NCBI GenBank assembly: GCA_028278265.1
Contig: JANQET010000197.1
Coordinates: 27,309 to 91,308 of the forward strand
Origin: Myxococcota bacterium
GTDB taxonomy: Bacteria > Myxococcota_A > Polyangia > JAAYKL01
DNA length: 64,000 bases
Direction of reading: 5' to 3'
This document shows, piece after piece, positions 1 through 64,000 of the stretch. Numbering within the stretch: the stretch's first letter is position 1; every line of letters starts with the position of its first letter. Below the pieces are notes generated by a model, which was given only the letters and a program-made list of their open reading frames with translations, did no database searches and was not told the DNA's origin. Both the position numbers and the translations under genes were made by a program.

Positions 1-1164
1 GCTCCGGCACTTTTTCCGGAAATCTCGTGGGTTCAACGAATCTTGAAGACATTCAAAGCGCAAAGGGTCGGCGAGAAGTCCCAACTCAACGAGTGGCAGG
101 AGATACGTCAAACCTCGACCGACGTGGAGTAGGCTCGCACTCCCGAAAAGCAGCCTGAAGCCAACCTCGTGGATATCCTCAAGGGACAAGCGGTCACGAA
201 TCGACAAATCGGACAGGACGCCGTTAACAGCATCGACCAGCGGCTGCTCTATGACCGTCTTCGGAATAGTCGCCTTAGAATCTGTTACATGAAGCGGCGG
301 TAGATAGTGAACTACATCCCGCTGCCGTCGATGAAGGAGCTGGGCAGCCATTTCACCGCTGGCACCTATCTCCTGCGGTGCGACGTTGGATGACTTGTAG
401 AGGCTCGGGGGAACGGAGCGAGTCGATCCGAGATACTGAAAATCGGATAAGAGTTGCTTGAGAGCTTCGAGTGGTTGGGCAAAGAGAATGAGATAGGCGT
501 TGTGCCAGGCACGTTGTCGGTCCCGCGGGCCGACACTCCGACGGTCGAGTTGGAGATACGGTATGAAGTGGTCAAGCTCGACATTGATCTTGGTTGCGGT
601 TTGTCCACCCCAACGACAACGCCATCGGCCGTTTGAGTAGCTGAGTTTGAATAGAGGTTGTTTTGTTCTGAGACGTGGAGAGAGCAGCTGTATCTCAGTA
701 AGCACCGTTGTACCCGCATCTTCCCTCGTATCAAACCACAATTCGGTCACGAGCCGTTGTATTGATGTGCCTTCGACGATATCGCGCATCTCACCTAGGT
801 CTGTTTGACTGACAAGGTTATCAGTGTCTGGGTGCCTTGCCTGGTCGATGGCATCAGATATATCTACCTCACAGGACCAACGCAATCCGAAGGACGGCCC
901 CTCTACCTGATCGCCCGCATCAGGCCAGCCCCATGTAAGCTCGCGCAAATTGAACGCCGCTACAGGGCCGTCTAAGTGCAGTGAAACCTCAGGGCGGGGC
1001 TCAGCCAGAGTCTGCTTCAACAATAGTAGACTTTGGATAAGACTACTTTTTCCGCTGTTGTTGCGTCCTAATATGACTGTCAGTGGAGAAAAACTAATTT
1101 TTGTCCTATCCTCAAAGCTCTTGAAGCGCTTTACGGTGAGTTGTAGTAACCTGGCTCGGGTCAT
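1..1164 (-). CDS. AAA-family ATPase (RecF/OLD/DUF3696-like), partial, runs off the left edge
   Basis: My own reverse-strand translation is open from ATG at 1164 to position 1: MTRARLLQLTVKRFKSFEDRTKISFSPLTVILGRNNSGKSSLIQSLLLLKQTL..., with Walker A GRNNSGKSS. Absent from the ORF track because no stop lies inside the window. Confidence 0.8.
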   Translation of the reverse strand, partial: MTRARLLQLTVKRFKSFEDRTKISFSPLTVILGRNNSGKSSLIQSLLLLKQTLAEPRPEVSLHLDGPVAAFNLRELTWGWPDAGDQVEGPSFGLRWSCEVDISDAIDQARHPDTDNLVSQTDLGEMRDIVEGTSIQRLVTELWFDTREDAGTTVLTEIQLLSPRLRTKQPLFKLSYSNGRWRCRWGGQTATKINVELDHFIPYLQLDRRSVGPRDRQRAWHNAYLILFAQPLEALKQLLSDFQYLGSTRSVPPSLYKSSNVAPQEIGASGEMAAQLLHRRQRDVVHYLPPLHVTDSKATIPKTVIEQPLVDAVNGVLSDLSIRDRLSLEDIHEVGFRLLFGSASLLHVGRGLTYLLPLVELGLLADPLRFECLQDSLNPRDFRKKCRS

Positions 1165-1532
1165 CAGTCGTCTCCTTCCCTGGACATAGTATCGAATAAG
1201 AGAAGGTTTTCACTCTTTATTTTTGTCTCGCGCTTCGCCTTTAGATTTTTCCTGCCGTGCTTGGCCTTCTTCTTCCCCTTTTTCCCAGATATCAGTCCGG
1301 CAAGGCGCTCTTCCTCCGCCCGCTTCTGGTTCAGGTCTAGTAGGCGAGCAAGAACCTCGTCGTGGACCTCCTCAGGCCAGCGGTAGCGGTAGGGTTTCTT
1401 TTTCCTGCCCCAAGTCCCCTCGTCGATTTCGTCGGGTACACGTCCCCACCCACGGTGTAGATCCTTAAATCTTTGACGAATTTGGTGCCCAGCGGCGTCC
1501 CCGACCAATGCTGATCCAGTCCAACCATACAC
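1164..1532 (-). CDS. small basic protein, possibly a remnant of a restriction-modification-type protein
   Basis: ORF overlapping the ATPase start (ATGA). The region RWPEEVHDEVLARLLDLNQKRAEEE resembles C-terminal tails of Eco57I/MmeI-like proteins from memory only. Start is uncertain. Confidence 0.35.
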   Translation of the reverse strand: MYGWTGSALVGDAAGHQIRQRFKDLHRGWGRVPDEIDEGTWGRKKKPYRYRWPEEVHDEVLARLLDLNQKRAEEERLAGLISGKKGKKKAKHGRKNLKAKRETKIKSENLLLFDTMSREGDD

Positions 1533-1754
1533 GGTTTGATTATTCTGAGCTTTCCACTGCTCAACCCGACGCGCAGACTTTTTTCTTTCAGTGCATCTTT
1601 TTTAACAACCTCTCACCCAGGTTTCCTCCGTCCAGTTTCTATCCAGCGATCGTTTCTACTTGGGAGGCTTAGGACTTAGAATTTAGCTGGGAAGCATTTG
1701 GTGATTGTTTACATTAATGGTTAGTTCATCCGGACAGTTTGGAGGAAATCAATC

Positions 1755-3257
1755 ATGAGAGGTAACGGAATTCGCCAGAATAAAACAAAAACCATCTGGT
1801 GGTATTTGCTGTTTATTTTCAGCTATTTGGCGCTGGGTTGCAGCGACACCGTTGAACAGCCGGAGCTCAATTGGGCCAAGCAGACCAGGGGCGAATTTCG
1901 CGCCCATGGGAGCCACTTGGAGGCGCTACCGGATGGTGGATATCTCGTCGCCGCTGGAATTGACGGCAACACCATCTTCGGTCCCGACGAGGCGAACCAA
2001 ACCGCTTTTGCTGACATCGCTGCGGATGATCACACTTTTCAGGAGCAAATATTGGCGCGCTACAACACCGATGGATCTTTGCTCTGGGCCCACCGCGCGT
2101 GCAAGGGGTGTCTGTTGACCAACGGGCTGACTGTTTTCAACGATGGTTCATCCCTGCTCACCGGCATTTATACCGAGACGGTCTGGTTTGATGCTGGCGG
2201 AGCCAATGAAACCGAACTATCGTACTCAGCGGATTTCTTCCGCCACTTGTTTGCCGCCAAATTCACTGCGCAGGGATCGCTGATTTGGGTCCAACGGGTC
2301 GAGCTACCCCACCGGTCCGACCACGCGTCCACCTTCATCACGGGCACCGCAGCGCTTCCCGACGGCTCCTTTTACCTGGCCGGCATCGACGGTATCGCCA
2401 AGTACGACCCAGATGGCACGGAGGCTTGGCAGCAATTCACCGGAGGTCAGATCCAACGGATGACAGCTACAGCCGAGGGCTCGGTTTTCGTCTCCGGCAG
2501 AATCGATCGACCGACGACCTTTGGCCCAGACGAGGCCAATGAGACCACTATCACACCGGAATGGCCGCAGGATGCTCTTTTTGTGGCCCGGTATACCCAC
2601 GATGGGTCCCTGGCCTGGGTCAAACAAGCAGCCAGCTCAGATAGCTACTTAATGACCCACGATATCTTCGTCACGAAAGACAGCGCTCTTCTGCTCAGCG
2701 GATCATTTATTGAGCAGACCACAGTTGCCCCGGGGGAGGCAAACGAAACAGCGCTCGAGACACCTCCGTCAGCGGGGAGTGTTCCGGTAGAGAGTGGTTT
2801 TCTAGCTGCGTACACCCAAGAAGGTCAGCTGGAATGGGCTCAGATCACCGGAAAAATCGATTGCACTTGCAGCCCCCTTCGCGTTGCCGGTCTATCCGCT
2901 GAGCAGGGATATCTAGTGTGGAGTTGCAGGGCGTATTCCTACCTCGGAAACTGTTTACCATCTGGGGCGCCGGCCGGACTGTACGCGCAGATATTCGAAA
3001 GGGAAAACGGCCGACTCGCCTACATCAGGCGATTGGACGGGAGCAGGGCGACACCGCCAACCGATCCAGGCCTCCCCGCTCTCTCTGTGCCTCAGCGGAG
3101 CAATACGATGGTCGGCGACACCGAGCTAGGGCTTGACGGATCGCTGATCATCGTCGGCAGCTTTGGAAAATCCCTACTGCTGGGTGCCCACAGCGCAGTC
3201 CAAACAGAATTGAGCTCAACCCATCGGGATCTCTTTCTCGCCAGCTATTCCAATTAG
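1755..3257 (+). CDS. secreted lipoprotein with repeated beta-propeller-like motifs
   Basis: Lipobox LALGCSD; repeated segments such as FGPDEANxT...RYxxDGSLxWxxxA. Confidence 0.75.
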   Translation: MRGNGIRQNKTKTIWWYLLFIFSYLALGCSDTVEQPELNWAKQTRGEFRAHGSHLEALPDGGYLVAAGIDGNTIFGPDEANQTAFADIAADDHTFQEQILARYNTDGSLLWAHRACKGCLLTNGLTVFNDGSSLLTGIYTETVWFDAGGANETELSYSADFFRHLFAAKFTAQGSLIWVQRVELPHRSDHASTFITGTAALPDGSFYLAGIDGIAKYDPDGTEAWQQFTGGQIQRMTATAEGSVFVSGRIDRPTTFGPDEANETTITPEWPQDALFVARYTHDGSLAWVKQAASSDSYLMTHDIFVTKDSALLLSGSFIEQTTVAPGEANETALETPPSAGSVPVESGFLAAYTQEGQLEWAQITGKIDCTCSPLRVAGLSAEQGYLVWSCRAYSYLGNCLPSGAPAGLYAQIFERENGRLAYIRRLDGSRATPPTDPGLPALSVPQRSNTMVGDTELGLDGSLIIVGSFGKSLLLGAHSAVQTELSSTHRDLFLASYSN

Positions 3258-3402
3258 CTCCAAACGAAGTGGCGCCGCGGGATTGATTGATTTCAAATGG
3301 TTACGTGTAGGGGTCGCCCTCGCGGCTACCCGTGAAATCGAGCATCGGCTTTGTTTCTCCGGAATCACTTTTGAGGTCGGTTCCAGTTTCACCATTCCAG
3401 TC

Positions 3403-5496
3403 TCAGTCCGAGAAACATCGAAACGATCGCAACATTTCGTCATACGCCGGTGGCCAAGGCCCGTTTATCGCGGCGAGCACCAAGAAAAAGTACTCCCCAC
3501 ATTGAACACCGATCGCGATCATCGGTCCTTCGCCCCAGTTTTCGCTGGTCCATCGGCCGGTGAGCTCGATCGCTTTCTCTGTTCCGAGTGTGATGTGTCG
3601 AACTCGCTCTGTCCTTATCCCGCCTTCGAGGTAGGCACCCGGATAGACTTGAGCTGCCAACTCGACGATCGAATCGTGCTCCAACGGTGTCCTTGACCGC
3701 TGCCGATAGATTAAAAACGAGTCTGCCGGATTAATGGTGAGCTCCACTGCCAGGTCGCCCCGTTGCCGTGCGTATTCGACGCCGCGAGAACCGAGTTTGA
3801 AGCGGGTCGGTGCGCGCACCTGGAAACCGTTCTGAGTGATCGTGCGCCATTGCTGATCTTGATTTCCGCCTTTCCCCAACAGACGACGCTCGAGTTTGGC
3901 GAGATACTTCTCGGCCCATTGCACCTCGTTCAGGGATCGCTTCTCCTCGGTTCTGGGACGGTTTTTGATATCCATTTCTTTGTAGGCGCTGGCGTAGTCT
4001 GCCCCGTAAATCGCGGTACGCGAAACGTCGACCCAACCCAGCTCTTTCAGGTAGTTGCGAGCACCGCTGCAGTCGCGGAGGTGTAGATTGCCGTTGGCGG
4101 GGCTATCCAGACCGGCGAACCCTTTGCCGTAGCCCACCGCTCCACGACCGTTGACCTTCACGACGGCGATACCCCGCGCAATCTTCAACTGCAACAAGGG
4201 ATCGTAGGTGTGACCCTGCAGCGTCCCCGGTCCACCCTTGGTCCACAGCATAGCGGGGACGGGATTGTCAACCGAAGCGTTTTGCGGACGATACAGAATC
4301 ATCGGAATCGAAATCCCCTCCGGATTGGTGTAGCGCACGTGCTCTCCGGACGCCAATTGTTCGCGAGCCAATTTGGGGTTGAGATTATCGGTGATTCGCC
4401 GCAACTGGCTCTGCCGCAGCTCCAGCAAAAACAAATCAGCTGGGCTCGTATCGCTGGTATGAAGGAAGACAACCGCGGTTGATTGAGGAGAAAACCGCAG
4501 GGCCGTCGTCTGCCCCAGCGGAGGTGTCGGATTGGACACCGGTTGCATGGTCTGAGTCTCGTAAATGATGGGTCGAGACGCGCCGTTCTGGCTGGCAATG
4601 AGCCCCATGTATCGCCCGTCCGGGGAGAGCTCAATCTGATGAATATCCCCGACCCCGACCACCACCTCTCGAACTTGCCCTTCGGGAATCGATGCCGCCC
4701 ACAACGATTCATATTCGCCGTTTTTCGAGCTGGCGAAGTAGAGCTCTCGTCCGTCCGCTGCAAAAGCGGCCGCCCGCTGGGGCAAGTAGTTTTCCCGCTC
4801 CGTCAGGGGCAGGGGGGCGTCATCAGGACGGCTCATGTCCTGCAGGAGAAGCTGGCTGTTGCGCAACACCCCCGGCTTCTCCAGTGCTACCCAACGTCCA
4901 TCGCTGCTAATGGCCACCACCCCCTGTGCGGGCGTCCCCTCGAGCAGCACCCGACGCGGGTAGCCTTTACTGGCAATTTGGACCAATCGCCATGTGCGCG
5001 ATACATCGTCATTGACTACAATCCAAAACGAATCGCCATTTTTTCTCCACCCCAGAAATCTCACCTCGCCCTGAGCAGAAGGGGTAAGATCCAATGGATC
5101 GTCATCCCCGTGACCAACCCAAAGATGGCGTGTCACGCCGGAGGAAGCCGGCGCAAAATACAGGACGCGATCATCCCGCGGAAAAGGACGCGCTGCCCGG
5201 ATGTCCCCATCCGCCAACTCGACGACGGGCGTTTGCTGCCCGCTATCCAAATCGATTCGCACCGCCCGAGCCGGACCGTCCATTTCGAGGTTAACCAGGA
5301 CACTCTTACCATCGGGGAAGTAGTGCGAATCTCGCATCGCGGCAAAGCTGAAAAACGGTGCCGCCCTGGGTTGTACCGATGGTGTGCCGGCGTTGCTCGT
5401 CACAGTCGGCACTGGTCGCTGGCAACCCAACAGGACGAACGCGACCGAAAAAAGAAGGCTCTGTTTCAAAACACGATTTTGCAGTCTTATACCCAT
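3403..5496 (-). CDS. lipoprotein with S9 prolyl-oligopeptidase-like WD40/beta-propeller N-terminus and a truncated, Ser-less hydrolase domain
   Basis: Lipobox VLLGCQRP; TolB/S9-like repeats (SPDGRYMGLIAS..., FSPQSTAVVFL); hydrolase portion MLWTKGGPGTLQGHTYDPLLQ...GRGAVGYGKGF...YGADYAS where GxSxGG is expected. Confidence 0.7.
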   Translation of the reverse strand: MGIRLQNRVLKQSLLFSVAFVLLGCQRPVPTVTSNAGTPSVQPRAAPFFSFAAMRDSHYFPDGKSVLVNLEMDGPARAVRIDLDSGQQTPVVELADGDIRAARPFPRDDRVLYFAPASSGVTRHLWVGHGDDDPLDLTPSAQGEVRFLGWRKNGDSFWIVVNDDVSRTWRLVQIASKGYPRRVLLEGTPAQGVVAISSDGRWVALEKPGVLRNSQLLLQDMSRPDDAPLPLTERENYLPQRAAAFAADGRELYFASSKNGEYESLWAASIPEGQVREVVVGVGDIHQIELSPDGRYMGLIASQNGASRPIIYETQTMQPVSNPTPPLGQTTALRFSPQSTAVVFLHTSDTSPADLFLLELRQSQLRRITDNLNPKLAREQLASGEHVRYTNPEGISIPMILYRPQNASVDNPVPAMLWTKGGPGTLQGHTYDPLLQLKIARGIAVVKVNGRGAVGYGKGFAGLDSPANGNLHLRDCSGARNYLKELGWVDVSRTAIYGADYASAYKEMDIKNRPRTEEKRSLNEVQWAEKYLAKLERRLLGKGGNQDQQWRTITQNGFQVRAPTRFKLGSRGVEYARQRGDLAVELTINPADSFLIYRQRSRTPLEHDSIVELAAQVYPGAYLEGGIRTERVRHITLGTEKAIELTGRWTSENWGEGPMIAIGVQCGEYFFLVLAAINGPWPPAYDEMLRSFRCFSD

Positions 5497-6305
5497 GGCG
5501 AATACCCCGTCATTTGCTCATTGTGAGGCAACAAAAATATTGCGATGCAATCTATCACCCATCCTGATCACATAACGTTTCGAGAATCGGTATGTTCCAA
5601 ATTGATGTGTATCGTTCTTTGAAATCCACAGCTTGAAACTTGGTATGGCCAGACATTGGATCAATTTGATACACTCCCTCCATGAACCACCGCTGCCGTA
5701 TCTCCGCAACTGCGCTCACGACCTATCCACTTATTTCGGCTATGCCTGGACGATCAACAACGACTGTCCATAGGTCACGATTAGCTCGGCCGGAAGGAGA
5801 TTCAGGTGAAACACTGCCTGTTGGAGCGTCTGATGCTGCACATGGGGCACAGAGGCGCGAATGAAACGTAGCAGTAACCTGAATTCAGGTCATCAACTAA
5901 AGAATAGCGAATCTTCAATTTTTTGAAGACAAGCCGATCGCGGATGAAAGGACCGATCTTCCGAACGGCTACCTCACAGACCAGTCAGTTGCCTACTGTC
6001 GGCTGTGTGCAGAGTGTTTACGCGGCATTCTCGACACTGTTGACACTGCGGATTCATTGCAAAAATTTACCCCTTGCGTAATTCGGGGCAGGTTTGATCC
6101 TGTTTCGGGCGGGATTGCACGGTAATACGCTCCCTCACGCCGATGCCATAATCTGGTTTAGTTCTTGCGTAGGCCCAAGACTTATTCAGGTACCGAATAA
6201 CCGGTATTCTGAAATGAGGTGAACAGACGGCGATCTCTCGCCGAATTTTGGTGGGATTTGTCGAATGAAAATGAATGAGCAAACGCAAAGAAACGGAGTA
6301 TCAAA

Positions 6306-7082
6306 ATGAACCGTAAACTAATCACAATGAGCATCGCTTTTGGTGCGGTGTCCCTCGTCGGATTGGTCTTCTTGAGCCAATCCGAGTCCTTCGGGGCAAC
6401 CCAAATCAGACGTCTTTACGGATGCGATGAAAACGTCGAGGTGCGTTCGTTGACCGTTCTCAAAGGGTGGGTCAACGACAGTCCGGTGGAGGGGAAGATA
6501 TCCGCGGTGATCAACACCGGCCGGGGAGGGGTATCCAGCTGCAAGTTCAACCGACTTCCCAAGGGGTTCAATGCCGCTACCTTCGGTACCCATCAGTGAA
6601 CTTCGCATCACACATCTGCTGGTCTGAGCAGAATTGGTGAGCAAGTATCCAACCTTTACGATTTGACAGGCGGCAACTATCGCGTCCAACGCAAGGTTTA
6701 CTATCCGGAGTTTCCCCAAAGCGAGCTGGTGTTCGAAACCGAGGTCAAAGCGATCGACGAATCGAATTGGGAGACTGTGATAGAGATTTCCGGGCGCTAC
6801 GACGGGCCCACCGATGTCGTCGGGGTACAAGACTATCGAATTGAATGGACTACCGATGGAAAGACACTGTTTGAAAAAGGGACTGCCCTTCTGGTGCTCT
6901 CCTCCGGAAGAGGGGTGCGCAGCGAATGGCGATCGAAAATATACCCACAAAAGCCCCGGTTCGATGGATTCCCACCGGAGGGGGAAATTGTCACGGTCAC
7001 CTACGCTCCCTTCAAGGTCGACGGCCACCAAATGAGCTATCGCTGGGAGGGGACGGTCTCGCCCAATGGCGTGGACCACTAA
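6306..7082 (+). CDS. candidate selenoprotein: exported protein with in-frame UGA at 6597-6599 (ORF-track pieces 6306..6599 and 6663..7082)
   Basis: Both ORFs are in one frame with only TGA between them: ...NAATFGTHQ-U-TSHHTSAGLSRIGEQVSNLYDLTGGNYRVQRKVYYPEF.... Hydrophobic N-terminus. Hairpin just downstream of the UGA. Confidence 0.55.
6608..6640 (+). promoter_or_regulatory. candidate bacterial SECIS hairpin downstream of UGA 6597
   Basis: TCTGCT(6615-6620)-GGTCTG-AGCAGA(6627-6632), a perfect 6-bp stem with G first in the loop at +22 from the UGA. Outer TCAC(6608-6611)/GTGA(6637-6640) extend it across an internal loop. Confidence 0.55.
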
Positions 7083-7164
7083 AATAAAACCGCGGCTGAA
7101 AACGTGTCCTAAGCAACAACGGGGATGCTCGTTAAATCGTCCGAGTCTCGGAGCATCGCATACC

Positions 7165-7191
7165 GACCCCGTTTCCGGGGTCCTTTTTTTT
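7165..7191 (+). terminator. Rho-independent terminator
   Basis: GACCCCG-TTTC-CGGGGTC followed by C and eight T residues. Confidence 0.8.
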
Positions 7192-7239
7192 CAGGGAACC
7201 CTTCGCCGGGTTGTGTGTGTAAGGGGTTAGAGGCAACAT

Positions 7240-7830
7240 ATGGGTGCTTTGGCAGCGGAACAAAAAAACTCGGGTGAACTCAGCGAGCTCGTCTTGCACC
7301 GCGCGAAAAACGGGGATTCCCAGGCGTTCGAGCAGCTGGTGGTGCTGTACCATACCGCTGTTTACCAGTTGCTGTGGCGAATGCTGGAGCGGTCCTCGGG
7401 GCAGGCTCGGGTAGAGGACCTGGTTCAAGAGACGTTTTTACGCGTCTTTCGCTCCCTCTCGCGTTTCGAGCGGGGTGGTTCGGCGAAACTCTCCACTTGG
7501 ATATTGACCATTGCCACCCGGCTCGCCTTGAACGAGCTTCGGAATCAGAAAAAAACGGTCAGGTTTGAAGATACGACAAACGACTTGTCGAGCGGTGACC
7601 GTCCGGACGAGGCTTTTCAAAAACGTCGCGTTGCTGCCGCCATTCGAGAAGCGGTTGCCAATTTGAGTCCGGAGCACAGGGCTGTATTTGTCCTGCGCGA
7701 GTACCACGGGCTGGAGTATGCCGAGATTGCTGGCGCGCTGCAAATCGATCTCGGCACGGTGAAGTCCAGGCTGTCCCGCGCGCGCGGCGCTCTTAGAAAA
7801 TCTCTCAAGGAGGTGCGCCATGACAGTTGA
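7240..7830 (+). CDS. ECF-type RNA polymerase sigma-70 factor
   Basis: Region 2 VEDLVQETFLRVFRSLSRFERGGSAKLSTWILTIATRLALNELR and region 4 HRAVFVLREYHGLEYAEIAGALQIDLGTVKSRLSRARGALRKSL. Confidence 0.93.
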   Translation: MGALAAEQKNSGELSELVLHRAKNGDSQAFEQLVVLYHTAVYQLLWRMLERSSGQARVEDLVQETFLRVFRSLSRFERGGSAKLSTWILTIATRLALNELRNQKKTVRFEDTTNDLSSGDRPDEAFQKRRVAAAIREAVANLSPEHRAVFVLREYHGLEYAEIAGALQIDLGTVKSRLSRARGALRKSLKEVRHDS

Positions 7831-9040
7831 TAAAAATGGTCCAATCTCACGGGCCAAGAACGACACCCCCATTGGCGCTGAGATCTGGGAGTACACACCG
7901 CCGGAGCCACAGTCCGATCTGGTGGCGCGGGTCATGGACGGTGTCGCCAAAGAGAAGCAGCAGGGAGCTCGGATAAAGGGTGACACGTCTCGGATCGCTG
8001 TCTTGATCGCAGCTGTAGTCGTTTTGTTTCTTGTTTGTGTGACCATTTTCTTAACTGTAGCCAAGCCCGCGCCGATCGTTGGCGAATTGGTGGCCTCGGC
8101 GCGCCAGGAACTGAAGCTGGGTGACAGAGCCGTGGCGATTGTCAGGCCCGAAACGCGTATTTCATTTGAAATTGTCAAGCCTTATTTGTTCTTTGCCGGC
8201 AATGCAATCATGACCCAGGACCTTGGCCAGGTTCGGTACAAGGTGGAAAAAGGCGGATCTTTCGAAGTGGTGACACCAGCATGCCGGGTCCGCGTCACGG
8301 GCACCGAGTTTACAACGGAGGTAAGTGAAATGAACAAGAAATCGACGACCCTCATGCTGGGTGGGGCCGCTGTGGTCACAGCAGTGACAGTCTATGCGGG
8401 AAGCGTCATCATGGAGAATGAACATGGATCCTTGGCGCTGAGTCCGGGACAAAGTGGTCAGGCCACCGCGGACGAAGCCCCTCAACGCGGCGCGCTGTCC
8501 CGAACCCCGAGGGAAACCGCCAATCAGAACAAAGTGCATCAGACCACGCGGAAACGGTTGAAAGACAGAGCCGACCGGGAGAAACTCATAGCGGCCATCA
8601 AACTCGCCAAGCAGCGCCGGCTGAGGCAGCGCACGGCACCGAGTGGAGAGGAATCGGCACCGACGCATACCAATCCGGACCAAGCTGAGAAAGACCAAGG
8701 CCAGCTCTCCGAAGAGAGCATTCGCGATGCGGTGCGCGAGATCATTCCGGAGATAAAAACCTGTTATGAAGAGCAACTCGCAAACGATAGTGAGCTGGCT
8801 GGAAGACTGTCTGTCTATTTCAAAATCATCGGCGAACCGGATGTGGGCGGCATCATCGACGATGCCGAGATTGTTAGGGACGGCTCAGACCAGAGTCTGG
8901 CCGGTAATGAAGATTTCACGGACTGCATCTTGGATTCGATGGATTTGATTGAGCTACCGGCCCCCGAAGACGGCGGTGAAGTCATCGTCACCTACCCCTT
9001 CGAATTTACCGTACCGGAACCAGGTGAGGACGAAGAATAG
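7820..9040 (+). CDS. membrane protein with FecR-like domain and AgmX/TonB-like C-terminus, partner of the ECF sigma
   Basis: Overlaps the sigma gene; TM segment IAVLIAAVVVLFLVCVTIFLTV; FecR-like GGSFEVVTPACRVRVTGTEFTTEV; C-terminal IRDAVREIIPEIKTCYEEQLANDSELAGRLSVYFKI. Confidence 0.7.
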   Translation: MTVDKNGPISRAKNDTPIGAEIWEYTPPEPQSDLVARVMDGVAKEKQQGARIKGDTSRIAVLIAAVVVLFLVCVTIFLTVAKPAPIVGELVASARQELKLGDRAVAIVRPETRISFEIVKPYLFFAGNAIMTQDLGQVRYKVEKGGSFEVVTPACRVRVTGTEFTTEVSEMNKKSTTLMLGGAAVVTAVTVYAGSVIMENEHGSLALSPGQSGQATADEAPQRGALSRTPRETANQNKVHQTTRKRLKDRADREKLIAAIKLAKQRRLRQRTAPSGEESAPTHTNPDQAEKDQGQLSEESIRDAVREIIPEIKTCYEEQLANDSELAGRLSVYFKIIGEPDVGGIIDDAEIVRDGSDQSLAGNEDFTDCILDSMDLIELPAPEDGGEVIVTYPFEFTVPEPGEDEE

Positions 9041-9054
9041 GGACGACACCGCTC

Positions 9055-9815
9055 TCAGAGAGGTGTTTCGCCGGTCACCACCGGTCGGGATTCGTCCTGA
9101 ATCCAGTCGTAGAGGGAACCGTCGTAGTTTGCCATTTTTTCAAAACCGAGCAAAAGGGCGACAAATAGCCACACTGGAGCGGATGCCGAGGGTTCACGTA
9201 AAGCGCAAGCTTTTGTCTTCGGTGATGCCCAGCCCGTGCCACTCCGATGAAATGATATCGAAATTGATAAATGTGTTGTCGCCTTCGATCCAGGTTGTCC
9301 AGTCCTGAAACAGGGCGCCGGGAATATGTCCGGCGTTGGTGATGTAGTCGTGGTAGTCGTCTCCGATATATTCGTCGAAGGTCCGAATATCGATTAGGAC
9401 GGTGTTCGGTGAATCGAGGTTGCCTTCGATTTCATCTGCCTCTACCAGCAGCTCGGGACTCCCCGGAACGGTGTCGCCAAAATCAACCGAGGTGGGGTGA
9501 GTCGGTTGACTCTCCGTGCCGTAGCCCTCGGCCACCCAGGCGGTCAAGCCGCCGTTGAGAAGTCGCGTGTCGTCCACCCCTGCATACATCAACGCCCAGA
9601 TGATTCGGGTCGCGTGGGGCAGGGTGGGTCCGTACACGACCACGGTGGTATCGGCACGGATGCCGTGGGACTCGATGATCGATTGCAGCTCGGTGTCCGG
9701 CAGTAGATTGGCGTCCTCCGGCGTGGCCGGCGGCATCGCGCCTTTGTTGAACATGGGGAACTCGATGTTGATCGCCTCGGGGATGTCGCGATCACCCGGG
9801 TCTCGGTGCCGATGC
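9055..9815 (-). pseudogene. rhodanese (thiosulfate sulfurtransferase) with UGA at the catalytic Cys position plus at least one frameshift
   Basis: DIPEAINIEFPMFNKGAM..., VLIDIRTFDEYIGDD...NAGHIPGALFQDW...EDKSLRFT-U-TLGIRSSVA, then after a frame change FVALLLGFEKMANYDGSLYDWIQDESRPVVTGETPL*. UxxGxRS aligns with the CxxGxRS catalytic loop. Confidence 0.65.
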
Positions 9816-9971
9816 CGAGCTATGCGATGAGCTCGTTGAGTTCCTCGGCGCCTTTGAGCTCGGCCGTCTCTTCGAATAGCTGGCGATAGTCAAATTGTTG
9901 GGCGCGTGACGATCGGCGAATAGCGCGCGGGGGCTATCGGGTATACTCTATTATCAACAAGGAGAAGACCG

Positions 9972-11729
9972 ATGCCGGAAATCCATCTGAAAAGCAGTCC
10001 CGGTCGCCCTGGAGAGCAGGTGAACCGACTATTATGTTTGGCGCTGGTGCTCATTGTCGCGGTCGCCTGTGGCGAGAGCACAGAGGAGTCAACGCCGGAC
10101 GGGGGAGGGGGCGGAGACGCCGACACGGATACAGATGTTGATTCGGACACCGACGCGGATACGGACGCCGACACCGATGCGGATACGGACGCCGACACCG
10201 ATGCGGATGCGGACGCCGACACCGACGCGGATGCGGACGCCGACACCGACGCGGATGCGGACGCCGACACCGATGCCAATGGGGATGTGAATGTCTACCC
10301 CATTCTCCACGACGAGGTGTTGACCAATCCGGGAATGGGATTTGCGAATTTTCATTTCGGCTGGTGGTGCAATCTCCCGCCGATCAGTTTCACCCCGGCT
10401 GAGTGCGCCGAGCGGGTGGAGGCGAACTGGCCGGTCAACTATCCCGACGCGGGAACATCCTATTTTCGTTGGTTCTGGAGTGAACTGGAGCCGGTGCGCG
10501 GTGAAATCGATTTCGAGATGATCGACACCGCGATTCAATCGGCCAACGCCCTGGGTGAGACGCTCTCATTTCGCGTGATCACGATCAAAGAAAATGAGCT
10601 CGGTGTTCCGGACTGGTTGGTCGGCGCTCCTTACAATGTTCCCGGGGAGTCATTCGCCGGTACGTTTTGGCCGGATTACCGAAACGCCACTTTTTTGGCC
10701 GAGCACGAGCGCTTCATCGCGGCCCTGGGCGAGCGGTACAACGACCATCCCGGGATTGATCACGTCGATATCGGCACGGTCGGGTGTTACGGGGAGTGGA
10801 ACACGGCGTGCATCACGGGCGAGGACACTATTTTTGATATCCTCGATCCTCAGAACGACGCGGACTTTCAGGTCATCGCCGATGCGTATCGCACGATGAT
10901 CGATCACCACGCCGCAGCATTCCCTCAAACCCCGACGGTGATGTTGGGTATCGGCGTCGACTCGGACTGGGAAGTGGCGGTGATGCTCCACGCGATCGAT
11001 CAGGGGGCGGGGTGGCGAGTGGACTGTTGGGGAGACTGGGGCATCTGGGGCGATGCCTGGAACCACATGGAGGATCTCTATCCGGCGATGATCGCCAACG
11101 TCACGGCGCAAAATCCCGATTTTGTCGACGTTTGGAAAACGGCGCCGGTTCAGTTGGAGGTCTGCGGCACCATTGACCAATGGCAGGATATTTACGGTTG
11201 GTCTGCCCAGCCGCCGGACGGTAAAGTGTACAGGACATTTCAATGGGCCCTGGAGCAGCATGCATCTGTGCTGAACGGCAAGTTTCGCGCGCTGCCCGAT
11301 GCCTTCATGACCGAGCTCAACGAAATGCTGAGGAAGAACGGATACCGGCTGGTGATCGATCGGTTCAATCATTTCGGCGAGGTGCGCGCCGGCGAACAGA
11401 CCGAGTTCTACACCAACTGGCGCAACATCGGCGTGGCGCCCAGCTATCGACCGCGGACGGTAACTTATCGTCTGCGCAACGCCACCGCCGAGCGAACGTT
11501 CGCCAGCCCATCGGACATTCGAACCTGGTTGCCGGGATCCTGGCCGGTCAGGGATCAGGTGACGATTCCCGCAGATCTGGCACCGGGCACCTATTGGATC
11601 GACATCGGCCTGCTCGATCGCGCCGGGACAAATCCGACCACTCAACCGCTGCCCCCACTCTACCTGGGTATCGGTGGCCGGCAAGCGGATGGGTGGTACC
11701 AGCTTTCCGAGCTCACCGTCACAGACTGA
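9972..11729 (+). CDS. lipoprotein with Asp/Thr/Ala-rich linker and glycoside-hydrolase-like (DUF4832-like) domain
   Basis: Lipobox LIVAVACGES; linker DADTDTDVDSDTDADTDAD...; NPGMGFANFHFGWW... and WSELEPVRGEIDFEMID TIM-barrel-like motifs. Confidence 0.65.
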   Translation: MPEIHLKSSPGRPGEQVNRLLCLALVLIVAVACGESTEESTPDGGGGGDADTDTDVDSDTDADTDADTDADTDADTDADADADTDADADADTDADADADTDANGDVNVYPILHDEVLTNPGMGFANFHFGWWCNLPPISFTPAECAERVEANWPVNYPDAGTSYFRWFWSELEPVRGEIDFEMIDTAIQSANALGETLSFRVITIKENELGVPDWLVGAPYNVPGESFAGTFWPDYRNATFLAEHERFIAALGERYNDHPGIDHVDIGTVGCYGEWNTACITGEDTIFDILDPQNDADFQVIADAYRTMIDHHAAAFPQTPTVMLGIGVDSDWEVAVMLHAIDQGAGWRVDCWGDWGIWGDAWNHMEDLYPAMIANVTAQNPDFVDVWKTAPVQLEVCGTIDQWQDIYGWSAQPPDGKVYRTFQWALEQHASVLNGKFRALPDAFMTELNEMLRKNGYRLVIDRFNHFGEVRAGEQTEFYTNWRNIGVAPSYRPRTVTYRLRNATAERTFASPSDIRTWLPGSWPVRDQVTIPADLAPGTYWIDIGLLDRAGTNPTTQPLPPLYLGIGGRQADGWYQLSELTVTD

Positions 11730-11786
11730 TCTGTCCGTTGGACCGCGGTGCAAGAATGAGCCGCGAAAATCGAAAAAGGGCTTAAC

Positions 11787-12371
11787 GTGGACGACCTGCT
11801 AAATCACTACAGAAACCAACTCGTTGCCATCACTGAAGAGATCGATCGGTGGGAGGTCCCCAAAAACCCGGATGTCATGAATATTGAATTGGCCGTATCT
11901 CTGATGAAGGCGTTCAGAGAATCAGCTGCCTATATCTCAACGATTAAAAAGCTCAAAGCAAATCTAAGCACAATGACATCGGCCTATCGGGAGTCAGACG
12001 AAGAATTTCGCCAACAAGCGCGACAACTCTTTGCCGACTTTGGCCAAATCGTTGGTTGGGCACCCGATGTCATCTACCTGCTCATCGATGAATCTGTCGA
12101 AAACCGCAGCATTCAGGGGGTTGAAGATTGCATCGCACTGATCGCCATGCTCGACGCATCCCTGGGCCCCCGCCAAGCGGTCCTCGCCCTCGAAACAGCG
12201 TTTCGCGAGGCCGCCCGAGTCGGTCTCGATCCAAAATTAGCATTTAAAGAAATTGCCAAAATCGCTTCATCGACCCACCCCAATGGCGACACACCAATGC
12301 AGGAGCTGATCCTCGAGATTCCCGAACGATTTGGTGGTGAGAATTCGACCGATAATATTACCGATCGATGA
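11787..12371 (+). CDS. hypothetical protein
   Basis: 194-aa ORF with consistent coding character. Confidence 0.6.
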   Translation: MDDLLNHYRNQLVAITEEIDRWEVPKNPDVMNIELAVSLMKAFRESAAYISTIKKLKANLSTMTSAYRESDEEFRQQARQLFADFGQIVGWAPDVIYLLIDESVENRSIQGVEDCIALIAMLDASLGPRQAVLALETAFREAARVGLDPKLAFKEIAKIASSTHPNGDTPMQELILEIPERFGGENSTDNITDR

Positions 12372-12457
12372 CGTTTCGGGGAATGGTGGAATACCGCGCT
12401 GCTTGACGATTGGAAATAACCCGCCTACCCTTCTCTCCACACAAGGAGGGAGTGAAG

Positions 12458-12904
12458 ATGTGCTCGAAGCTGTTCAGTAGGTCCGTCGCCATCATCTCTG
12501 TTGTCGGTTGTGGTTTGTTACTGTCCCGCTGTGCCACCGTAATACCAACAGATGTCGCGGATCCGGTTACTTTACCCGATCACGTCACGGACCTGGCCAT
12601 TTACGAAGCAAATGACCGCACGCGCGGTACTCTGCGGGAGAGCGAGACGACATACAATCTCACTGATCCGGGCGCGATTGCCGATCTCATTTCGGGTATC
12701 GATTTTGGTGAGGCGTTGGATTGCGCGGACATGGAGACAAAGAACAGTGCCTACCTCTATGTCAAATTCAAGGACAACAAGCGCAAAGTTTATACCCTGT
12801 TTCTGTTGAACAGTCACATTTCATTGAACAATGATCGAAGCACATGCTTTTTTGTCGGACCGGTAGCCCGCACCATAATAGAATCGAACAGTCAGTCTTC
12901 CTGA
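12458..12904 (+). CDS. hypothetical lipoprotein
   Basis: MCSKLFSRSVAIISVVGCGLLLSRCATV; in frame with ORF 12410..12904. Confidence 0.6.
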   Translation: MCSKLFSRSVAIISVVGCGLLLSRCATVIPTDVADPVTLPDHVTDLAIYEANDRTRGTLRESETTYNLTDPGAIADLISGIDFGEALDCADMETKNSAYLYVKFKDNKRKVYTLFLLNSHISLNNDRSTCFFVGPVARTIIESNSQSS

Positions 12905-12928
12905 GTCACAGATGAGGGTCAACTATCC

Positions 12929-15118
12929 GTGTTGTTGAGCCCAATTCGCCCTAGCCCGCCGGGAGGAGTAGAGATGACCCACGAATCGAAACCAATCGCC
13001 ATTCTCGCACTATTCATTGTTTGCGTCGCGATACCGTTGGTACCGGCGCCTGCAGCAGCCGATGAATTGACCATCGTGGTGGTGGAAACCAGCACGGATC
13101 CGAATGCCAAGACAAACACAACGAGTAATCTGCGCAACCTTCCCCGAGGCGGAATAGCTGTCCGGGCCTCAACTCTCGACGAGGCGGAAGGAAAAATCAT
13201 CGGCAAGCTGGGCACGGGGGATTGCATCAAAAGACTCGATTTCAGAGGTCACGGTGCACCGGGGGTGCAGGGTGTCGGTGATGGCGTGGGCTACGATGGC
13301 GACAAGCACATCAATACGGGCAACCAGTCCAAGTGGACTGAAAAGCTCGAGGAGTTGGAAGGCAGATTTTGTGAAAACGCCGTCGTAAATCTCTGGGGCT
13401 GCAATGTGGGAAGCTGCACCAAGGGAGCGGAAAAGCTCAAGGCGATCGCCGACCGGTTCAACGTCACTGCGCGAGGTGCGGTGGATACGGTATCTGCCGG
13501 CAAACAAGAGCGCTACAAGGGGCCAATCCAAGAAGCCAAGCCGGACCGGCCGGCTCCGCAATGCATGATTGCAACCATCAAAAAGGCGAAGAAGAAAGAG
13601 GACAAGATCGACCCGCCGGCCCCTGAGCAAGCGCCAGAGATTGTCTCGCCGCTCACTTATGCCCCGTTCCTGGTCGGACAGCCGATCACATTCAAGATCG
13701 GTGCATATTCCCACGCACACGAGGTAAAGTGGCGTGTTTCACAAAGTGAAGCTGAAGGGTCGGGTGATTCGTTTACTTTTGTTCCATCCGTCCCCGGTAA
13801 CTTCCACGTGACCGCGTCGTTCGAAGACAAAGAGCATACCGTCATCGTCTTGGTCCGTTCAGGTGAGATCGAACCGGAGCCGTGGACTCAAGTCGACGTA
13901 TTGGAACCGATGGAGGGCTTTACGGATCTGTTGGGATTTCGCCGAATCCAGATCGATCACAGCGGTCCAGCCGACATCACGACCGAATCCCCGTCGATGG
14001 CATTTCTAGTGGGGCAGCCCGTCGGATCAGCGGTATCAATACACGTTGAGGCCCCGATTGCGAATGAGGAGGGCCACATCACAAGTGTCTACGAGGCCGA
14101 GCTAACTGTGACTTTCGAACGATCCACGCTGCAGGTCATCGAAGTGCCCTTGGTGCCGGATACGGTCAATGAAATACGTTTTCAGGGTTTCGACGAAAAG
14201 CTCGGTAACAGCAGCCCGGTGTTTTTTACGCTCGCTCATGTCAAACCGCTGCCTGACATCCCAGTGGTATTTCAAAAGAGAGCTGGTGGTCGAGAGACGG
14301 AAATAACCGGGGCCGATCTGAGACGAGCACTGAGGAGCTATATCAACAACGCCAAGAACGTGAGCAGGGAGTTGGCCGCCTATCTCAACGATGTGGTCTT
14401 GGCGGTTGTGAATAAGAGCGGCACGGACCGGCGCACCGCTCGGATACGGATCAAGGTGCAAGAGCTGCTCAGATTGCTTCGGCTGTACAGGCGTCAAACC
14501 GATCCCGAGAAAAAGGCCAAAATGGAAGAGGAGCTGAAGCGGGAATACGTCAACCTGCTGCTGCACGAAGCCGGACACGCCAAAGCGGTCAGGAGAGGCG
14601 TCGCCGGTCCTTCAACGCCTGAGAACACCGAAGAGATGCGCAACAGGAAAGAGATGATCAATCGACTGATCGATCTCCTCGGCCGCCTGAAGGAGCGGGA
14701 GGGAGGCGCCCCGCCAACCAAAGCGCCGGATGGGGCCGGGCTGGACAATCAGTCGGCGACCACCTGGCTCGAACGGATCAGGTACATCCTCTTTAGACAG
14801 GCGGAGCAGATCCAAAAATATCTGCGTCGCACGGATCAAGAATTCAAGCGAGACGAAGCAGACCTGAGTAGCGCCTACCGGAGACTGCAACGGGATCTGA
14901 GGCGTTTAAATCGAGACAACAGCAAAACCCAGGCTCAAAAGAGGACAGAAGGGCAGCGGCGATTCGACAGGTTCAAGCGGGAACAACAAGCTCGGATCAG
15001 CAGATTGGCCGACAAGTGCGGGAAAGAATACTATTTCACGTTCTACCCCGCCACGCGGTTCGTCAAAAAGAACAAACGGTTGTCCAGGAGTTTCAACGGG
15101 AAACCGATCCCCCAGTGA
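12929..15118 (+). CDS. secreted protein combining a caspase-like/DUF4347-like His-Cys domain with a HEAGH putative metallopeptidase motif
   Basis: IKRLDFRGHGAPG...VVNLWGCNVGSCTKGAEKL; later YVNLLLHEAGHAKAVRRG; signal peptide MTHESKPIAILALFIVCVAIPLVPAPAAA. Confidence 0.6.
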   Translation: MLLSPIRPSPPGGVEMTHESKPIAILALFIVCVAIPLVPAPAAADELTIVVVETSTDPNAKTNTTSNLRNLPRGGIAVRASTLDEAEGKIIGKLGTGDCIKRLDFRGHGAPGVQGVGDGVGYDGDKHINTGNQSKWTEKLEELEGRFCENAVVNLWGCNVGSCTKGAEKLKAIADRFNVTARGAVDTVSAGKQERYKGPIQEAKPDRPAPQCMIATIKKAKKKEDKIDPPAPEQAPEIVSPLTYAPFLVGQPITFKIGAYSHAHEVKWRVSQSEAEGSGDSFTFVPSVPGNFHVTASFEDKEHTVIVLVRSGEIEPEPWTQVDVLEPMEGFTDLLGFRRIQIDHSGPADITTESPSMAFLVGQPVGSAVSIHVEAPIANEEGHITSVYEAELTVTFERSTLQVIEVPLVPDTVNEIRFQGFDEKLGNSSPVFFTLAHVKPLPDIPVVFQKRAGGRETEITGADLRRALRSYINNAKNVSRELAAYLNDVVLAVVNKSGTDRRTARIRIKVQELLRLLRLYRRQTDPEKKAKMEEELKREYVNLLLHEAGHAKAVRRGVAGPSTPENTEEMRNRKEMINRLIDLLGRLKEREGGAPPTKAPDGAGLDNQSATTWLERIRYILFRQAEQIQKYLRRTDQEFKRDEADLSSAYRRLQRDLRRLNRDNSKTQAQKRTEGQRRFDRFKREQQARISRLADKCGKEYYFTFYPATRFVKKNKRLSRSFNGKPIPQ

Positions 15119-15905
15119 TCGCCAACACCGTGTTCCGCAGCACAGCTCGACCGTCCAACCCCATTCTGGTTATCGCTTTCTCCTGCCGGCACAGCCCAAA
15201 TTGCGGTCCAAGCCGTAGGAATGGCTCTTAGTCGAACGGTGCGTGGTAGACGACAAGAGGCTCGACATCTGTGTGAGCAAGGTCGCGTCGCTGAATAGAG
15301 AATGCAACCGGGGGAAAGGATCACGCGGTCGGTTCAACTGGTCATCGAGTCGCCCGTTGTACCGGGCAAGAGATTCAAACAACGATGGACCCTCACCGTG
15401 CGGGTCTCCTGTCGTTTCGCGTTAGTTGGGACTTTCCGGTGTCGAGGTTGTTTGCTGGTGGTGGTGCTTGGGCAATGGCGGAGGTTGGGGGTACTGTTGT
15501 GAGTCGCTTCCGGTCGAATCGGTACTGGGTTGCTGAACAGGCAGGTTGAGTTTTCGCTTGATTTTGATTTGGCAGCTGCGGTTGAGTTTTAGCATTCGGT
15601 ATCGCATGGCTCCTTAACCACCCGGTTGCACCCTGCATTTACTGCACATTCGGTGCCATGATGAGAAAAAAACAGTTGATCCCCTTGACATAACTTAACC
15701 ATTTATAATTATTTAATTAATCTAGATTGTAAAATCACTTCGCAATGAGATTGTTCGCGCCAGACTGGAGTTGGTTTCTCACAGCTGGCATGTAATTTTT
15801 CAATAATGAAATAATTTTCAAGAATTTTTCCCCTGACCCCAGAATCTCCATGCACAAAATGGACTTTTAAAATAGATAACGGTTAGACCGCGTGGAGGGA
15901 ATACA

Positions 15906-17789
15906 ATGATCGTACAGCGACCTGCGACCGAGATTCAGGCATCAGCCCACCGAAGAGATGATGCAGAAGATGGTACTGGCCACGATAGAAACTGGTTTGA
16001 CCGACTGATGGAGAACGAGATTATCCGTCAATTGCCCAACCACTTGAGGCAGTATGTGGTCGATCAGAACCATGGGGCCTACACCGCTGCCGACCACGCG
16101 GTCTGGCGCTATGTGCTGCGGCAGAGCTGTTCATTCCTCAAAGACCACGCCCACCGGATCTACCTCGACGGATTGGCCCGAACGGGTCTGCGCATCGACG
16201 CCATTCCATCGATCGAGGAGATGAACCAGATTCTGTCCCGCATCGGTTGGGCTGCCGTGCCGGTCAACGGGTTCATCCCCCCGTCGGCGTTCATGGAGTT
16301 CCAGGCCCACCGCACATTGGTCATCGCGGCGGATATGCGCCAATTGAACCATATCGAGTACACCCCATCCCCGGACATCATTCACGAGGCCGCCGGCCAT
16401 GCCCCGATCATTGCCGATCCTCAGTACGCCGAGTATTTGCGGCTGTTCGGTCAAGTGGGCAGCAAGGCGATGTCCTCCAAAAAGGACTACGAGCTCTATG
16501 AGGCGATTCGGCGGCTGTCGATCCTCAAGGAATCTCCTGGGGCCGATCCCCAGGAGATCGAAGCGGCCAATCGGGATCTATTGGACAAGCAGCGCAATCT
16601 GGGCGAGCCGTCCGAGATGGCCCTGCTCACCCGGCTCCATTGGTGGACCGTGGAGTACGGGCTGATCGGCGAGATGGCCAACCCGCGGCTCTACGGGGCC
16701 GCCCTGTTGTCCTCGATCGGCGAGTCCGCTTCTTGTTTATCGGATGAGGTGAAAAAAATTCCCTACAGCCTGGATGCATTGAACTACCCCTTTGATATTA
16801 CCACCAAGCAACCCCAGCTCTTTGTCACACCGAACTTTCCCTATCTGAACGAGGTGCTGACCGAGTTTGCCGACACCATGTCGTTCAGCCGAGGGGGATG
16901 TGCGGGATTGAACACGGCGGTCGACTGCGGCAACACGGCGACGGCAGTCTACAGCTCCGGGCTCGAAGTGTCCGGGACGTTCGCCGAGGTGCTCTGCGAC
17001 GAGTGGCGCCGTCCGATACTCCTGCGCACCACCGGTCCCACTGCGCTCGCCGTCGAGGGTCGCGAGATCTCCGGGTGCGGTAAATCCCGATTTCCCGCGG
17101 GATTCGTCTCACCCATCGGTATGATGCGCCACTCGACGACGCCCCTCGAATCGCTCAGTGACGGGGAGCTCGCCTCACTCGGCATCGCGACAAACGCCGA
17201 TCTCAGGCTCGACTACGATTCCGGCATTGCGGTTACCGGTCGACTGGAGCGGATCAACCGCGTAGGTGACAATGTGGTTTCGTTGACCGTCGACCGCTGC
17301 CGGATAGGCTTCAATGACAACCCATTGGTCGAGCTCAGCGATCAACCGCTCGAGATCGCCGTGGGGGAACGAATCGTATCGGTGTACGCCGGAGCAGCGG
17401 ACAAGGACGCCTTCGAGCAACCGTCCCGGGTCTCGAATCGGCGCACGATCAAGGTCTGCTATACCGAGCAGCAACAACGGCTGCACGATTTGTATCAGCA
17501 GATCAGACAACAACGGGAGGGGGAGATGAACGAGGAAGTTTTGACCGGAATAGCCCGCGAGGTGGAGCGGGATCATCCGGACGACTGGTTGGCCCTGATG
17601 GAAATCCTCGAGCTGCTGGAGCGACACGATTCAAATGCAGGGCTCGCCTTCCACATTCGGCAGAAACTGAGCGCTCGGGCGGCAACCGAGCAACAATACG
17701 AAAAGCTGATCGCCGATGGGCTGAGACTCATCGACACCAACGAACTGGCCGGGATCGACGAACAGAACAAAAAGGAACGAACAACCTAG
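15906..17789 (+). CDS. phhA: aromatic amino acid (phenylalanine-4-) hydroxylase with C-terminal extension
   Basis: TPSPDIIHEAAGHAPIIADPQYAEYLRLFG...YWTVEYGL-like RLHWWTVEYGLIGE; matches the non-heme iron aromatic amino acid hydroxylase family. Confidence 0.9.
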   Translation: MIVQRPATEIQASAHRRDDAEDGTGHDRNWFDRLMENEIIRQLPNHLRQYVVDQNHGAYTAADHAVWRYVLRQSCSFLKDHAHRIYLDGLARTGLRIDAIPSIEEMNQILSRIGWAAVPVNGFIPPSAFMEFQAHRTLVIAADMRQLNHIEYTPSPDIIHEAAGHAPIIADPQYAEYLRLFGQVGSKAMSSKKDYELYEAIRRLSILKESPGADPQEIEAANRDLLDKQRNLGEPSEMALLTRLHWWTVEYGLIGEMANPRLYGAALLSSIGESASCLSDEVKKIPYSLDALNYPFDITTKQPQLFVTPNFPYLNEVLTEFADTMSFSRGGCAGLNTAVDCGNTATAVYSSGLEVSGTFAEVLCDEWRRPILLRTTGPTALAVEGREISGCGKSRFPAGFVSPIGMMRHSTTPLESLSDGELASLGIATNADLRLDYDSGIAVTGRLERINRVGDNVVSLTVDRCRIGFNDNPLVELSDQPLEIAVGERIVSVYAGAADKDAFEQPSRVSNRRTIKVCYTEQQQRLHDLYQQIRQQREGEMNEEVLTGIAREVERDHPDDWLALMEILELLERHDSNAGLAFHIRQKLSARAATEQQYEKLIADGLRLIDTNELAGIDEQNKKERTT

Positions 17790-17820
17790 TGCTTTGTCAC
17801 GCATACATTGTCGGGTCAGG

Positions 17821-17935
17821 ATCCCCGATTCCCCCTTTGAAAAAGGGGGTTAGGGGGATTTCGTCTCTCGAGCGGCGCCTTGGGGAGGACAAAATCCCCC
17901 CAGCCCCCTTTTCAAGGGGGAGCTTCTCACCCGAC
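17821..17935. repeat. intergenic G/C-tract inverted repeat
   Basis: ccccctttgaaaaagggggttaggggg ... ccccccagcccccttttcaaggggg; a related half-copy lies near 43645-43680. Confidence 0.6.
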
Positions 17936-17976
17936 CCTTTTGAATTGACTAGGTACTAGCACAGCGGAGGAGAACG

Positions 17977-18309
17977 ATGGAACCGTTGACCAGCAAGAAA
18001 TGCGTCCCGTGTGAGGGGGACCTCGAGCCACTGACCAGAGCGCAATTTTCCCACCACCTGAATCAAGTCCGCGATTGGACTGTCGTGGAGAGCGACACCA
18101 AACTGGAGCGGGAATTCGAGTTCGGGGACTTCAACCAGGCGTTGGCCTTTGTCAACGGCGTGGGGGAGATCGCCGAGTCAGAAGGTCACCATCCCAACAT
18201 CTACCTGCACAGTTGGAACAAGGTCAAATTAACCGTCTACACCCACGCCATCGGCGGCTTGTCACTCAACGATTTTGTTCTCGCCGCGAAGATCGACGCA
18301 GTTGGATAG
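17977..18309 (+). CDS. phhB: pterin-4-alpha-carbinolamine dehydratase
   Basis: WTVVESDTKLEREFEFGDFNQALAFVNGVGEIAESEGHHPNIYLHSWNKVKLTVYTHAIGGLSLNDFVLAAKID. Confidence 0.93.
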   Translation: MEPLTSKKCVPCEGDLEPLTRAQFSHHLNQVRDWTVVESDTKLEREFEFGDFNQALAFVNGVGEIAESEGHHPNIYLHSWNKVKLTVYTHAIGGLSLNDFVLAAKIDAVG

Positions 18310-18500
18310 TCCGTTGCCGGCCCCCTCCCCCCGCCCTCCCCCGGTGGACGTTGGGACATTGGGGGAGGGAGCCAGAGGTCTCGGACCGCCCTTGCTCATT
18401 CTCGCCTCAATTCCCGTTCCCTCCCCCACCGGGGGAGGGCTAGGGCTAGGGCGGGGGCTCGGGACTGGGACGACCTTCCATTGAGCGACCAGGCGGGCGG

Positions 18501-19751
18501 CTATCGCCTCAGGGTGAAGCGGTTGTTGTCGGTCTCCCAAAGGCGCAGGCGAATCAGCTGGTGTGCCAATCGAGGCTCGAGTTTGGCCCACAGCAGCCGC
18601 ACGATATTTTCCCCGGTAGACGGCTGATCGGTAAACTCGGCCACCTCCTGGTCGAGGTGTCGATAGCGCCAGTCGTCGAGTACACCGTCCAACTCCCGAT
18701 TCAACCCGACCAGATCAGCGACCCTACCGGTGCGCGAATCCAGCGGACCGGTGACCGTGCAGGCGACCCGGTAGTCGTGGCCGTGGCCCGCCGGGTTGTT
18801 GCATTTCGAATAGATGTCCTGGTTCTCTGCCGCGGAAAGATGGGGCGAATGCAGCCGATGGGCCGCCGTGAAACCGGACCGGACGATCATGCGCGTTTCC
18901 CCGGTCTGGCTGTGTTCCACGGCGAAAGCGGGGTTTTCGTGGAGGGTGACGCGACTGGCGCTCGAGGCGGCGTGAAGCCTATCGAACAACAGCCCGGCCA
19001 GTACCTCCGTCGTGTTGGGTTGCGCCTTGAACGCGTCCAGCTCGACCGACAGGTTGCGATGGTCTAGCTCGTCGCGCAGGCGATCGAGAGATTGTCGCGC
19101 CGCTGCTTCGTCGATGAGCTGACCCGTGCGCTGATCGGGCTGACCCGACCAGGTGGCCCGCAATCGGTAGTGGTGTCCATGGCCTGCCGGTGATGCGGCG
19201 CGGCCGAACAAGTCCCGGTTTTGCTCATCGGTCAACCCGGGCACATGGGTACGGCGCGCAGCGGAGAAATCGATCCACAGGTGGCGCTCGACCGACCCGT
19301 TCGAAAAAGCGGTCGCTTCGCTTGAGGCCGATTCGGACAAGTGGCAGACCACCGGTTGGGCAGGGCTGTCGGTGAACAGCGCCCTCGCTTCCTCGAGCAG
19401 GGCCAGGGCCAGGTTTTCGGTGGTCGGATTGATCCGGTCGAACGGCGGGGTATCCCCGTTGAGGAACCGGTGATCGAATCGGCGCTCGAGCAGCCCGCGG
19501 ACGCGGGTTTTAATCTCGGCGAGATTGACCATCATGCCGGTGCGCCGATCCACCTCGCCCTTGAATCCGAAGTTGGCGACAAAGTTGTGACCGTGGCCGT
19601 ACCGACCGTCCGCTTCACGGCCAAAGGTTGACCGGTTTTGGTCATCGGACCAGCCCGGCACACCCAGCCGATGGGAGGCACTGAAGGAGAATCGTCTGCT
19701 AACGGTCAGTCGCATCGTCCCTGTTGTATGACCGATCGTCGCCGAGTGCAA
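18501..19751 (-). CDS. 6-pyruvoyl-tetrahydropterin synthase-like protein with three tandem PTPS domains
   Basis: Three copies of the SAxHR...GHGHxY...DxRTGxxxxL...DHRxLN...PTxEN pattern: FSASHRLGVPG..YGHGHNF, FSAARRTHVPG..AGHGHHY, FTAAHRLHSPH..KCNNPAGHGHDY. Confidence 0.9.
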   Translation of the reverse strand: MHSATIGHTTGTMRLTVSRRFSFSASHRLGVPGWSDDQNRSTFGREADGRYGHGHNFVANFGFKGEVDRRTGMMVNLAEIKTRVRGLLERRFDHRFLNGDTPPFDRINPTTENLALALLEEARALFTDSPAQPVVCHLSESASSEATAFSNGSVERHLWIDFSAARRTHVPGLTDEQNRDLFGRAASPAGHGHHYRLRATWSGQPDQRTGQLIDEAAARQSLDRLRDELDHRNLSVELDAFKAQPNTTEVLAGLLFDRLHAASSASRVTLHENPAFAVEHSQTGETRMIVRSGFTAAHRLHSPHLSAAENQDIYSKCNNPAGHGHDYRVACTVTGPLDSRTGRVADLVGLNRELDGVLDDWRYRHLDQEVAEFTDQPSTGENIVRLLWAKLEPRLAHQLIRLRLWETDNNRFTLRR

Positions 19752-19775
19752 TGGGTGCTGTGAGGGGGGTGGGGT

Positions 19776-20696
19776 CTAGGGATTGGCCAAGTCGATGCGT
19801 TCGATCTCTTCGAGAATGTCTTCCACACCCAGCTTGGTCACCTTGGTGATGCGCATCGTCGAGGTCTCCAGGATGAAGTAGGCGCCGAGATCCTGAAACA
19901 GACATTCGCCGTCGCAACCACCAAACCAAATATCCTGCTCTGTGGTGTCCTGGGCACGCCAGCCACCGACCCAGTTGTACTCATCCATCTTGGCGCTGCA
20001 TTCATCTGCCGGGAGGGTGACGCCACTGCTCAAGTTGGGAAAGTACATCCCGACTATGTCGCTGTGAAATCCCTGAATCTCCTCGTACGCGTTGGCGATG
20101 AGCACGAACTGGATCTCACAACCCGGTCATCCGGGTGTGGCTAGACAAAAGACTAGCGACTTGACCTCCCGTTGGTTGAGAAACACCTCGCACATATCCA
20201 GCTTGGCCACATCACCGCCGGTGCTATAGATGGCGGTGAAGTCGATCATGGGTACCGGATTGTCCAGATCCCATCCGTGGGGTCCTGCTGGATAATCCTC
20301 TTCGCAGCTCAAATCGGTATCGATGTCCGAATCGCTGTCACTGTCCCCGTCCGTGTCGCTGTCTGCGTCACTATCTGTATCGGAATCCGCATCAGTATCG
20401 CTGTCACTATCGCTGTCGCTATCGGAATCCGCATCCATATCGGCATCGCCATCAGCGTCAGCATCGCTATCGGAATCTGTATCTGCGTCCCCGTCAGCAT
20501 CGGAGTCCCCGTCTCCGTCCGCGTCCCCGTCGGCATCCCCGTCCCCGTCACCGTCCCCATCCGTATCTCCGTCCGTATCCGCGTCGCCACTCGCAGCGTC
20601 GTTTTCAGCAGGATCGTCGGACTCACCGGAACAGCCGGCAAGCGCAAAGAGGAACAGCCAAACAATCAATCGGTGAATCCTGAGCGGAGATGTCAT
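19776..20696 (-). CDS. candidate selenoprotein: thioredoxin-like lipoprotein with Asp/Ser-rich linker, UPGC motif (UGA at 20127-20129)
   Basis: ORFs 20127..20696 and 19776..20105 are in one frame separated by a single TGA: ...[30 protein letters not shown]...[15 protein letters not shown]. Lipobox FALAGCSGE. Confidence 0.85.
20091..20122 (-). promoter_or_regulatory. candidate bSECIS for UGA 20127
   Basis: On the minus strand: GTTG-TGAG-[atc]-CA-GTTCG-TG-CTCA-[tcgc]-CAAC; loop G at +18 from the UGA. Weaker stem than in the paralogs. Confidence 0.5.
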
Positions 20697-20830
20697 CGTC
20701 GAGGTTTACCTCTCCGGGCCTTTCAACGCGTCTTCCATTTTTATAACACGATCGGTCTCATCCGGGTACAAGTTCCCCGGAAACTGTCTCAGTTGTCCCG
20801 GCGACGAGACATTCCAGTCGACTTCAGTGC

Positions 20831-21382
20831 TCACGGCTCATACTCGGTCACTGACTGCAGATAGTCCTCGTTCCCCGGGACGACCAGGTGTGACTTGGCA
20901 TAGGCCCGGCCGCCCCAATGGACATCTCCCATGTAGATCTTTTCCGAATCGAAATGCTTGCGGGCAATGCGCCGATCCAGTTGCTCGACCCGCACGGCAG
21001 CATCCCGATACGCGTCATCCAGTGCCTCCCTGACCTCCGGGCTCCCCAGGCGGTACATGTTGGAGATGGCCCAGGTCAGATGCCAGACCGAAAAGCTGCC
21101 CGATTTTTGCTGCTCGGACGCCACCCGGTCGATGTATTTGAAATACAACGCTGACACCTTTGAAGCCTGATCTGCGGTGAGGACCTGGTCCCGCATCGCC
21201 CACAGGGTGAGCACCGAGCTGAATTGGTTCTCGGCGAGCTCGAGCTCGGCGACCCGGAGGGATTGATCAATGTCGATCCCCGGGATGAGCACCTTCTCGC
21301 GCTCGTGGTACATAAAACACCCCGATGCAGTGCTGACCAGCGCTAGGAGAATAATCTTCGTGATTGTTGAGACAGTGGACAT
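20831..21382 (-). CDS. hypothetical lipoprotein
   Basis: MSTVSTITKIILLALVSTASGCFMYHERE lipobox. Confidence 0.65.
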   Translation of the reverse strand: MSTVSTITKIILLALVSTASGCFMYHEREKVLIPGIDIDQSLRVAELELAENQFSSVLTLWAMRDQVLTADQASKVSALYFKYIDRVASEQQKSGSFSVWHLTWAISNMYRLGSPEVREALDDAYRDAAVRVEQLDRRIARKHFDSEKIYMGDVHWGGRAYAKSHLVVPGNEDYLQSVTEYEP

Positions 21383-21753
21383 GATTCGACCTCCCTTTGG
21401 AAATCACCTTTATTAGGTCTTTGTTAGCACGCAGTGTGCCAAGTCTCCCTCGGCGGGAACCGTTGCAGGCGAGTGAAAGGAGCCGTTGCCCCGTTGCACC
21501 CGACAGTCCGGTGCTCGATAAAAAAATGCCGTCTGAATTCATTTCTTTGTTGCGCCCCCCTGTTGAATGTTTTAAGTTGAATTTATTGTAAATATTAATC
21601 TGATAGTCGAGGACATCAACAGCTATAGAGTTTCTCAACGGGGTAGGGCGTCTTTTGTTGCTAGCGCAGAATGACGCGGAACCAAAGGAGGATTTCGACA
21701 GGATGAGAGTCTTGGCGACCGGGGGTGCCCTTTGCTATCGCGAGGGAGGAAAA

Positions 21754-23670
21754 ATGGAAAACAAAATTAAGTTTAAGTCGTTCGGCTGGGGGTTGTCGGC
21801 CCTTTTATTCATCGCAGGCTGCGAAGGGGAGCCGTCACCGGATGGGGTTTTCGGAGAAAAGGAGCAGGCGCTTCAGCTCTGGAACAAGTCCGTGGCTGTT
21901 TACAAATTCAAACCCGGTGAGATGTTCCTCGTATCCGGCAATCGAATGGTGAAGATCAGGAACGCCGGCGGTACGGGACAGAATGCCTTTGCCCTTTGCG
22001 ATTTCTCCGGAGAGATCACCAGTGTCGAGGGCTATGACTACTATTTGGGGGATCAGGCGTTCGCCGCCAAAATCACGGATGTAGACTATATCGGCGGGCA
22101 GACGCTGATCGCCTTGGCCAGCGGCAAGATGCTCAAAGTGGTCGGCACCGGCGGCACCGGGCACAACATGTTTGCCGTCACCGAAACATCGAGCGGATTC
22201 CAGACCGTTCCGGGGTACAGCTATTTTGTCGGGGCACAGAAGTTCGGCGCAGGGGTGCGGGATGTATCGTACGCTCAGGCCCACAATGTCACCTTCATCA
22301 GCTTGACGGACGGACGAATGCTCAAGGTCACCGGCACGGGGGGTAGCGGGCAAAACATGTTCGCCGTCACCGAAACAGCCACTGGCTTTGAAACCGTTCC
22401 CGGGTACAACTACCGCTTGGGCGATCAGCACTTTTCGTCGTTTGTCACCGACGTCGATTTTATCGGTGGATACACCTTTGTCAGCTTGGCCAACGGCAAG
22501 ATGCTCAAATCCAATGGAGTGGGCGGCACGGGCCACAATATGTTCGCCATCACCGAGAACGCCTCCGGATTCGCCGGAATTCCGGGGTACAATTATCGGG
22601 TCGGGACCCAGGTCTTTAGCGCCTATATCGTCGATGTCACCTACATCCCTGCGCACAACGTGACGTTCATCAGTCTGGCTGACGGCCGGATGTTAAAAGT
22701 GAACGGTGCAGGCGGCAGTGGCTACAATATGTTCGCCGTGACCGAAACCCCCACCGGGTTCGAGTCAGTTCCCGGGTATGCCTACCGGCTGGGAGACCAG
22801 TATTTTTCGACCTATGTCACTGATTTGGATTACGTCGGCGGGTACACCTTTGTCAGCCTGGCCAACGGCAAGATGCTCAAATCCAACGGCACGGGAGGCG
22901 CGGGTCACAACCTGTTTGCAGTAACGGAAAACGCCTCCGGATTCGCCGGCGTCCCCGGCTACAACTATCGCGTGGGGGCTCAAAATCTCGGGGTGAAAGT
23001 GGATGATGTCACCTACATCGCCGAACAGAATGCCCTGTTCGTCAGCTTGGCCGGGACCGGGGTGCTGAAAATCCAAGGCACCGGCGGCAGCGGTTACAAT
23101 ATGTTCGCGGTCACCGAGATAGGGGGCCTTTTCACCGGCCTTCCCGGGTACAACTATTATCTGGGCTACCAGGATTTTCCCCTGGCCGATTGTTACAACT
23201 GCTCCATCCCTCCCTACGATCCGGGGTATTGGAACGGCTGGTTCTCCGGTCAAAAAAAGAACAACTGTTACAACTATGCCAACAACGTGAAGACCAACAC
23301 CTTTGCCCAACCCGGGCGCGCCTCGGGGACGTTTTGTACCTTCAGCAGCTGCATGAATGCCGCGACGATCTCCCTGTATTCGCAAAACGACGGCATCGAG
23401 CCGTTGCCGCCGGGGCAGGAATGCGGGGGCAATGAAGACCTGTTGGCGCTGGTTATTGCGCCGGGGATTGACTACCACTGGTACCGGCAGGATTCGAACG
23501 GCATGTGGTCCCACAAACCGGGGCAGACCAAAGCGACAAATGTCGACAACTCGGGAAATACGATTGGCAACCCGGAGACCGCCGACCGGGGGATTTACAC
23601 CGTGTTTGCCGGCTATTTCTGTTCTTGCTCCGATGAGGAGCAAGGGCAGGGACACGAAATTATCGAATAA
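21754..23670 (+). CDS. lipoprotein with about nine tandem ~50-aa beta-propeller-like repeats and Cys-rich C-terminus
   Basis: MENKIKFKSFGWGLSALLFIAGCEGE; repeats GKMLKxxGxGGxGxNMFAVTExxxGFxxVPGYxYxxGxQ. Confidence 0.8.
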   Translation: MENKIKFKSFGWGLSALLFIAGCEGEPSPDGVFGEKEQALQLWNKSVAVYKFKPGEMFLVSGNRMVKIRNAGGTGQNAFALCDFSGEITSVEGYDYYLGDQAFAAKITDVDYIGGQTLIALASGKMLKVVGTGGTGHNMFAVTETSSGFQTVPGYSYFVGAQKFGAGVRDVSYAQAHNVTFISLTDGRMLKVTGTGGSGQNMFAVTETATGFETVPGYNYRLGDQHFSSFVTDVDFIGGYTFVSLANGKMLKSNGVGGTGHNMFAITENASGFAGIPGYNYRVGTQVFSAYIVDVTYIPAHNVTFISLADGRMLKVNGAGGSGYNMFAVTETPTGFESVPGYAYRLGDQYFSTYVTDLDYVGGYTFVSLANGKMLKSNGTGGAGHNLFAVTENASGFAGVPGYNYRVGAQNLGVKVDDVTYIAEQNALFVSLAGTGVLKIQGTGGSGYNMFAVTEIGGLFTGLPGYNYYLGYQDFPLADCYNCSIPPYDPGYWNGWFSGQKKNNCYNYANNVKTNTFAQPGRASGTFCTFSSCMNAATISLYSQNDGIEPLPPGQECGGNEDLLALVIAPGIDYHWYRQDSNGMWSHKPGQTKATNVDNSGNTIGNPETADRGIYTVFAGYFCSCSDEEQGQGHEIIE

Positions 23671-23707
23671 CCGCGGCACTCGATGCCGAGATCCAAAGGA
23701 GATAGAT

Positions 23708-24226
23708 ATGAAGATTCAACGAAGGATACATCCCCTGGTGTTCGCAGGCGTGTTGATTGCTACCGGCATTGCCCTGGCCCAACCCAACTATGCCCAGCAG
23801 GTTGACGGGGAGCGCGAGTCAGTGCAGGACACTCCTGCGATCCCGCAGCGAGCGGTGAAAGTGACCGTTCATCTCTACTCGGGACGACCGGATCCGGTGT
23901 TCTTCTTTAACGCGACCGAAGCACAAACGCTGAATGGATTGATCGACGGCAACACGGTGGTCAGCCCGACCCCCTTTGGAGATGTCTTGCCATCTCGCTT
24001 GGGGTACAAGGGGATGACGATCGAAAGACTCAACCGCCGTGTCGACCTGCCCAAGGTCATCGAGCTCTACCGTTCGAAACTGGTCACGAGGGAGGGAGAT
24101 ACAACGGTCTCCTTGGTGGACCGTTCCGCGATAGTCGAGAGGTTTCTCAAAGAGAAAGCGGTCGACAAGGGGGTCGTTTTTCCGGCCAACACCTTCCCCG
24201 CACCGCCTTCGGCTTCACCCAAGTAG
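23708..24226 (+). CDS. hypothetical exported protein
   Basis: Signal peptide MKIQRRIHPLVFAGVLIATGIALAQ; 5 nt from the RBS AAAGGAG. Confidence 0.65.
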   Translation: MKIQRRIHPLVFAGVLIATGIALAQPNYAQQVDGERESVQDTPAIPQRAVKVTVHLYSGRPDPVFFFNATEAQTLNGLIDGNTVVSPTPFGDVLPSRLGYKGMTIERLNRRVDLPKVIELYRSKLVTREGDTTVSLVDRSAIVERFLKEKAVDKGVVFPANTFPAPPSASPK

Positions 24227-25765
24227 AGACCTTTTGTCTTTCCGAAAGGGAATGTTCAGCTTCTTCATTTTGTAGCGCAGTGTATTGGGATTCATCCCCA
24301 GCAGCTCTCCTGCCCCGCCGGGACCGTGAATCTTACCCCCGGTCATTTCCAAGACAGTGGCGATATGCCTGGCGATCACCCTGTCGAGCACGAGTGTGGG
24401 CCTGACGGCAACCGTGCTGGTTTGTGCTGTTCCCAAGCTGGGCGCGACAACCAGGCCGTCGAACCTCAGGGGTTCACCCCGATGGAGAATCAGAGCGCGC
24501 TCCACCACGTTTTCGAGCTCGCGCACGTTGCCCGGCCAGTGGTACGCCATCAACTGATCGATTGCACCGTCCACCAGGCTCGGGGGGCTGATATTCAGTT
24601 GCTTTGTTTTGCGATCAACGAAGTGTTGCACCAACGCCGGAATGTCACTGCTTCGTTTACGGAGAGGGGGAACGACGATGGGAAAGACGTTGATTCTGAA
24701 CCACAAATCTTCACGAAACCGTCTGGCGTTCACCTCCTTGAAAAGATCCTTGTTGGTAGCGGCGATGATGCGAATGTCCACGGCAATGCGCTCGGTCCCG
24801 CCCACTCGCTCGAAATCCCGGTGCTGCAGGACCCGCAACAGCCTGATCTGGGCAGACTGGGGCATCTCGCCGATTTCATCCAAAAACAGTGTGCCCTGAT
24901 GGGCCCGTTCGAAGCGACCGCGCTTTTTGAGCAGCGCGCCGGTAAACGCCCCTTGCTCGTGGCCGAACAGCTCGCTGTCGAGCAAAGACTCGGGAATGGC
25001 ACCGCAATTGACAGAGATGAATGGCCCCTCTCGCCGGGGAGAGCTACAGTGGATGGCGTTGGCGATGATATCCTTGCCCACGCCGGTCTCGCCCAACAGC
25101 AGCACGGGGCTCTCGGTGGGGGCGACCTGCCGGACCTGCTCCATCACTCCCTTTAACCCATAGTCTGCGCCCACGATTTTTTCCCCGGCACTCTGTCGCA
25201 GCTCTTGGCTGAGAAACCGGTTGTCGTCGGCCAGCAATTCCTTGAGCCTGAGCACCTGGCGATGGGAGAGAATGTTGGCCAGGGCCATGGTGAAGGGATC
25301 CTCCAACAGGCCGAACAGCCGTGCGTGCTCTGCGGTATGGCAATTCTCGTCTCGCGCGGTGAGGATGACGCCGCCCAACCGCCCCGCCCGGGTCAGCAGG
25401 TTCATGCGCAGAATCGAGGCGTGCGCGATACCGTGTAACCGAAGCATCTCGGCGGCCAGCGGATTATCTGCGACCGATTCGATGATTACCGTCTCCTGTT
25501 CCGGTTGAATGCCATGCGCCAAAATCTCTTTGCGCAGCTGATCGGGCAGAGGAAACAGGAAATCGACCTGGTCCAGGGATTGCTCAGTGGCGGTCGCCAC
25601 CGTCCGAATGGCCATCAGCTCTGGCTCGTAGACCTGCAGGCAGATGCGATCAACAGGGATGAACTGATTGAGGTACTCGACTGTACGACACAGTGTTTCC
25701 TCTATTTCCAAGCTACCGCAAATTCTCAACGTGGCCTGGCGGTAAAACAGGTTTTCGTCAATCAT
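24215..25765 (-). CDS. sigma-54-dependent transcriptional regulator with N-terminal GAF-like domain (FhlA/NorR type)
   Basis: LLLGETGVGKDIIANAIHCSSPRREGPFISVNCGAIPESLLDSELFGHEQGAFTGA; C-terminal Fis-type HTH LEMTGGKIHGPGGAGELLGMNPNTLRYKMKKLNI. Confidence 0.95.
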   Translation of the reverse strand: MIDENLFYRQATLRICGSLEIEETLCRTVEYLNQFIPVDRICLQVYEPELMAIRTVATATEQSLDQVDFLFPLPDQLRKEILAHGIQPEQETVIIESVADNPLAAEMLRLHGIAHASILRMNLLTRAGRLGGVILTARDENCHTAEHARLFGLLEDPFTMALANILSHRQVLRLKELLADDNRFLSQELRQSAGEKIVGADYGLKGVMEQVRQVAPTESPVLLLGETGVGKDIIANAIHCSSPRREGPFISVNCGAIPESLLDSELFGHEQGAFTGALLKKRGRFERAHQGTLFLDEIGEMPQSAQIRLLRVLQHRDFERVGGTERIAVDIRIIAATNKDLFKEVNARRFREDLWFRINVFPIVVPPLRKRSSDIPALVQHFVDRKTKQLNISPPSLVDGAIDQLMAYHWPGNVRELENVVERALILHRGEPLRFDGLVVAPSLGTAQTSTVAVRPTLVLDRVIARHIATVLEMTGGKIHGPGGAGELLGMNPNTLRYKMKKLNIPFRKDKRSLLG

Positions 25766-25796
25766 TCCAGATACCTCCGATCGGAAACCCTTTTTC

Positions 25797-25859
25797 GTGG
25801 TATTTTGTTGATTTTCTATTTAATTGTTAAATACCACAAACATTTTTATCAAATACCAC
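25797..25859. promoter_or_regulatory. triplicated GTGGTATTT/AAATACCAC operator-like motif upstream of the sigma-54 regulator
   Basis: gtggtattt at 25797, aaataccac at 25829-25837 and 25851-25859, in an AT-rich divergent intergenic region. Confidence 0.6.
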
Positions 25860-26011
25860 ACCAGACGCCATGTTGGAAAGTCAACATTCCGTAATTATTG
25901 AATAAAATAAATGGCATAAATTTGGCTTTGACTGAAAGGGTTTGTATCACACCAACGGCCGCACTCGGTTTCGCAGAAGGGATCGGGCCGGCGCACAACA
26001 TTGGAGGACAG

Positions 26012-26479
26012 ATGAACCGGACAATAACCAAAAAACGGCTCGCTCCCTGTGGGCTGGTCTGCTACACCTGCGCCGCGGCAAAGGGTGGCGTCGTTCAACA
26101 GCACAGCCGACAGTTGCTCGCCTCTCTCGCCTCTTTCGAGCCGTTCGCAGAAATGATGTCGGCCTATGAACCGATTCTCAAAAAATACCCGGACTTCAGG
26201 GAGGTCCTCGAGTTGCTGGGTCGGGCGAGCTGCGAGGGATGTCGCGACGGCGTCGGCAAGTTTCCCGGATGCGGCATCGCTTCGTGCATCAAGGAGAAGG
26301 GATTCGACTTTTGCTTTGAGTGCCCCTCGTTCCCCTGCACAGAAGCGGATTTCGAGCCCCTGTTGAAAACCAAATGGTTGAAAGCCAACCACCGGATGAA
26401 GCAAATCGGACCCGAGGCCTACTTCGAAGAAATGAAAGACCGCTCGCACTATGAGGCCCCGAGGTCCGACCCGGATTGA
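26012..26479 (+). CDS. DUF3795-like Cys-rich protein
   Basis: KKRLAPCGLVCYTCAAAKGG...CEGCRDGVGKFPGCGIASCIKEKGFDFCFECPSFPC; RBS TTGGAGGAC upstream. Confidence 0.75.
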   Translation: MNRTITKKRLAPCGLVCYTCAAAKGGVVQQHSRQLLASLASFEPFAEMMSAYEPILKKYPDFREVLELLGRASCEGCRDGVGKFPGCGIASCIKEKGFDFCFECPSFPCTEADFEPLLKTKWLKANHRMKQIGPEAYFEEMKDRSHYEAPRSDPD

Positions 26480-26581
26480 AAGCAACCCGACTGTTCTCTG
26501 CCCGTCGATTGGATTGTGGTATGATCTCGTGGTGAGATCGCTAGCTTCAGTAAAGGGTCGAAATCCAGAAATCCATTCGTT

Positions 26582-28264
26582 TTGGGGGATAATCTAATGC
26601 GGCTTGTGATTTGCGTGTTCATCATTTCTGCCGGTTTGGCCAGCGGGTGTTTCAGTGCCGGCTCCGACTTCAACAGCGACATCGATGCGGGCACGGTTGA
26701 CGATGAGGTTGCGTTCTCCCATCCCGCAGGTACATTTGTCACTCCTTTTGAGCTCGAGCTGACCAGTGACGTTCAAGGCGCGGAGATTTATTACACGCTT
26801 GACGGATCCACCCCTGGGGACGAGCCGGGAGAGGACACCCTCTATACGGGACCGATCGAAATCGACGAGACCAGTTGGGTCCGTGCGCGGCTGTTCACTG
26901 CTGAAGCGGCGGTGGGTCCGATTACCAGTCGTGCGTACATCGCGCTGGAGCCGGCGCTCGCCTCGTTTGAATCCAATCTCCCCCTCATCATCATCGATAC
27001 GTTCGGGTACGACATCGACGAAGAGTGGGAAGAATACCCCCGTCCCTACAGACCCGTGCTCAGTGTGTTCATCGATGGCGATGAATCGTCTCTCACCTCC
27101 ATCCTCGATTCGGCGCAGCATGCGGGATATGGCGGAATGCACGTACGGGGACAGAGCACCGCCGAATACGACAAAAAGCAGTACAAGTTTGAAACTTGGG
27201 ATGAAGCCGATCAAGACATCGAGGTCTCCCTGCTCGGGTTTCCCGAGGAGTCGGACTGGGTGATTCACGGTCCATACTCGGACAAGACGCTGATGCGCAA
27301 TTTTCTGATGTACACCTGGAGCAATCTTATCGGCCGCTACGCGGTGCGCACCCGATTTGCCGAGCTGTTCATGGCACAGGGGGGAAAGAGAATCGAAGCG
27401 GACGATTATCGCGGTGTCTACGTCTTCATGGAGAAGATCAAGCGGGACAAGGATCGGGTGAACGTGGAAAAGCTCGGGCCGGATGACGACAGCGAGCCGG
27501 AGATAAAAGGGGGGTACATCCTCAAGCGGGATTGGTGGGAAGAGGAGGAGCCGGAGACCTGGTTTCAAACAGAACAGTACGCCGATGTGCTGATGTTTGA
27601 GTATCCCAAGCCCGACCGGATCACCGATGAACAGCGGGACTGGATTGCCGGCTATGTCAATGCCTTTGAGAACGCGCTGAAGGGCCCGGACTTCGCCGAT
27701 CCGGAGGAGGGGTACGAAAAATATATCGATGTGGGATCATTCATCGATCACCATATTCTCGTGGAGTTGGCCCGCAATGTGGACGGGTTCGTGTTGAGCA
27801 CTTACATGTTCAAGCCCCGGGAGGGCAAGCTGACCATGGGGCCGATTTGGGATTACAACGGCGCTCTGGGCAATGCCGACTACTTCGAAGCCTGGAAGCC
27901 CGAGGGCTGGCACCACCTCAACCCGGAGTTTCCCGAGGACAATCCCAACGGGTATCGGTGGTACGAACGTCTGTTCGAGGATCCCGGGTTCGGTCAGCGG
28001 TATGCGGCGCGTTGGGCAGAATTGCGATCGGGTGAACTGGCGACGGCAAAGCTCACGGACAAGATCGACCACAACGCAGAAACATTGGCTGAAGCTGTCG
28101 GACGCAATTTCGAGCGTTGGGATATCCTCGGCGAGTATATCTGGCCCAACGATCCCGCCGCTGAGGACCGCCAATCCTACAAAGAAGAGATCGACTATCT
28201 GAAGAATTGGCTGGGCACCAGACTCGAATGGATCGATCTCGCCGTTCTGGAATTCGATCAGTAA
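26582..28264 (+). CDS. CotH-family protein (lipoprotein) with N-terminal chitobiase-type domain
   Basis: AEIYYTLDGSTPGDEPGEDTLYTGPIEI; DDYRGVYVFMEKIKRDKDRVNVEKL...GGYILKRD...DHHILVELARNVDGFVLSTYMFKPREGKLTMGPIWDYNGALGNADY. Confidence 0.85.
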   Translation: MGDNLMRLVICVFIISAGLASGCFSAGSDFNSDIDAGTVDDEVAFSHPAGTFVTPFELELTSDVQGAEIYYTLDGSTPGDEPGEDTLYTGPIEIDETSWVRARLFTAEAAVGPITSRAYIALEPALASFESNLPLIIIDTFGYDIDEEWEEYPRPYRPVLSVFIDGDESSLTSILDSAQHAGYGGMHVRGQSTAEYDKKQYKFETWDEADQDIEVSLLGFPEESDWVIHGPYSDKTLMRNFLMYTWSNLIGRYAVRTRFAELFMAQGGKRIEADDYRGVYVFMEKIKRDKDRVNVEKLGPDDDSEPEIKGGYILKRDWWEEEEPETWFQTEQYADVLMFEYPKPDRITDEQRDWIAGYVNAFENALKGPDFADPEEGYEKYIDVGSFIDHHILVELARNVDGFVLSTYMFKPREGKLTMGPIWDYNGALGNADYFEAWKPEGWHHLNPEFPEDNPNGYRWYERLFEDPGFGQRYAARWAELRSGELATAKLTDKIDHNAETLAEAVGRNFERWDILGEYIWPNDPAAEDRQSYKEEIDYLKNWLGTRLEWIDLAVLEFDQ

Positions 28265-28560
28265 ACCGGACGGGATCGACAGTTACTTGCGAGAGCACCC
28301 GGTCACACCGCTCAATACAGATCGGCCCAGCGAACCTTCCAGTTGTAGGGGTGGTCGTCGCTCTGATCGGCGAAGTTGACCCTCAGGGTGCCCGGGACCA
28401 CTTCGGCTTGCACCCGTTCCAGCGGGCGTTGGCCACCGAGGAATTCGAGCTCGAAACCGCGTAGGACGGGGTGTGTCACATCCAGTGACCGGCTGTCCGG
28501 CCCGCCGGGGCTGGTGCCCGTGTTTTGTCCGGTGCTTCTGATTCGGTCCGGTGCGACACC

Positions 28561-28602
28561 GCGCCAAACGCAGCGCCAAACGCGCGCCGCAGCGCCAAAC
28601 GC
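28561..28602. repeat. three copies of GCGCCAAACGC upstream of the transposase
   Basis: Exact copies at 28561-28571, 28573-28583, 28592-28602. Confidence 0.75.
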
Positions 28603-28697
28603 TGGGAGAGATTTTTTTCGCCGAAATGACGATTTTTCGCACCATTTTGGGCCAAGCGGCCGATAGGGGCTCCAACTAACAATGAAAGGAGCTCACC

Positions 28698-29633
28698 ATG
28701 GGGATGCATCCCAGATGGCTAAAGGCCGATTCCGCTTATGCTCAAACTCAACGGACCGTTGATCGTCAATTTCTGTTTAAACCCGACCCCGCGATTCGAA
28801 ATATAATCGGCGCCAGTGCCGCTAGGGCCCAGCAGGACCACCCGGTCACCATCTATTACCTAGAATTCAACATCAACCACGAACAGTGCGGCATTGCCGC
28901 GCTTTCCTCTTCGCGAGAAGATCTGGACAACCTGATCAATTTCAAGCGAACATTTCACCGATTGATCGCCGGTGAGATCAACAATCTCCTCGACCGGGAA
29001 GGTTCAGTGTTTTCAACCCCCTCCCGCAATGTGGAGTGCCTAGACAACGCCAGTCTCGAACAGCAGTTTTTCTACGCAATGACCAATCCAGTCAAGGATG
29101 GTCTGGTCGATCGCATCGCCGAATGGGGTGGATTTTCTTCGTACAGCGCTCTCGCCCGGGGCGAAATCGAAACCTACACCTACATTGATCGCACAGCTTG
29201 GCACAACGCTGGTGGAAAAAGATCGAAGAAACCGCTGCAGGCATTTGTCAAAACGATCCGCCTCGAGTACACGCCGCTTCCCAGCTTGGCAAAGATGAAG
29301 CCGGGGCAACGGCAAGCCCACATCCGCCGGGAATGCCGCACATTGGAGAAGGCATTTCGCGAGGAGCGCCAACGAACGGGTCAGCCGGCAATGAGCCGGG
29401 CCAAGATGGACAAACTCGATCATCGGGATCGCCCGAAGACGAGAGCCAAGCGAACAAAGAAGCCGTTATGTCACGCGTCGACGCAAGAAGCAGCCGATGC
29501 GTACAAGAGAGAGATCAAAGAATTTTTGACCTCGTACAAGATAGCGTCCGCCGCCTATCGTTCTGGCGCTTGGGAAACGGAGTTTCCGCTGGGCTCAATA
29601 AAGCCGCCGTTGATGAACGTAGCGGCTGTTTAG
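28698..29633 (+). mobile_element. RAYT/Y1-transposase-like protein
   Basis: SREDLDNLINFKRTFHRLIAGEINNLL...NVECLDNASLEQQFFYAMTNPVKDGLVDRIAEWGGFSS resembles REP-associated Y1 transposases; RBS AAAGGAG. Confidence 0.65.
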
Positions 29634-29872
29634 CCACTAGCCACCGCCAAATCGAATATCGAAGGAACTAACTCGTTCCAATGGATCGATCCGCAACGAA
29701 TAGGACCAATTCAATACTTTGCAACCAAAATGTCGCCCCAAAATTCCTAAAGACGCAATGATTGAAGGCTAAGAGCAATTTCTTACCACTTGTATCATCC
29801 CATTCAGCACAAATTTTCAATTTTTTTGGTGCCGAACAGTAGATTGAATCGTCAGGTAAAAAATCACTCTAA

Positions 29873-29950
29873 GCGTTTTGCAGGGGTTTGCGTTTTGCAG
29901 GGGTTTTGCAGGCGCGTTTTGCAGGCGTTTTGCAGGCGCGTTTTGCAGGG
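29873..29950. repeat. tandem array of (G)CGTTTTGCAGG units downstream of the transposase
   Basis: gcgttttgcaggggtttgcgttttgcaggggttttgcaggcgcgttttgcaggcgttttgcaggcgcgttttgcaggg. Confidence 0.75.
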
Positions 29951-30068
29951 GGACAGTTCGCTGACAGTCCAAAGGTCGGGGTTGGAACCGGCAGAGCAGT
30001 TTTATGGGATAGGGATCGTTTGCTCGCGTCCGCGTGCCGGGCTGACCTTTTATGGTATTTTTTTGTTG

Positions 30069-30791
30069 ATGGCCCAAGAGCAGATAGTCGTTCGTTTTTC
30101 AAATCGCGACGAGTTGATGAAGGAGTTTGAATCCAACCTTCGCCATGGTGGCGCATTTGCGCGGGGTGTGGTGGGTTTTGAGCGTGGCCAGGAGTGCACC
30201 TTGGTGTTGGTTCACCCGAAGAACAACAGCCGGTTGTCGTTGCCCGCTACCGTTGGAGTGGTGGTGACGGCCGGTGAAAAAGAGGGGGTCGGACTCGCGA
30301 TCAAGGACTTTGGCCGGGAACAACGAGAGAGATTGGACGCCTTTGTCTGCAACGGCGTCGGTGGCCAATCCGAAACGGCGGGTGTTGTCGGAGAAACGGT
30401 CCATCAACGCATCCGCGGGCTCACGCCGGCTCAGCAGCAAAAAATGGCCCGCAGTCGAAACGTGAGCGAACGGGTGGCACTGGAGCGGATGTACGGCAAA
30501 TTTGTCTGGGAGACACTGCTGAGGAATTCGAGCATCACCATTCCCGAGGTCACCCGTATGGCCCGAATGGGAACCATGCCCCGGCCGCTGCTCGAGCTGA
30601 TGGTCGCCAACAGCGCGTGGATCAACACGCCCCAGGTGAGGCGCGCCCTGCTCTCGAATCCGAGACTTACCGGTGAAATGATCAACAAGGTGGTGCGGGC
30701 GATGCCCCGCAATGAGCTCAAGCTGGCCAAAAAACAGACCACCTACTCCCAAGCGGTCAGAAACGCGGTCCTCAAGCTACTCAAATCCTGA
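30069..30791 (+). CDS. PilZ-like domain protein
   Basis: MAQEQIVVRFSNRDELMKEFESNLRHGGAFARGVVGFERGQECTLVLVHPKNNSRLSLPATVGVVV. Confidence 0.6.
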   Translation: MAQEQIVVRFSNRDELMKEFESNLRHGGAFARGVVGFERGQECTLVLVHPKNNSRLSLPATVGVVVTAGEKEGVGLAIKDFGREQRERLDAFVCNGVGGQSETAGVVGETVHQRIRGLTPAQQQKMARSRNVSERVALERMYGKFVWETLLRNSSITIPEVTRMARMGTMPRPLLELMVANSAWINTPQVRRALLSNPRLTGEMINKVVRAMPRNELKLAKKQTTYSQAVRNAVLKLLKS

Positions 30792-31016
30792 CCTGAAATT
30801 CAAACAGCTGCCGTTGATCAACGGGTTGGCGACCAGTGGATTGTCCGCTCGTGCCGGTGTGTCTGGCCCCGGGCTGACAAAATGCTCACTGATATGCAAG
30901 GATACGAGTAAAATATTGTATTGTTTTCTTTAATATTGTACCAAAGTGAGAATGGGGTACTCACCTCAGTTGAGGTCGAGCTCTTTCTAATAACGCGTTT
31001 TGAAAAGGAGAAACAA

Positions 31017-31964
31017 ATGAAACGAGTGGTAGTCGACATAGTTAGGCTGCTCGCCTTGTCTCTTTGTATCGTCAGTTTGACGATCAGCGGCTTGGCGTGC
31101 GGGGACGATTCCGACCCGTCGGGTGGGGATGGTGACAGTGACGCTGATTCGGACGGTGACGGGGATGGAGACGGTGACGGTGACGGGGACGGGGACGGGG
31201 ACAGCGATGCGGATAGCGACGCGGACTCGGACAGTGATTCGGATTCGGACAGCGACAGTGACAGCGATAGTGATGCGGACAGCGACAGCGATTCGGATAG
31301 CGACAGTGACAGCGATTCGGACAGCGACAGTGACAGCGATAGTGATGCGGACAGTGACAGCGATTCGGATAGCGATAGCGACAGCGATTCCGACGCGGAC
31401 TCGGACAGTGATTCGGATTCGGACAGTGATACCGACTCGGACTCCGATGTGGACACCGAGTGCAATGATATCAGTTGGAAACCGGGCACAGTGATGAGCC
31501 AAGGCCAGACCTCTCCCCGCTGGCCCACCTCCGGGTTGCTCGACAGTGACGGGGATCACTCAGTGGAAACCAACGAAGTCCAGTTTGATATGTGTGATTT
31601 GCGGGTGATGGCGTGGGAGAGGGGAATGAAATGCATCTTCATTCCCGTCGGATCACTTGGGTGAGCTAGCTGTCCTGACGAGTTTCGTCAGATTGGAGAC
31701 GCCAAAGACAAGATTATCGACGCGGACTTGTTCCTCTATGCCTTCTATTGGAACTACTCAAATACACAAACCGGATATGATGCAGTTGTTGCCGGCTACC
31801 TCGATGGGTTTGCTCATGCGTATACGGTTGATGACGGGTATGTGATCGATGGGACCCAACACCCCAACCCCTGGATGGGTGTCGTCGATGTCGAGACAAT
31901 GCATGTCGTCCGGCAGGGAAGCCTCGACGTGGATGACGCGATTGCCGCCTGCCACGGTTTTTAA
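31017..31964 (+). CDS. candidate selenoprotein: thioredoxin-like lipoprotein with Asp/Ser-rich linker, UASC motif (UGA at 31662-31664)
   Basis: RBS AAGGAG; lipobox ISGLACGDD; (DS)n linker; ORFs 30921..31664 and 31728..31964 are in one frame: ...[44 protein letters not shown]...[16 protein letters not shown]. Confidence 0.87.
31675..31691 (+). promoter_or_regulatory. candidate bSECIS for UGA 31662
   Basis: CTGACGA-GTT-TCGTCAG: perfect 7-bp stem, loop G at +18 from the UGA. Confidence 0.8.
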
Positions 31965-32123
31965 GCCACCATCAATGCAACCGAGTTAGAGGACCTCTAC
32001 TGGGATTCAAAAAAAAGCCTTGGTTCCTTTTACCTTCGCCAGTTGAACAGTGAAAGACCTCTCGCTGCAATCTTGAATTGCTGGTTCCACATTGTTATCG
32101 TGTCTTGAGACGCGGAGATCACT

Positions 32124-32447
32124 ATGGCAGACGACGGCAGCACAGAAAAAAACCAGCATGAAACGACCGGCAATGTTCGAGAGAAGCTCAAGCAGATCAA
32201 GCACGCGTTGTCCCAAGAATCGGAACAGACCAAAGAGATGATGGAGATCTACCGACGCTCTCTGAAAAAACAGGCCACCGCCGAAGAGATGGCGATCGCC
32301 AACACCCAATTCAAGGACCTGCTGAAGGCCCTGGGCCTGGGCATTCTGGCCGTCTTACCGTTGGGTACGATTACCATTCCGGCGGTGGTCCTGCTCGGCA
32401 AGAAATACGATATCGAGGTACTGCCAGATTCGTTTCGCGACGTTTGA
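32124..32447 (+). CDS. small LETM1-like domain protein
   Basis: FKDLLKALGLGILAVLPLGTITIPAVVLLGKKYDIEVLPDSF resembles the LETM1 core. Confidence 0.55.
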   Translation: MADDGSTEKNQHETTGNVREKLKQIKHALSQESEQTKEMMEIYRRSLKKQATAEEMAIANTQFKDLLKALGLGILAVLPLGTITIPAVVLLGKKYDIEVLPDSFRDV

Positions 32448-32582
32448 TCCAGTACGGGATCTTGCCGAGCCTTGGCTCATTCCCTGTAATGGATTGTAAT
32501 GGACGTCGGCCCCAATTCATGCCTTTTTTACGTAAAGAGCGTTAATTGAAGAGAACAGAGATATGACAAAGGAGGGGAATCC

Positions 32583-33950
32583 ATGAGTCTTTCCAGAGAC
32601 GCGAAGGTGAAAGGCGGCTGGTTGCCGCCGGCCAAAGCCCACAAGGCGTGGTTTCGAGGTTTGGCCAAACGCGCAGAGACGCGACAAAGCGAATTGCGGG
32701 CGGTCAAGGAGAAACTGTCTCCTGAGGAAGCGACGGACGCGGAGCCCGTATTTCAACACGATGTGGTACGGGAGTTCAAAGCGCTGATCGAGAGCGACCC
32801 CATCATCCGGATGTACATGGTGAAAATGATCGATCAGGTGCCCGGGTACTACAAGGAGAACCCTGGTGACGGACAGTATCTCGAAAGCATCGATCAAATG
32901 TTGATGATGATCGACACGGTGTTGGGTGAGACGCCTCTCTTTTCCGACTCCGGCTTGGTGGGGTTTCCGATCAACGCGATCCTCGACTGGTCCATGGGCG
33001 TGCCTGCCGGGTTCGCGCTCTATCGGCTCGACAAGATAAACGAGATGTACAAGAGGATTCTCGACGTCTACACCGACTTTCTAGGTAGCACCGCCTCCTT
33101 GGATTCACTGACCGAGCAATACAAGGAGCACTCCGAACAGAGCTGGATGTCCCCGGCAGCGCAAGAGAAGCTGAATATGAAGCAGTACCAAGACCCGGTG
33201 AGTGAGGATCAGCCCCTCTACGGGTACGATTGCTGGAACCATTTCTTTTACCGGGAATTCAACCATATCGACAAACAGCGCCCGATAGAAGAACCCGAAA
33301 ACAAGAGCGTGATCGTCAGCCCCTGTGACTCAACAGTTGTCACTATCCAGCGGAACGTAAGGAAAAAGGACTGGTTCTGGGTGAAGTCCCAGCCCTACTC
33401 ACTGCAGGATATGTTGGCCCCGGACCCGGCACTGCCCCCGGGAAACGACAAGGCACACGATGAGCTGGTCGATCAGTTTGTCGGCGGGGACGTTTATCAG
33501 GCTTTTCTGGCCGCGACAAAGTACCATCGCTGGAACAGCCCGGTAGACGGGGTAATCAAAGCGGCGTACGTCATCCCCGGTACCTATTACTCCGAGGCGG
33601 AATCCGAGACTATGGACGCTTCCGGCCCTGACCTGTCACAGGGGTATATTGCCCATGTGGCTACCCGCGCACTGTTCGTCGTTCAAGCTGACGAGCCCGT
33701 CGGGTTGATCTGCTTTTTGGCCATCGGCATGGCAGAAGTTTCATCGTGTGTGATCAATCCGGATATCCTGCAGACAATCGCCGACAAGGGAGAATGCCCG
33801 ATCAAAAAAAGGGATAGTCTGGGATACTTCCAACACGGAGGCTCCTCTTCCTGCCTGGTCTTCAAAAAGGGGGTCATCAAAGAGTTCAATGCCGCGGTCA
33901 ATGATGATGTCTGGGTTGCGAGAAAAATAGCCACAGCATTTGATGGCTAG
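32583..33950 (+). CDS. phosphatidylserine decarboxylase-like protein
   Basis: SPVDGVIKAAYVIPGTYYSEAE...ALFVVQADEPVGLICFLAIGMAEVSSC...KKRDSLGYFQHGGSSSCLVFKKG; GGSSS self-cleavage-type motif. Confidence 0.85.
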   Translation: MSLSRDAKVKGGWLPPAKAHKAWFRGLAKRAETRQSELRAVKEKLSPEEATDAEPVFQHDVVREFKALIESDPIIRMYMVKMIDQVPGYYKENPGDGQYLESIDQMLMMIDTVLGETPLFSDSGLVGFPINAILDWSMGVPAGFALYRLDKINEMYKRILDVYTDFLGSTASLDSLTEQYKEHSEQSWMSPAAQEKLNMKQYQDPVSEDQPLYGYDCWNHFFYREFNHIDKQRPIEEPENKSVIVSPCDSTVVTIQRNVRKKDWFWVKSQPYSLQDMLAPDPALPPGNDKAHDELVDQFVGGDVYQAFLAATKYHRWNSPVDGVIKAAYVIPGTYYSEAESETMDASGPDLSQGYIAHVATRALFVVQADEPVGLICFLAIGMAEVSSCVINPDILQTIADKGECPIKKRDSLGYFQHGGSSSCLVFKKGVIKEFNAAVNDDVWVARKIATAFDG

Positions 33951-33973
33951 GGCTTGGTCGTTGAGAAATTAAT

Positions 33974-35983
33974 CTAGAAGAACAGCTCTACCGCGCGGTA
34001 GACGCCTTGATTGACCATTTCGCTGTGATCACAGCCGCCGCCGGCGCAGTCGCTGAGTACTTCGACGTTGATCTGGCAGCCCGGCACGATATCGCGCATT
34101 GCATCGAGGTAGCGCTGCCCCATTTCTCCCATCGGGATCTCCTCACCGTCGAGCGTGACAGTCTCTTCACTGCCCAACAGCAGGTGATAGCGCGAGTCGC
34201 ACAATACGGGCCACAGGGCGTTGAAATTCGCGTCTTCGATGCCGCTGGCGTCAATGTGCAGACCGTAGTCATTGGCCAGATAGTTCATCTTCGTTCCGTA
34301 GGGGTAGGGGCTGTTGTCAGGGAACAGCACCGTGCCGGGGGAAGAAGATGCCGCTTGGATGATTTTCTCCGGGTACAGGGTGGCGAAACGGTTGACATAC
34401 TGTCCGCCACCCGAATGTCCGTGCAGATAGAATTTATCGCGGGGCATCAGCTGTTGGTAGAAGTGATCCATTAATTCGAGCAACGCCACATCTGTCCGTT
34501 CAGTTGAGACCGGATTGATCAATCCGATGAAATCCCACAGATAGTAGTCCTTGACGATGGTCGGATCATTGAACTTGCCGGTACTCCAGTTGTAGTCGCT
34601 GTTTTGGGGCTCCCAGTTGAAAATCGGGTCGAACGCCGGGGCGATGATCACCAGCTTCTCGGCGTCGGCAACACCGGTCATCGTGGTGAACTGGTAGATG
34701 CGGTTCTTCGCCCCGGGCCAATGCCAGTCCCCGGCACCGTGAACACCGACCAGGTACTGGTACTGGGAATTGTTCGAATCAAAATTGGCGGGAATGTAGT
34801 ACCTGAATTTCATACCTTTGAAATAGGCCGTGTGCTCGCCGGGTTGGGACGAAAGCACCGGCAGCTCTGGATCGGGCGGCAGGGTGAGGTTCAGCGGCTG
34901 GCCCGCATAGGGCCCCTCATCATTTACCCAGGTATCGGTTCTCAGCTCTTCCTGTGCCGATCCGGGAGCGCCGCCCTTGATGCCCATGGCGTAGTACGAC
35001 GCACGGAAATTGGCTTTGTCCCAACAGTCGGCGGGGTTGATCGGATCATCGAGTTGAGACACCGCCCCGATGGCAGCCAGTGCTTGCTGACCGTAGCTGT
35101 CGAACGCACAGGCCGGCTCGTCTTTTGCGGCGAGCACCACAAAGGCGCCGTTGGGCAACGCGTCGATGTCGTTGAACAGGCCGCGGGCCGCGCCGGCGGT
35201 GAGAAACGTGTTGTAGAAGTTGGACAGCAACACTTCGTCGTCATAGACTGCCACAGCGTAGATCCCGGCAGTGGCCCGGGAGTTGGCGATATCGCTGAAG
35301 AACACCTGATCGCCGATTTGAAGATGAACCGAGTTGTTCCCACTTGAGAAACCGCCGCTGAACACGCTGGTGTAATCCGCGTAGTCGGTTTGGGGGGTGG
35401 TGTCCTTCTCGAGGGTGATAAAGTCGATGCCAGCGATCCAATGGGGACCGCTCTTACCCACCACGTAGAGGTGATGGACACCGGAGATGGGCGCGATGCT
35501 GAGACTCTCGCTGACACAATGCTGCCAATCGAGCGAACCGGTGGTGCTGATCGTGCCCACGAGCGGTCCGGTAGGACAGTCCAGGCGCAGCTCGAATTGG
35601 CTGCCCGGGTTCATCGAGGCATAGTCGATGGTAATTGCGGTCACCCCGTCGAAATCGAGATTGGGGAACTTGATTATTTCGCCCACTTCCAGGCCCTGAC
35701 GCAGTTTGTCACTGCAGCCACTCTCAATTCCCACCGAGCCGCAGACCACGTAGGCGTGTTCAGCCTCCAACTTTTCGGTGTTCAGTTCGTTTTGCTCAAT
35801 CCCCACCAAGTGCTCCCCATTGCTGTCCACATCGCAGCCCGACAGCAACGCCAGCACCATTAAGCCCAGGCAACTCTTCCTCAACCAGATCATGGATCCT
35901 CCATTCAGCTGAGCCGCGCCAAACGGATCAGCGGCAAAAAGTAATCGGCCGGGAGCTCTCCTCCGAGCCCCCGTCAGTTTCAA
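33974..35983 (-). CDS. lipoprotein with CBM-like segment, ILEI/FAM3-like domain and C-terminal esterase (alpha/beta hydrolase) domain
   Basis: Lipobox MVLALLSGCDVD; VFSGGFSSGNNSVHLQIGDQVFFSDIANSRATAGIYAVAVYDDEVLLSNFYNTF...; esterase KFYLHGHSGGGQYVNRFATLYPEKI. Confidence 0.7.
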   Translation of the reverse strand: MKLTGARRRAPGRLLFAADPFGAAQLNGGSMIWLRKSCLGLMVLALLSGCDVDSNGEHLVGIEQNELNTEKLEAEHAYVVCGSVGIESGCSDKLRQGLEVGEIIKFPNLDFDGVTAITIDYASMNPGSQFELRLDCPTGPLVGTISTTGSLDWQHCVSESLSIAPISGVHHLYVVGKSGPHWIAGIDFITLEKDTTPQTDYADYTSVFSGGFSSGNNSVHLQIGDQVFFSDIANSRATAGIYAVAVYDDEVLLSNFYNTFLTAGAARGLFNDIDALPNGAFVVLAAKDEPACAFDSYGQQALAAIGAVSQLDDPINPADCWDKANFRASYYAMGIKGGAPGSAQEELRTDTWVNDEGPYAGQPLNLTLPPDPELPVLSSQPGEHTAYFKGMKFRYYIPANFDSNNSQYQYLVGVHGAGDWHWPGAKNRIYQFTTMTGVADAEKLVIIAPAFDPIFNWEPQNSDYNWSTGKFNDPTIVKDYYLWDFIGLINPVSTERTDVALLELMDHFYQQLMPRDKFYLHGHSGGGQYVNRFATLYPEKIIQAASSSPGTVLFPDNSPYPYGTKMNYLANDYGLHIDASGIEDANFNALWPVLCDSRYHLLLGSEETVTLDGEEIPMGEMGQRYLDAMRDIVPGCQINVEVLSDCAGGGCDHSEMVNQGVYRAVELFF

Positions 35984-36090
35984 CTAATGCGTGGGAAGTG
36001 GGTTTTGTTCAATTTTGCGATATATTTTCTCAACTTTTCGCTGTTCGGCGTTTAAGTGAATAATATTCACTAGATACGATAAATTTGGAT

Positions 36091-37171
36091 TCAGCGATTT
36101 GGTGTACTGACAGCTAAATTGGCTGCTTGTAGATACGGTTCCAATTCGTTGCCGCGCCGGATTTCCGATTGGAAATGCCGAGAGAGGAATGACGCGGCAC
36201 CGTCTTTGCCCATGTATCGGTTGAGTACGGTCCGTTTGGTCTCCGTCAGATCGACGAGCACCAAGCCGTCAATTGCATTGGAAAAATAGGGATCCACATT
36301 GAATCCCAAGAAGTCCCCCCCTAGCTTGACGTACTGTTTGAGCAGCACCGGAACCCCGGTGGCGTCCGGCTCCAGTTGGGACACCAGGGTGGACAACTCG
36401 TCGATACTACCGGCACCGGCACTGATCTCTTTCAACGCCGGCCAGGGTTTCGCGACATTCCGTTGAACCGGTCGACGCGGGCGCACCAATCTCGCCCGAG
36501 AGCGGTGTTTTTGGTGGGCCTTGAGATAGGCCACCATCATCTGGATCGAGATAGTGTGGTATTGTTGCGAGATACTCACCGGGCCGAACAAATACTTGTA
36601 TTGGGGATGGTCAACAACGAAGCGGCCGATTCCTTTCCATAACAACATCAACGCAGAGGGGTCCCGTTGATCTTCGCGGCGAATGAATGATCGCCCAAGC
36701 TCAATCGCCGAATTGAGCTGTTCGCAGATTTTCGGTTTGAGCCGAAACAGAGTGGATGCGTACAACCCCGTGAGGGATCGTTCGGCCAATATTTTATCGG
36801 CCAGTCCCAGTCGTTAGGCGCCGATGACCTCTCTTCGCTGTCGATGCCAGAGATAGAGGTGCAAGTAGTATTCGTCGAACCCATCCAAATCGAAAGCGCG
36901 TCCGGTACCTTCCCTGACCTCGCGAAAGGTGACCTCCTGTAGTCGTCCGATCTCCTTGAGCAGGTGTGGGATTTGAGTCGCCTCTGCCAGATGGACGCTC
37001 AGGTGGCGATGCGTCAGCAGGGTTTGCCGCTCCGGCAGCGCGTTGGTTTCTGCCTCGAGCAGGTTCGGGGGAACCGCTTTGATGATGGGCTCTTTGCCGG
37101 CCGACGAGTGAGATTTGAAGCCGCGTCATCGGTTTGTTTGGGTTGGCTGCTCGAATTGCTGTTCTGTTCAT
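36091..37171 (-). pseudogene. N-acyltransferase/hemolysin-like (GNAT-type) protein interrupted by an in-frame TAA and an N-terminal frameshift
   Basis: REVIGA-*-RLGLADKILAERSLTGLYAS...AIELGRSFI...YKYLFGPVSISQQY. TAA at 36814-36816 sits where Tyr of GAYRLG is expected. N-terminal AVPPNLLEAETNALPERQTLLTHRHL is in another frame from the nearest ATG. Confidence 0.65.
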
Positions 37172-37284
37172 GGTTTCACCCTCGGGTTTTGTACTACCTG
37201 AACTGATGAATAGTCGCTGAAAGTGACAGGGAGGGAAAGTGCGCGATAAATCGAAGCGACAAAACTGTTAAGCCGGCGACTGAA

Positions 37285-38490
37285 TTAAAATAACGCCTCG
37301 CTCATCACATAGTAGAGATCGGTGTTGTCCAGCGCAGCGCCCAGGTGCTGAGATCCGGGGCCTTGACTATAAATGATGACGTCCTCTGCCGTGTGTCCAC
37401 CGGAGGTCCAACCGTCTTCGACAATCGTACCCGGAAGAGTGGGGATCGAGCCATATGGGCCGTTAATCGCGAAACCGGCAGTGTCGTGATCTGCGACAAC
37501 CACAATCAATGTTTGATAGCTGCGATACCATTTGGCATTCACCCAACGTTGAACGACCGAGACCGCTTCGGCAAAACCGAGAGTTTCGGCAATCTGGTAC
37601 TCCACGTCATTGGCGTGATCCGCCCAGTCGATTTGGGATCCTTCGACCATCAGAAAAAATCCTCGGGGGTCGTCCTCGAGAACGTTGAGTGCGGCAGAGG
37701 TCATCTCGGCCAGCGTCGGTTCATCGGCCGGGTAATCCGCGGTGGCGTCTATGCGGAACGTCTCCGGAGTTTTTCCCCCGGGGCGAAAGATGCCGACCAC
37801 TTTTTCGACCTCGGTCGCGGCCTGCAGCTGGTGCTTGTCGTAGACCGCGGTGTAGCCGTAATCAGTCACGGCGCGTCTCACGAGGGCGTTGATGTCGGCG
37901 TCAGTTGTGTGCGGCAACATACAACTCGAACGATTGTTGGCGATTCCCCCTCCCAGCACCACGTCGACTTCGGTTCGGGTGAGAATTTGCTCGGCGATGG
38001 TGAATTCACATTTGCGATTGTGTACATGAGCTCCCCAAACCGCTGGTGTGGCGTGGGTCCAATTCGATGTTGAAACCAGCCCGGTGGCCTTGCCCCTTGT
38101 TTTCGCTTTTTCCAGGATGGTCGTGCATGATGTCTCAGGATCGCAGACCCCATCGTAGTCTTCATCGTGGCAGGAGATCTCCCCGTTATTGAACTTCTCA
38201 CCACAGGCCCAGGCCGAAGCCGCAGCGGCTGAATCGGTGACCAGGCTGTTTCGGGAGTGGGTTCGCTGGTAACCGATTTGAGGCAGCGTTTCAAACGACA
38301 AGGGGGCTCCATTCGGACCGTTGGCAAAAATCCGCGCGGCGGTTGTATTTGAAACACCCATGCCGTCAGGGACCATGAGGATGATGTTCTTGGCTTTGTG
38401 CCATCGTTTTCCCCAGGCGGATGCGGAATCGGAGAGTAGAACAGACACTGTTAGGACGAGTAGCACGTTGACAAATTGGACGGTTCTCAT
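37285..38490 (-). CDS. alkaline phosphatase
   Basis: KNIILMVPDGMGVSNTTAARIF...NSLVTDSAAAASAWACGEKFNNGEIS...VEGSQIDWADHANDVEYQIAE...VVVADHDTAGFAINGP. Confidence 0.93.
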   Translation of the reverse strand: MRTVQFVNVLLVLTVSVLLSDSASAWGKRWHKAKNIILMVPDGMGVSNTTAARIFANGPNGAPLSFETLPQIGYQRTHSRNSLVTDSAAAASAWACGEKFNNGEISCHDEDYDGVCDPETSCTTILEKAKTRGKATGLVSTSNWTHATPAVWGAHVHNRKCEFTIAEQILTRTEVDVVLGGGIANNRSSCMLPHTTDADINALVRRAVTDYGYTAVYDKHQLQAATEVEKVVGIFRPGGKTPETFRIDATADYPADEPTLAEMTSAALNVLEDDPRGFFLMVEGSQIDWADHANDVEYQIAETLGFAEAVSVVQRWVNAKWYRSYQTLIVVVADHDTAGFAINGPYGSIPTLPGTIVEDGWTSGGHTAEDVIIYSQGPGSQHLGAALDNTDLYYVMSEALF

Positions 38491-38737
38491 TTCATAACTC
38501 CTTTTTTGTTCGATCCTTTAAACCCCTTGCGAGGCATCGTTTTGGCAGGCTGCGATTGTTCTCAGCCGCCTTTTGACAGGCTGAACCTCAGATGTGACGA
38601 TTTGATTAGGGAAGTGGTGATAGTGGGTGACGAGTCCATTAAAAAAATGAGAAGCGGGGACCTTGGGGACGAGACATAGACATGTCGCCGGATTTCCCGC
38701 CGAATCTCAAAAACGGGTGTTATTCTTGCGCGAATCC

Positions 38738-39787
38738 TTACTTCGACAGCGGGGTAAACGGGGGCAGCTCGATGGTCTCGAGACGGATGCGCGTGGGATC
38801 GGCGATGCCCAGGCCGAGCTCCTCGGCCAGTTTGAGGAATTTGGGGGGGCGACCGACGGCGGCCAGGGTGCGCATGCGGTTTGCGGCGCGTTGTTCTTCG
38901 ATCAACTGCCCGGCGATCGTGTCCATCGCCACCGGATCAGTGGTGGCGTAGAGGCATTCGTGGGGGACCATCGCTTTCAAATTTCGTTTGGGCCCACCCT
39001 CGTAGAGAATGGTCGAACCATCGACGATGTTGACGCGTACCCGGCTGCGGATCTGCTCGGTGGCCCAGAGATGGGCGATGGCTTCGTTGACACAATGGTG
39101 ATTGAGATGGGGCTTCTCCACGGTACCGAAGGTCATGTTCTTCATCGTGCAGGTCACCCCGGCGAGATCGTGATCTTTGATGGGAGGGACGTTGATTATC
39201 GCCGTTGTCCACTGCAGAATTTCTGAAAATCGTGCCTTGGCCGGACCGGCTTTGATCCACGGCTTTTGGTACTGGCCCTCTTTGTGAGCCAGCACGCGCA
39301 TTTTGCGGCGATTGGTGCGCTGGTTGAAGCGACCGCCCATCATGTTGCTGGCAAACATGTCGAAGATCACGATATTGGCGTCAGCCACGCCGAAGTCGCG
39401 AATCGAGTCGGCGATGGCGTAGACGATCTCTTTCATCGACGAGCTCGGACGGGTGCCCAGGCAATTGATCTTGATACCCACCCGATCGGTGGCCGAGAGA
39501 TACTTGGCCCAGGCTCGCCCCGGATCGCTCACCCCGGCCAACCCGCAGATCGCCCGGTCGACCATTTGGCGGGCTGCGATCGGATGGGGAAACCACTTTT
39601 GTCGCATCCCGGGAAAGTGCACCTTGACGATGCGACCCGCTCCGGATGCGGCTACCGGTGTGGGCGTGGTGGCGCCGAAAGCGGCGAGCGGTGATCCGAT
39701 AAGGCCGGCTGCCGTGCTGCCGGCGACCAGGCCCAGCAGCTGGCGGCGACTGAGTATTGGTTTAGCATTGATGTTGTTGCGATTCAT
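38738..39787 (-). CDS. DUF362-domain, Tat-signal-like exported protein
   Basis: LSRRQLLGLVAGSTAAGLIGSPLAAFGA; RVGIKINCLGTRPSSSMKEIVYAIADSIRDFGVADANIVIFD. Confidence 0.75.
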   Translation of the reverse strand: MNRNNINAKPILSRRQLLGLVAGSTAAGLIGSPLAAFGATTPTPVAASGAGRIVKVHFPGMRQKWFPHPIAARQMVDRAICGLAGVSDPGRAWAKYLSATDRVGIKINCLGTRPSSSMKEIVYAIADSIRDFGVADANIVIFDMFASNMMGGRFNQRTNRRKMRVLAHKEGQYQKPWIKAGPAKARFSEILQWTTAIINVPPIKDHDLAGVTCTMKNMTFGTVEKPHLNHHCVNEAIAHLWATEQIRSRVRVNIVDGSTILYEGGPKRNLKAMVPHECLYATTDPVAMDTIAGQLIEEQRAANRMRTLAAVGRPPKFLKLAEELGLGIADPTRIRLETIELPPFTPLSK

Positions 39788-39789
39788 GA

Positions 39790-40623
39790 TTATTGCCCTC
39801 TGAACGATCGGGCCGCCCGGGCCTCGTTCGTAAGGTTTGTGCGACCGTGTGCGGTGCTGTTTTCGAGCCCCAGCAGAAATTGACTCAGGGCTCGGTGGAA
39901 CAGCTCGGGTGCGTCGCGATAGCATTCGTGACCGGCCTCTGCAAATACTTCTACTTCACTGGTCTGAAAAAGCGCGGCCAGACGGGTCGCTCGTCTATAC
40001 GATATCAGCTTGTCCGCTTTGCCCCAGAGGACCAAAACGGGCAGGGGATTACCCTTTAGCTTTTGGATGTATCGGTTCATTTTGGCCGGCGCCACCAAAA
40101 CCGCCGCGCGCAGGGATCGCGGGGAGCTGACGATGAGAGGGAAAGTGTATGCACCAGCCCAAGAATGGGCGACGACCACCGGACGAACAATGTCGAGCGC
40201 CTCGATGAGGGCGGCCAGGAAATCGCGCTGTTGATGGCCGGTGCGCTTCGATTTGCCGTGTCCGGGAAGATCCGCGGCAAGGACGTAAAACCCTAGGGAG
40301 GCCAGTTTGTCGATGGTGCCGGCGTCGCGCCATACTTCTGCGCGAAAAGTCGCACCGTGGAGCAGCAGCACCGGTGTGCCCGAAGGAGGGCCCTTCACCA
40401 GAGTGCGGATTCGGCCCGTTCCGACAGGGGTGAACCGTTCGACAAGCGGTGGTCCTGGCCCCAATTCAACAATGGGTGCGGTAGCCGGCGGGACATCCGA
40501 ACTAAAGGGGGAATCATCCCGCGCAAAGGCTTCTTGGGGGGTGCAACCTATCGTCAAGATCGATCCCATCACCACATAAAACGCGACCACAGAATTTGGC
40601 ATCTCGCACATCCTCTGATCCAT
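39790..40623 (-). CDS. alpha/beta hydrolase
   Basis: TPVLLLHGATFRAEVW...VLAADLPGHGKS...PVVVAHSWAGAYTFPLIVSSPRSLRAAVLVAPA. Confidence 0.85.
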   Translation of the reverse strand: MDQRMCEMPNSVVAFYVVMGSILTIGCTPQEAFARDDSPFSSDVPPATAPIVELGPGPPLVERFTPVGTGRIRTLVKGPPSGTPVLLLHGATFRAEVWRDAGTIDKLASLGFYVLAADLPGHGKSKRTGHQQRDFLAALIEALDIVRPVVVAHSWAGAYTFPLIVSSPRSLRAAVLVAPAKMNRYIQKLKGNPLPVLVLWGKADKLISYRRATRLAALFQTSEVEVFAEAGHECYRDAPELFHRALSQFLLGLENSTAHGRTNLTNEARAARSFRGQ

Positions 40624-40743
40624 TTATCTAAAACCAACGCCTTAGAAACGCAATGGCTGCTGTGGGAGCCCAATCGTGGGTGAACCTGTAAATATGAGGG
40701 GTGGCGTTTATCCGTGCAGCCCTTGGTTTCTTAGGGGCGTGGA

Positions 40744-41427
40744 TCAGAGGTGGTCCAAGACGCACTGCTTGCCGTCCTCGAATTTTTCCCCGCACTTGGG
40801 ATCGATGACGGTCATGGTTTTCAAATCGATCAGGGTATACACGCCGAACGTGGGCAAGAACATGGTCTTGCGGTAGTCATTGGCCATCTGTTTGGGGGGC
40901 ACGGTGCGAAAGCTCAGCACGTCCAGGTCGGCCACCCAGTCCTGCAATGCCTGTTGTGAGGAAACCGCCTGTTGAACCTCACCCACCAGCACCCCCTCGT
41001 CGGCGAGCTCCTCCCCCAGCGCGATCATCATCTCCAACTCCATCCAGCAGGCCATACAGGTGTCCATACTGATTTTGAGCAGGAACAGGCGATACTCTTC
41101 GATGAATTCACAAATTTGGGTGGGGACGTCGTTCACATCCAAGAAGGTGTAGTTCGCCACCCAGTCCCCCACGTTCCAGGTGCCTGTGGAAGGGGGATAG
41201 TTCTCGCAGGACGGATCCCCCTCGAACGCGTCCGTGTCCCCTTCCGAGTCCCCGTCGGCGTCCCCATCGCTGTCCCCGTCCGCATCCCCGCCCCCATCGG
41301 CCGATCCGTCATCGTCGCTCTCCACCGCGCCGGTCGTATCAGACGCCAGCGGGACGAACCCCCCGATCAACACCCAGCTAAGGATGATCCCTAGGAAAGA
41401 CAGTATCGGTGGTTTATTGTTTTGCAT
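40744..41427 (-). CDS. thioredoxin-like exported protein with Asp/Gly-rich linker and CMAC motif (Cys paralog of the selenoprotein family)
   Basis: YRLFLLKISMDT-CMAC-WMELEMMIALGEELADEGVLV...TFGVYTLIDLKTMTVIDPKCG. Confidence 0.8.
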   Translation of the reverse strand: MQNNKPPILSFLGIILSWVLIGGFVPLASDTTGAVESDDDGSADGGGDADGDSDGDADGDSEGDTDAFEGDPSCENYPPSTGTWNVGDWVANYTFLDVNDVPTQICEFIEEYRLFLLKISMDTCMACWMELEMMIALGEELADEGVLVGEVQQAVSSQQALQDWVADLDVLSFRTVPPKQMANDYRKTMFLPTFGVYTLIDLKTMTVIDPKCGEKFEDGKQCVLDHL

Positions 41428-41710
41428 CTCAACGCATAAATGTAGTCCTTTTAATGGATAACCGTCAACGCTCCGGTGATCTTTTCGTGCTGTCTCTAGA
41501 CAAGGGAATATGAAGTGAGGTATACGTAAAATCCGCAGGAGCAAGTGTTCGGAGCAAAAAAGTGACCAATAGCACCGAGAAAAAAATAGTGTGCTGTGAT
41601 CCCCGATTAGATTTGGAAAAATACATAAATATTAAATTCACCTCAGGGGAAATAGTCGCGGTGCAGCTGTCCGTTCGGAAATCTGAAGGATGCAAAAGAA
41701 GGAGTGTTCA

Positions 41711-43621
41711 ATGATACGACACAACTTTTGGGGAATTGTCACAATTTCGATGCTGTTTGCCATGCTCAGCCTAACCGACTGCTCGGGTGACGGCGGAGGA
41801 GGTGGGGATGGCTCTGACGGCGACGCGGATGGCGATGGGGATGTGGACGGGGATGCGGATTCGGACAGCGATTCGGACTCGGACAGCGATGCGGATTCGG
41901 ACAGCGACGCCGATTCGGACAGTGATTCCGATTCGGACAGCGACGCCGATTCGGACAGCGATGCGGATTCGGACAGTGATTCGGACAGCGATGCGGATTC
42001 GGACAGCGATGCGGATTCGGACAGTGATTCGGACAGCGACGCCGATTCGGACAGTGATTCGGACAGCGACGCCGACACGGACTCGGACACCGACGGGGAC
42101 TGCGCGGTTGATGCCCAGCGCATGTGGGACGAGGTGGCCTATCTGGCCGGCGAAGAGTGCAACGGCCGCAAACCGGGCACGCCGGGAGGGGAGCTGGCGC
42201 TCCAGTTCATCGAGCAGGAGATGGAAGCGCTGAACCTGGAACCGGCCGGTGATCCGGGTTCCTACCGGCAGGTGTTCAACACCTTCATGTACGAGGTGGT
42301 CGGTGAGCCATCCCTGTCCATCGGCAACACGACGTTCAGCAGCAGAGATGATTTCAAGGTCCTCTTCCGCTCCGGCTCAGGGGCGATGTCCGGTCAGGTG
42401 GTATTTGCCGGATATGGGCTGGTGATTCCGGCCTACGATCGGGCGGCCTATCCGGATTGTCCGATCAGTGCTAAGGGGTACGATGATTTTGCCAGCCTGG
42501 GAGATCTGACGGGCAAAGTAGTGGTGGTGCTGCGCCACGGCCCCAATGATGACAATCGCATTTTCAATTATTGTCCGGCCGAGCCCAGCACGTGCAACAG
42601 CTCCCACTGTCTGTGGGATTTCGGATACAAGGCGGCCAATGCCAGACGTCACGGGGCGGCGGGGCTGCTCATCGCCCAGGACTATCGACATCGGGGAGAC
42701 AGCGGTCGAATGGGCCTGCACCTCGAGGAGGTGTACCGTCGTGATGATTTCCCGGTGCTGTTCGTCTCCCGCGACAAGCTGGCGCAGGAAATCCCCCAGC
42801 TGCACGCCTGGGCCGCTCGGATCGATAGCACCCTACAGCCGCAAAGCCGCACCCTCGATTTGTCGATCGACTTGGATGTGCAGGTCAAAGCGACGATGGT
42901 GGAGACCGCCAATGTGATCGGTGCGATCACCGGTTCTGATCCGAACCCGGAGATCGTGATCATCGGTGCCCACATGGATCACTTCGGCGTGCAGGACGGC
43001 GAGGTGTACCCGGGCGCGGATGACAACGCATCGGGCACGACCACTGTGCTGGAGGCCGCACGGATGTTCCGCTATTGCGACATCAAGCCCAAGCGCACGG
43101 CCGTCTTTGCCACCTGGAACGCGGAGGAGATGGGGCTATTGGGATCCAAGCACTACGTCAACAGCAGCCCCACCTTTCCGATAGACAAGACAAAGGCCTA
43201 CTTCAACCTGGACATGGTCGGTGTGGGCAGCGGCGGCGGCATGCAGCTCACCGGCGGGGACACGGATAAGAATCGATGGCTTACCAACACCATGAAAAAG
43301 CAGATTGAAGACGAGGGATTCCCCTGGACCGTCTCCCCTTCGGGAGAACACCTGGGATCAGACCATGCGCCGTTCCACAACCAGGGCATCGCCTATTGCT
43401 ACGGTCAGACCCAGTACTGGAGCGACCACGCCGACTACCACGAGCCCACGGACACCTATGACAAAGTAAAGGTCGAGGTGCTGCAACTGACCGCGGATCT
43501 GTTCTGGACCACCATGAGGGCCGTGGCCTTGGGTGAAGAGGTGTCAAAGGACCCGGCATTCACCACGCCGGCACGCAAACCCTACTACGACGGCGCCAAC
43601 CCCCGGCACAACTCCCGCTAG
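41711..43621 (+). CDS. M28-family metallopeptidase lipoprotein with PA domain and long (DS)n linker
   Basis: LTDCSGDGG lipobox; [37 protein letters not shown]...[18 protein letters not shown]. Confidence 0.9.
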
Positions 43622-43769
43622 AGACGACCGGACATGTGGAAATCCCCCCGCCCCCCTTTTTCAAATTTTTCAAAGGGGGAGATTACTTGCTTCACCCATC
43701 AGATTACGCTTGAAGCGCCGCAGGGGCAATCCCTCGTGGTTGCCCTCCTTTTTAGGCATTTTCCAGTGA

Positions 43770-44486
43770 TCAGTTGTCGGCCGCTTCTTTGACCGCGTCG
43801 AGAATTTCATCTCCCTCGAGCAGCCCGAAATGGGACGCCCTCAGGGTGTAACCGGTCTGCAAATCGATCACGACGACAAATGGCCGACTGTGATGTTTGG
43901 AAAAACTGGGATGCTCTCCAGTCCAAAAGTTGCCTTCAAAGCCGTCCATATACTCTTCGCCCTGGAGTATCTCGGATGCTTCTTCGTTGGGATATGGGCT
44001 TTGACTGTTTTTGGTATAGACGGCGAACAGCAGCCCGTCTTCGTCCTGTATATCGGAAGTGATTTTCCTTACCGACTCGAACTGAGTCGGACAGGAGGGT
44101 CAGTCATCCGAGCCCAACAGAAAAACCAATGACTTCTTGTCGGAATTGCAGTGGTCCTTGATGTCGAACTCGACATCCTCCATTTCGTCGTCGTCGATTT
44201 TTCCGTTGTCATCGGCGTCATACCAGACGGCGTCTTGCTTCAACCGGGGAACAATATACCCCTCGACGATACCCGCCCCGTCCACATCCCATTTGATATC
44301 ATCACAGTCGCCGTCCCCGTCCCCATCTCCGTCACTATCCCCGTCGCTGTCGCCGTCACTCCCCGAATTCGAGTCTCCTGGATCACAAGCGCCGTTACCG
44401 AGCACAACCCCGGCCAAGAACAAAAAACCGGGCAATGTCCATAGCAGAATTCTCATCTTCATTCCTTTGCTTTCACTTCGTTTCAC
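43770..44486 (-). CDS. candidate selenoprotein: thioredoxin-like lipoprotein, UPSC motif (UGA at 44100-44102)
   Basis: The track shows only 44100..44486. My read-through gives DKKSLVFLLGSDD-U-PSC-PTQFESVRKITSDIQDEDGLLFAVYTKNSQSPYPNEEASEILQGEEYMDGFEGNFWTGEHPSFSKHHSRPFVVVIDLQTGYTLRASHFGLLEGDEILDAVKEAADN* with terminal TGA at 43770. Confidence 0.88.
44072..44090 (-). promoter_or_regulatory. candidate bSECIS for UGA 44100
   Basis: CCGACTC-AGTTC-GAGTCGG on the minus strand: perfect 7-bp stem, loop G at +18 from the UGA. Confidence 0.8.
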
Positions 44487-44503
44487 AGCGACCGCTTTTG
44501 ACG

Positions 44504-45397
44504 TTAATCAAGGCAAATCTCCACGCACCCGGCCTCCACCTCTATTTCCTCGATTTCGATATTTTCGAACACGCTTTGGGCAGACATGGACTCCGGTTTG
44601 AGATCAGACGGATGCTCGATGTCCTGCAGGACGAGCAGCGACCCTTCGGTAACGTGTGGCACCAGGCGGGATGAGATCTGGGCGATCGCTTGCTGATCGA
44701 CAGGCGACGCCGCTACCGGTGCGGACCGCTGTTTTACAACGACGGTCTGCCCCTCGACGAGGGGGAAGTGTCGTTGGATCGGCTGGGGCGGTGCCGCGGG
44801 CTGAGCTGCGTCTGACGGTGGCGTCTTTTTTTGGGGTTTGGCTTTTTTTCCGGTGCGCTTTTTCACCACCGGCTCCGGTGATTTGGTCGGCCGGGGAGGG
44901 GGCGGCGATGTCACTGTCAGTTTCGCGTGGCCGTCACTTTGGCGCTCGTGCAACAACACGACGGATCCCTTTGGTTTCTTGACCACCGACAGTCGGGCGT
45001 TCTTGACCGATAGCACCACCTGTCCCAATTGAAAAATTGTCTCTTTTCCACCCACCTCCAGGAGAAAACTGCCCTCCTCAATCAGCACCGCTGATGGTTG
45101 AGCGGTTTTTGATTCCACGGAGATGCGGGCGTCTTGGAGCGCAGTCATCAGGCTCGATTCGTTCAACACGGCAGTAGCGCCGTCGGCACCTTGGGCTATA
45201 AATGTCCTGGGCGTCGCGTCTGCTACAGTCGCAGATTTGTCAGCGGGGCCCGCGGGTTTCTCTAGCACAAATGCCGCGTCCTGGGAGACGTCGCTCGGCA
45301 CTCCGATAAAGTCTTGCCCTCGGGCGATTGCAGCCGAGGATAGGGCGGCGGCCAGAACAACTAGTAGGCAGTTCTTTGCAGCTGGTTTCATCATCAC
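44504..45397 (-). CDS. hypothetical exported protein
   Basis: Signal peptide NCLLVVLAAALSSAAIARG; Pro/Lys-rich linker. Confidence 0.6.
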   Translation of the reverse strand: MMMKPAAKNCLLVVLAAALSSAAIARGQDFIGVPSDVSQDAAFVLEKPAGPADKSATVADATPRTFIAQGADGATAVLNESSLMTALQDARISVESKTAQPSAVLIEEGSFLLEVGGKETIFQLGQVVLSVKNARLSVVKKPKGSVVLLHERQSDGHAKLTVTSPPPPRPTKSPEPVVKKRTGKKAKPQKKTPPSDAAQPAAPPQPIQRHFPLVEGQTVVVKQRSAPVAASPVDQQAIAQISSRLVPHVTEGSLLVLQDIEHPSDLKPESMSAQSVFENIEIEEIEVEAGCVEICLD

Positions 45398-45401
45398 CTC
45401 C

Positions 45402-47294
45402 CTAAAATCGCTGCCGCAGCTCGAGCAGGATCAAGTCCCGCGTATAGGAATATCGGGGCGGGGGCAGGGTGATCACCGTCCCGCCGCCTTCCTCGTTGAT
45501 GATGGTGTCCCCCTCGATCCAACGGGGCGTGGGGGCGTCGTCAATGTTGGAGATCCGCTGGTGATGTTTGTACACCGCGGCAACTTCAGCGCCCCGCCAT
45601 AGCTTGACCTGTAGTTCACCGTTGGCCTCCCACTCCACATCCCGCCGGGTCATCCCGTAGTACTCGTGTTCGAAGTAGGCGTTGAGATAGTCCTCGACCC
45701 CTTCGCAGCCGCTCCCTTCCTCCTCGTGAGAATCCCCTTCTTCCTCGTCATCATGATGCACCTCTTCGCAGATATGGACATCCATATATTGGGGGCGAAA
45801 GGAGTTTTCCTTGTTCTGTCTGGAATTCATGTACCAGTTGTACTTGAACCGGGCACCGGCCAATACGGTCAGCCGGGGAACAGGGGTTCGCCATTTCAGA
45901 CTCAGCTCGGCTTCCGGCAGGAACCGATCGTACTTGATGACGTGGGCCTGCTCGTAGCTGCGATCGTATCGAGCGCCGATCATGGTTTTGAGTTGGAGGG
46001 CGCGGTTCACGAAATACCGATTGTGATGGACTCTCAACCGATAGCGGGAGGTGCTCCGGTCCGGATCGATACGGTTGGGGCGCCCCTCGATTTTGAGCCG
46101 AACGCTGTAGAGCGCGTCCCGGGTTCGGGCAAAGGACCACCACAAGCTGCCGCCGGCGGCCCACCCGATCAGGGCAAATGGATCCTCCTCCCGGTGGTAG
46201 TGCCCCTGATTATCCTTCATCGGCGGGTGATCCAAATATTGAAGCTCCCCGTCGACTGCCAATTTGAGCTCGTGCTCGAAACCGCCGCCCCATCCGGCCA
46301 GGAAATAGGCGGCCTGGCCGATGAACACCGTGGTGTTGAAGTCCCCCTCCGAGTACTCGTCCAGGCTTTCGAGCTGGAGGATGGACTCATCCGCGGGCGT
46401 CTGTGCGCTCGACTTTCCCAGCTCGGTCCAGTTGTCTTCTCGGTATGCAGTGACAGTTGCCTGAAAACTCCCCGGACCCAGTGTCCGGCCAAAGATCGCG
46501 TCCCCCCGCAAGACGCTCTGCAACACGGGCCTCACATCCGACTCCACCATATCGAGAAATGCGGATGAGGGGTGGGTGTTGACCCCCACGGCGCCGCTCA
46601 AACGCCCGTGGAATCCCTCGTTTTTGGGGAATGCACTCCACGAGCTGAGCAGCTCCCCCGCGGCGTGACGCCACGTCTCGTCCGCGCCTTCGCCAACCTT
46701 TTTCAACAAGGCGACCCCTGCATCACGGTCTGCCCGTCGCTCGGCGATGATGGCTTGATAGTATGAACATCGCTGGGCCATGTGCTCCGGAAGACCGGGG
46801 CACGCCTCGAGAAAATGGGCGTCGGCTTCTTCAAATGCCTTTTTCTTGAATAGTACGTAGGCCAGGTAGTAGCGCAAGATGGCCTGGTCGGTGTCGGCTT
46901 TCGCTTGGGGCAGGGCTTGCTCCAAATGCTCCTTAGCCCAGTCGTAGTCCTCCTTGGCGATGAGCTTCACCGCGAGCTTTGTGCGGGCGCGAATATCGTG
47001 AGGAGCGATGATGATAGCCGATCCCAGTGACCGTTTAACATCTTTGTCGTTGCCCCGCTTCTCTGCGAGCTCAGACCACAGCAGGCATCCCTCCAAAATG
47101 GCGTCCGTTGCCAGGCAGGATGCTTTGGCCAGCGCATAGGCCTTGTCCCCATCGCCGGATTCGAGTGCGGCCTGGGCGAGCTTGAACTTGACCCTGGAGT
47201 TTACCCGGGTAGTGCTCGACTGAGCATCGTCGGCCAGGGTGTGCGCCGCTAGAACGATGACCGCCGACAGGAGAGTGAGACGCCTCTTTTTCAT
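45402..47294 (-). CDS. TPR-containing, beta-barrel-like exported protein
   Basis: MKKRRLTLLSAVIVLAAHTLADDAQS; TPR-like N-terminal half, alternating hydrophobic C-terminus ending RDLILLELRQRF. Confidence 0.6.
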   Translation of the reverse strand: MKKRRLTLLSAVIVLAAHTLADDAQSSTTRVNSRVKFKLAQAALESGDGDKAYALAKASCLATDAILEGCLLWSELAEKRGNDKDVKRSLGSAIIIAPHDIRARTKLAVKLIAKEDYDWAKEHLEQALPQAKADTDQAILRYYLAYVLFKKKAFEEADAHFLEACPGLPEHMAQRCSYYQAIIAERRADRDAGVALLKKVGEGADETWRHAAGELLSSWSAFPKNEGFHGRLSGAVGVNTHPSSAFLDMVESDVRPVLQSVLRGDAIFGRTLGPGSFQATVTAYREDNWTELGKSSAQTPADESILQLESLDEYSEGDFNTTVFIGQAAYFLAGWGGGFEHELKLAVDGELQYLDHPPMKDNQGHYHREEDPFALIGWAAGGSLWWSFARTRDALYSVRLKIEGRPNRIDPDRSTSRYRLRVHHNRYFVNRALQLKTMIGARYDRSYEQAHVIKYDRFLPEAELSLKWRTPVPRLTVLAGARFKYNWYMNSRQNKENSFRPQYMDVHICEEVHHDDEEEGDSHEEEGSGCEGVEDYLNAYFEHEYYGMTRRDVEWEANGELQVKLWRGAEVAAVYKHHQRISNIDDAPTPRWIEGDTIINEEGGGTVITLPPPRYSYTRDLILLELRQRF

Positions 47295-47382
47295 ACTAGG
47301 GTGCTCCCAACTCATTGCTTGGTGGGTGGTTGTGAATCCCAATCTCCGAGGCATGCAGTGGACAGGGAATCACTCTGGATCT

Positions 47383-48198
47383 CTACTTGTTGAGCTTTTT
47401 GACCTCACCGAGGAAGTCAAAATCTTTCTGATCTTCCAGACCGCCGCCCTCCGGTATGTCGTATTCCTTTGATTTTTCACCGGAAACGACAACCATCGTG
47501 GATGTGTCGATGACGTACGTGATCGGAAAACGCGGGAAGAATACCCGTTGGCCGTCCGGGCCGCCGGTACCATAGGATTTCAACACGACCAGGGATTCGT
47601 TGTCCTCGATCCGCCAGCCACTTTCCCACTTCCATACCTGGCTGACCAGCTCATCTGTTTCGTCCGCGTACATCGTTTCTTCGGCCAGCGGATTGTTGTA
47701 AAAGAGAGCGACCAGCTCCCCTTTGTTTTTACGAATCTCGCGTTGTACTGCACCTGCCTCCAAGAACCTTGGGGTTGGGGATTCTCAGAAGGGTCAGCGG
47801 AAGCCCTGGTCTTCCGGGAGGGCACAGGCTGCTCCGGCCATCAGCACCAGGGATTTTATCTTGTCCCGTTGACAATAGATATCCCGATAGAAACTCAGCG
47901 TGGTCGGCTCTGCTACGCCGTCGCAATCCCGATCGTAGTATGCCGCGAGCTCGATGTTGGGAACCACCGCTTCCAAATCGAACATGTCTCCCGCGCCCTC
48001 CGGATAATCGCCGCACTCTTCGAGATTATCGGGCTCCTCGGGAATGCAGACGATGTTGGGGTCAGGGCCGGGGTCGTCATCGTCATCTCCACTACCACCA
48101 CTGTCCGGGAGGTCGTCCCCTTCGCTCCCTTCATCGCTGCAGGCCACACCCCACAGTGTCATCATGATGGCCAAAAGAAGTGTTAACAGTTTTTTCAT
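47383..48198 (-). CDS. candidate selenoprotein: thioredoxin-like lipoprotein with two in-frame UGAs (UPFU; UGA at 47794-47796 and 47785-47787)
   Basis: ORFs 47794..48198 and 47383..47763 are in one frame: KIKSLVLMAGAACALPEDQGFR-U-PF-U-ESPTPRFLEAGAVQREIRKNKGELVALFYNNP...FPITYVIDTSTMVVVSG. Lipobox LWGVACSDE. Confidence 0.75.
47760..47772 (-). promoter_or_regulatory. candidate bSECIS for UGA 47785 (and possibly 47794)
   Basis: CCAAG-GTT-CTTGG on the minus strand; loop G at +18 from the second UGA and +27 from the first. Confidence 0.65.
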
Positions 48199-48225
48199 GT
48201 TACCTTCCTCCTGGGTTTGAACTGA

Positions 48226-48939
48226 TTAGTCCATAAACGTTTCGATGCCCTCTTCGAGATGTTTCCATCCACCGAGGTGCCGACCACAAATGATGATGGT
48301 CGGCGTACCGACAACGTCGTACACGTCTCCTTGCCCTCTATCCCAGAGAACAAAATCCCTGGTTTTCGGATCGCGGGCCACCGCATAAAACTCGTTCATG
48401 TCCAATTTGAGGACGTCCCGCGCATAGACCTCGAGATCCTCCGGGTTCAACACCGGTTCCTGGTTCACGTTTTTGTCGAATGCCCAATCATGGGCTTGCC
48501 AGAATCCGTCATTGGATTGCCGGTGAATGGCCACCATGTTTTCATGAATCTCCAGGGCCGTATCGTATGTATCCAGCGGAAAATGATGAAAGTAGAACCG
48601 CACTTTTTCCCAGAGATCTTTTCGGCGGACCTTAAAGTCGCGCAAGAACACGGACAAGCCGGCGCAGTTGCCGCACCGCATCCAGGTAAAGATCTCCACT
48701 ACCAGCTCCGGGCTGACATCGCCCCCTTCCCAGGGGCTCATGCTGTTGTCGATTTTCTGCACCGAACCCGGTGGACAGCGAGGCGCCGGATAGAGATCGC
48801 CGGACCCGAAATCGGCCCCTGTGGCGTGGTAGGGGTTGTCCAAGAACACCGGGTCTCGGCAACCCATTGCGACCAGCAGCAACAGAACCGTTGTCGCTGA
48901 GAGGTGCACAAGGTACCTATGGTATGCGTTTCTTCCCAT
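48226..48939 (-). CDS. DsbA/thioredoxin-like lipoprotein with CGNC motif
   Basis: LLVAMGCRDP lipobox; ELVVEIFTWMRCGNCAGLSVFLRDF...VVGTPTIIICGRHLGGW. Confidence 0.85.
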   Translation of the reverse strand: MGRNAYHRYLVHLSATTVLLLLVAMGCRDPVFLDNPYHATGADFGSGDLYPAPRCPPGSVQKIDNSMSPWEGGDVSPELVVEIFTWMRCGNCAGLSVFLRDFKVRRKDLWEKVRFYFHHFPLDTYDTALEIHENMVAIHRQSNDGFWQAHDWAFDKNVNQEPVLNPEDLEVYARDVLKLDMNEFYAVARDPKTRDFVLWDRGQGDVYDVVGTPTIIICGRHLGGWKHLEEGIETFMD

Positions 48940-48950
48940 GCCGCCGCTTG

Positions 48951-49790
48951 TTACAGGTATTCAAGAATACACTTTTCTTCGACGTCGTTGATCCCATATG
49001 CGCACTTGGGTTTGTGCACCTTCATCGTGGTGAGATCGAGCGCGTTGAACCGACTGTGTCGTTGTTTGGTTTCGGTCGAAAGGTAGTCGTCCATCAGCAG
49101 GCTGGCAGGCTCGGTACGGACAACAGTGAAGTCAACCGACCCCACGTAGTCAGAAAGTTCTTGGGCGTCGTCCGCGGTGGCCGCATACTCGATGACAATA
49201 ACCCCTTGATCAGCATACTTCTCGGCCAGCTCGGCCAATATGGGATGATGTTGTTGGCCGGACGGCTCTATATGCTCACTGAGTTTCATTACGAGCAGTT
49301 TTGCGCCTTGGTCCGAATATTCACAAATCTCCATCGCATTGTCATCTTGATCATAGAGCAGATAGTTTCGCACGACCGAACCCGCAGACCAGTTGTTATC
49401 TGCCGGCGGATAATTGTCACACATCGTGTCGGCATCGCTATCCGTATCGCTGTCGCTGTCGCTGTCACTATCACTGTCCGAATCAGAATCGGCATCGCTG
49501 TCGCTATCACTGTCCGAATCAGAGTCAGAATCGCTATCTGAATCGGAGTCGCTATCGCTGTCGCTGTCACTGTCCGAATCAGAGTCGGAATCGCTGTCTG
49601 AATCGGAGTCCGCATCGCTATCACCGTCGCTGTCACCATCACCATCACCGTCGCTGTCGCCATCTGAATCTGAATCAGCATCTCCTCCTGAACCGGAATC
49701 CGTGTCCGAGTTGCAGGCCCCCATGAAGCACCAGAACATCGCCATCAAACACAAAAGATATGCCCACTTTTGATTATGTTTGTTTTCCAT
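48951..49790 (-). CDS. thioredoxin-like lipoprotein with (DS)n linker in which the redox motif is EPSG
   Basis: [98 protein letters not shown]...[19 protein letters not shown]. Confidence 0.8.
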
Positions 49791-50347
49791 TGGGTCGATC
49801 TCCTTTTTTGCTTTTCGTAAAGAATTTCTGTAAAAATCCATCACTTTGCATGTTCTGCAATCGGCACGATTCACAGTGTCTATATCGGATGTGCTGTTCA
49901 GTATCCATTTTTTCCACTATGCAGAATAGTCTCAACTGCACAAAACGATGTCAACGCTTTTTGTTCTGATTTGCGGTTTAAACCGCTGAAGATTACAAAA
50001 AAGAATGAATTGTAGTGAAATTTTTAAGTTCATATGTAATGCGTGCTCCTTTTGCATGATGTGAACGGTTGGGCCGGGACTGTCCCTTTTTCCAATAGCG
50101 AAAGTGATTCGTGAGAAATAACGCGAGATTCTGTCAATCCCCGTTCAAAAGGGCAACCACAAGGGATTACCCCTACAACAATTTCAAATAGTTACGTAGG
50201 GGCAGACCCCAGTGCCTGCCCTCCCTGTCGCAGGAAACCGAGTTTCTTCTGAGGCATCGAAAGCATTATTGGAATTGGAATGGGAATTATTGTTAAATTG
50301 AAGTCCGATAGATATGGGTCGGGGATTGCTCTGTCGAGCATGCGCCA

Positions 50348-51409
50348 TCACGGTTGATTGGAATTTCCCATCCAACGACAGTCGGCCAACTTGTCCTCGA
50401 GGAATTGCAGGGGCAGGGCGACCTCCATCTCGAACGCCCCCTCATCCGGATCGACGGAGGCAAAATCGAGCAGCTCGGCAAGGTCGTCGTCCCCCTCTGC
50501 GCGGGCCTTGATTCGCCCCAGCGAGAGCGCTCCCCCCACCGCCCGCGCCAGCTCATTGAGGGCGTCGTTGTTCCCGCCCGAGACGTTGGCCACGATCGCC
50601 ACGTCCTCGCTCGCATCGACGTGCAACTCGACCCGCTCGGCAGCCTCGGCGAACCGGTTTCCCACGTCAGACGAACCGGGAAACATCCCTGCCGCCTGTT
50701 CCACGTCCAGACTGCCGTAGATCTCCCCGAAGCTGTTCTCCTCGTCGATAGTTTTGTCGTCGAATGGAACCTCGCCTTCGAGCAGGCCGATTGCCTCGTC
50801 CAGTGTTTCCCTGTCCCTGGTCAAGATGAGCAGCTGTTTGTTCCATACGGCGGCCTGTCCACCGGGAGCGTCCGGGTTGGCGTAGATGGTGGTTTGGCCC
50901 TTTGCGGTTGCTTCTGCACCGTCAAACAGTCCCTCCAATTTGGCCCCGCTGAAATCCCCTTCGACGAGAAGAAGACCGCTCGCCCCGGCGATTCGATCCA
51001 CTGAGTCCATCAGGGAGATCCCGGTTTTTTCCTCAACCTTATCTAGCGGGGAGCTATCGGCGTTGGTCAGGCAATCGATGACGATCTGGCCGATCGGCGT
51101 GTCCTTGAGCGCCTCGACTTCGAACACGAGATGAGTGCCTTTTGCAGCGGCCCCGGAGAGGGCCACGAGCAGTGGATCGCGCTCCAACTGCTCCTGCTGG
51201 GTGGTTTCTCCCAGCTTGTTGAGCAGGGTGAGCGCCCGACGACGACCGGCCAAGCGCTGTCGTTCGTGGGACCGCTGGTGATTGGGAAAAGTGATCTCCC
51301 GCTGTTGTGCCGAAGTGTCGGAGCGGGTGGGCCACATCAGCCATCCGGCGACCAGGAGCAACAACGCAGCGAGAACCAACCACCCATATCTTCTCCTTTT
51401 ACCGGTCAT
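50348..51409 (-). CDS. DUF3352-like membrane/exported protein
   Basis: Single N-terminal TM MTGKRRRYGWLVLAALLLLVAGWLMW; ends just before the ABC permease. Confidence 0.5.
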   Translation of the reverse strand: MTGKRRRYGWLVLAALLLLVAGWLMWPTRSDTSAQQREITFPNHQRSHERQRLAGRRRALTLLNKLGETTQQEQLERDPLLVALSGAAAKGTHLVFEVEALKDTPIGQIVIDCLTNADSSPLDKVEEKTGISLMDSVDRIAGASGLLLVEGDFSGAKLEGLFDGAEATAKGQTTIYANPDAPGGQAAVWNKQLLILTRDRETLDEAIGLLEGEVPFDDKTIDEENSFGEIYGSLDVEQAAGMFPGSSDVGNRFAEAAERVELHVDASEDVAIVANVSGGNNDALNELARAVGGALSLGRIKARAEGDDDLAELLDFASVDPDEGAFEMEVALPLQFLEDKLADCRWMGNSNQP

Positions 51410-51410
51410 T

Positions 51411-52244
51411 CTAAAAATCCTTCTTTTCGAAAAGCCACGCTCCAAAGGCGAGCACCGCGGCGGCAAAAACGCTCGAACCAGCCACCAGACGTGCCATTTC
51501 ACCGGGATCGATCGGCGCGGACGCTGCCGAGTGGCCGGCGATTTGGGCCAGACTCGAGATCTTGGGCAATGGCGCCATCAACAGCTCGAATGCCGTTCTG
51601 CCGATACCCGGCTCCCACAGGGCGAGGAGGTTCTCTCGATAGCCCGCAACGATGCCCGCAGTCACCAGCGAGATTCCCACCAATCCGCAAAACGGCGCGC
51701 TGCGCACGATCAGGGAGGAGACGAGCATCGAGGCGTAGATCGGTGCAAACGAAATCGCCGCCAACCACCCGGCGGATATCATGCCCCAATTCCAATAACC
51801 GGTTTTCACGCCGAGGATCAGTACCAAGCCGATGGTACCGTACATCGCAATGACACTCGAGATGGTCACCACACCCAGGTAGGTGCCGAGCAGAAGCTCG
51901 ATCCGGCGCACGGGCAGTGAGAGCAAATGCTCGATGCGGCCCGGAGCGAGCATGCTGGGGCCGAAGCCGGAACAGCCGAACACGCCGGTCACCATGACGA
52001 TGTAGTAGACCGCGTAGGCCCCGACTTGAAAGACCGGGCGCAGCGCGATGTCGATCGATTTGATATCGCTGTCGAGTATTTGGCCAAACAACCGCGATGC
52101 GGCGAGGGCGCCGTCGACCACATCGAGCCTCAAGGCCAGTCCCACAATGGCCAGGGCGATCGTGGTGGAGAGCGCCAGGGCCAAGAACCATTTTCGCGCG
52201 ATGGCCTCTCGGATCACATCCATGTACACCACGAGGACGGTCAT
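51411..52244 (-). CDS. ABC transporter permease (ABC-2-like)
   Basis: Multiple TM segments; adjacent to and overlapping the ATPase gene; GRIEHLLSLPVRRIELLLGTYLG. Confidence 0.8.
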   Translation of the reverse strand: MTVLVVYMDVIREAIARKWFLALALSTTIALAIVGLALRLDVVDGALAASRLFGQILDSDIKSIDIALRPVFQVGAYAVYYIVMVTGVFGCSGFGPSMLAPGRIEHLLSLPVRRIELLLGTYLGVVTISSVIAMYGTIGLVLILGVKTGYWNWGMISAGWLAAISFAPIYASMLVSSLIVRSAPFCGLVGISLVTAGIVAGYRENLLALWEPGIGRTAFELLMAPLPKISSLAQIAGHSAASAPIDPGEMARLVAGSSVFAAAVLAFGAWLFEKKDF

Positions 52245-53155
52245 TGCTTCGCCCCGTTGACCACGTCGGACAGCACCTCCTCCAACTCTTTTTGTTCGGG
52301 CCGCAGCTCGATGAAACAGACGTTCGCCCGGCGCAATTGATCGAGCCGCGCCATCAGCGCTTCACCGTCGGACGCCTGGCAGATCCATTCACCGGGTTGC
52401 TCTCCGGACGCGAATCCCAGCTGTTTCATCTCTTCGGTATCAAGGGATTGCTCCACCACCAGCTTGTATCGGTCTTTGGTGCCGCAGAGCTCGTCCAAGG
52501 TTCCGCTGCGCACGATTTTTCCCGAGGCGATGATGCCGACGCGATCGCACACCCGCTCGGTCTCAGAGAGCAGGTGTGAATTGAGAAACACCGTCGCCCC
52601 GCGGGACCGCTCTTCGAGAAGGATGCGTCTGATTTCCGCACGTCCCAAAGGATCGATGCCGTCGGTGGGTTCGTCGAGCACCAGCAGCTCGGGCGCGCCG
52701 ATCAACGCCGCGGCCATGCCCAAGCGTTGTCGCATGCCCTTGGAGAAGCCGCCCAGTTTTGTCGACCGTTCACTGGCCAGACCCACCCGTTCGAGCTGGT
52801 GCATCGCGTGCTGGGCGGGATTGTCCAGCCGTTTGATTCGCGCCACGCTCATCAGGAATTGTAGCGGCGTCATCACTCGCGGAAGGTGAAGGCGCTCGGG
52901 GAGGTAGCCGATTTTTTTTCGAATGGCCGGCGCTTCGGGGGATCCGCCCAGCACCCCGATCGCGCCCGAGTCCGGCCGCAGCACCGCCAACAGTGCCTTG
53001 ATGAAAGTGGTCTTGCCCGCTCCGTTCAATCCGATCAAGCCGAAGATCATGCCCGCGGGAACCGCCAGATCCACTCCGCAAAGTGCCATGCGGGGCCGCC
53101 GTCCCAGAAATCCGGCAAATGTTTTCACCACACCGGTGGCTTCGATGGCGTTCAT
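52241..53155 (-). CDS. ABC transporter ATP-binding protein
   Basis: Walker A LNGAGKTTF; signature GGFSKGMRQRLGMAAALIGAPELLVLDEPTDGIDP. Confidence 0.96.
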   Translation of the reverse strand: MNAIEATGVVKTFAGFLGRRPRMALCGVDLAVPAGMIFGLIGLNGAGKTTFIKALLAVLRPDSGAIGVLGGSPEAPAIRKKIGYLPERLHLPRVMTPLQFLMSVARIKRLDNPAQHAMHQLERVGLASERSTKLGGFSKGMRQRLGMAAALIGAPELLVLDEPTDGIDPLGRAEIRRILLEERSRGATVFLNSHLLSETERVCDRVGIIASGKIVRSGTLDELCGTKDRYKLVVEQSLDTEEMKQLGFASGEQPGEWICQASDGEALMARLDQLRRANVCFIELRPEQKELEEVLSDVVNGAKQ

Positions 53156-53279
53156 TGAACTGAGAGTAGTCGATTTGTCACGGCTTGGCTACCGCCGCCA
53201 ATGGGGTATAATGGGCCCAATTTTCTCGAGTTGATTGTCAGTAGGACGAAGCGGGGTGAAGGGAGCCAATGTTTTGAAT

Positions 53280-56117
53280 ATGCCAATTCAGCTGGGGTAC
53301 CTGCGAGCGATTTGCGCTATGGCGTGTCTGCTTCACCTGTGGGCGGGTGACGCCGTCGCGCAGGATCAAGAACCCACAGCGGAGCACCCCCTTGACGGTG
53401 ATCAGTCAATTCGGGCAGAAGATCCCCCTGTCTCCCAATGGAGCCAAGCGGCCTGCCTGCGAGAGGTCAATCGGCTAGTCATCGAGGCCGATGAGATCAG
53501 CATGTCCGGCGCCGCCACCGCGGATGAGCTGCTCCGGAAATTGCCCTATGTGACGTTCCAAGGGGAAACCAAACAGAACAACGACGGGGGACAGGGGCTC
53601 GCGCGAATTGACCTGAGAAACCTGGGAACCTATCGAACCCTGGTATTGATCAACGGCAGGCGAATGATCAGCGCCTTTGGCAGCGGGGTGGATCTCAACA
53701 CCATTCCGATAGGGGTGATCGACCGCGTCGAGATCACGCTGGAGAGTGCGTCGATCCGTTACGGTTCCTCTGCAATGGCCGGCGTGGTCAACTTCGTCAT
53801 CGGGAAGGACCATCAGGGATTCAGCGCAGCGCTGCAAGGGGGTGTCACCACCCACGGAGACGGCGAAAATGTGTTGGCCTCTGCCACGCTGGGGGGAACA
53901 CACGATCACGGTCACGCGGTTGTTCATCTGAGTTATTACAGGAGAAACGACATCCGGGAGAGAGATCGTGAGTGGGCCCAGCCACCGGTGGCATGGGAGT
54001 ATTATGACGATATTGACGGGGACGGAATGGTCGATCGAGCCCCGTTTAGGAGAATGTACGGCAGCGGGTACACCCCCGGGGGACGGTTGTTTTCTTATTC
54101 CAACGCTTTCCCGTCAATGCATTTGAATCCGGATGGCTCCTTTACACCGTTCAGCAATGGAATGGAGCCGGGAAATCCCTACGGGCACCGCTACAACTAC
54201 GGCCGCGACCATTGGCTGGTGGGGCGAATGGACCGGGTGTCCGTCACCGCGCTGGGCGATTACGCTCTTACTGATTGGGTCACAGCGTATGCTGAGGGAG
54301 ACATCACCTTTCTCAATAATCTGAATCAAATCTCCCCCCAACCGGTGGGACTGAGCTCGATATACCAACCAGCAGGGCCGCTCGAACTTCCGCTCACCAA
54401 CCCCTACATACCCGACAGCCTGACTGAGTTGGAAGCGGAGGGGGATGTGGGCTATTTTGGGATGTCCCGGCGAATGTCCGAGGTGGGACGGCGGGTTTAC
54501 GAAAACAATAGGATGACGTTCCGGACGGTAGTCGGCCTGCGCGGAAATTGGGGGGAGAATTTTTATTGGGACAGCTATCTGAACTACAGCAAGATGTTCA
54601 ACGCCGGCACCTTGCACAACGCGGTGAATCTGACGAACCTGTACACGGCGTTGGATCCGGATCTGTGTGCTGAAGATGTGTTGTGTCCTGGGATTGCCAA
54701 TCTGGTGGGAGCCGGCAATCTGCAAGATGACGTGGCGGCTTACATTCGATTCAAACAGCAGCATCAAGCGATGCGGGAGATGGTCCAAACCGGGCTCTCG
54801 GTGACGGGCAGACTGTTTCGACTTCCGGGAGGGTACATGAGCACGGCTGTCGGTGGTGAGCTTCGCTGGCAGCGGGGGCATTTTCTACCGGACGACCGGG
54901 TGGTGACCGGCGAAGCTGCACAACCGATCGTTGCGCCATATGCCGGTGATTTCACTGTCCAAGCGGGGTTCGCGGAGCTGGTGTTTCCCTTTCTCGCCGA
55001 CCTGCCCGGAGTGAAACTGCTGAGCCTCGACCTGGCCGCGCGGCTCACTAATTTCAGCACCTTCGGCAGTCAGTTCGACTACCGGATCGGCCTCGCCTGG
55101 AAGCCCATAACCGCGATTGCCCTGCGGGGCAGCTACACCACGGCTTTTCGCGCACCGGGAATTTCAGATCTCTACAGTGGCAAAGGCCGGACGATTCGAT
55201 TGGTTCACGATCCCTGTAATTACTGGGAGGACTCGACCGATACCACCCTGCGTGAAAACTGTCGACATGATGGTGTCCCCGGGGAATGGGTTCAAGGGCC
55301 CGTGGCGATCATCACCGATGTTGGTGCCAATCCGAACCTGGGTGCGGAAACCTCCTCCCAATTCTCTCTCGGTACGACGATCAGACCCGGATTTGTCCCG
55401 CCGAGGTTCGGTGTTCTCTCTTTGCGGTTCAACTACTTTGAGATTGATGTGACCAATGGTTTTGGGGAGTTGGATGCCCAGACCATTGTCAACAAGTGTT
55501 ATCTCAGCTCGAACAAGAGCCATCAGTACTGTCAATACATCGGCGCCCGATCCCCCGGCAGCGACATCAGCAAAATTAATCTGATCACCGACAACGTCAT
55601 GGAGACCCAAAGCAGTGGGCTCGACTTCTCCATTGACTACGGGCTTCCCATTTCGCCAAAGCTCCGCGCTGAGGTGACCTTTTTCGGTAGTGTGTTGCTC
55701 GAGCTGCAACAGACGGATACGGTCGCGGAAATCACCGACGATCTTCTCGGTACGGTCAATGGCTCGTTTGCAGGGGCGATTCCCAAGTTTCGCTGTTTGG
55801 CAGATGTGGCGCTCAACGGCGCGATCTGGCGCGTCTCCAACCGGTTGCGATACACAGGACCTGTGGAAGTCTTTCAGTGGGACGCCGGGACACCCAACGA
55901 TTGGACCGATGACCTGCCGACCCGCGATATCGATGGCATCGCGTACTGGGACATTGCCGCGTCCCTCATTTGGCAGGGTCTCGATTTTGTCGTTGGAATT
56001 GACAATATTATCGATTCGTCGCCCCCCTACATCCCGGGATCGACGGCCAACTCCAATGCCCAGAGCTATGATTTCATGGGGCGGTACATCTATGGAAAAA
56101 TCGGCACACGGTTTTAG
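53280..56117 (+). CDS. TonB-dependent outer membrane receptor
   Basis: Plug ATADELLRKLPYVTFQGE...RIDLRNLGTYRTLVLINGRRM...VIDRVEITLESASIRYGSSAMAGVVNFVIGKD; C-terminal YDFMGRYIYGKIGTRF. Confidence 0.93.
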   Translation: MPIQLGYLRAICAMACLLHLWAGDAVAQDQEPTAEHPLDGDQSIRAEDPPVSQWSQAACLREVNRLVIEADEISMSGAATADELLRKLPYVTFQGETKQNNDGGQGLARIDLRNLGTYRTLVLINGRRMISAFGSGVDLNTIPIGVIDRVEITLESASIRYGSSAMAGVVNFVIGKDHQGFSAALQGGVTTHGDGENVLASATLGGTHDHGHAVVHLSYYRRNDIRERDREWAQPPVAWEYYDDIDGDGMVDRAPFRRMYGSGYTPGGRLFSYSNAFPSMHLNPDGSFTPFSNGMEPGNPYGHRYNYGRDHWLVGRMDRVSVTALGDYALTDWVTAYAEGDITFLNNLNQISPQPVGLSSIYQPAGPLELPLTNPYIPDSLTELEAEGDVGYFGMSRRMSEVGRRVYENNRMTFRTVVGLRGNWGENFYWDSYLNYSKMFNAGTLHNAVNLTNLYTALDPDLCAEDVLCPGIANLVGAGNLQDDVAAYIRFKQQHQAMREMVQTGLSVTGRLFRLPGGYMSTAVGGELRWQRGHFLPDDRVVTGEAAQPIVAPYAGDFTVQAGFAELVFPFLADLPGVKLLSLDLAARLTNFSTFGSQFDYRIGLAWKPITAIALRGSYTTAFRAPGISDLYSGKGRTIRLVHDPCNYWEDSTDTTLRENCRHDGVPGEWVQGPVAIITDVGANPNLGAETSSQFSLGTTIRPGFVPPRFGVLSLRFNYFEIDVTNGFGELDAQTIVNKCYLSSNKSHQYCQYIGARSPGSDISKINLITDNVMETQSSGLDFSIDYGLPISPKLRAEVTFFGSVLLELQQTDTVAEITDDLLGTVNGSFAGAIPKFRCLADVALNGAIWRVSNRLRYTGPVEVFQWDAGTPNDWTDDLPTRDIDGIAYWDIAASLIWQGLDFVVGIDNIIDSSPPYIPGSTANSNAQSYDFMGRYIYGKIGTRF

Positions 56118-57179
56118 CCCCAAGACAAGCCTCTGTCGTGTGGTGGTTTTTTTGGCAGCGCTCATCGGGGTGGGCTGTGGGCCCAAGCCGTCGGGGTTGC
56201 CGCCGTCGGAGTGGGTATTGCCGCCGTTGGCAAATCAGCAACCAGCGGTCGACGCAGAAACAGTTGACCGGGAATCGCCCCCCCAGCCGACCCGGCCACC
56301 GGCCGAACCCGTACTGGCCGATCAGCTGCGCCAACGGGTGACAGTGCTGGTCGAGGAGATTGGCGAGCGCAATATCAGCCGGGCGTTTGCCGGGCTGCAA
56401 AAATCGGCGAACTACATTGAACGCTCTTTTAAGGATATGGGATTCAAACCGGTAAATCATCAGTACACCTGTGACGGCCACCAGGTGCGCAATATCGTAG
56501 CCACACTCGAGGGGAGCGCACAGGCGGACGAGATTGTGGTCATCGGGGCGCACTACGACTCAGCCATCGGCACCCCGGGCGCCAACGACAATGCCAGCGG
56601 TGTGGCTGCCCTGCTCGAACTGGCCCGGCTGATGAAAGACGACCGGCCCCGGCGCACCCTGCGGTTTGTCGCATTTGTCAATGAGGAACGCCCTACTTTC
56701 ACACCGACCACATGGGGAGCTTGCGCTACGCGCGCCATTGTCGGTCGAACAAAGACAACATCATCGCCATGCTCTCCTTGGACATGATCGGCTACTTTTC
56801 GGACGAATCGGGGAGCCAGCGCTATCCGGCGCAGCTTCGCGACAACTATCCCGACCAGGGGAATTTCATCGCTTTTGTCGGCAATCTCGAGTCGAAGAAT
56901 TTTGTTCGGCAGTGCGCGATTCTCTTTCGCGTCGCCGTTTCTCTCCCCTGTCAGGAGGCGGTCTTCCCGTCGTCAGTGAAGGGAGTGGACTGGTCTGACC
57001 ACTGGTCGTTCTGGCAGGAGGGGTACCCCGCGTTGATGGTCACCGACACCGCCCTTTACCGATATCCCCACTACCACCGCGCTGAGGATACACCGGACAA
57101 GATCGACTATCAGCGAACCGCACAAGTGGTGGAGGGCATGCGGGGGTTGTTGCGCGCATTGACGATCGCCGGAGGTTGA
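56092..57179 (+). pseudogene. M28-family peptidase lipoprotein with a frameshift near 56690
   Basis: IGVGCGPKP lipobox; EIVVIGAHYDSAIGTPGANDNASGVAALLELARLM...RFVAFVNEE, then a frame change to PYFHTDHMGSLRYARHCRSNKDNIIAMLSLDMIGYFSD. Confidence 0.8.
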
Positions 57180-57236
57180 CCCCCGGTCGGCATCATTGAG
57201 ATTGACTGGGCGACGAGAAGGTGGTTTAGTCCGCCC

Positions 57237-57587
57237 ATGTCTGAGAACGTTCTATGGCTTTTAAAAGGACAGCGGGATGCGCCGGGATGGCACCAATTGG
57301 AGCGGGATTCCAAGGCGGATCGGGTGGAATTGGTTATTTTCGATCGAGCGGCCTGGGCGCTGATCTATGCGACCGAGTCGCCGGATCAGTACCCGGGGTT
57401 GGCGCCCACCGAGCCGCCTGATGGGTTGTATGTCAGCGAGCAGGGTCAGCCGATCTGCGTGGTGGATCGCAAGGAGGTGCCCGGTCTGAATCACCTGCTC
57501 CGAGCCTTGGGCGAAGAGGCCATGGCCCTGGCCGAGAAGACGGGTGACCCGGTGGTCGCCCTCCAGCGATTGGGTCGAGCTTTCTGA
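57237..57587 (+). CDS. hypothetical protein
   Basis: 116-aa ORF following the M28 gene. Confidence 0.5.
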   Translation: MSENVLWLLKGQRDAPGWHQLERDSKADRVELVIFDRAAWALIYATESPDQYPGLAPTEPPDGLYVSEQGQPICVVDRKEVPGLNHLLRALGEEAMALAEKTGDPVVALQRLGRAF

Positions 57588-57866
57588 GTCATCCCATTTT
57601 TCTCCTGCTTTCCCTGCTTTCCGTGATTGCACCGTCCGTTAATCCGTCGACGTTTGCCGATATTACCGCAATGGTGACAAGCTGCCGATGCAATGGCCTA
57701 ATATGTCATTTGATCGATGCGCAAGGCCGTATCAACCATTGACGACGCCATTGCAAAATGGTCTGATCGAAACGGTTTAATGAATTAACCTTTGGCCAAT
57801 CGGTTGGGCGGCCGCTCCACTCCGAGCCAGCGCGGGTGGGGGAAAACATGTCACAAGGAGCAGACG

Positions 57867-58850
57867 ATGCAGATTAATTGGGCAAACAGAATGATTGGAA
57901 TCATTTGGATGATCACCATGGCAGCATGGCTCACGGTGGGTTGTGAATCGGAGCAACCGTCAGAGGTCGGGTCGATTCAGGTGCCGTTGACCGGTGAGGG
58001 GGACAGCGGAGCCCTCTATCGCCTGCGCCACGGCGCTTTCAGGGTGCGGGGGGCCGAGAATGCGACCCTGCTGACCGAGAACCATCTCGGCGAGTCTGCC
58101 ATCGCCCGCGAGCTCTCCGAGGGAGCGTATATCGTCAATTTGCTGCCGGGTTGGCGGCTGGAGAAAGAGGTCGGCGGGATTTTCGAGCCCATCGATGCGG
58201 TGCTCGTCTCCGATAACCCCCAGGGATTTTCAATCGAGGATCAGCTCATCACGACCGTCGTGTTTCGCTTCAAAGCCGGAGAGGACGTCGTGGATCTGGG
58301 CAACGGCATACTGGAAATCGTCATTTCGGTTGATGATGACGACTGCACACCGCCGACCTGGAGCGAGGAAACCGATCAGGTGTTGGAGGATGGGGCGATC
58401 GTACCCAACTGGTCGTTGGACGGGTACGTGGACGTCGATGGTGACGGCGTGGTCGAAGAGACCGCAGCCACCTTCTCCCTTGAAGATAAATTGTGCTCAG
58501 GTGTTCACCGGTTGGTCTTCACCCATTGCGACCTGACCTGCGCCCCCTGTGAGGATTTTCTGACCGAGCTGGCGACAGTGGAAGAAGGGATCAACGCGGC
58601 CGGCGGTGCGATCCTCGCGGTGGTGACCAACGGCTGGGACGATATGCCCGTCGGCGAGGCCCAGACCTATCTCAACACCTACGGCATCGAAGGCAGGTAC
58701 ATCTCGGGCGAGCTGCCCGACTTTCGTTCGGAATTCGTCCCGCTGATCACCGTCATCGATCTCACCACCGCACAAGTGCTCCGAGCCAACGATGTGGGCA
58801 CACACCTCACCGCCGAAGATATCCTCGATATCGTCGAGAATGGTCTCTAG
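57867..58850 (+). CDS. thioredoxin-like lipoprotein with CAPC motif (Cys paralog)
   Basis: Lipobox WLTVGCESE; SGVHRLVFTHCDLT-CAPC-EDFLTELATVEEG...EFVPLITVIDLTTAQVLRANDVG. Confidence 0.85.
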   Translation: MQINWANRMIGIIWMITMAAWLTVGCESEQPSEVGSIQVPLTGEGDSGALYRLRHGAFRVRGAENATLLTENHLGESAIARELSEGAYIVNLLPGWRLEKEVGGIFEPIDAVLVSDNPQGFSIEDQLITTVVFRFKAGEDVVDLGNGILEIVISVDDDDCTPPTWSEETDQVLEDGAIVPNWSLDGYVDVDGDGVVEETAATFSLEDKLCSGVHRLVFTHCDLTCAPCEDFLTELATVEEGINAAGGAILAVVTNGWDDMPVGEAQTYLNTYGIEGRYISGELPDFRSEFVPLITVIDLTTAQVLRANDVGTHLTAEDILDIVENGL

Positions 58851-58892
58851 CGCTGAGCATTCCTGAACAATCGACCTTTTGACCTTTTTCAC

Positions 58893-59591
58893 TCACCGAC
58901 CCGAGCCCGCGGCGTTCAGCGCTGAAGGGGTCTGACAACCCACAATTGCCGGGGCTTCCCGGATGAGCGAATCGTCCTCGAGGGCGGCCACCATGAACAG
59001 GGCGAAGTCGATGCGATGGGTGAGGTTGCTCGCCAGGATCGGATCCCCCACATGCCGGCTCCAAACGGGCAGGCCCTGGCTCTCCCCCTCTTTGAGGTCG
59101 CTCCCGCGCACCACGGTCCAGCGGGTGTCGCTGGCAAAGATACGGCGACACGCCTCCACCTGGTCGCGAATATCCGCCATTCGCGTGGCCCGCCCGATCC
59201 AGCCGAACACCTTTTCGAACAGTTTGAGCTGCCACGAGTACACGTCTTTCCCGTCCAGGGAAATATGCCAACCGCAGGAGAAGATCAGACGGGCATCGGG
59301 TCGAGCGAAGTCCATCACCGCCTGGGCCGTGCCCGTGGCATAGTGCTGCATACCCCAGGGAACCAGCACGGTGAGCACCCCATCACATCCGGCCACCGCC
59401 TTCTCGATGACCGCACGATCGTTGGTCGAACCGGAAACGATCGTCATCCGTCCCTTGAATCCGTCGAGTTTGGGCACGCTCTTTTCCCGGCAAACCCCCA
59501 CCACCTCATACTCTCGGTCCAGCGCATGCTGTACCATGTACCGGCCGAGCTTGCCGGAAGCGCCGACAATACAGACTTTTTTATTTGCCAT
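58893..59591 (-). CDS. NAD(P)-binding (NmrA/SDR-like) protein
   Basis: MANKKVCIVGASGKLGRYMVQHALDREYEVVGVCREKS. Confidence 0.85.
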   Translation of the reverse strand: MANKKVCIVGASGKLGRYMVQHALDREYEVVGVCREKSVPKLDGFKGRMTIVSGSTNDRAVIEKAVAGCDGVLTVLVPWGMQHYATGTAQAVMDFARPDARLIFSCGWHISLDGKDVYSWQLKLFEKVFGWIGRATRMADIRDQVEACRRIFASDTRWTVVRGSDLKEGESQGLPVWSRHVGDPILASNLTHRIDFALFMVAALEDDSLIREAPAIVGCQTPSALNAAGSGR

Positions 59592-59907
59592 CGGAATCCC
59601 TCCTGCCGAGTTCGGTCCCATCCCATGGAAACCGGTGCGGGTTGCCCCCTGCATCACGGTTAGAACAAATGGCCTTCGCACACCGTCTCAGCAGCGGGTA
59701 CACCAGTTCCATATCAGGAAAGCAATCGGAGGACACATCGAAATGTCCGCAATATCGCATTGTACGCTGACGGCCAAGGCCCGTCCATCCCAGCGAGCAC
59801 CGAGAAAAGTACGCCCCACATTGAAAACGGTGTGTTTTTATGGATGGTTTGAGCGAGATCAACGGGAAAAAAGTGCGTAAGAGCGCAAAACTCCCCCCAG
59901 TTTTCAA

Positions 59908-62079
59908 ATGAAAAACCACAAAGTTAAGAGATACGAGCTTGGTGCTCGAATATCACAGCTGGGAGAATCAGCTATGGGTTTAAGGCTATTGCCACTCATT
60001 TTTTTGATCCAAGTGGGTCCCGCGCTGGCCGGAACGATCACCCTCACTCACGAGCTGCCTTGCGACAATGTATCCGTTGTACGCACCGGTCAATTTGCGG
60101 ATTTCGGCGACCACAATATCTCAGCACTGCCTGGACAGCCCGCGCTACCGCTATTCACCGCTGCGTTCTTGTTGCCGCCAGACACTGAGATGAGCTCGAT
60201 TTCGGTTTCTGTGACCAATGTATCCGAAACTGTCCTGCCCGGTGAATTCGAAGTGCGCCCGGCCCTTCCCCCGTACACAGTGGACGGACCGGTGTGGCCC
60301 CCCGGCAGAACGATTCGCGACGGTAAAGACGTGGAAGTCTTTGCCACGAACGCGTTTCTCCCGAGCGACTACCTTCAGCGGGCCTCACCGAGTCAGAAGC
60401 GCGTGTACAAGCTGCTCAGAGTGACGGTAAATCTGGCCAAGTACAATCCGGTGTCAAAAAAGCTCGTGCTGATGACCCGCGGAAAACTGGTCATCAGCGC
60501 TGACGGTGAGTCAAAAGGAGACACGAGCTATCCGGTCCCAACAAATTTCAGAACCCTGATCAAGCCCCTGGTTGTCAATTACGATACCGTGAGCCCGATG
60601 TACGATGCGGCCTATTCATTTACCCGAGACACCACCTACGCGATCATGGCTGACGACGCATTCGTGGCCGGTTCGGCAGTGCTCGGGGAGTTCATTGAAT
60701 CAAAGGAGAAACGGGGCTACCAGGTTCAAGTGATTGGTCCGGACGACTGGGGCGGCGGCACCGGAGATGCGGCCGCAGACAACATCAGAGCCTATCTGCA
60801 ACAACACTACGAGTCGGAGACGATGGAGTTTGTGATGTTTCTCGGCGCGCCCAAACCGACCGATGGCACCGTGCCGATGAAGATGGCGGGGCAGGGGGCT
60901 ATCGGCGCGGCTCCCTCTGATTTCTACTACGAGCAGTTGACCGGATCCGTGGACACCGACCGTGACGCGGAGATTTCAGCGGGCAGAATTCCGGTGTACG
61001 ACGAGAACGGCATTGCCGTGGCCGACAAGATCCTCCAAAAGATCATCGCCTATGAAAACGCATCCCAAAACAATATCGGTTGGCGCACCGACTCCCTGTA
61101 TGCGGCAGTTCCCTACGACGATCAGACCCCGGGGTCATACCTGTTCGAAGCGATGCGAGAGAACCACATTGAGCCGAACGGGTGGCCGTTGTACCGCATT
61201 TACAGCGACAACCACGGCAATCCCGATGAGACAAACTGCACTCAACAAGCTGTCACCGATGCCTGGTCGGGCCGCGATTTCGGCGTGGTGATCTGGATGA
61301 CCCACGGGAGCGAAACCTCGGCAACCGGCATCATGACCTCTGAAGGCACGACTGAGCTGGGCAACGAGTACAACCCGATTGTCTTTATGGGCAGCTGCTT
61401 GAATTCCAATATCGAGACCGAAAACAACCTGGGATACGAGATGTTGAAGAATGCGGCCATCGCCACCATCGGAGGGACCAGACAAACGCTGTACCAGATC
61501 GGTCAACAGGAGTTCGAATCGAGCATTTCCAATCAAGGCTTGATGTACCAGTTCCAAGGAGCGCTCGTCGAGGAGCTGCCGGTCGGTCACGCGCTCAATC
61601 AAGCCAAGGGCGTGCCCGCTGATTCATCGACAGACATTCTGATGCGAAATATCTACTCGTTCATGGTCATGGGTTGTCCGGAAGTGAGTCTATCTTCCCA
61701 CTCGAACGGCGGTGGAGACAGCGATGCCGACTCTGACTCAGATTCCGACGCCGATGCTGACACTGACGCCGATAGTGACGGCGACACTGATTCGGACTCT
61801 GACGCAGACGCTGATGCCGATAGTGATAGCGACGCAGACGCGGACGCTGATGCCGATGGCGACGGCGATGGCGATTCGGACTCGGATGCTGATGCCGATG
61901 GTGATAGCGATTCGGATGCGGACGCGGACGCCGATGGTGATGGTGATTCAGACGACGATAGCGATGGTGATTCAGACGACGATAGCGATGGTGATGACGA
62001 AGCGGATAGTGATACGGGTTGCGGCTGTCGAACCACGGGTCGACCCACGAACCGAAACTTGGTCTCTTTCCTGATCTGA
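59908..62079 (+). CDS. C25 (gingipain-like) cysteine peptidase with C-terminal Asp/Ser/Ala-rich tail and MYXO-CTERM-like [10 protein letters not shown] ending
   Basis: [33 protein letters not shown]...[15 protein letters not shown]...[14 protein letters not shown]...; tail [24 protein letters not shown]. Confidence 0.8.
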
Positions 62080-62164
62080 CAGTGCGGGCGAAACAGCTCC
62101 ATCCGTAGCCACCATTGGGGTTGAAAACAGATGAGTGTTACGTCGTGTCCGTGTCAACGGGTTG

Positions 62165-63073
62165 TCAACCAGCGACCGCCGGCACATCGTCAACACGTGG
62201 ATGGTTGGTATTGCTCCATTGCCTGGGGGACTGGCCGTACATGCGTTTGAACTCCCTGCTGAATTGGGAAGAGCTCACATAGCCCACTTCCATTGCCGCT
62301 TCATTCACTGTCATTCCTTGAGCAATCTTCATCGCGGCGTTGTTCAGTCGGATGGACTTGACAAACTGGATGGGCGACATCGTGGTCGCCTGTTTGAATT
62401 TCCGGTGAAACACTGCCCGGCTCATTCCCACCTGTGCGGCCATCTCTTCGATGGTGACCGGTTCATCCAGGCGGGAGGACAAAAACTCAATCGCCCGGGC
62501 AATTTCATTGCCCACACCAAAGGCTCGTCTTGCGGAATCCCCCGCATCTCCTCTCAAAATGGCATAGTACACCTCGCGAAGCCGCCCATTGCCAAGTACG
62601 GCAGTATCCGCCCGGCTGTGCCCGAGTTTCAGCAGCCTCAATAGCGCTTCGATGAACGCGTCATCCCAGCGCGCGAGAGCAAACCCCTGGGGGAGCGGTC
62701 CGCCTTTCGGTTTTCGAATGGCGCCGGTTGCGCTCTCCATCTCGATTGCCAGTTCCGTCATCACCCTCGTGTCCAGGGAGATGAGGACGCCCAGGAGAGG
62801 ATTGTCCGGCGAAGCGGTGGGCGTGCCCGCCTCCACCGGCATCGACAGGGTGCAACACATGTAGTGCGTGTTGTCGTAAACATATTTCTTTCCATCCAGG
62901 ATGGCTTCCTTGGCCCCGTTCACAATGGCCACCACGGTGGGTTCATATACGGCGGGGGTGCAGCGAACCGGTTCTGAAATTCGGAAAAGCTGGACCCCTT
63001 TTACCCCGGTTTCCACCACGCCGTCCTCGCGGGTTCTCTGTTCAATGAGTTGTTTTATTTGCTGTTTGCTCAT
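62165..63073 (-). CDS. AraC-family transcriptional regulator with AraC N-terminal cupin-like domain
   Basis: EMAAQVGMSRAVFHRKFKQATTMSPIQFVKSIRLNNAAMKIAQGMTVNEAAMEVGYVSSSQFSREFKRMYGQSPRQW. Confidence 0.95.
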   Translation of the reverse strand: MSKQQIKQLIEQRTREDGVVETGVKGVQLFRISEPVRCTPAVYEPTVVAIVNGAKEAILDGKKYVYDNTHYMCCTLSMPVEAGTPTASPDNPLLGVLISLDTRVMTELAIEMESATGAIRKPKGGPLPQGFALARWDDAFIEALLRLLKLGHSRADTAVLGNGRLREVYYAILRGDAGDSARRAFGVGNEIARAIEFLSSRLDEPVTIEEMAAQVGMSRAVFHRKFKQATTMSPIQFVKSIRLNNAAMKIAQGMTVNEAAMEVGYVSSSQFSREFKRMYGQSPRQWSNTNHPRVDDVPAVAG

Positions 63074-63228
63074 GCCATTAACGTAGTGCCTAAAAATGCA
63101 CAAAACAACCCGGGTGATACAAATAGGCAATTTTTTGCGACTATGTCGCCTGTTTTTATCCAAGAACGAGAGTTATGCTTATTTCAGACAGGGGGAAATG
63201 CCTGTCCAATAATGCGGGAGGTAAGAAA

Positions 63229-64000
63229 ATGAAAACGACCATTTACAGCCTGTCAGCAACCATTGGGGTTTTGCTTCTGGTTCAAGCCTGCAACCAACCC
63301 CACAAACCAAGCACGGCAAATAGGAGTATGAAAATGGAGAACAAAACAGACATCGAAAAACTGAGCTCGGGAAAGAACGATATCACCTTCAACAGCCAAG
63401 GGTACACGCTGGCCGGTCACCTCTATGCTCCGGACGGGTTTGATCCGTCTGCAAAGTACCCGACAGTGGTCTTCTCGCCGCCGTTCAACCAGGTCAAGGA
63501 GCAGACCGGCGCCGTCTACGGCCGTCATCTGGCGGGCGAGGGCTACGTGACCCTCGTGTTCGATCATCTCGGCTATGGTGACAGCGACGGCGCGATTCGA
63601 AACAACGAGAACGCCTTCATCAAAATTGAGAGCATTCGAGATGCCATCAGCTACCTCGGCACGCTTCCGTTCGTCGATCGGGACAAGCTCTTCGGCCTGG
63701 GCGTGTGTGCGTCAGGTGGATACATGGCGCTGGTTGCGACGACGGACAAACGCTTGAAGGCCATCGCCACCGTCTCTGGCATGATGGGCAACAAAACGAG
63801 CTACTTCGAAGCTATGGACCGTGAGACCGTCACTCAGTTGATAGCGATGCAGAACGCGGGTCGTCAACGTGCATACGAGACGGGCGAGGTGGGGTACGTG
63901 GATGCGCTTGGTATTGAGGCGGAAGCGGAAGCGATTCGAGAAGGAGCCGCCCCTAGCGAAGGCTACGACTACTACATGACCGAACGGGCCGGCGCCGTTA
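63229..64000 (+). CDS. alpha/beta hydrolase (dienelactone-hydrolase-like) lipoprotein, partial at right edge
   Basis: My translation: MKTTIYSLSATIGVLLLVQACNQPHKPS...VFSPPFNQVKEQTGAVYGRHLAGEGYVTLVFDHLGYGDSDG...LFGLGVCASGGYMALVATTDKRLKAIATVSG; runs off the window. Confidence 0.85.
   Translation, partial: MKTTIYSLSATIGVLLLVQACNQPHKPSTANRSMKMENKTDIEKLSSGKNDITFNSQGYTLAGHLYAPDGFDPSAKYPTVVFSPPFNQVKEQTGAVYGRHLAGEGYVTLVFDHLGYGDSDGAIRNNENAFIKIESIRDAISYLGTLPFVDRDKLFGLGVCASGGYMALVATTDKRLKAIATVSGMMGNKTSYFEAMDRETVTQLIAMQNAGRQRAYETGEVGYVDALGIEAEAEAIREGAAPSEGYDYYMTERAGAV

Follow-up and report, generated by a model that had tools for sequence, protein, structure and literature searches.

Selenocysteine (Sec) is costly, and a small number of selenoproteins per genome is believed to be the usual case among bacteria that employ it. 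A recent survey of the field lists 119 prokaryotic selenoprotein families, including Prx-like and TlpA-like selenoproteins with UxxC or UxxU motifs (2026 review, PMC13188914). The largest bacterial selenoproteomes known to date are those of the Olavius algarvensis Delta 1 symbiont, with at least 57 genes, and of a Methylomirabilota MAG, with 63 (PMC13188914). Here we describe a gene that very probably encodes a selenoprotein with a thioredoxin fold, together with the paralog family to which it belongs.

Gene structure and the in-frame UGA

The gene lies in a stretch of 64,000 nucleotides, which is called the window in the following. Its features are:

31017 to 31964, forward strand: predicted selenoprotein gene of 315 codons plus stop, ATG to TAA, with UGA read as Sec216; homologues found
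31006 to 31010, forward strand: Shine-Dalgarno sequence AGGAG, 6 nt 5' of the ATG, from the sequence
31017 to 31100, forward strand: predicted lipoprotein signal peptide ending in a lipobox (SGLA-C28), pattern recognized by eye
31101 to 31460, forward strand: low-complexity Asp/Ser/Gly/Ala linker of about 120 residues, from the sequence and the paralogs
31461 to 31961, forward strand: predicted thioredoxin-fold domain, Cys149 to Phe315, about 167 residues, with an EF-hand-like loop at 31542 to 31577, from AlphaFold2, Foldseek and alignment
31662 to 31664, forward strand: in-frame UGA, putative Sec216 of a U-A-S-C motif with partner Cys219, from sequence and alignment
31675 to 31691, forward strand: putative bacterial SECIS hairpin, 7 bp, apical loop GUU, from the fold and family statistics

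The initial annotation had proposed that two open reading frames separated by a UGA form a single frame, and past the TGA at 31662–31664 the frame indeed stays open until the TAA at 31962–31964. The UGA also opens a UxxC motif as proposed, U216-A-S-C219. The start had to be revised: TTG 30921, at which the upstream frame had been taken to begin, has no better support and was dropped in favor of ATG 31017, which is preceded at 6 nt by AGGAG. The protein is predicted to be a lipoprotein from a lipobox, with Cys28, matched by eye only, and pattern reading finds N-termini resembling this signal peptide and lipobox in most paralogs.

Read-through candidates, defined by an open frame of 50 codons or more to either side of a stop, were collected throughout the 64-kb window. 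Among these a GU-loop hairpin together with a nearby Cys occurs only at 31662–31664 and at 44100–44102 on the reverse strand, and the second candidate is a paralog of the first gene. The neighboring genes that were examined gave no functional hint for the gene at 31017–31964; a CotH-kinase domain gene (26582–28264, forward strand) and a phosphatidylserine decarboxylase gene (32583–33950, forward strand) lie nearby with no obvious functional link.

The paralog family

The genome is a metagenome bin of 516 contigs with a completeness of 90.65% and a contamination of 3.73%. A tblastn search of the domain against this genome found 13 places: in 12 of these an in-frame TGA lies at the motif, and the remaining one reads CAPC; a profile built from this set matched 31 places and a broader profile 38. 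TGA lies within the redox motif of 31 genes, the position having been read in each TGA-bearing match, which sets the number in the genome at 31 at least. Five family members are found inside the window, counting the gene at 31017–31964 and a Cys version; the other four are:

43770 to 44462, reverse strand: paralog with UPSC, TGA at 44100–44102, SECIS hairpin of 7 bp with loop AGTTC
47383 to 48198, reverse strand: paralog with two Sec codons, UPFU, TGA at 47794–47796 and 47785–47787
19776 to 20696, reverse strand: paralog with UPGC, TGA at 20127–20129, hairpin imperfect by the strict rule given below
57867 to 58850, forward strand: Cys paralog with CAPC at the Sec column and no TGA, domain at 58344–58841

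Neither the Sec/Cys column nor the motif's second Cys varies in the alignment of core members, and homologues carry at the Sec column either Sec (TGA) or Cys, the latter for example in the CAPC paralog at 57867–58850. Two of the 31 genes contain two Sec codons three residues apart (UPFU and UETU); UxxU members are the paralog at 47383–48198 on the reverse strand and also L060 and L109 (UPFU, UETU, USFU). One member, L055 (G000:C129:5865–6293), has lost the redox motif (CAIWATTNEP) and is possibly non-catalytic.

Do these paralogs merely reflect strain redundancy in the bin? This source was rejected because the core paralogs are only 18–27% identical to the window domain, because several members share a contig (five on the contig of the window, three on another) and because composition is similar across contigs. 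Given the contamination of the bin, a few paralogs could come from another organism.

Matches to the AhpC/TSA family PF00578 with one in-frame TGA each were also seen on four further contigs (G000:C258, C398, C79 and C38) and are likely further selenoproteins outside the family. Since there are at least four such additional genes, the selenoproteome as a whole probably exceeds 31 plus SelD.

The SECIS hairpin at the locus and across the family

According to a rule that reportedly goes back to Zhang and Gladyshev in 2005, the apical loop of a bacterial SECIS element lies about 16–37 nt from the UGA and has a G in its first two positions. The hairpin downstream of the window UGA, which consists of CTGACGA (31675–31681), a GTT loop (31682–31684) and TCGTCAG (31685–31691), agrees with this rule, as the first nucleotide of its GUU loop is the 18th after the UGA. 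The perfect 7-bp hairpin with a loop beginning in G is present as it had originally been described. The distance of 18 nt after the UGA given with that description holds for the start of the loop, with 17 nt in between, and not for the stem, which begins 10 nt after the UGA.

Of 20,000 dinucleotide shuffles, 9 produced a perfect 7-bp stem closed by a 3-nt G-loop within the zone 12–34 nt downstream, and over both strands of the entire window no more than two perfect 7-bp hairpins have a GTT loop. For the 71-nt region the folding energy is ordinary (z = 0.05). The signal at the single locus is the position and the loop of the hairpin, not its stability, and since the energy of a single locus is uninformative, position-specific hairpin statistics and arm covariation were used instead.

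Under a strict rule demanding a stem of at least 5 bp and a GU-containing loop, a hairpin with its loop starting 12–34 nt downstream accompanies 82% of 62 Sec codons in the family and its relatives, a value that is descriptive because the zone was picked after the first folds and with the known bacterial rule in hand. Cys genes and other offsets serve as control: the same rule finds a hairpin in 10% of 30 Cys homologues, and at ten other offsets in the Sec genes in at most 10%. The strict rule is failed by 11 of the 62 Sec codons.

Most loops in the family begin 15–17 nt after the UGA and are of the GUU, AGUUC and GGUC types, and in one group of members the loops are AGUU and lie 29 nt downstream. 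An AGTT loop at about this distance was seen in L045, L050, L052, L053, L054, L056, L057 and L103, of which L056 and L057 are below the strict stem rule. Where Sec takes the second motif position (CSTU; L098, L099, L101 and L102), the loop starts 21 nt after the UGA. The double-Sec genes possess one hairpin, at a distance of 26 nt downstream from the first UGA and 17 nt from the second, and this single hairpin may serve both.

Arm complementarity, evaluated for 59 genes without selection by hairpin, peaks at a loop centre of 18 nt, where it reaches 0.67 as compared to 0.47 when 5' and 3' arms are swapped between genes (z = 9.0, kinship uncorrected). The other registers act as control for this permutation, and the second best of the 38 registers reaches z = 4.0. 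This covariation of the arms is the pattern that compensatory change leaves in a conserved structure, and it is found at the register of the window hairpin.

Relatives, phylogeny and selection

In the same family-level lineage, G001, G010 and G012 contain seven matches each, G005 contains 13 and G004 two. The CxxU form (CSTU) was found in G001, G010 and G012, and a more distant genome, G050, carries a tandem set of UxxC forms. Other members of the class with matches have Cys forms only, and in a sample of 284 genomes from across the phylum only the lineage yields TGA-bearing matches at E up to 1e-10. The family is also found in four MAGs listed in GTDB as "Deltaproteobacteria bacterium" (CSMAG_306, CSMAG_220, CSMAG_2956 and STA_58). 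The domain tree places the window gene together with two Sec genes of G005 (support 99/95) and shows Sec forms interspersed with Cys forms. By these sequences, Sec and Cys exchange at the motif within the lineage, in which UxxC, CxxU and UxxU forms occur.

The search for relatives of the window gene returned no close orthologue, the nearest being L089 and L094 with about 30% identity, and selection was consequently measured in close pairs of its relatives. In 14 such pairs TGA stands opposite TGA in both members. For the 13 computable pairs dN/dS 3' of the UGA is 0.14–0.55, the same range as upstream; the region downstream of the UGA is under purifying selection in these relatives. The initial annotation had named two observations that would speak against its reading, a stop or an unrelated residue at the Sec column of homologues and a lack of conservation 3' of the UGA. 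Neither is seen: the homologues carry Sec or Cys at this column, and conservation 3' of the UGA shows both in the family alignment and in dN/dS values below 1.

These data bear on one alternative, namely that the UGA is a true stop and the 3' part a pseudogene remnant or the result of a sequencing error. Ordinary gene finding does end the gene here, and TGA is also a normal terminator in this genome, with several of the paralogs ending in TGA. However, the same break would have to be assumed at one codon for 31 diverged paralogs as well as for relatives belonging to other genera, a co-varying hairpin follows the UGA, and the close pairs indicate purifying selection behind it. A true stop is scarcely credible in view of this evidence, and the UGA is taken as a Sec codon in the following.

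Selenocysteine machinery

Is the genome equipped to decode UGA as Sec? SelA, SelB and SelD score over the cut-off and a tRNA-Sec(UCA) is present; contig C30 carries selA, selB and selC as a cluster, and one of the selD genes contains an in-frame TGA of its own. Among 59 genomes searched SelB is found in 30, including all 7 with TGA members (hypergeometric probability about 0.006, calculated by hand with kinship uncorrected), and TGA members are absent from those genomes of the same lineage that lack SelB.

Many genes of this genome contain an in-frame TGA, as would also be expected if UGA were reassigned genome-wide to Trp, Gly or Cys. Against such a reassignment, TGA ends other genes as well as family members, and the long SelB and SelA frames are free of TGA. 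Moreover, the TGA of the family is located at the redox column with Cys as the alternative residue, tRNA-Sec(UCA), SelA, SelB and SelD are present, and the downstream hairpin of the Sec genes is absent from the Cys genes. We consider reassignment extremely improbable and decoding of the UGA as Sec the preferred reading.

The bin (G000) contains two SelBs, which are 34% identical, two SelAs, two SelDs and two tRNA-Sec(UCA), distributed over contigs C30, C341, C421, C441, C47 and C59 (L144–L149). The C30-type SelB also occurs in G005, which belongs to a different genus, and the C341-type is the one common to the lineage; the other SelB of G005 looks divergent from both. Tetranucleotide composition fails to separate the contigs carrying the two sets, which could represent a real dual system or contamination of both bins. 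The subclade containing the 29-nt AGUU SECIS carries Sec in G000 and G005, the only genomes where its Sec members were found and both possessors of the C30-type SelB, and Cys in G001, G010 and G012; the sister group with Cys (L087, L088 and L095) comes from three genomes whose sole SelB is of the other type. It could be imagined that two Sec-decoding systems operate side by side, each SelB being specialized for one SECIS class, and that the second system aided the expansion of the family. Such a specialization fits the division of the subclade into Sec and Cys members according to the C30-type SelB, which is one evolutionary contrast only, and we regard the proposal as speculative and rather improbable. 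L049 and L058 are Sec members of the 29-nt subclade and yet have the 16-nt SECIS type. The literature search returned nothing relevant on a second SelB or on cold-seep selenolipoproteins.

Predicted fold and likely activity

The AlphaFold2 model of the domain, calculated from an input alignment of 13 sequences, has a pLDDT of 83 and a pTM of 0.84. Foldseek groups it with peroxiredoxins and with thiol-disulfide oxidoreductases of the ResA type (best E 2.9e-8, TM 0.62/0.69, 18% identity), which upholds the earlier assignment of a thioredoxin-like domain. In model and alignment Sec and Cys are residues 68 and 71 of the domain, and the first core helix begins at domain residue 71. The thioredoxin core is preceded by a conserved acidic EF-hand-like loop, located at 31542–31577 in the window copy and reading DQDGDGYAEQEE in other members. 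The Pfam EF-hand model touches one member (E 0.033), and the acidic loop may bind calcium.

Neither Pfam nor NCBIfam gave a match to the window protein. Among the 13 core members the weak best Pfam matches are AhpC-TSA and Redoxin, with AhpC-TSA touching four (best E 0.0012), and weak NCBIfam matches were obtained for NF053656 in two members (best E 0.0091) and for NF040769 in three (best E 0.00045). When 84 members were scanned against NCBIfam at E up to 0.001, no selenoprotein model covered the group, SelL_rel_redox having matched one member.

How could such a protein be made and what might it do? SelB with GTP and Sec-tRNA(Sec) would bind the hairpin at 31675–31691, and the ribosome would decode the UGA at 31662 as Sec216 instead of stopping. 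The protein would then be exported and lipidated at Cys28, and the acidic Asp/Ser linker would keep the domain off the membrane. Within the ResA/TlpA/peroxiredoxin-like domain Sec216 and Cys219 could form a selenol-thiol redox couple, whose most likely task would be the reduction of disulfides or peroxides outside the cytoplasm. Overall, the protein is probably an extracytoplasmic selenol-thiol oxidoreductase that is lipid-anchored on an acidic tether.

The main functional rival is that the Sec domain belongs to a peroxidase or a metal- or metalloid-handling protein and not to a disulfide oxidoreductase. The peroxiredoxins that Foldseek returns besides ResA and the weak best Pfam matches are compatible with this proposal, and the UxxU variants resemble a metal-binding UxxU family (PMC13188914). 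In contrast, the best PDB sequence match of the profile is ResA (E 0.00097), and the UxxC motif is positioned at the start of a helix as in thioredoxins, whereas typical peroxiredoxins have TxxC/U (PMC13188914). On balance, a peroxidase or metal-handling function seems possible but unlikely, and a role as disulfide oxidoreductase, taken alone, is moderately favored.

Comparison with known systems

Ordinary gene finding stops at the UGA and no library that was searched models the group, so that the family is probably mis-annotated in public genomes. It offers a natural series in which the benefit of Sec outside the cytoplasm could be followed, together with the gain, shift or loss of SECIS elements after duplication.

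In the recent review the word "lipoprotein" is absent and no family of this architecture was seen in its table, the comparison by sequence having been made via NCBIfam only (PMC13188914). Closest are the Prx-like thiol:disulfide oxidoreductase selenoproteins (PF00578, PMC13188914), which share with the window protein UxxC or UxxU motifs, an AhpC/TlpA-type thioredoxin fold and a bacterial SECIS; unlike these, the window domain has no Pfam match and is part of a predicted lipoprotein with an Asp/Ser linker and, ahead of the core, an EF-hand-like loop. ResA and TlpA are similar in predicted fold, probable extracytoplasmic location and CxxC/UxxC motif, but the window protein would have Sec in place of Cys, an insertion resembling a calcium loop, and a lipid anchor with a long linker where ResA and TlpA have a transmembrane anchor. 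NF053656 ("TUGYCR motif thioredoxin fold (seleno)protein") and NF040769 ("SelL-related redox protein") are likewise thioredoxin-fold redox families, but the window protein is not matched by either and the matches of other members are far too weak for membership. With the selenoprotein-rich genomes of Olavius Delta 1 and Methylomirabilota this bin shares a large selenoproteome in one bacterial genome, the difference being that the count of at least 31 genes given here refers to one expanded lipoprotein family and not to a whole-genome total. In kind, the protein belongs to the UxxC/UxxU redoxins that are already known; what stands out is the lineage-specific expansion of lipoproteins with UxxC, CxxU and UxxU forms. 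By computation, one uncultured deltaproteobacterial genome is predicted to encode at least 31 Sec-containing thioredoxin-like lipoproteins that go unrecognized in the curated databases searched.
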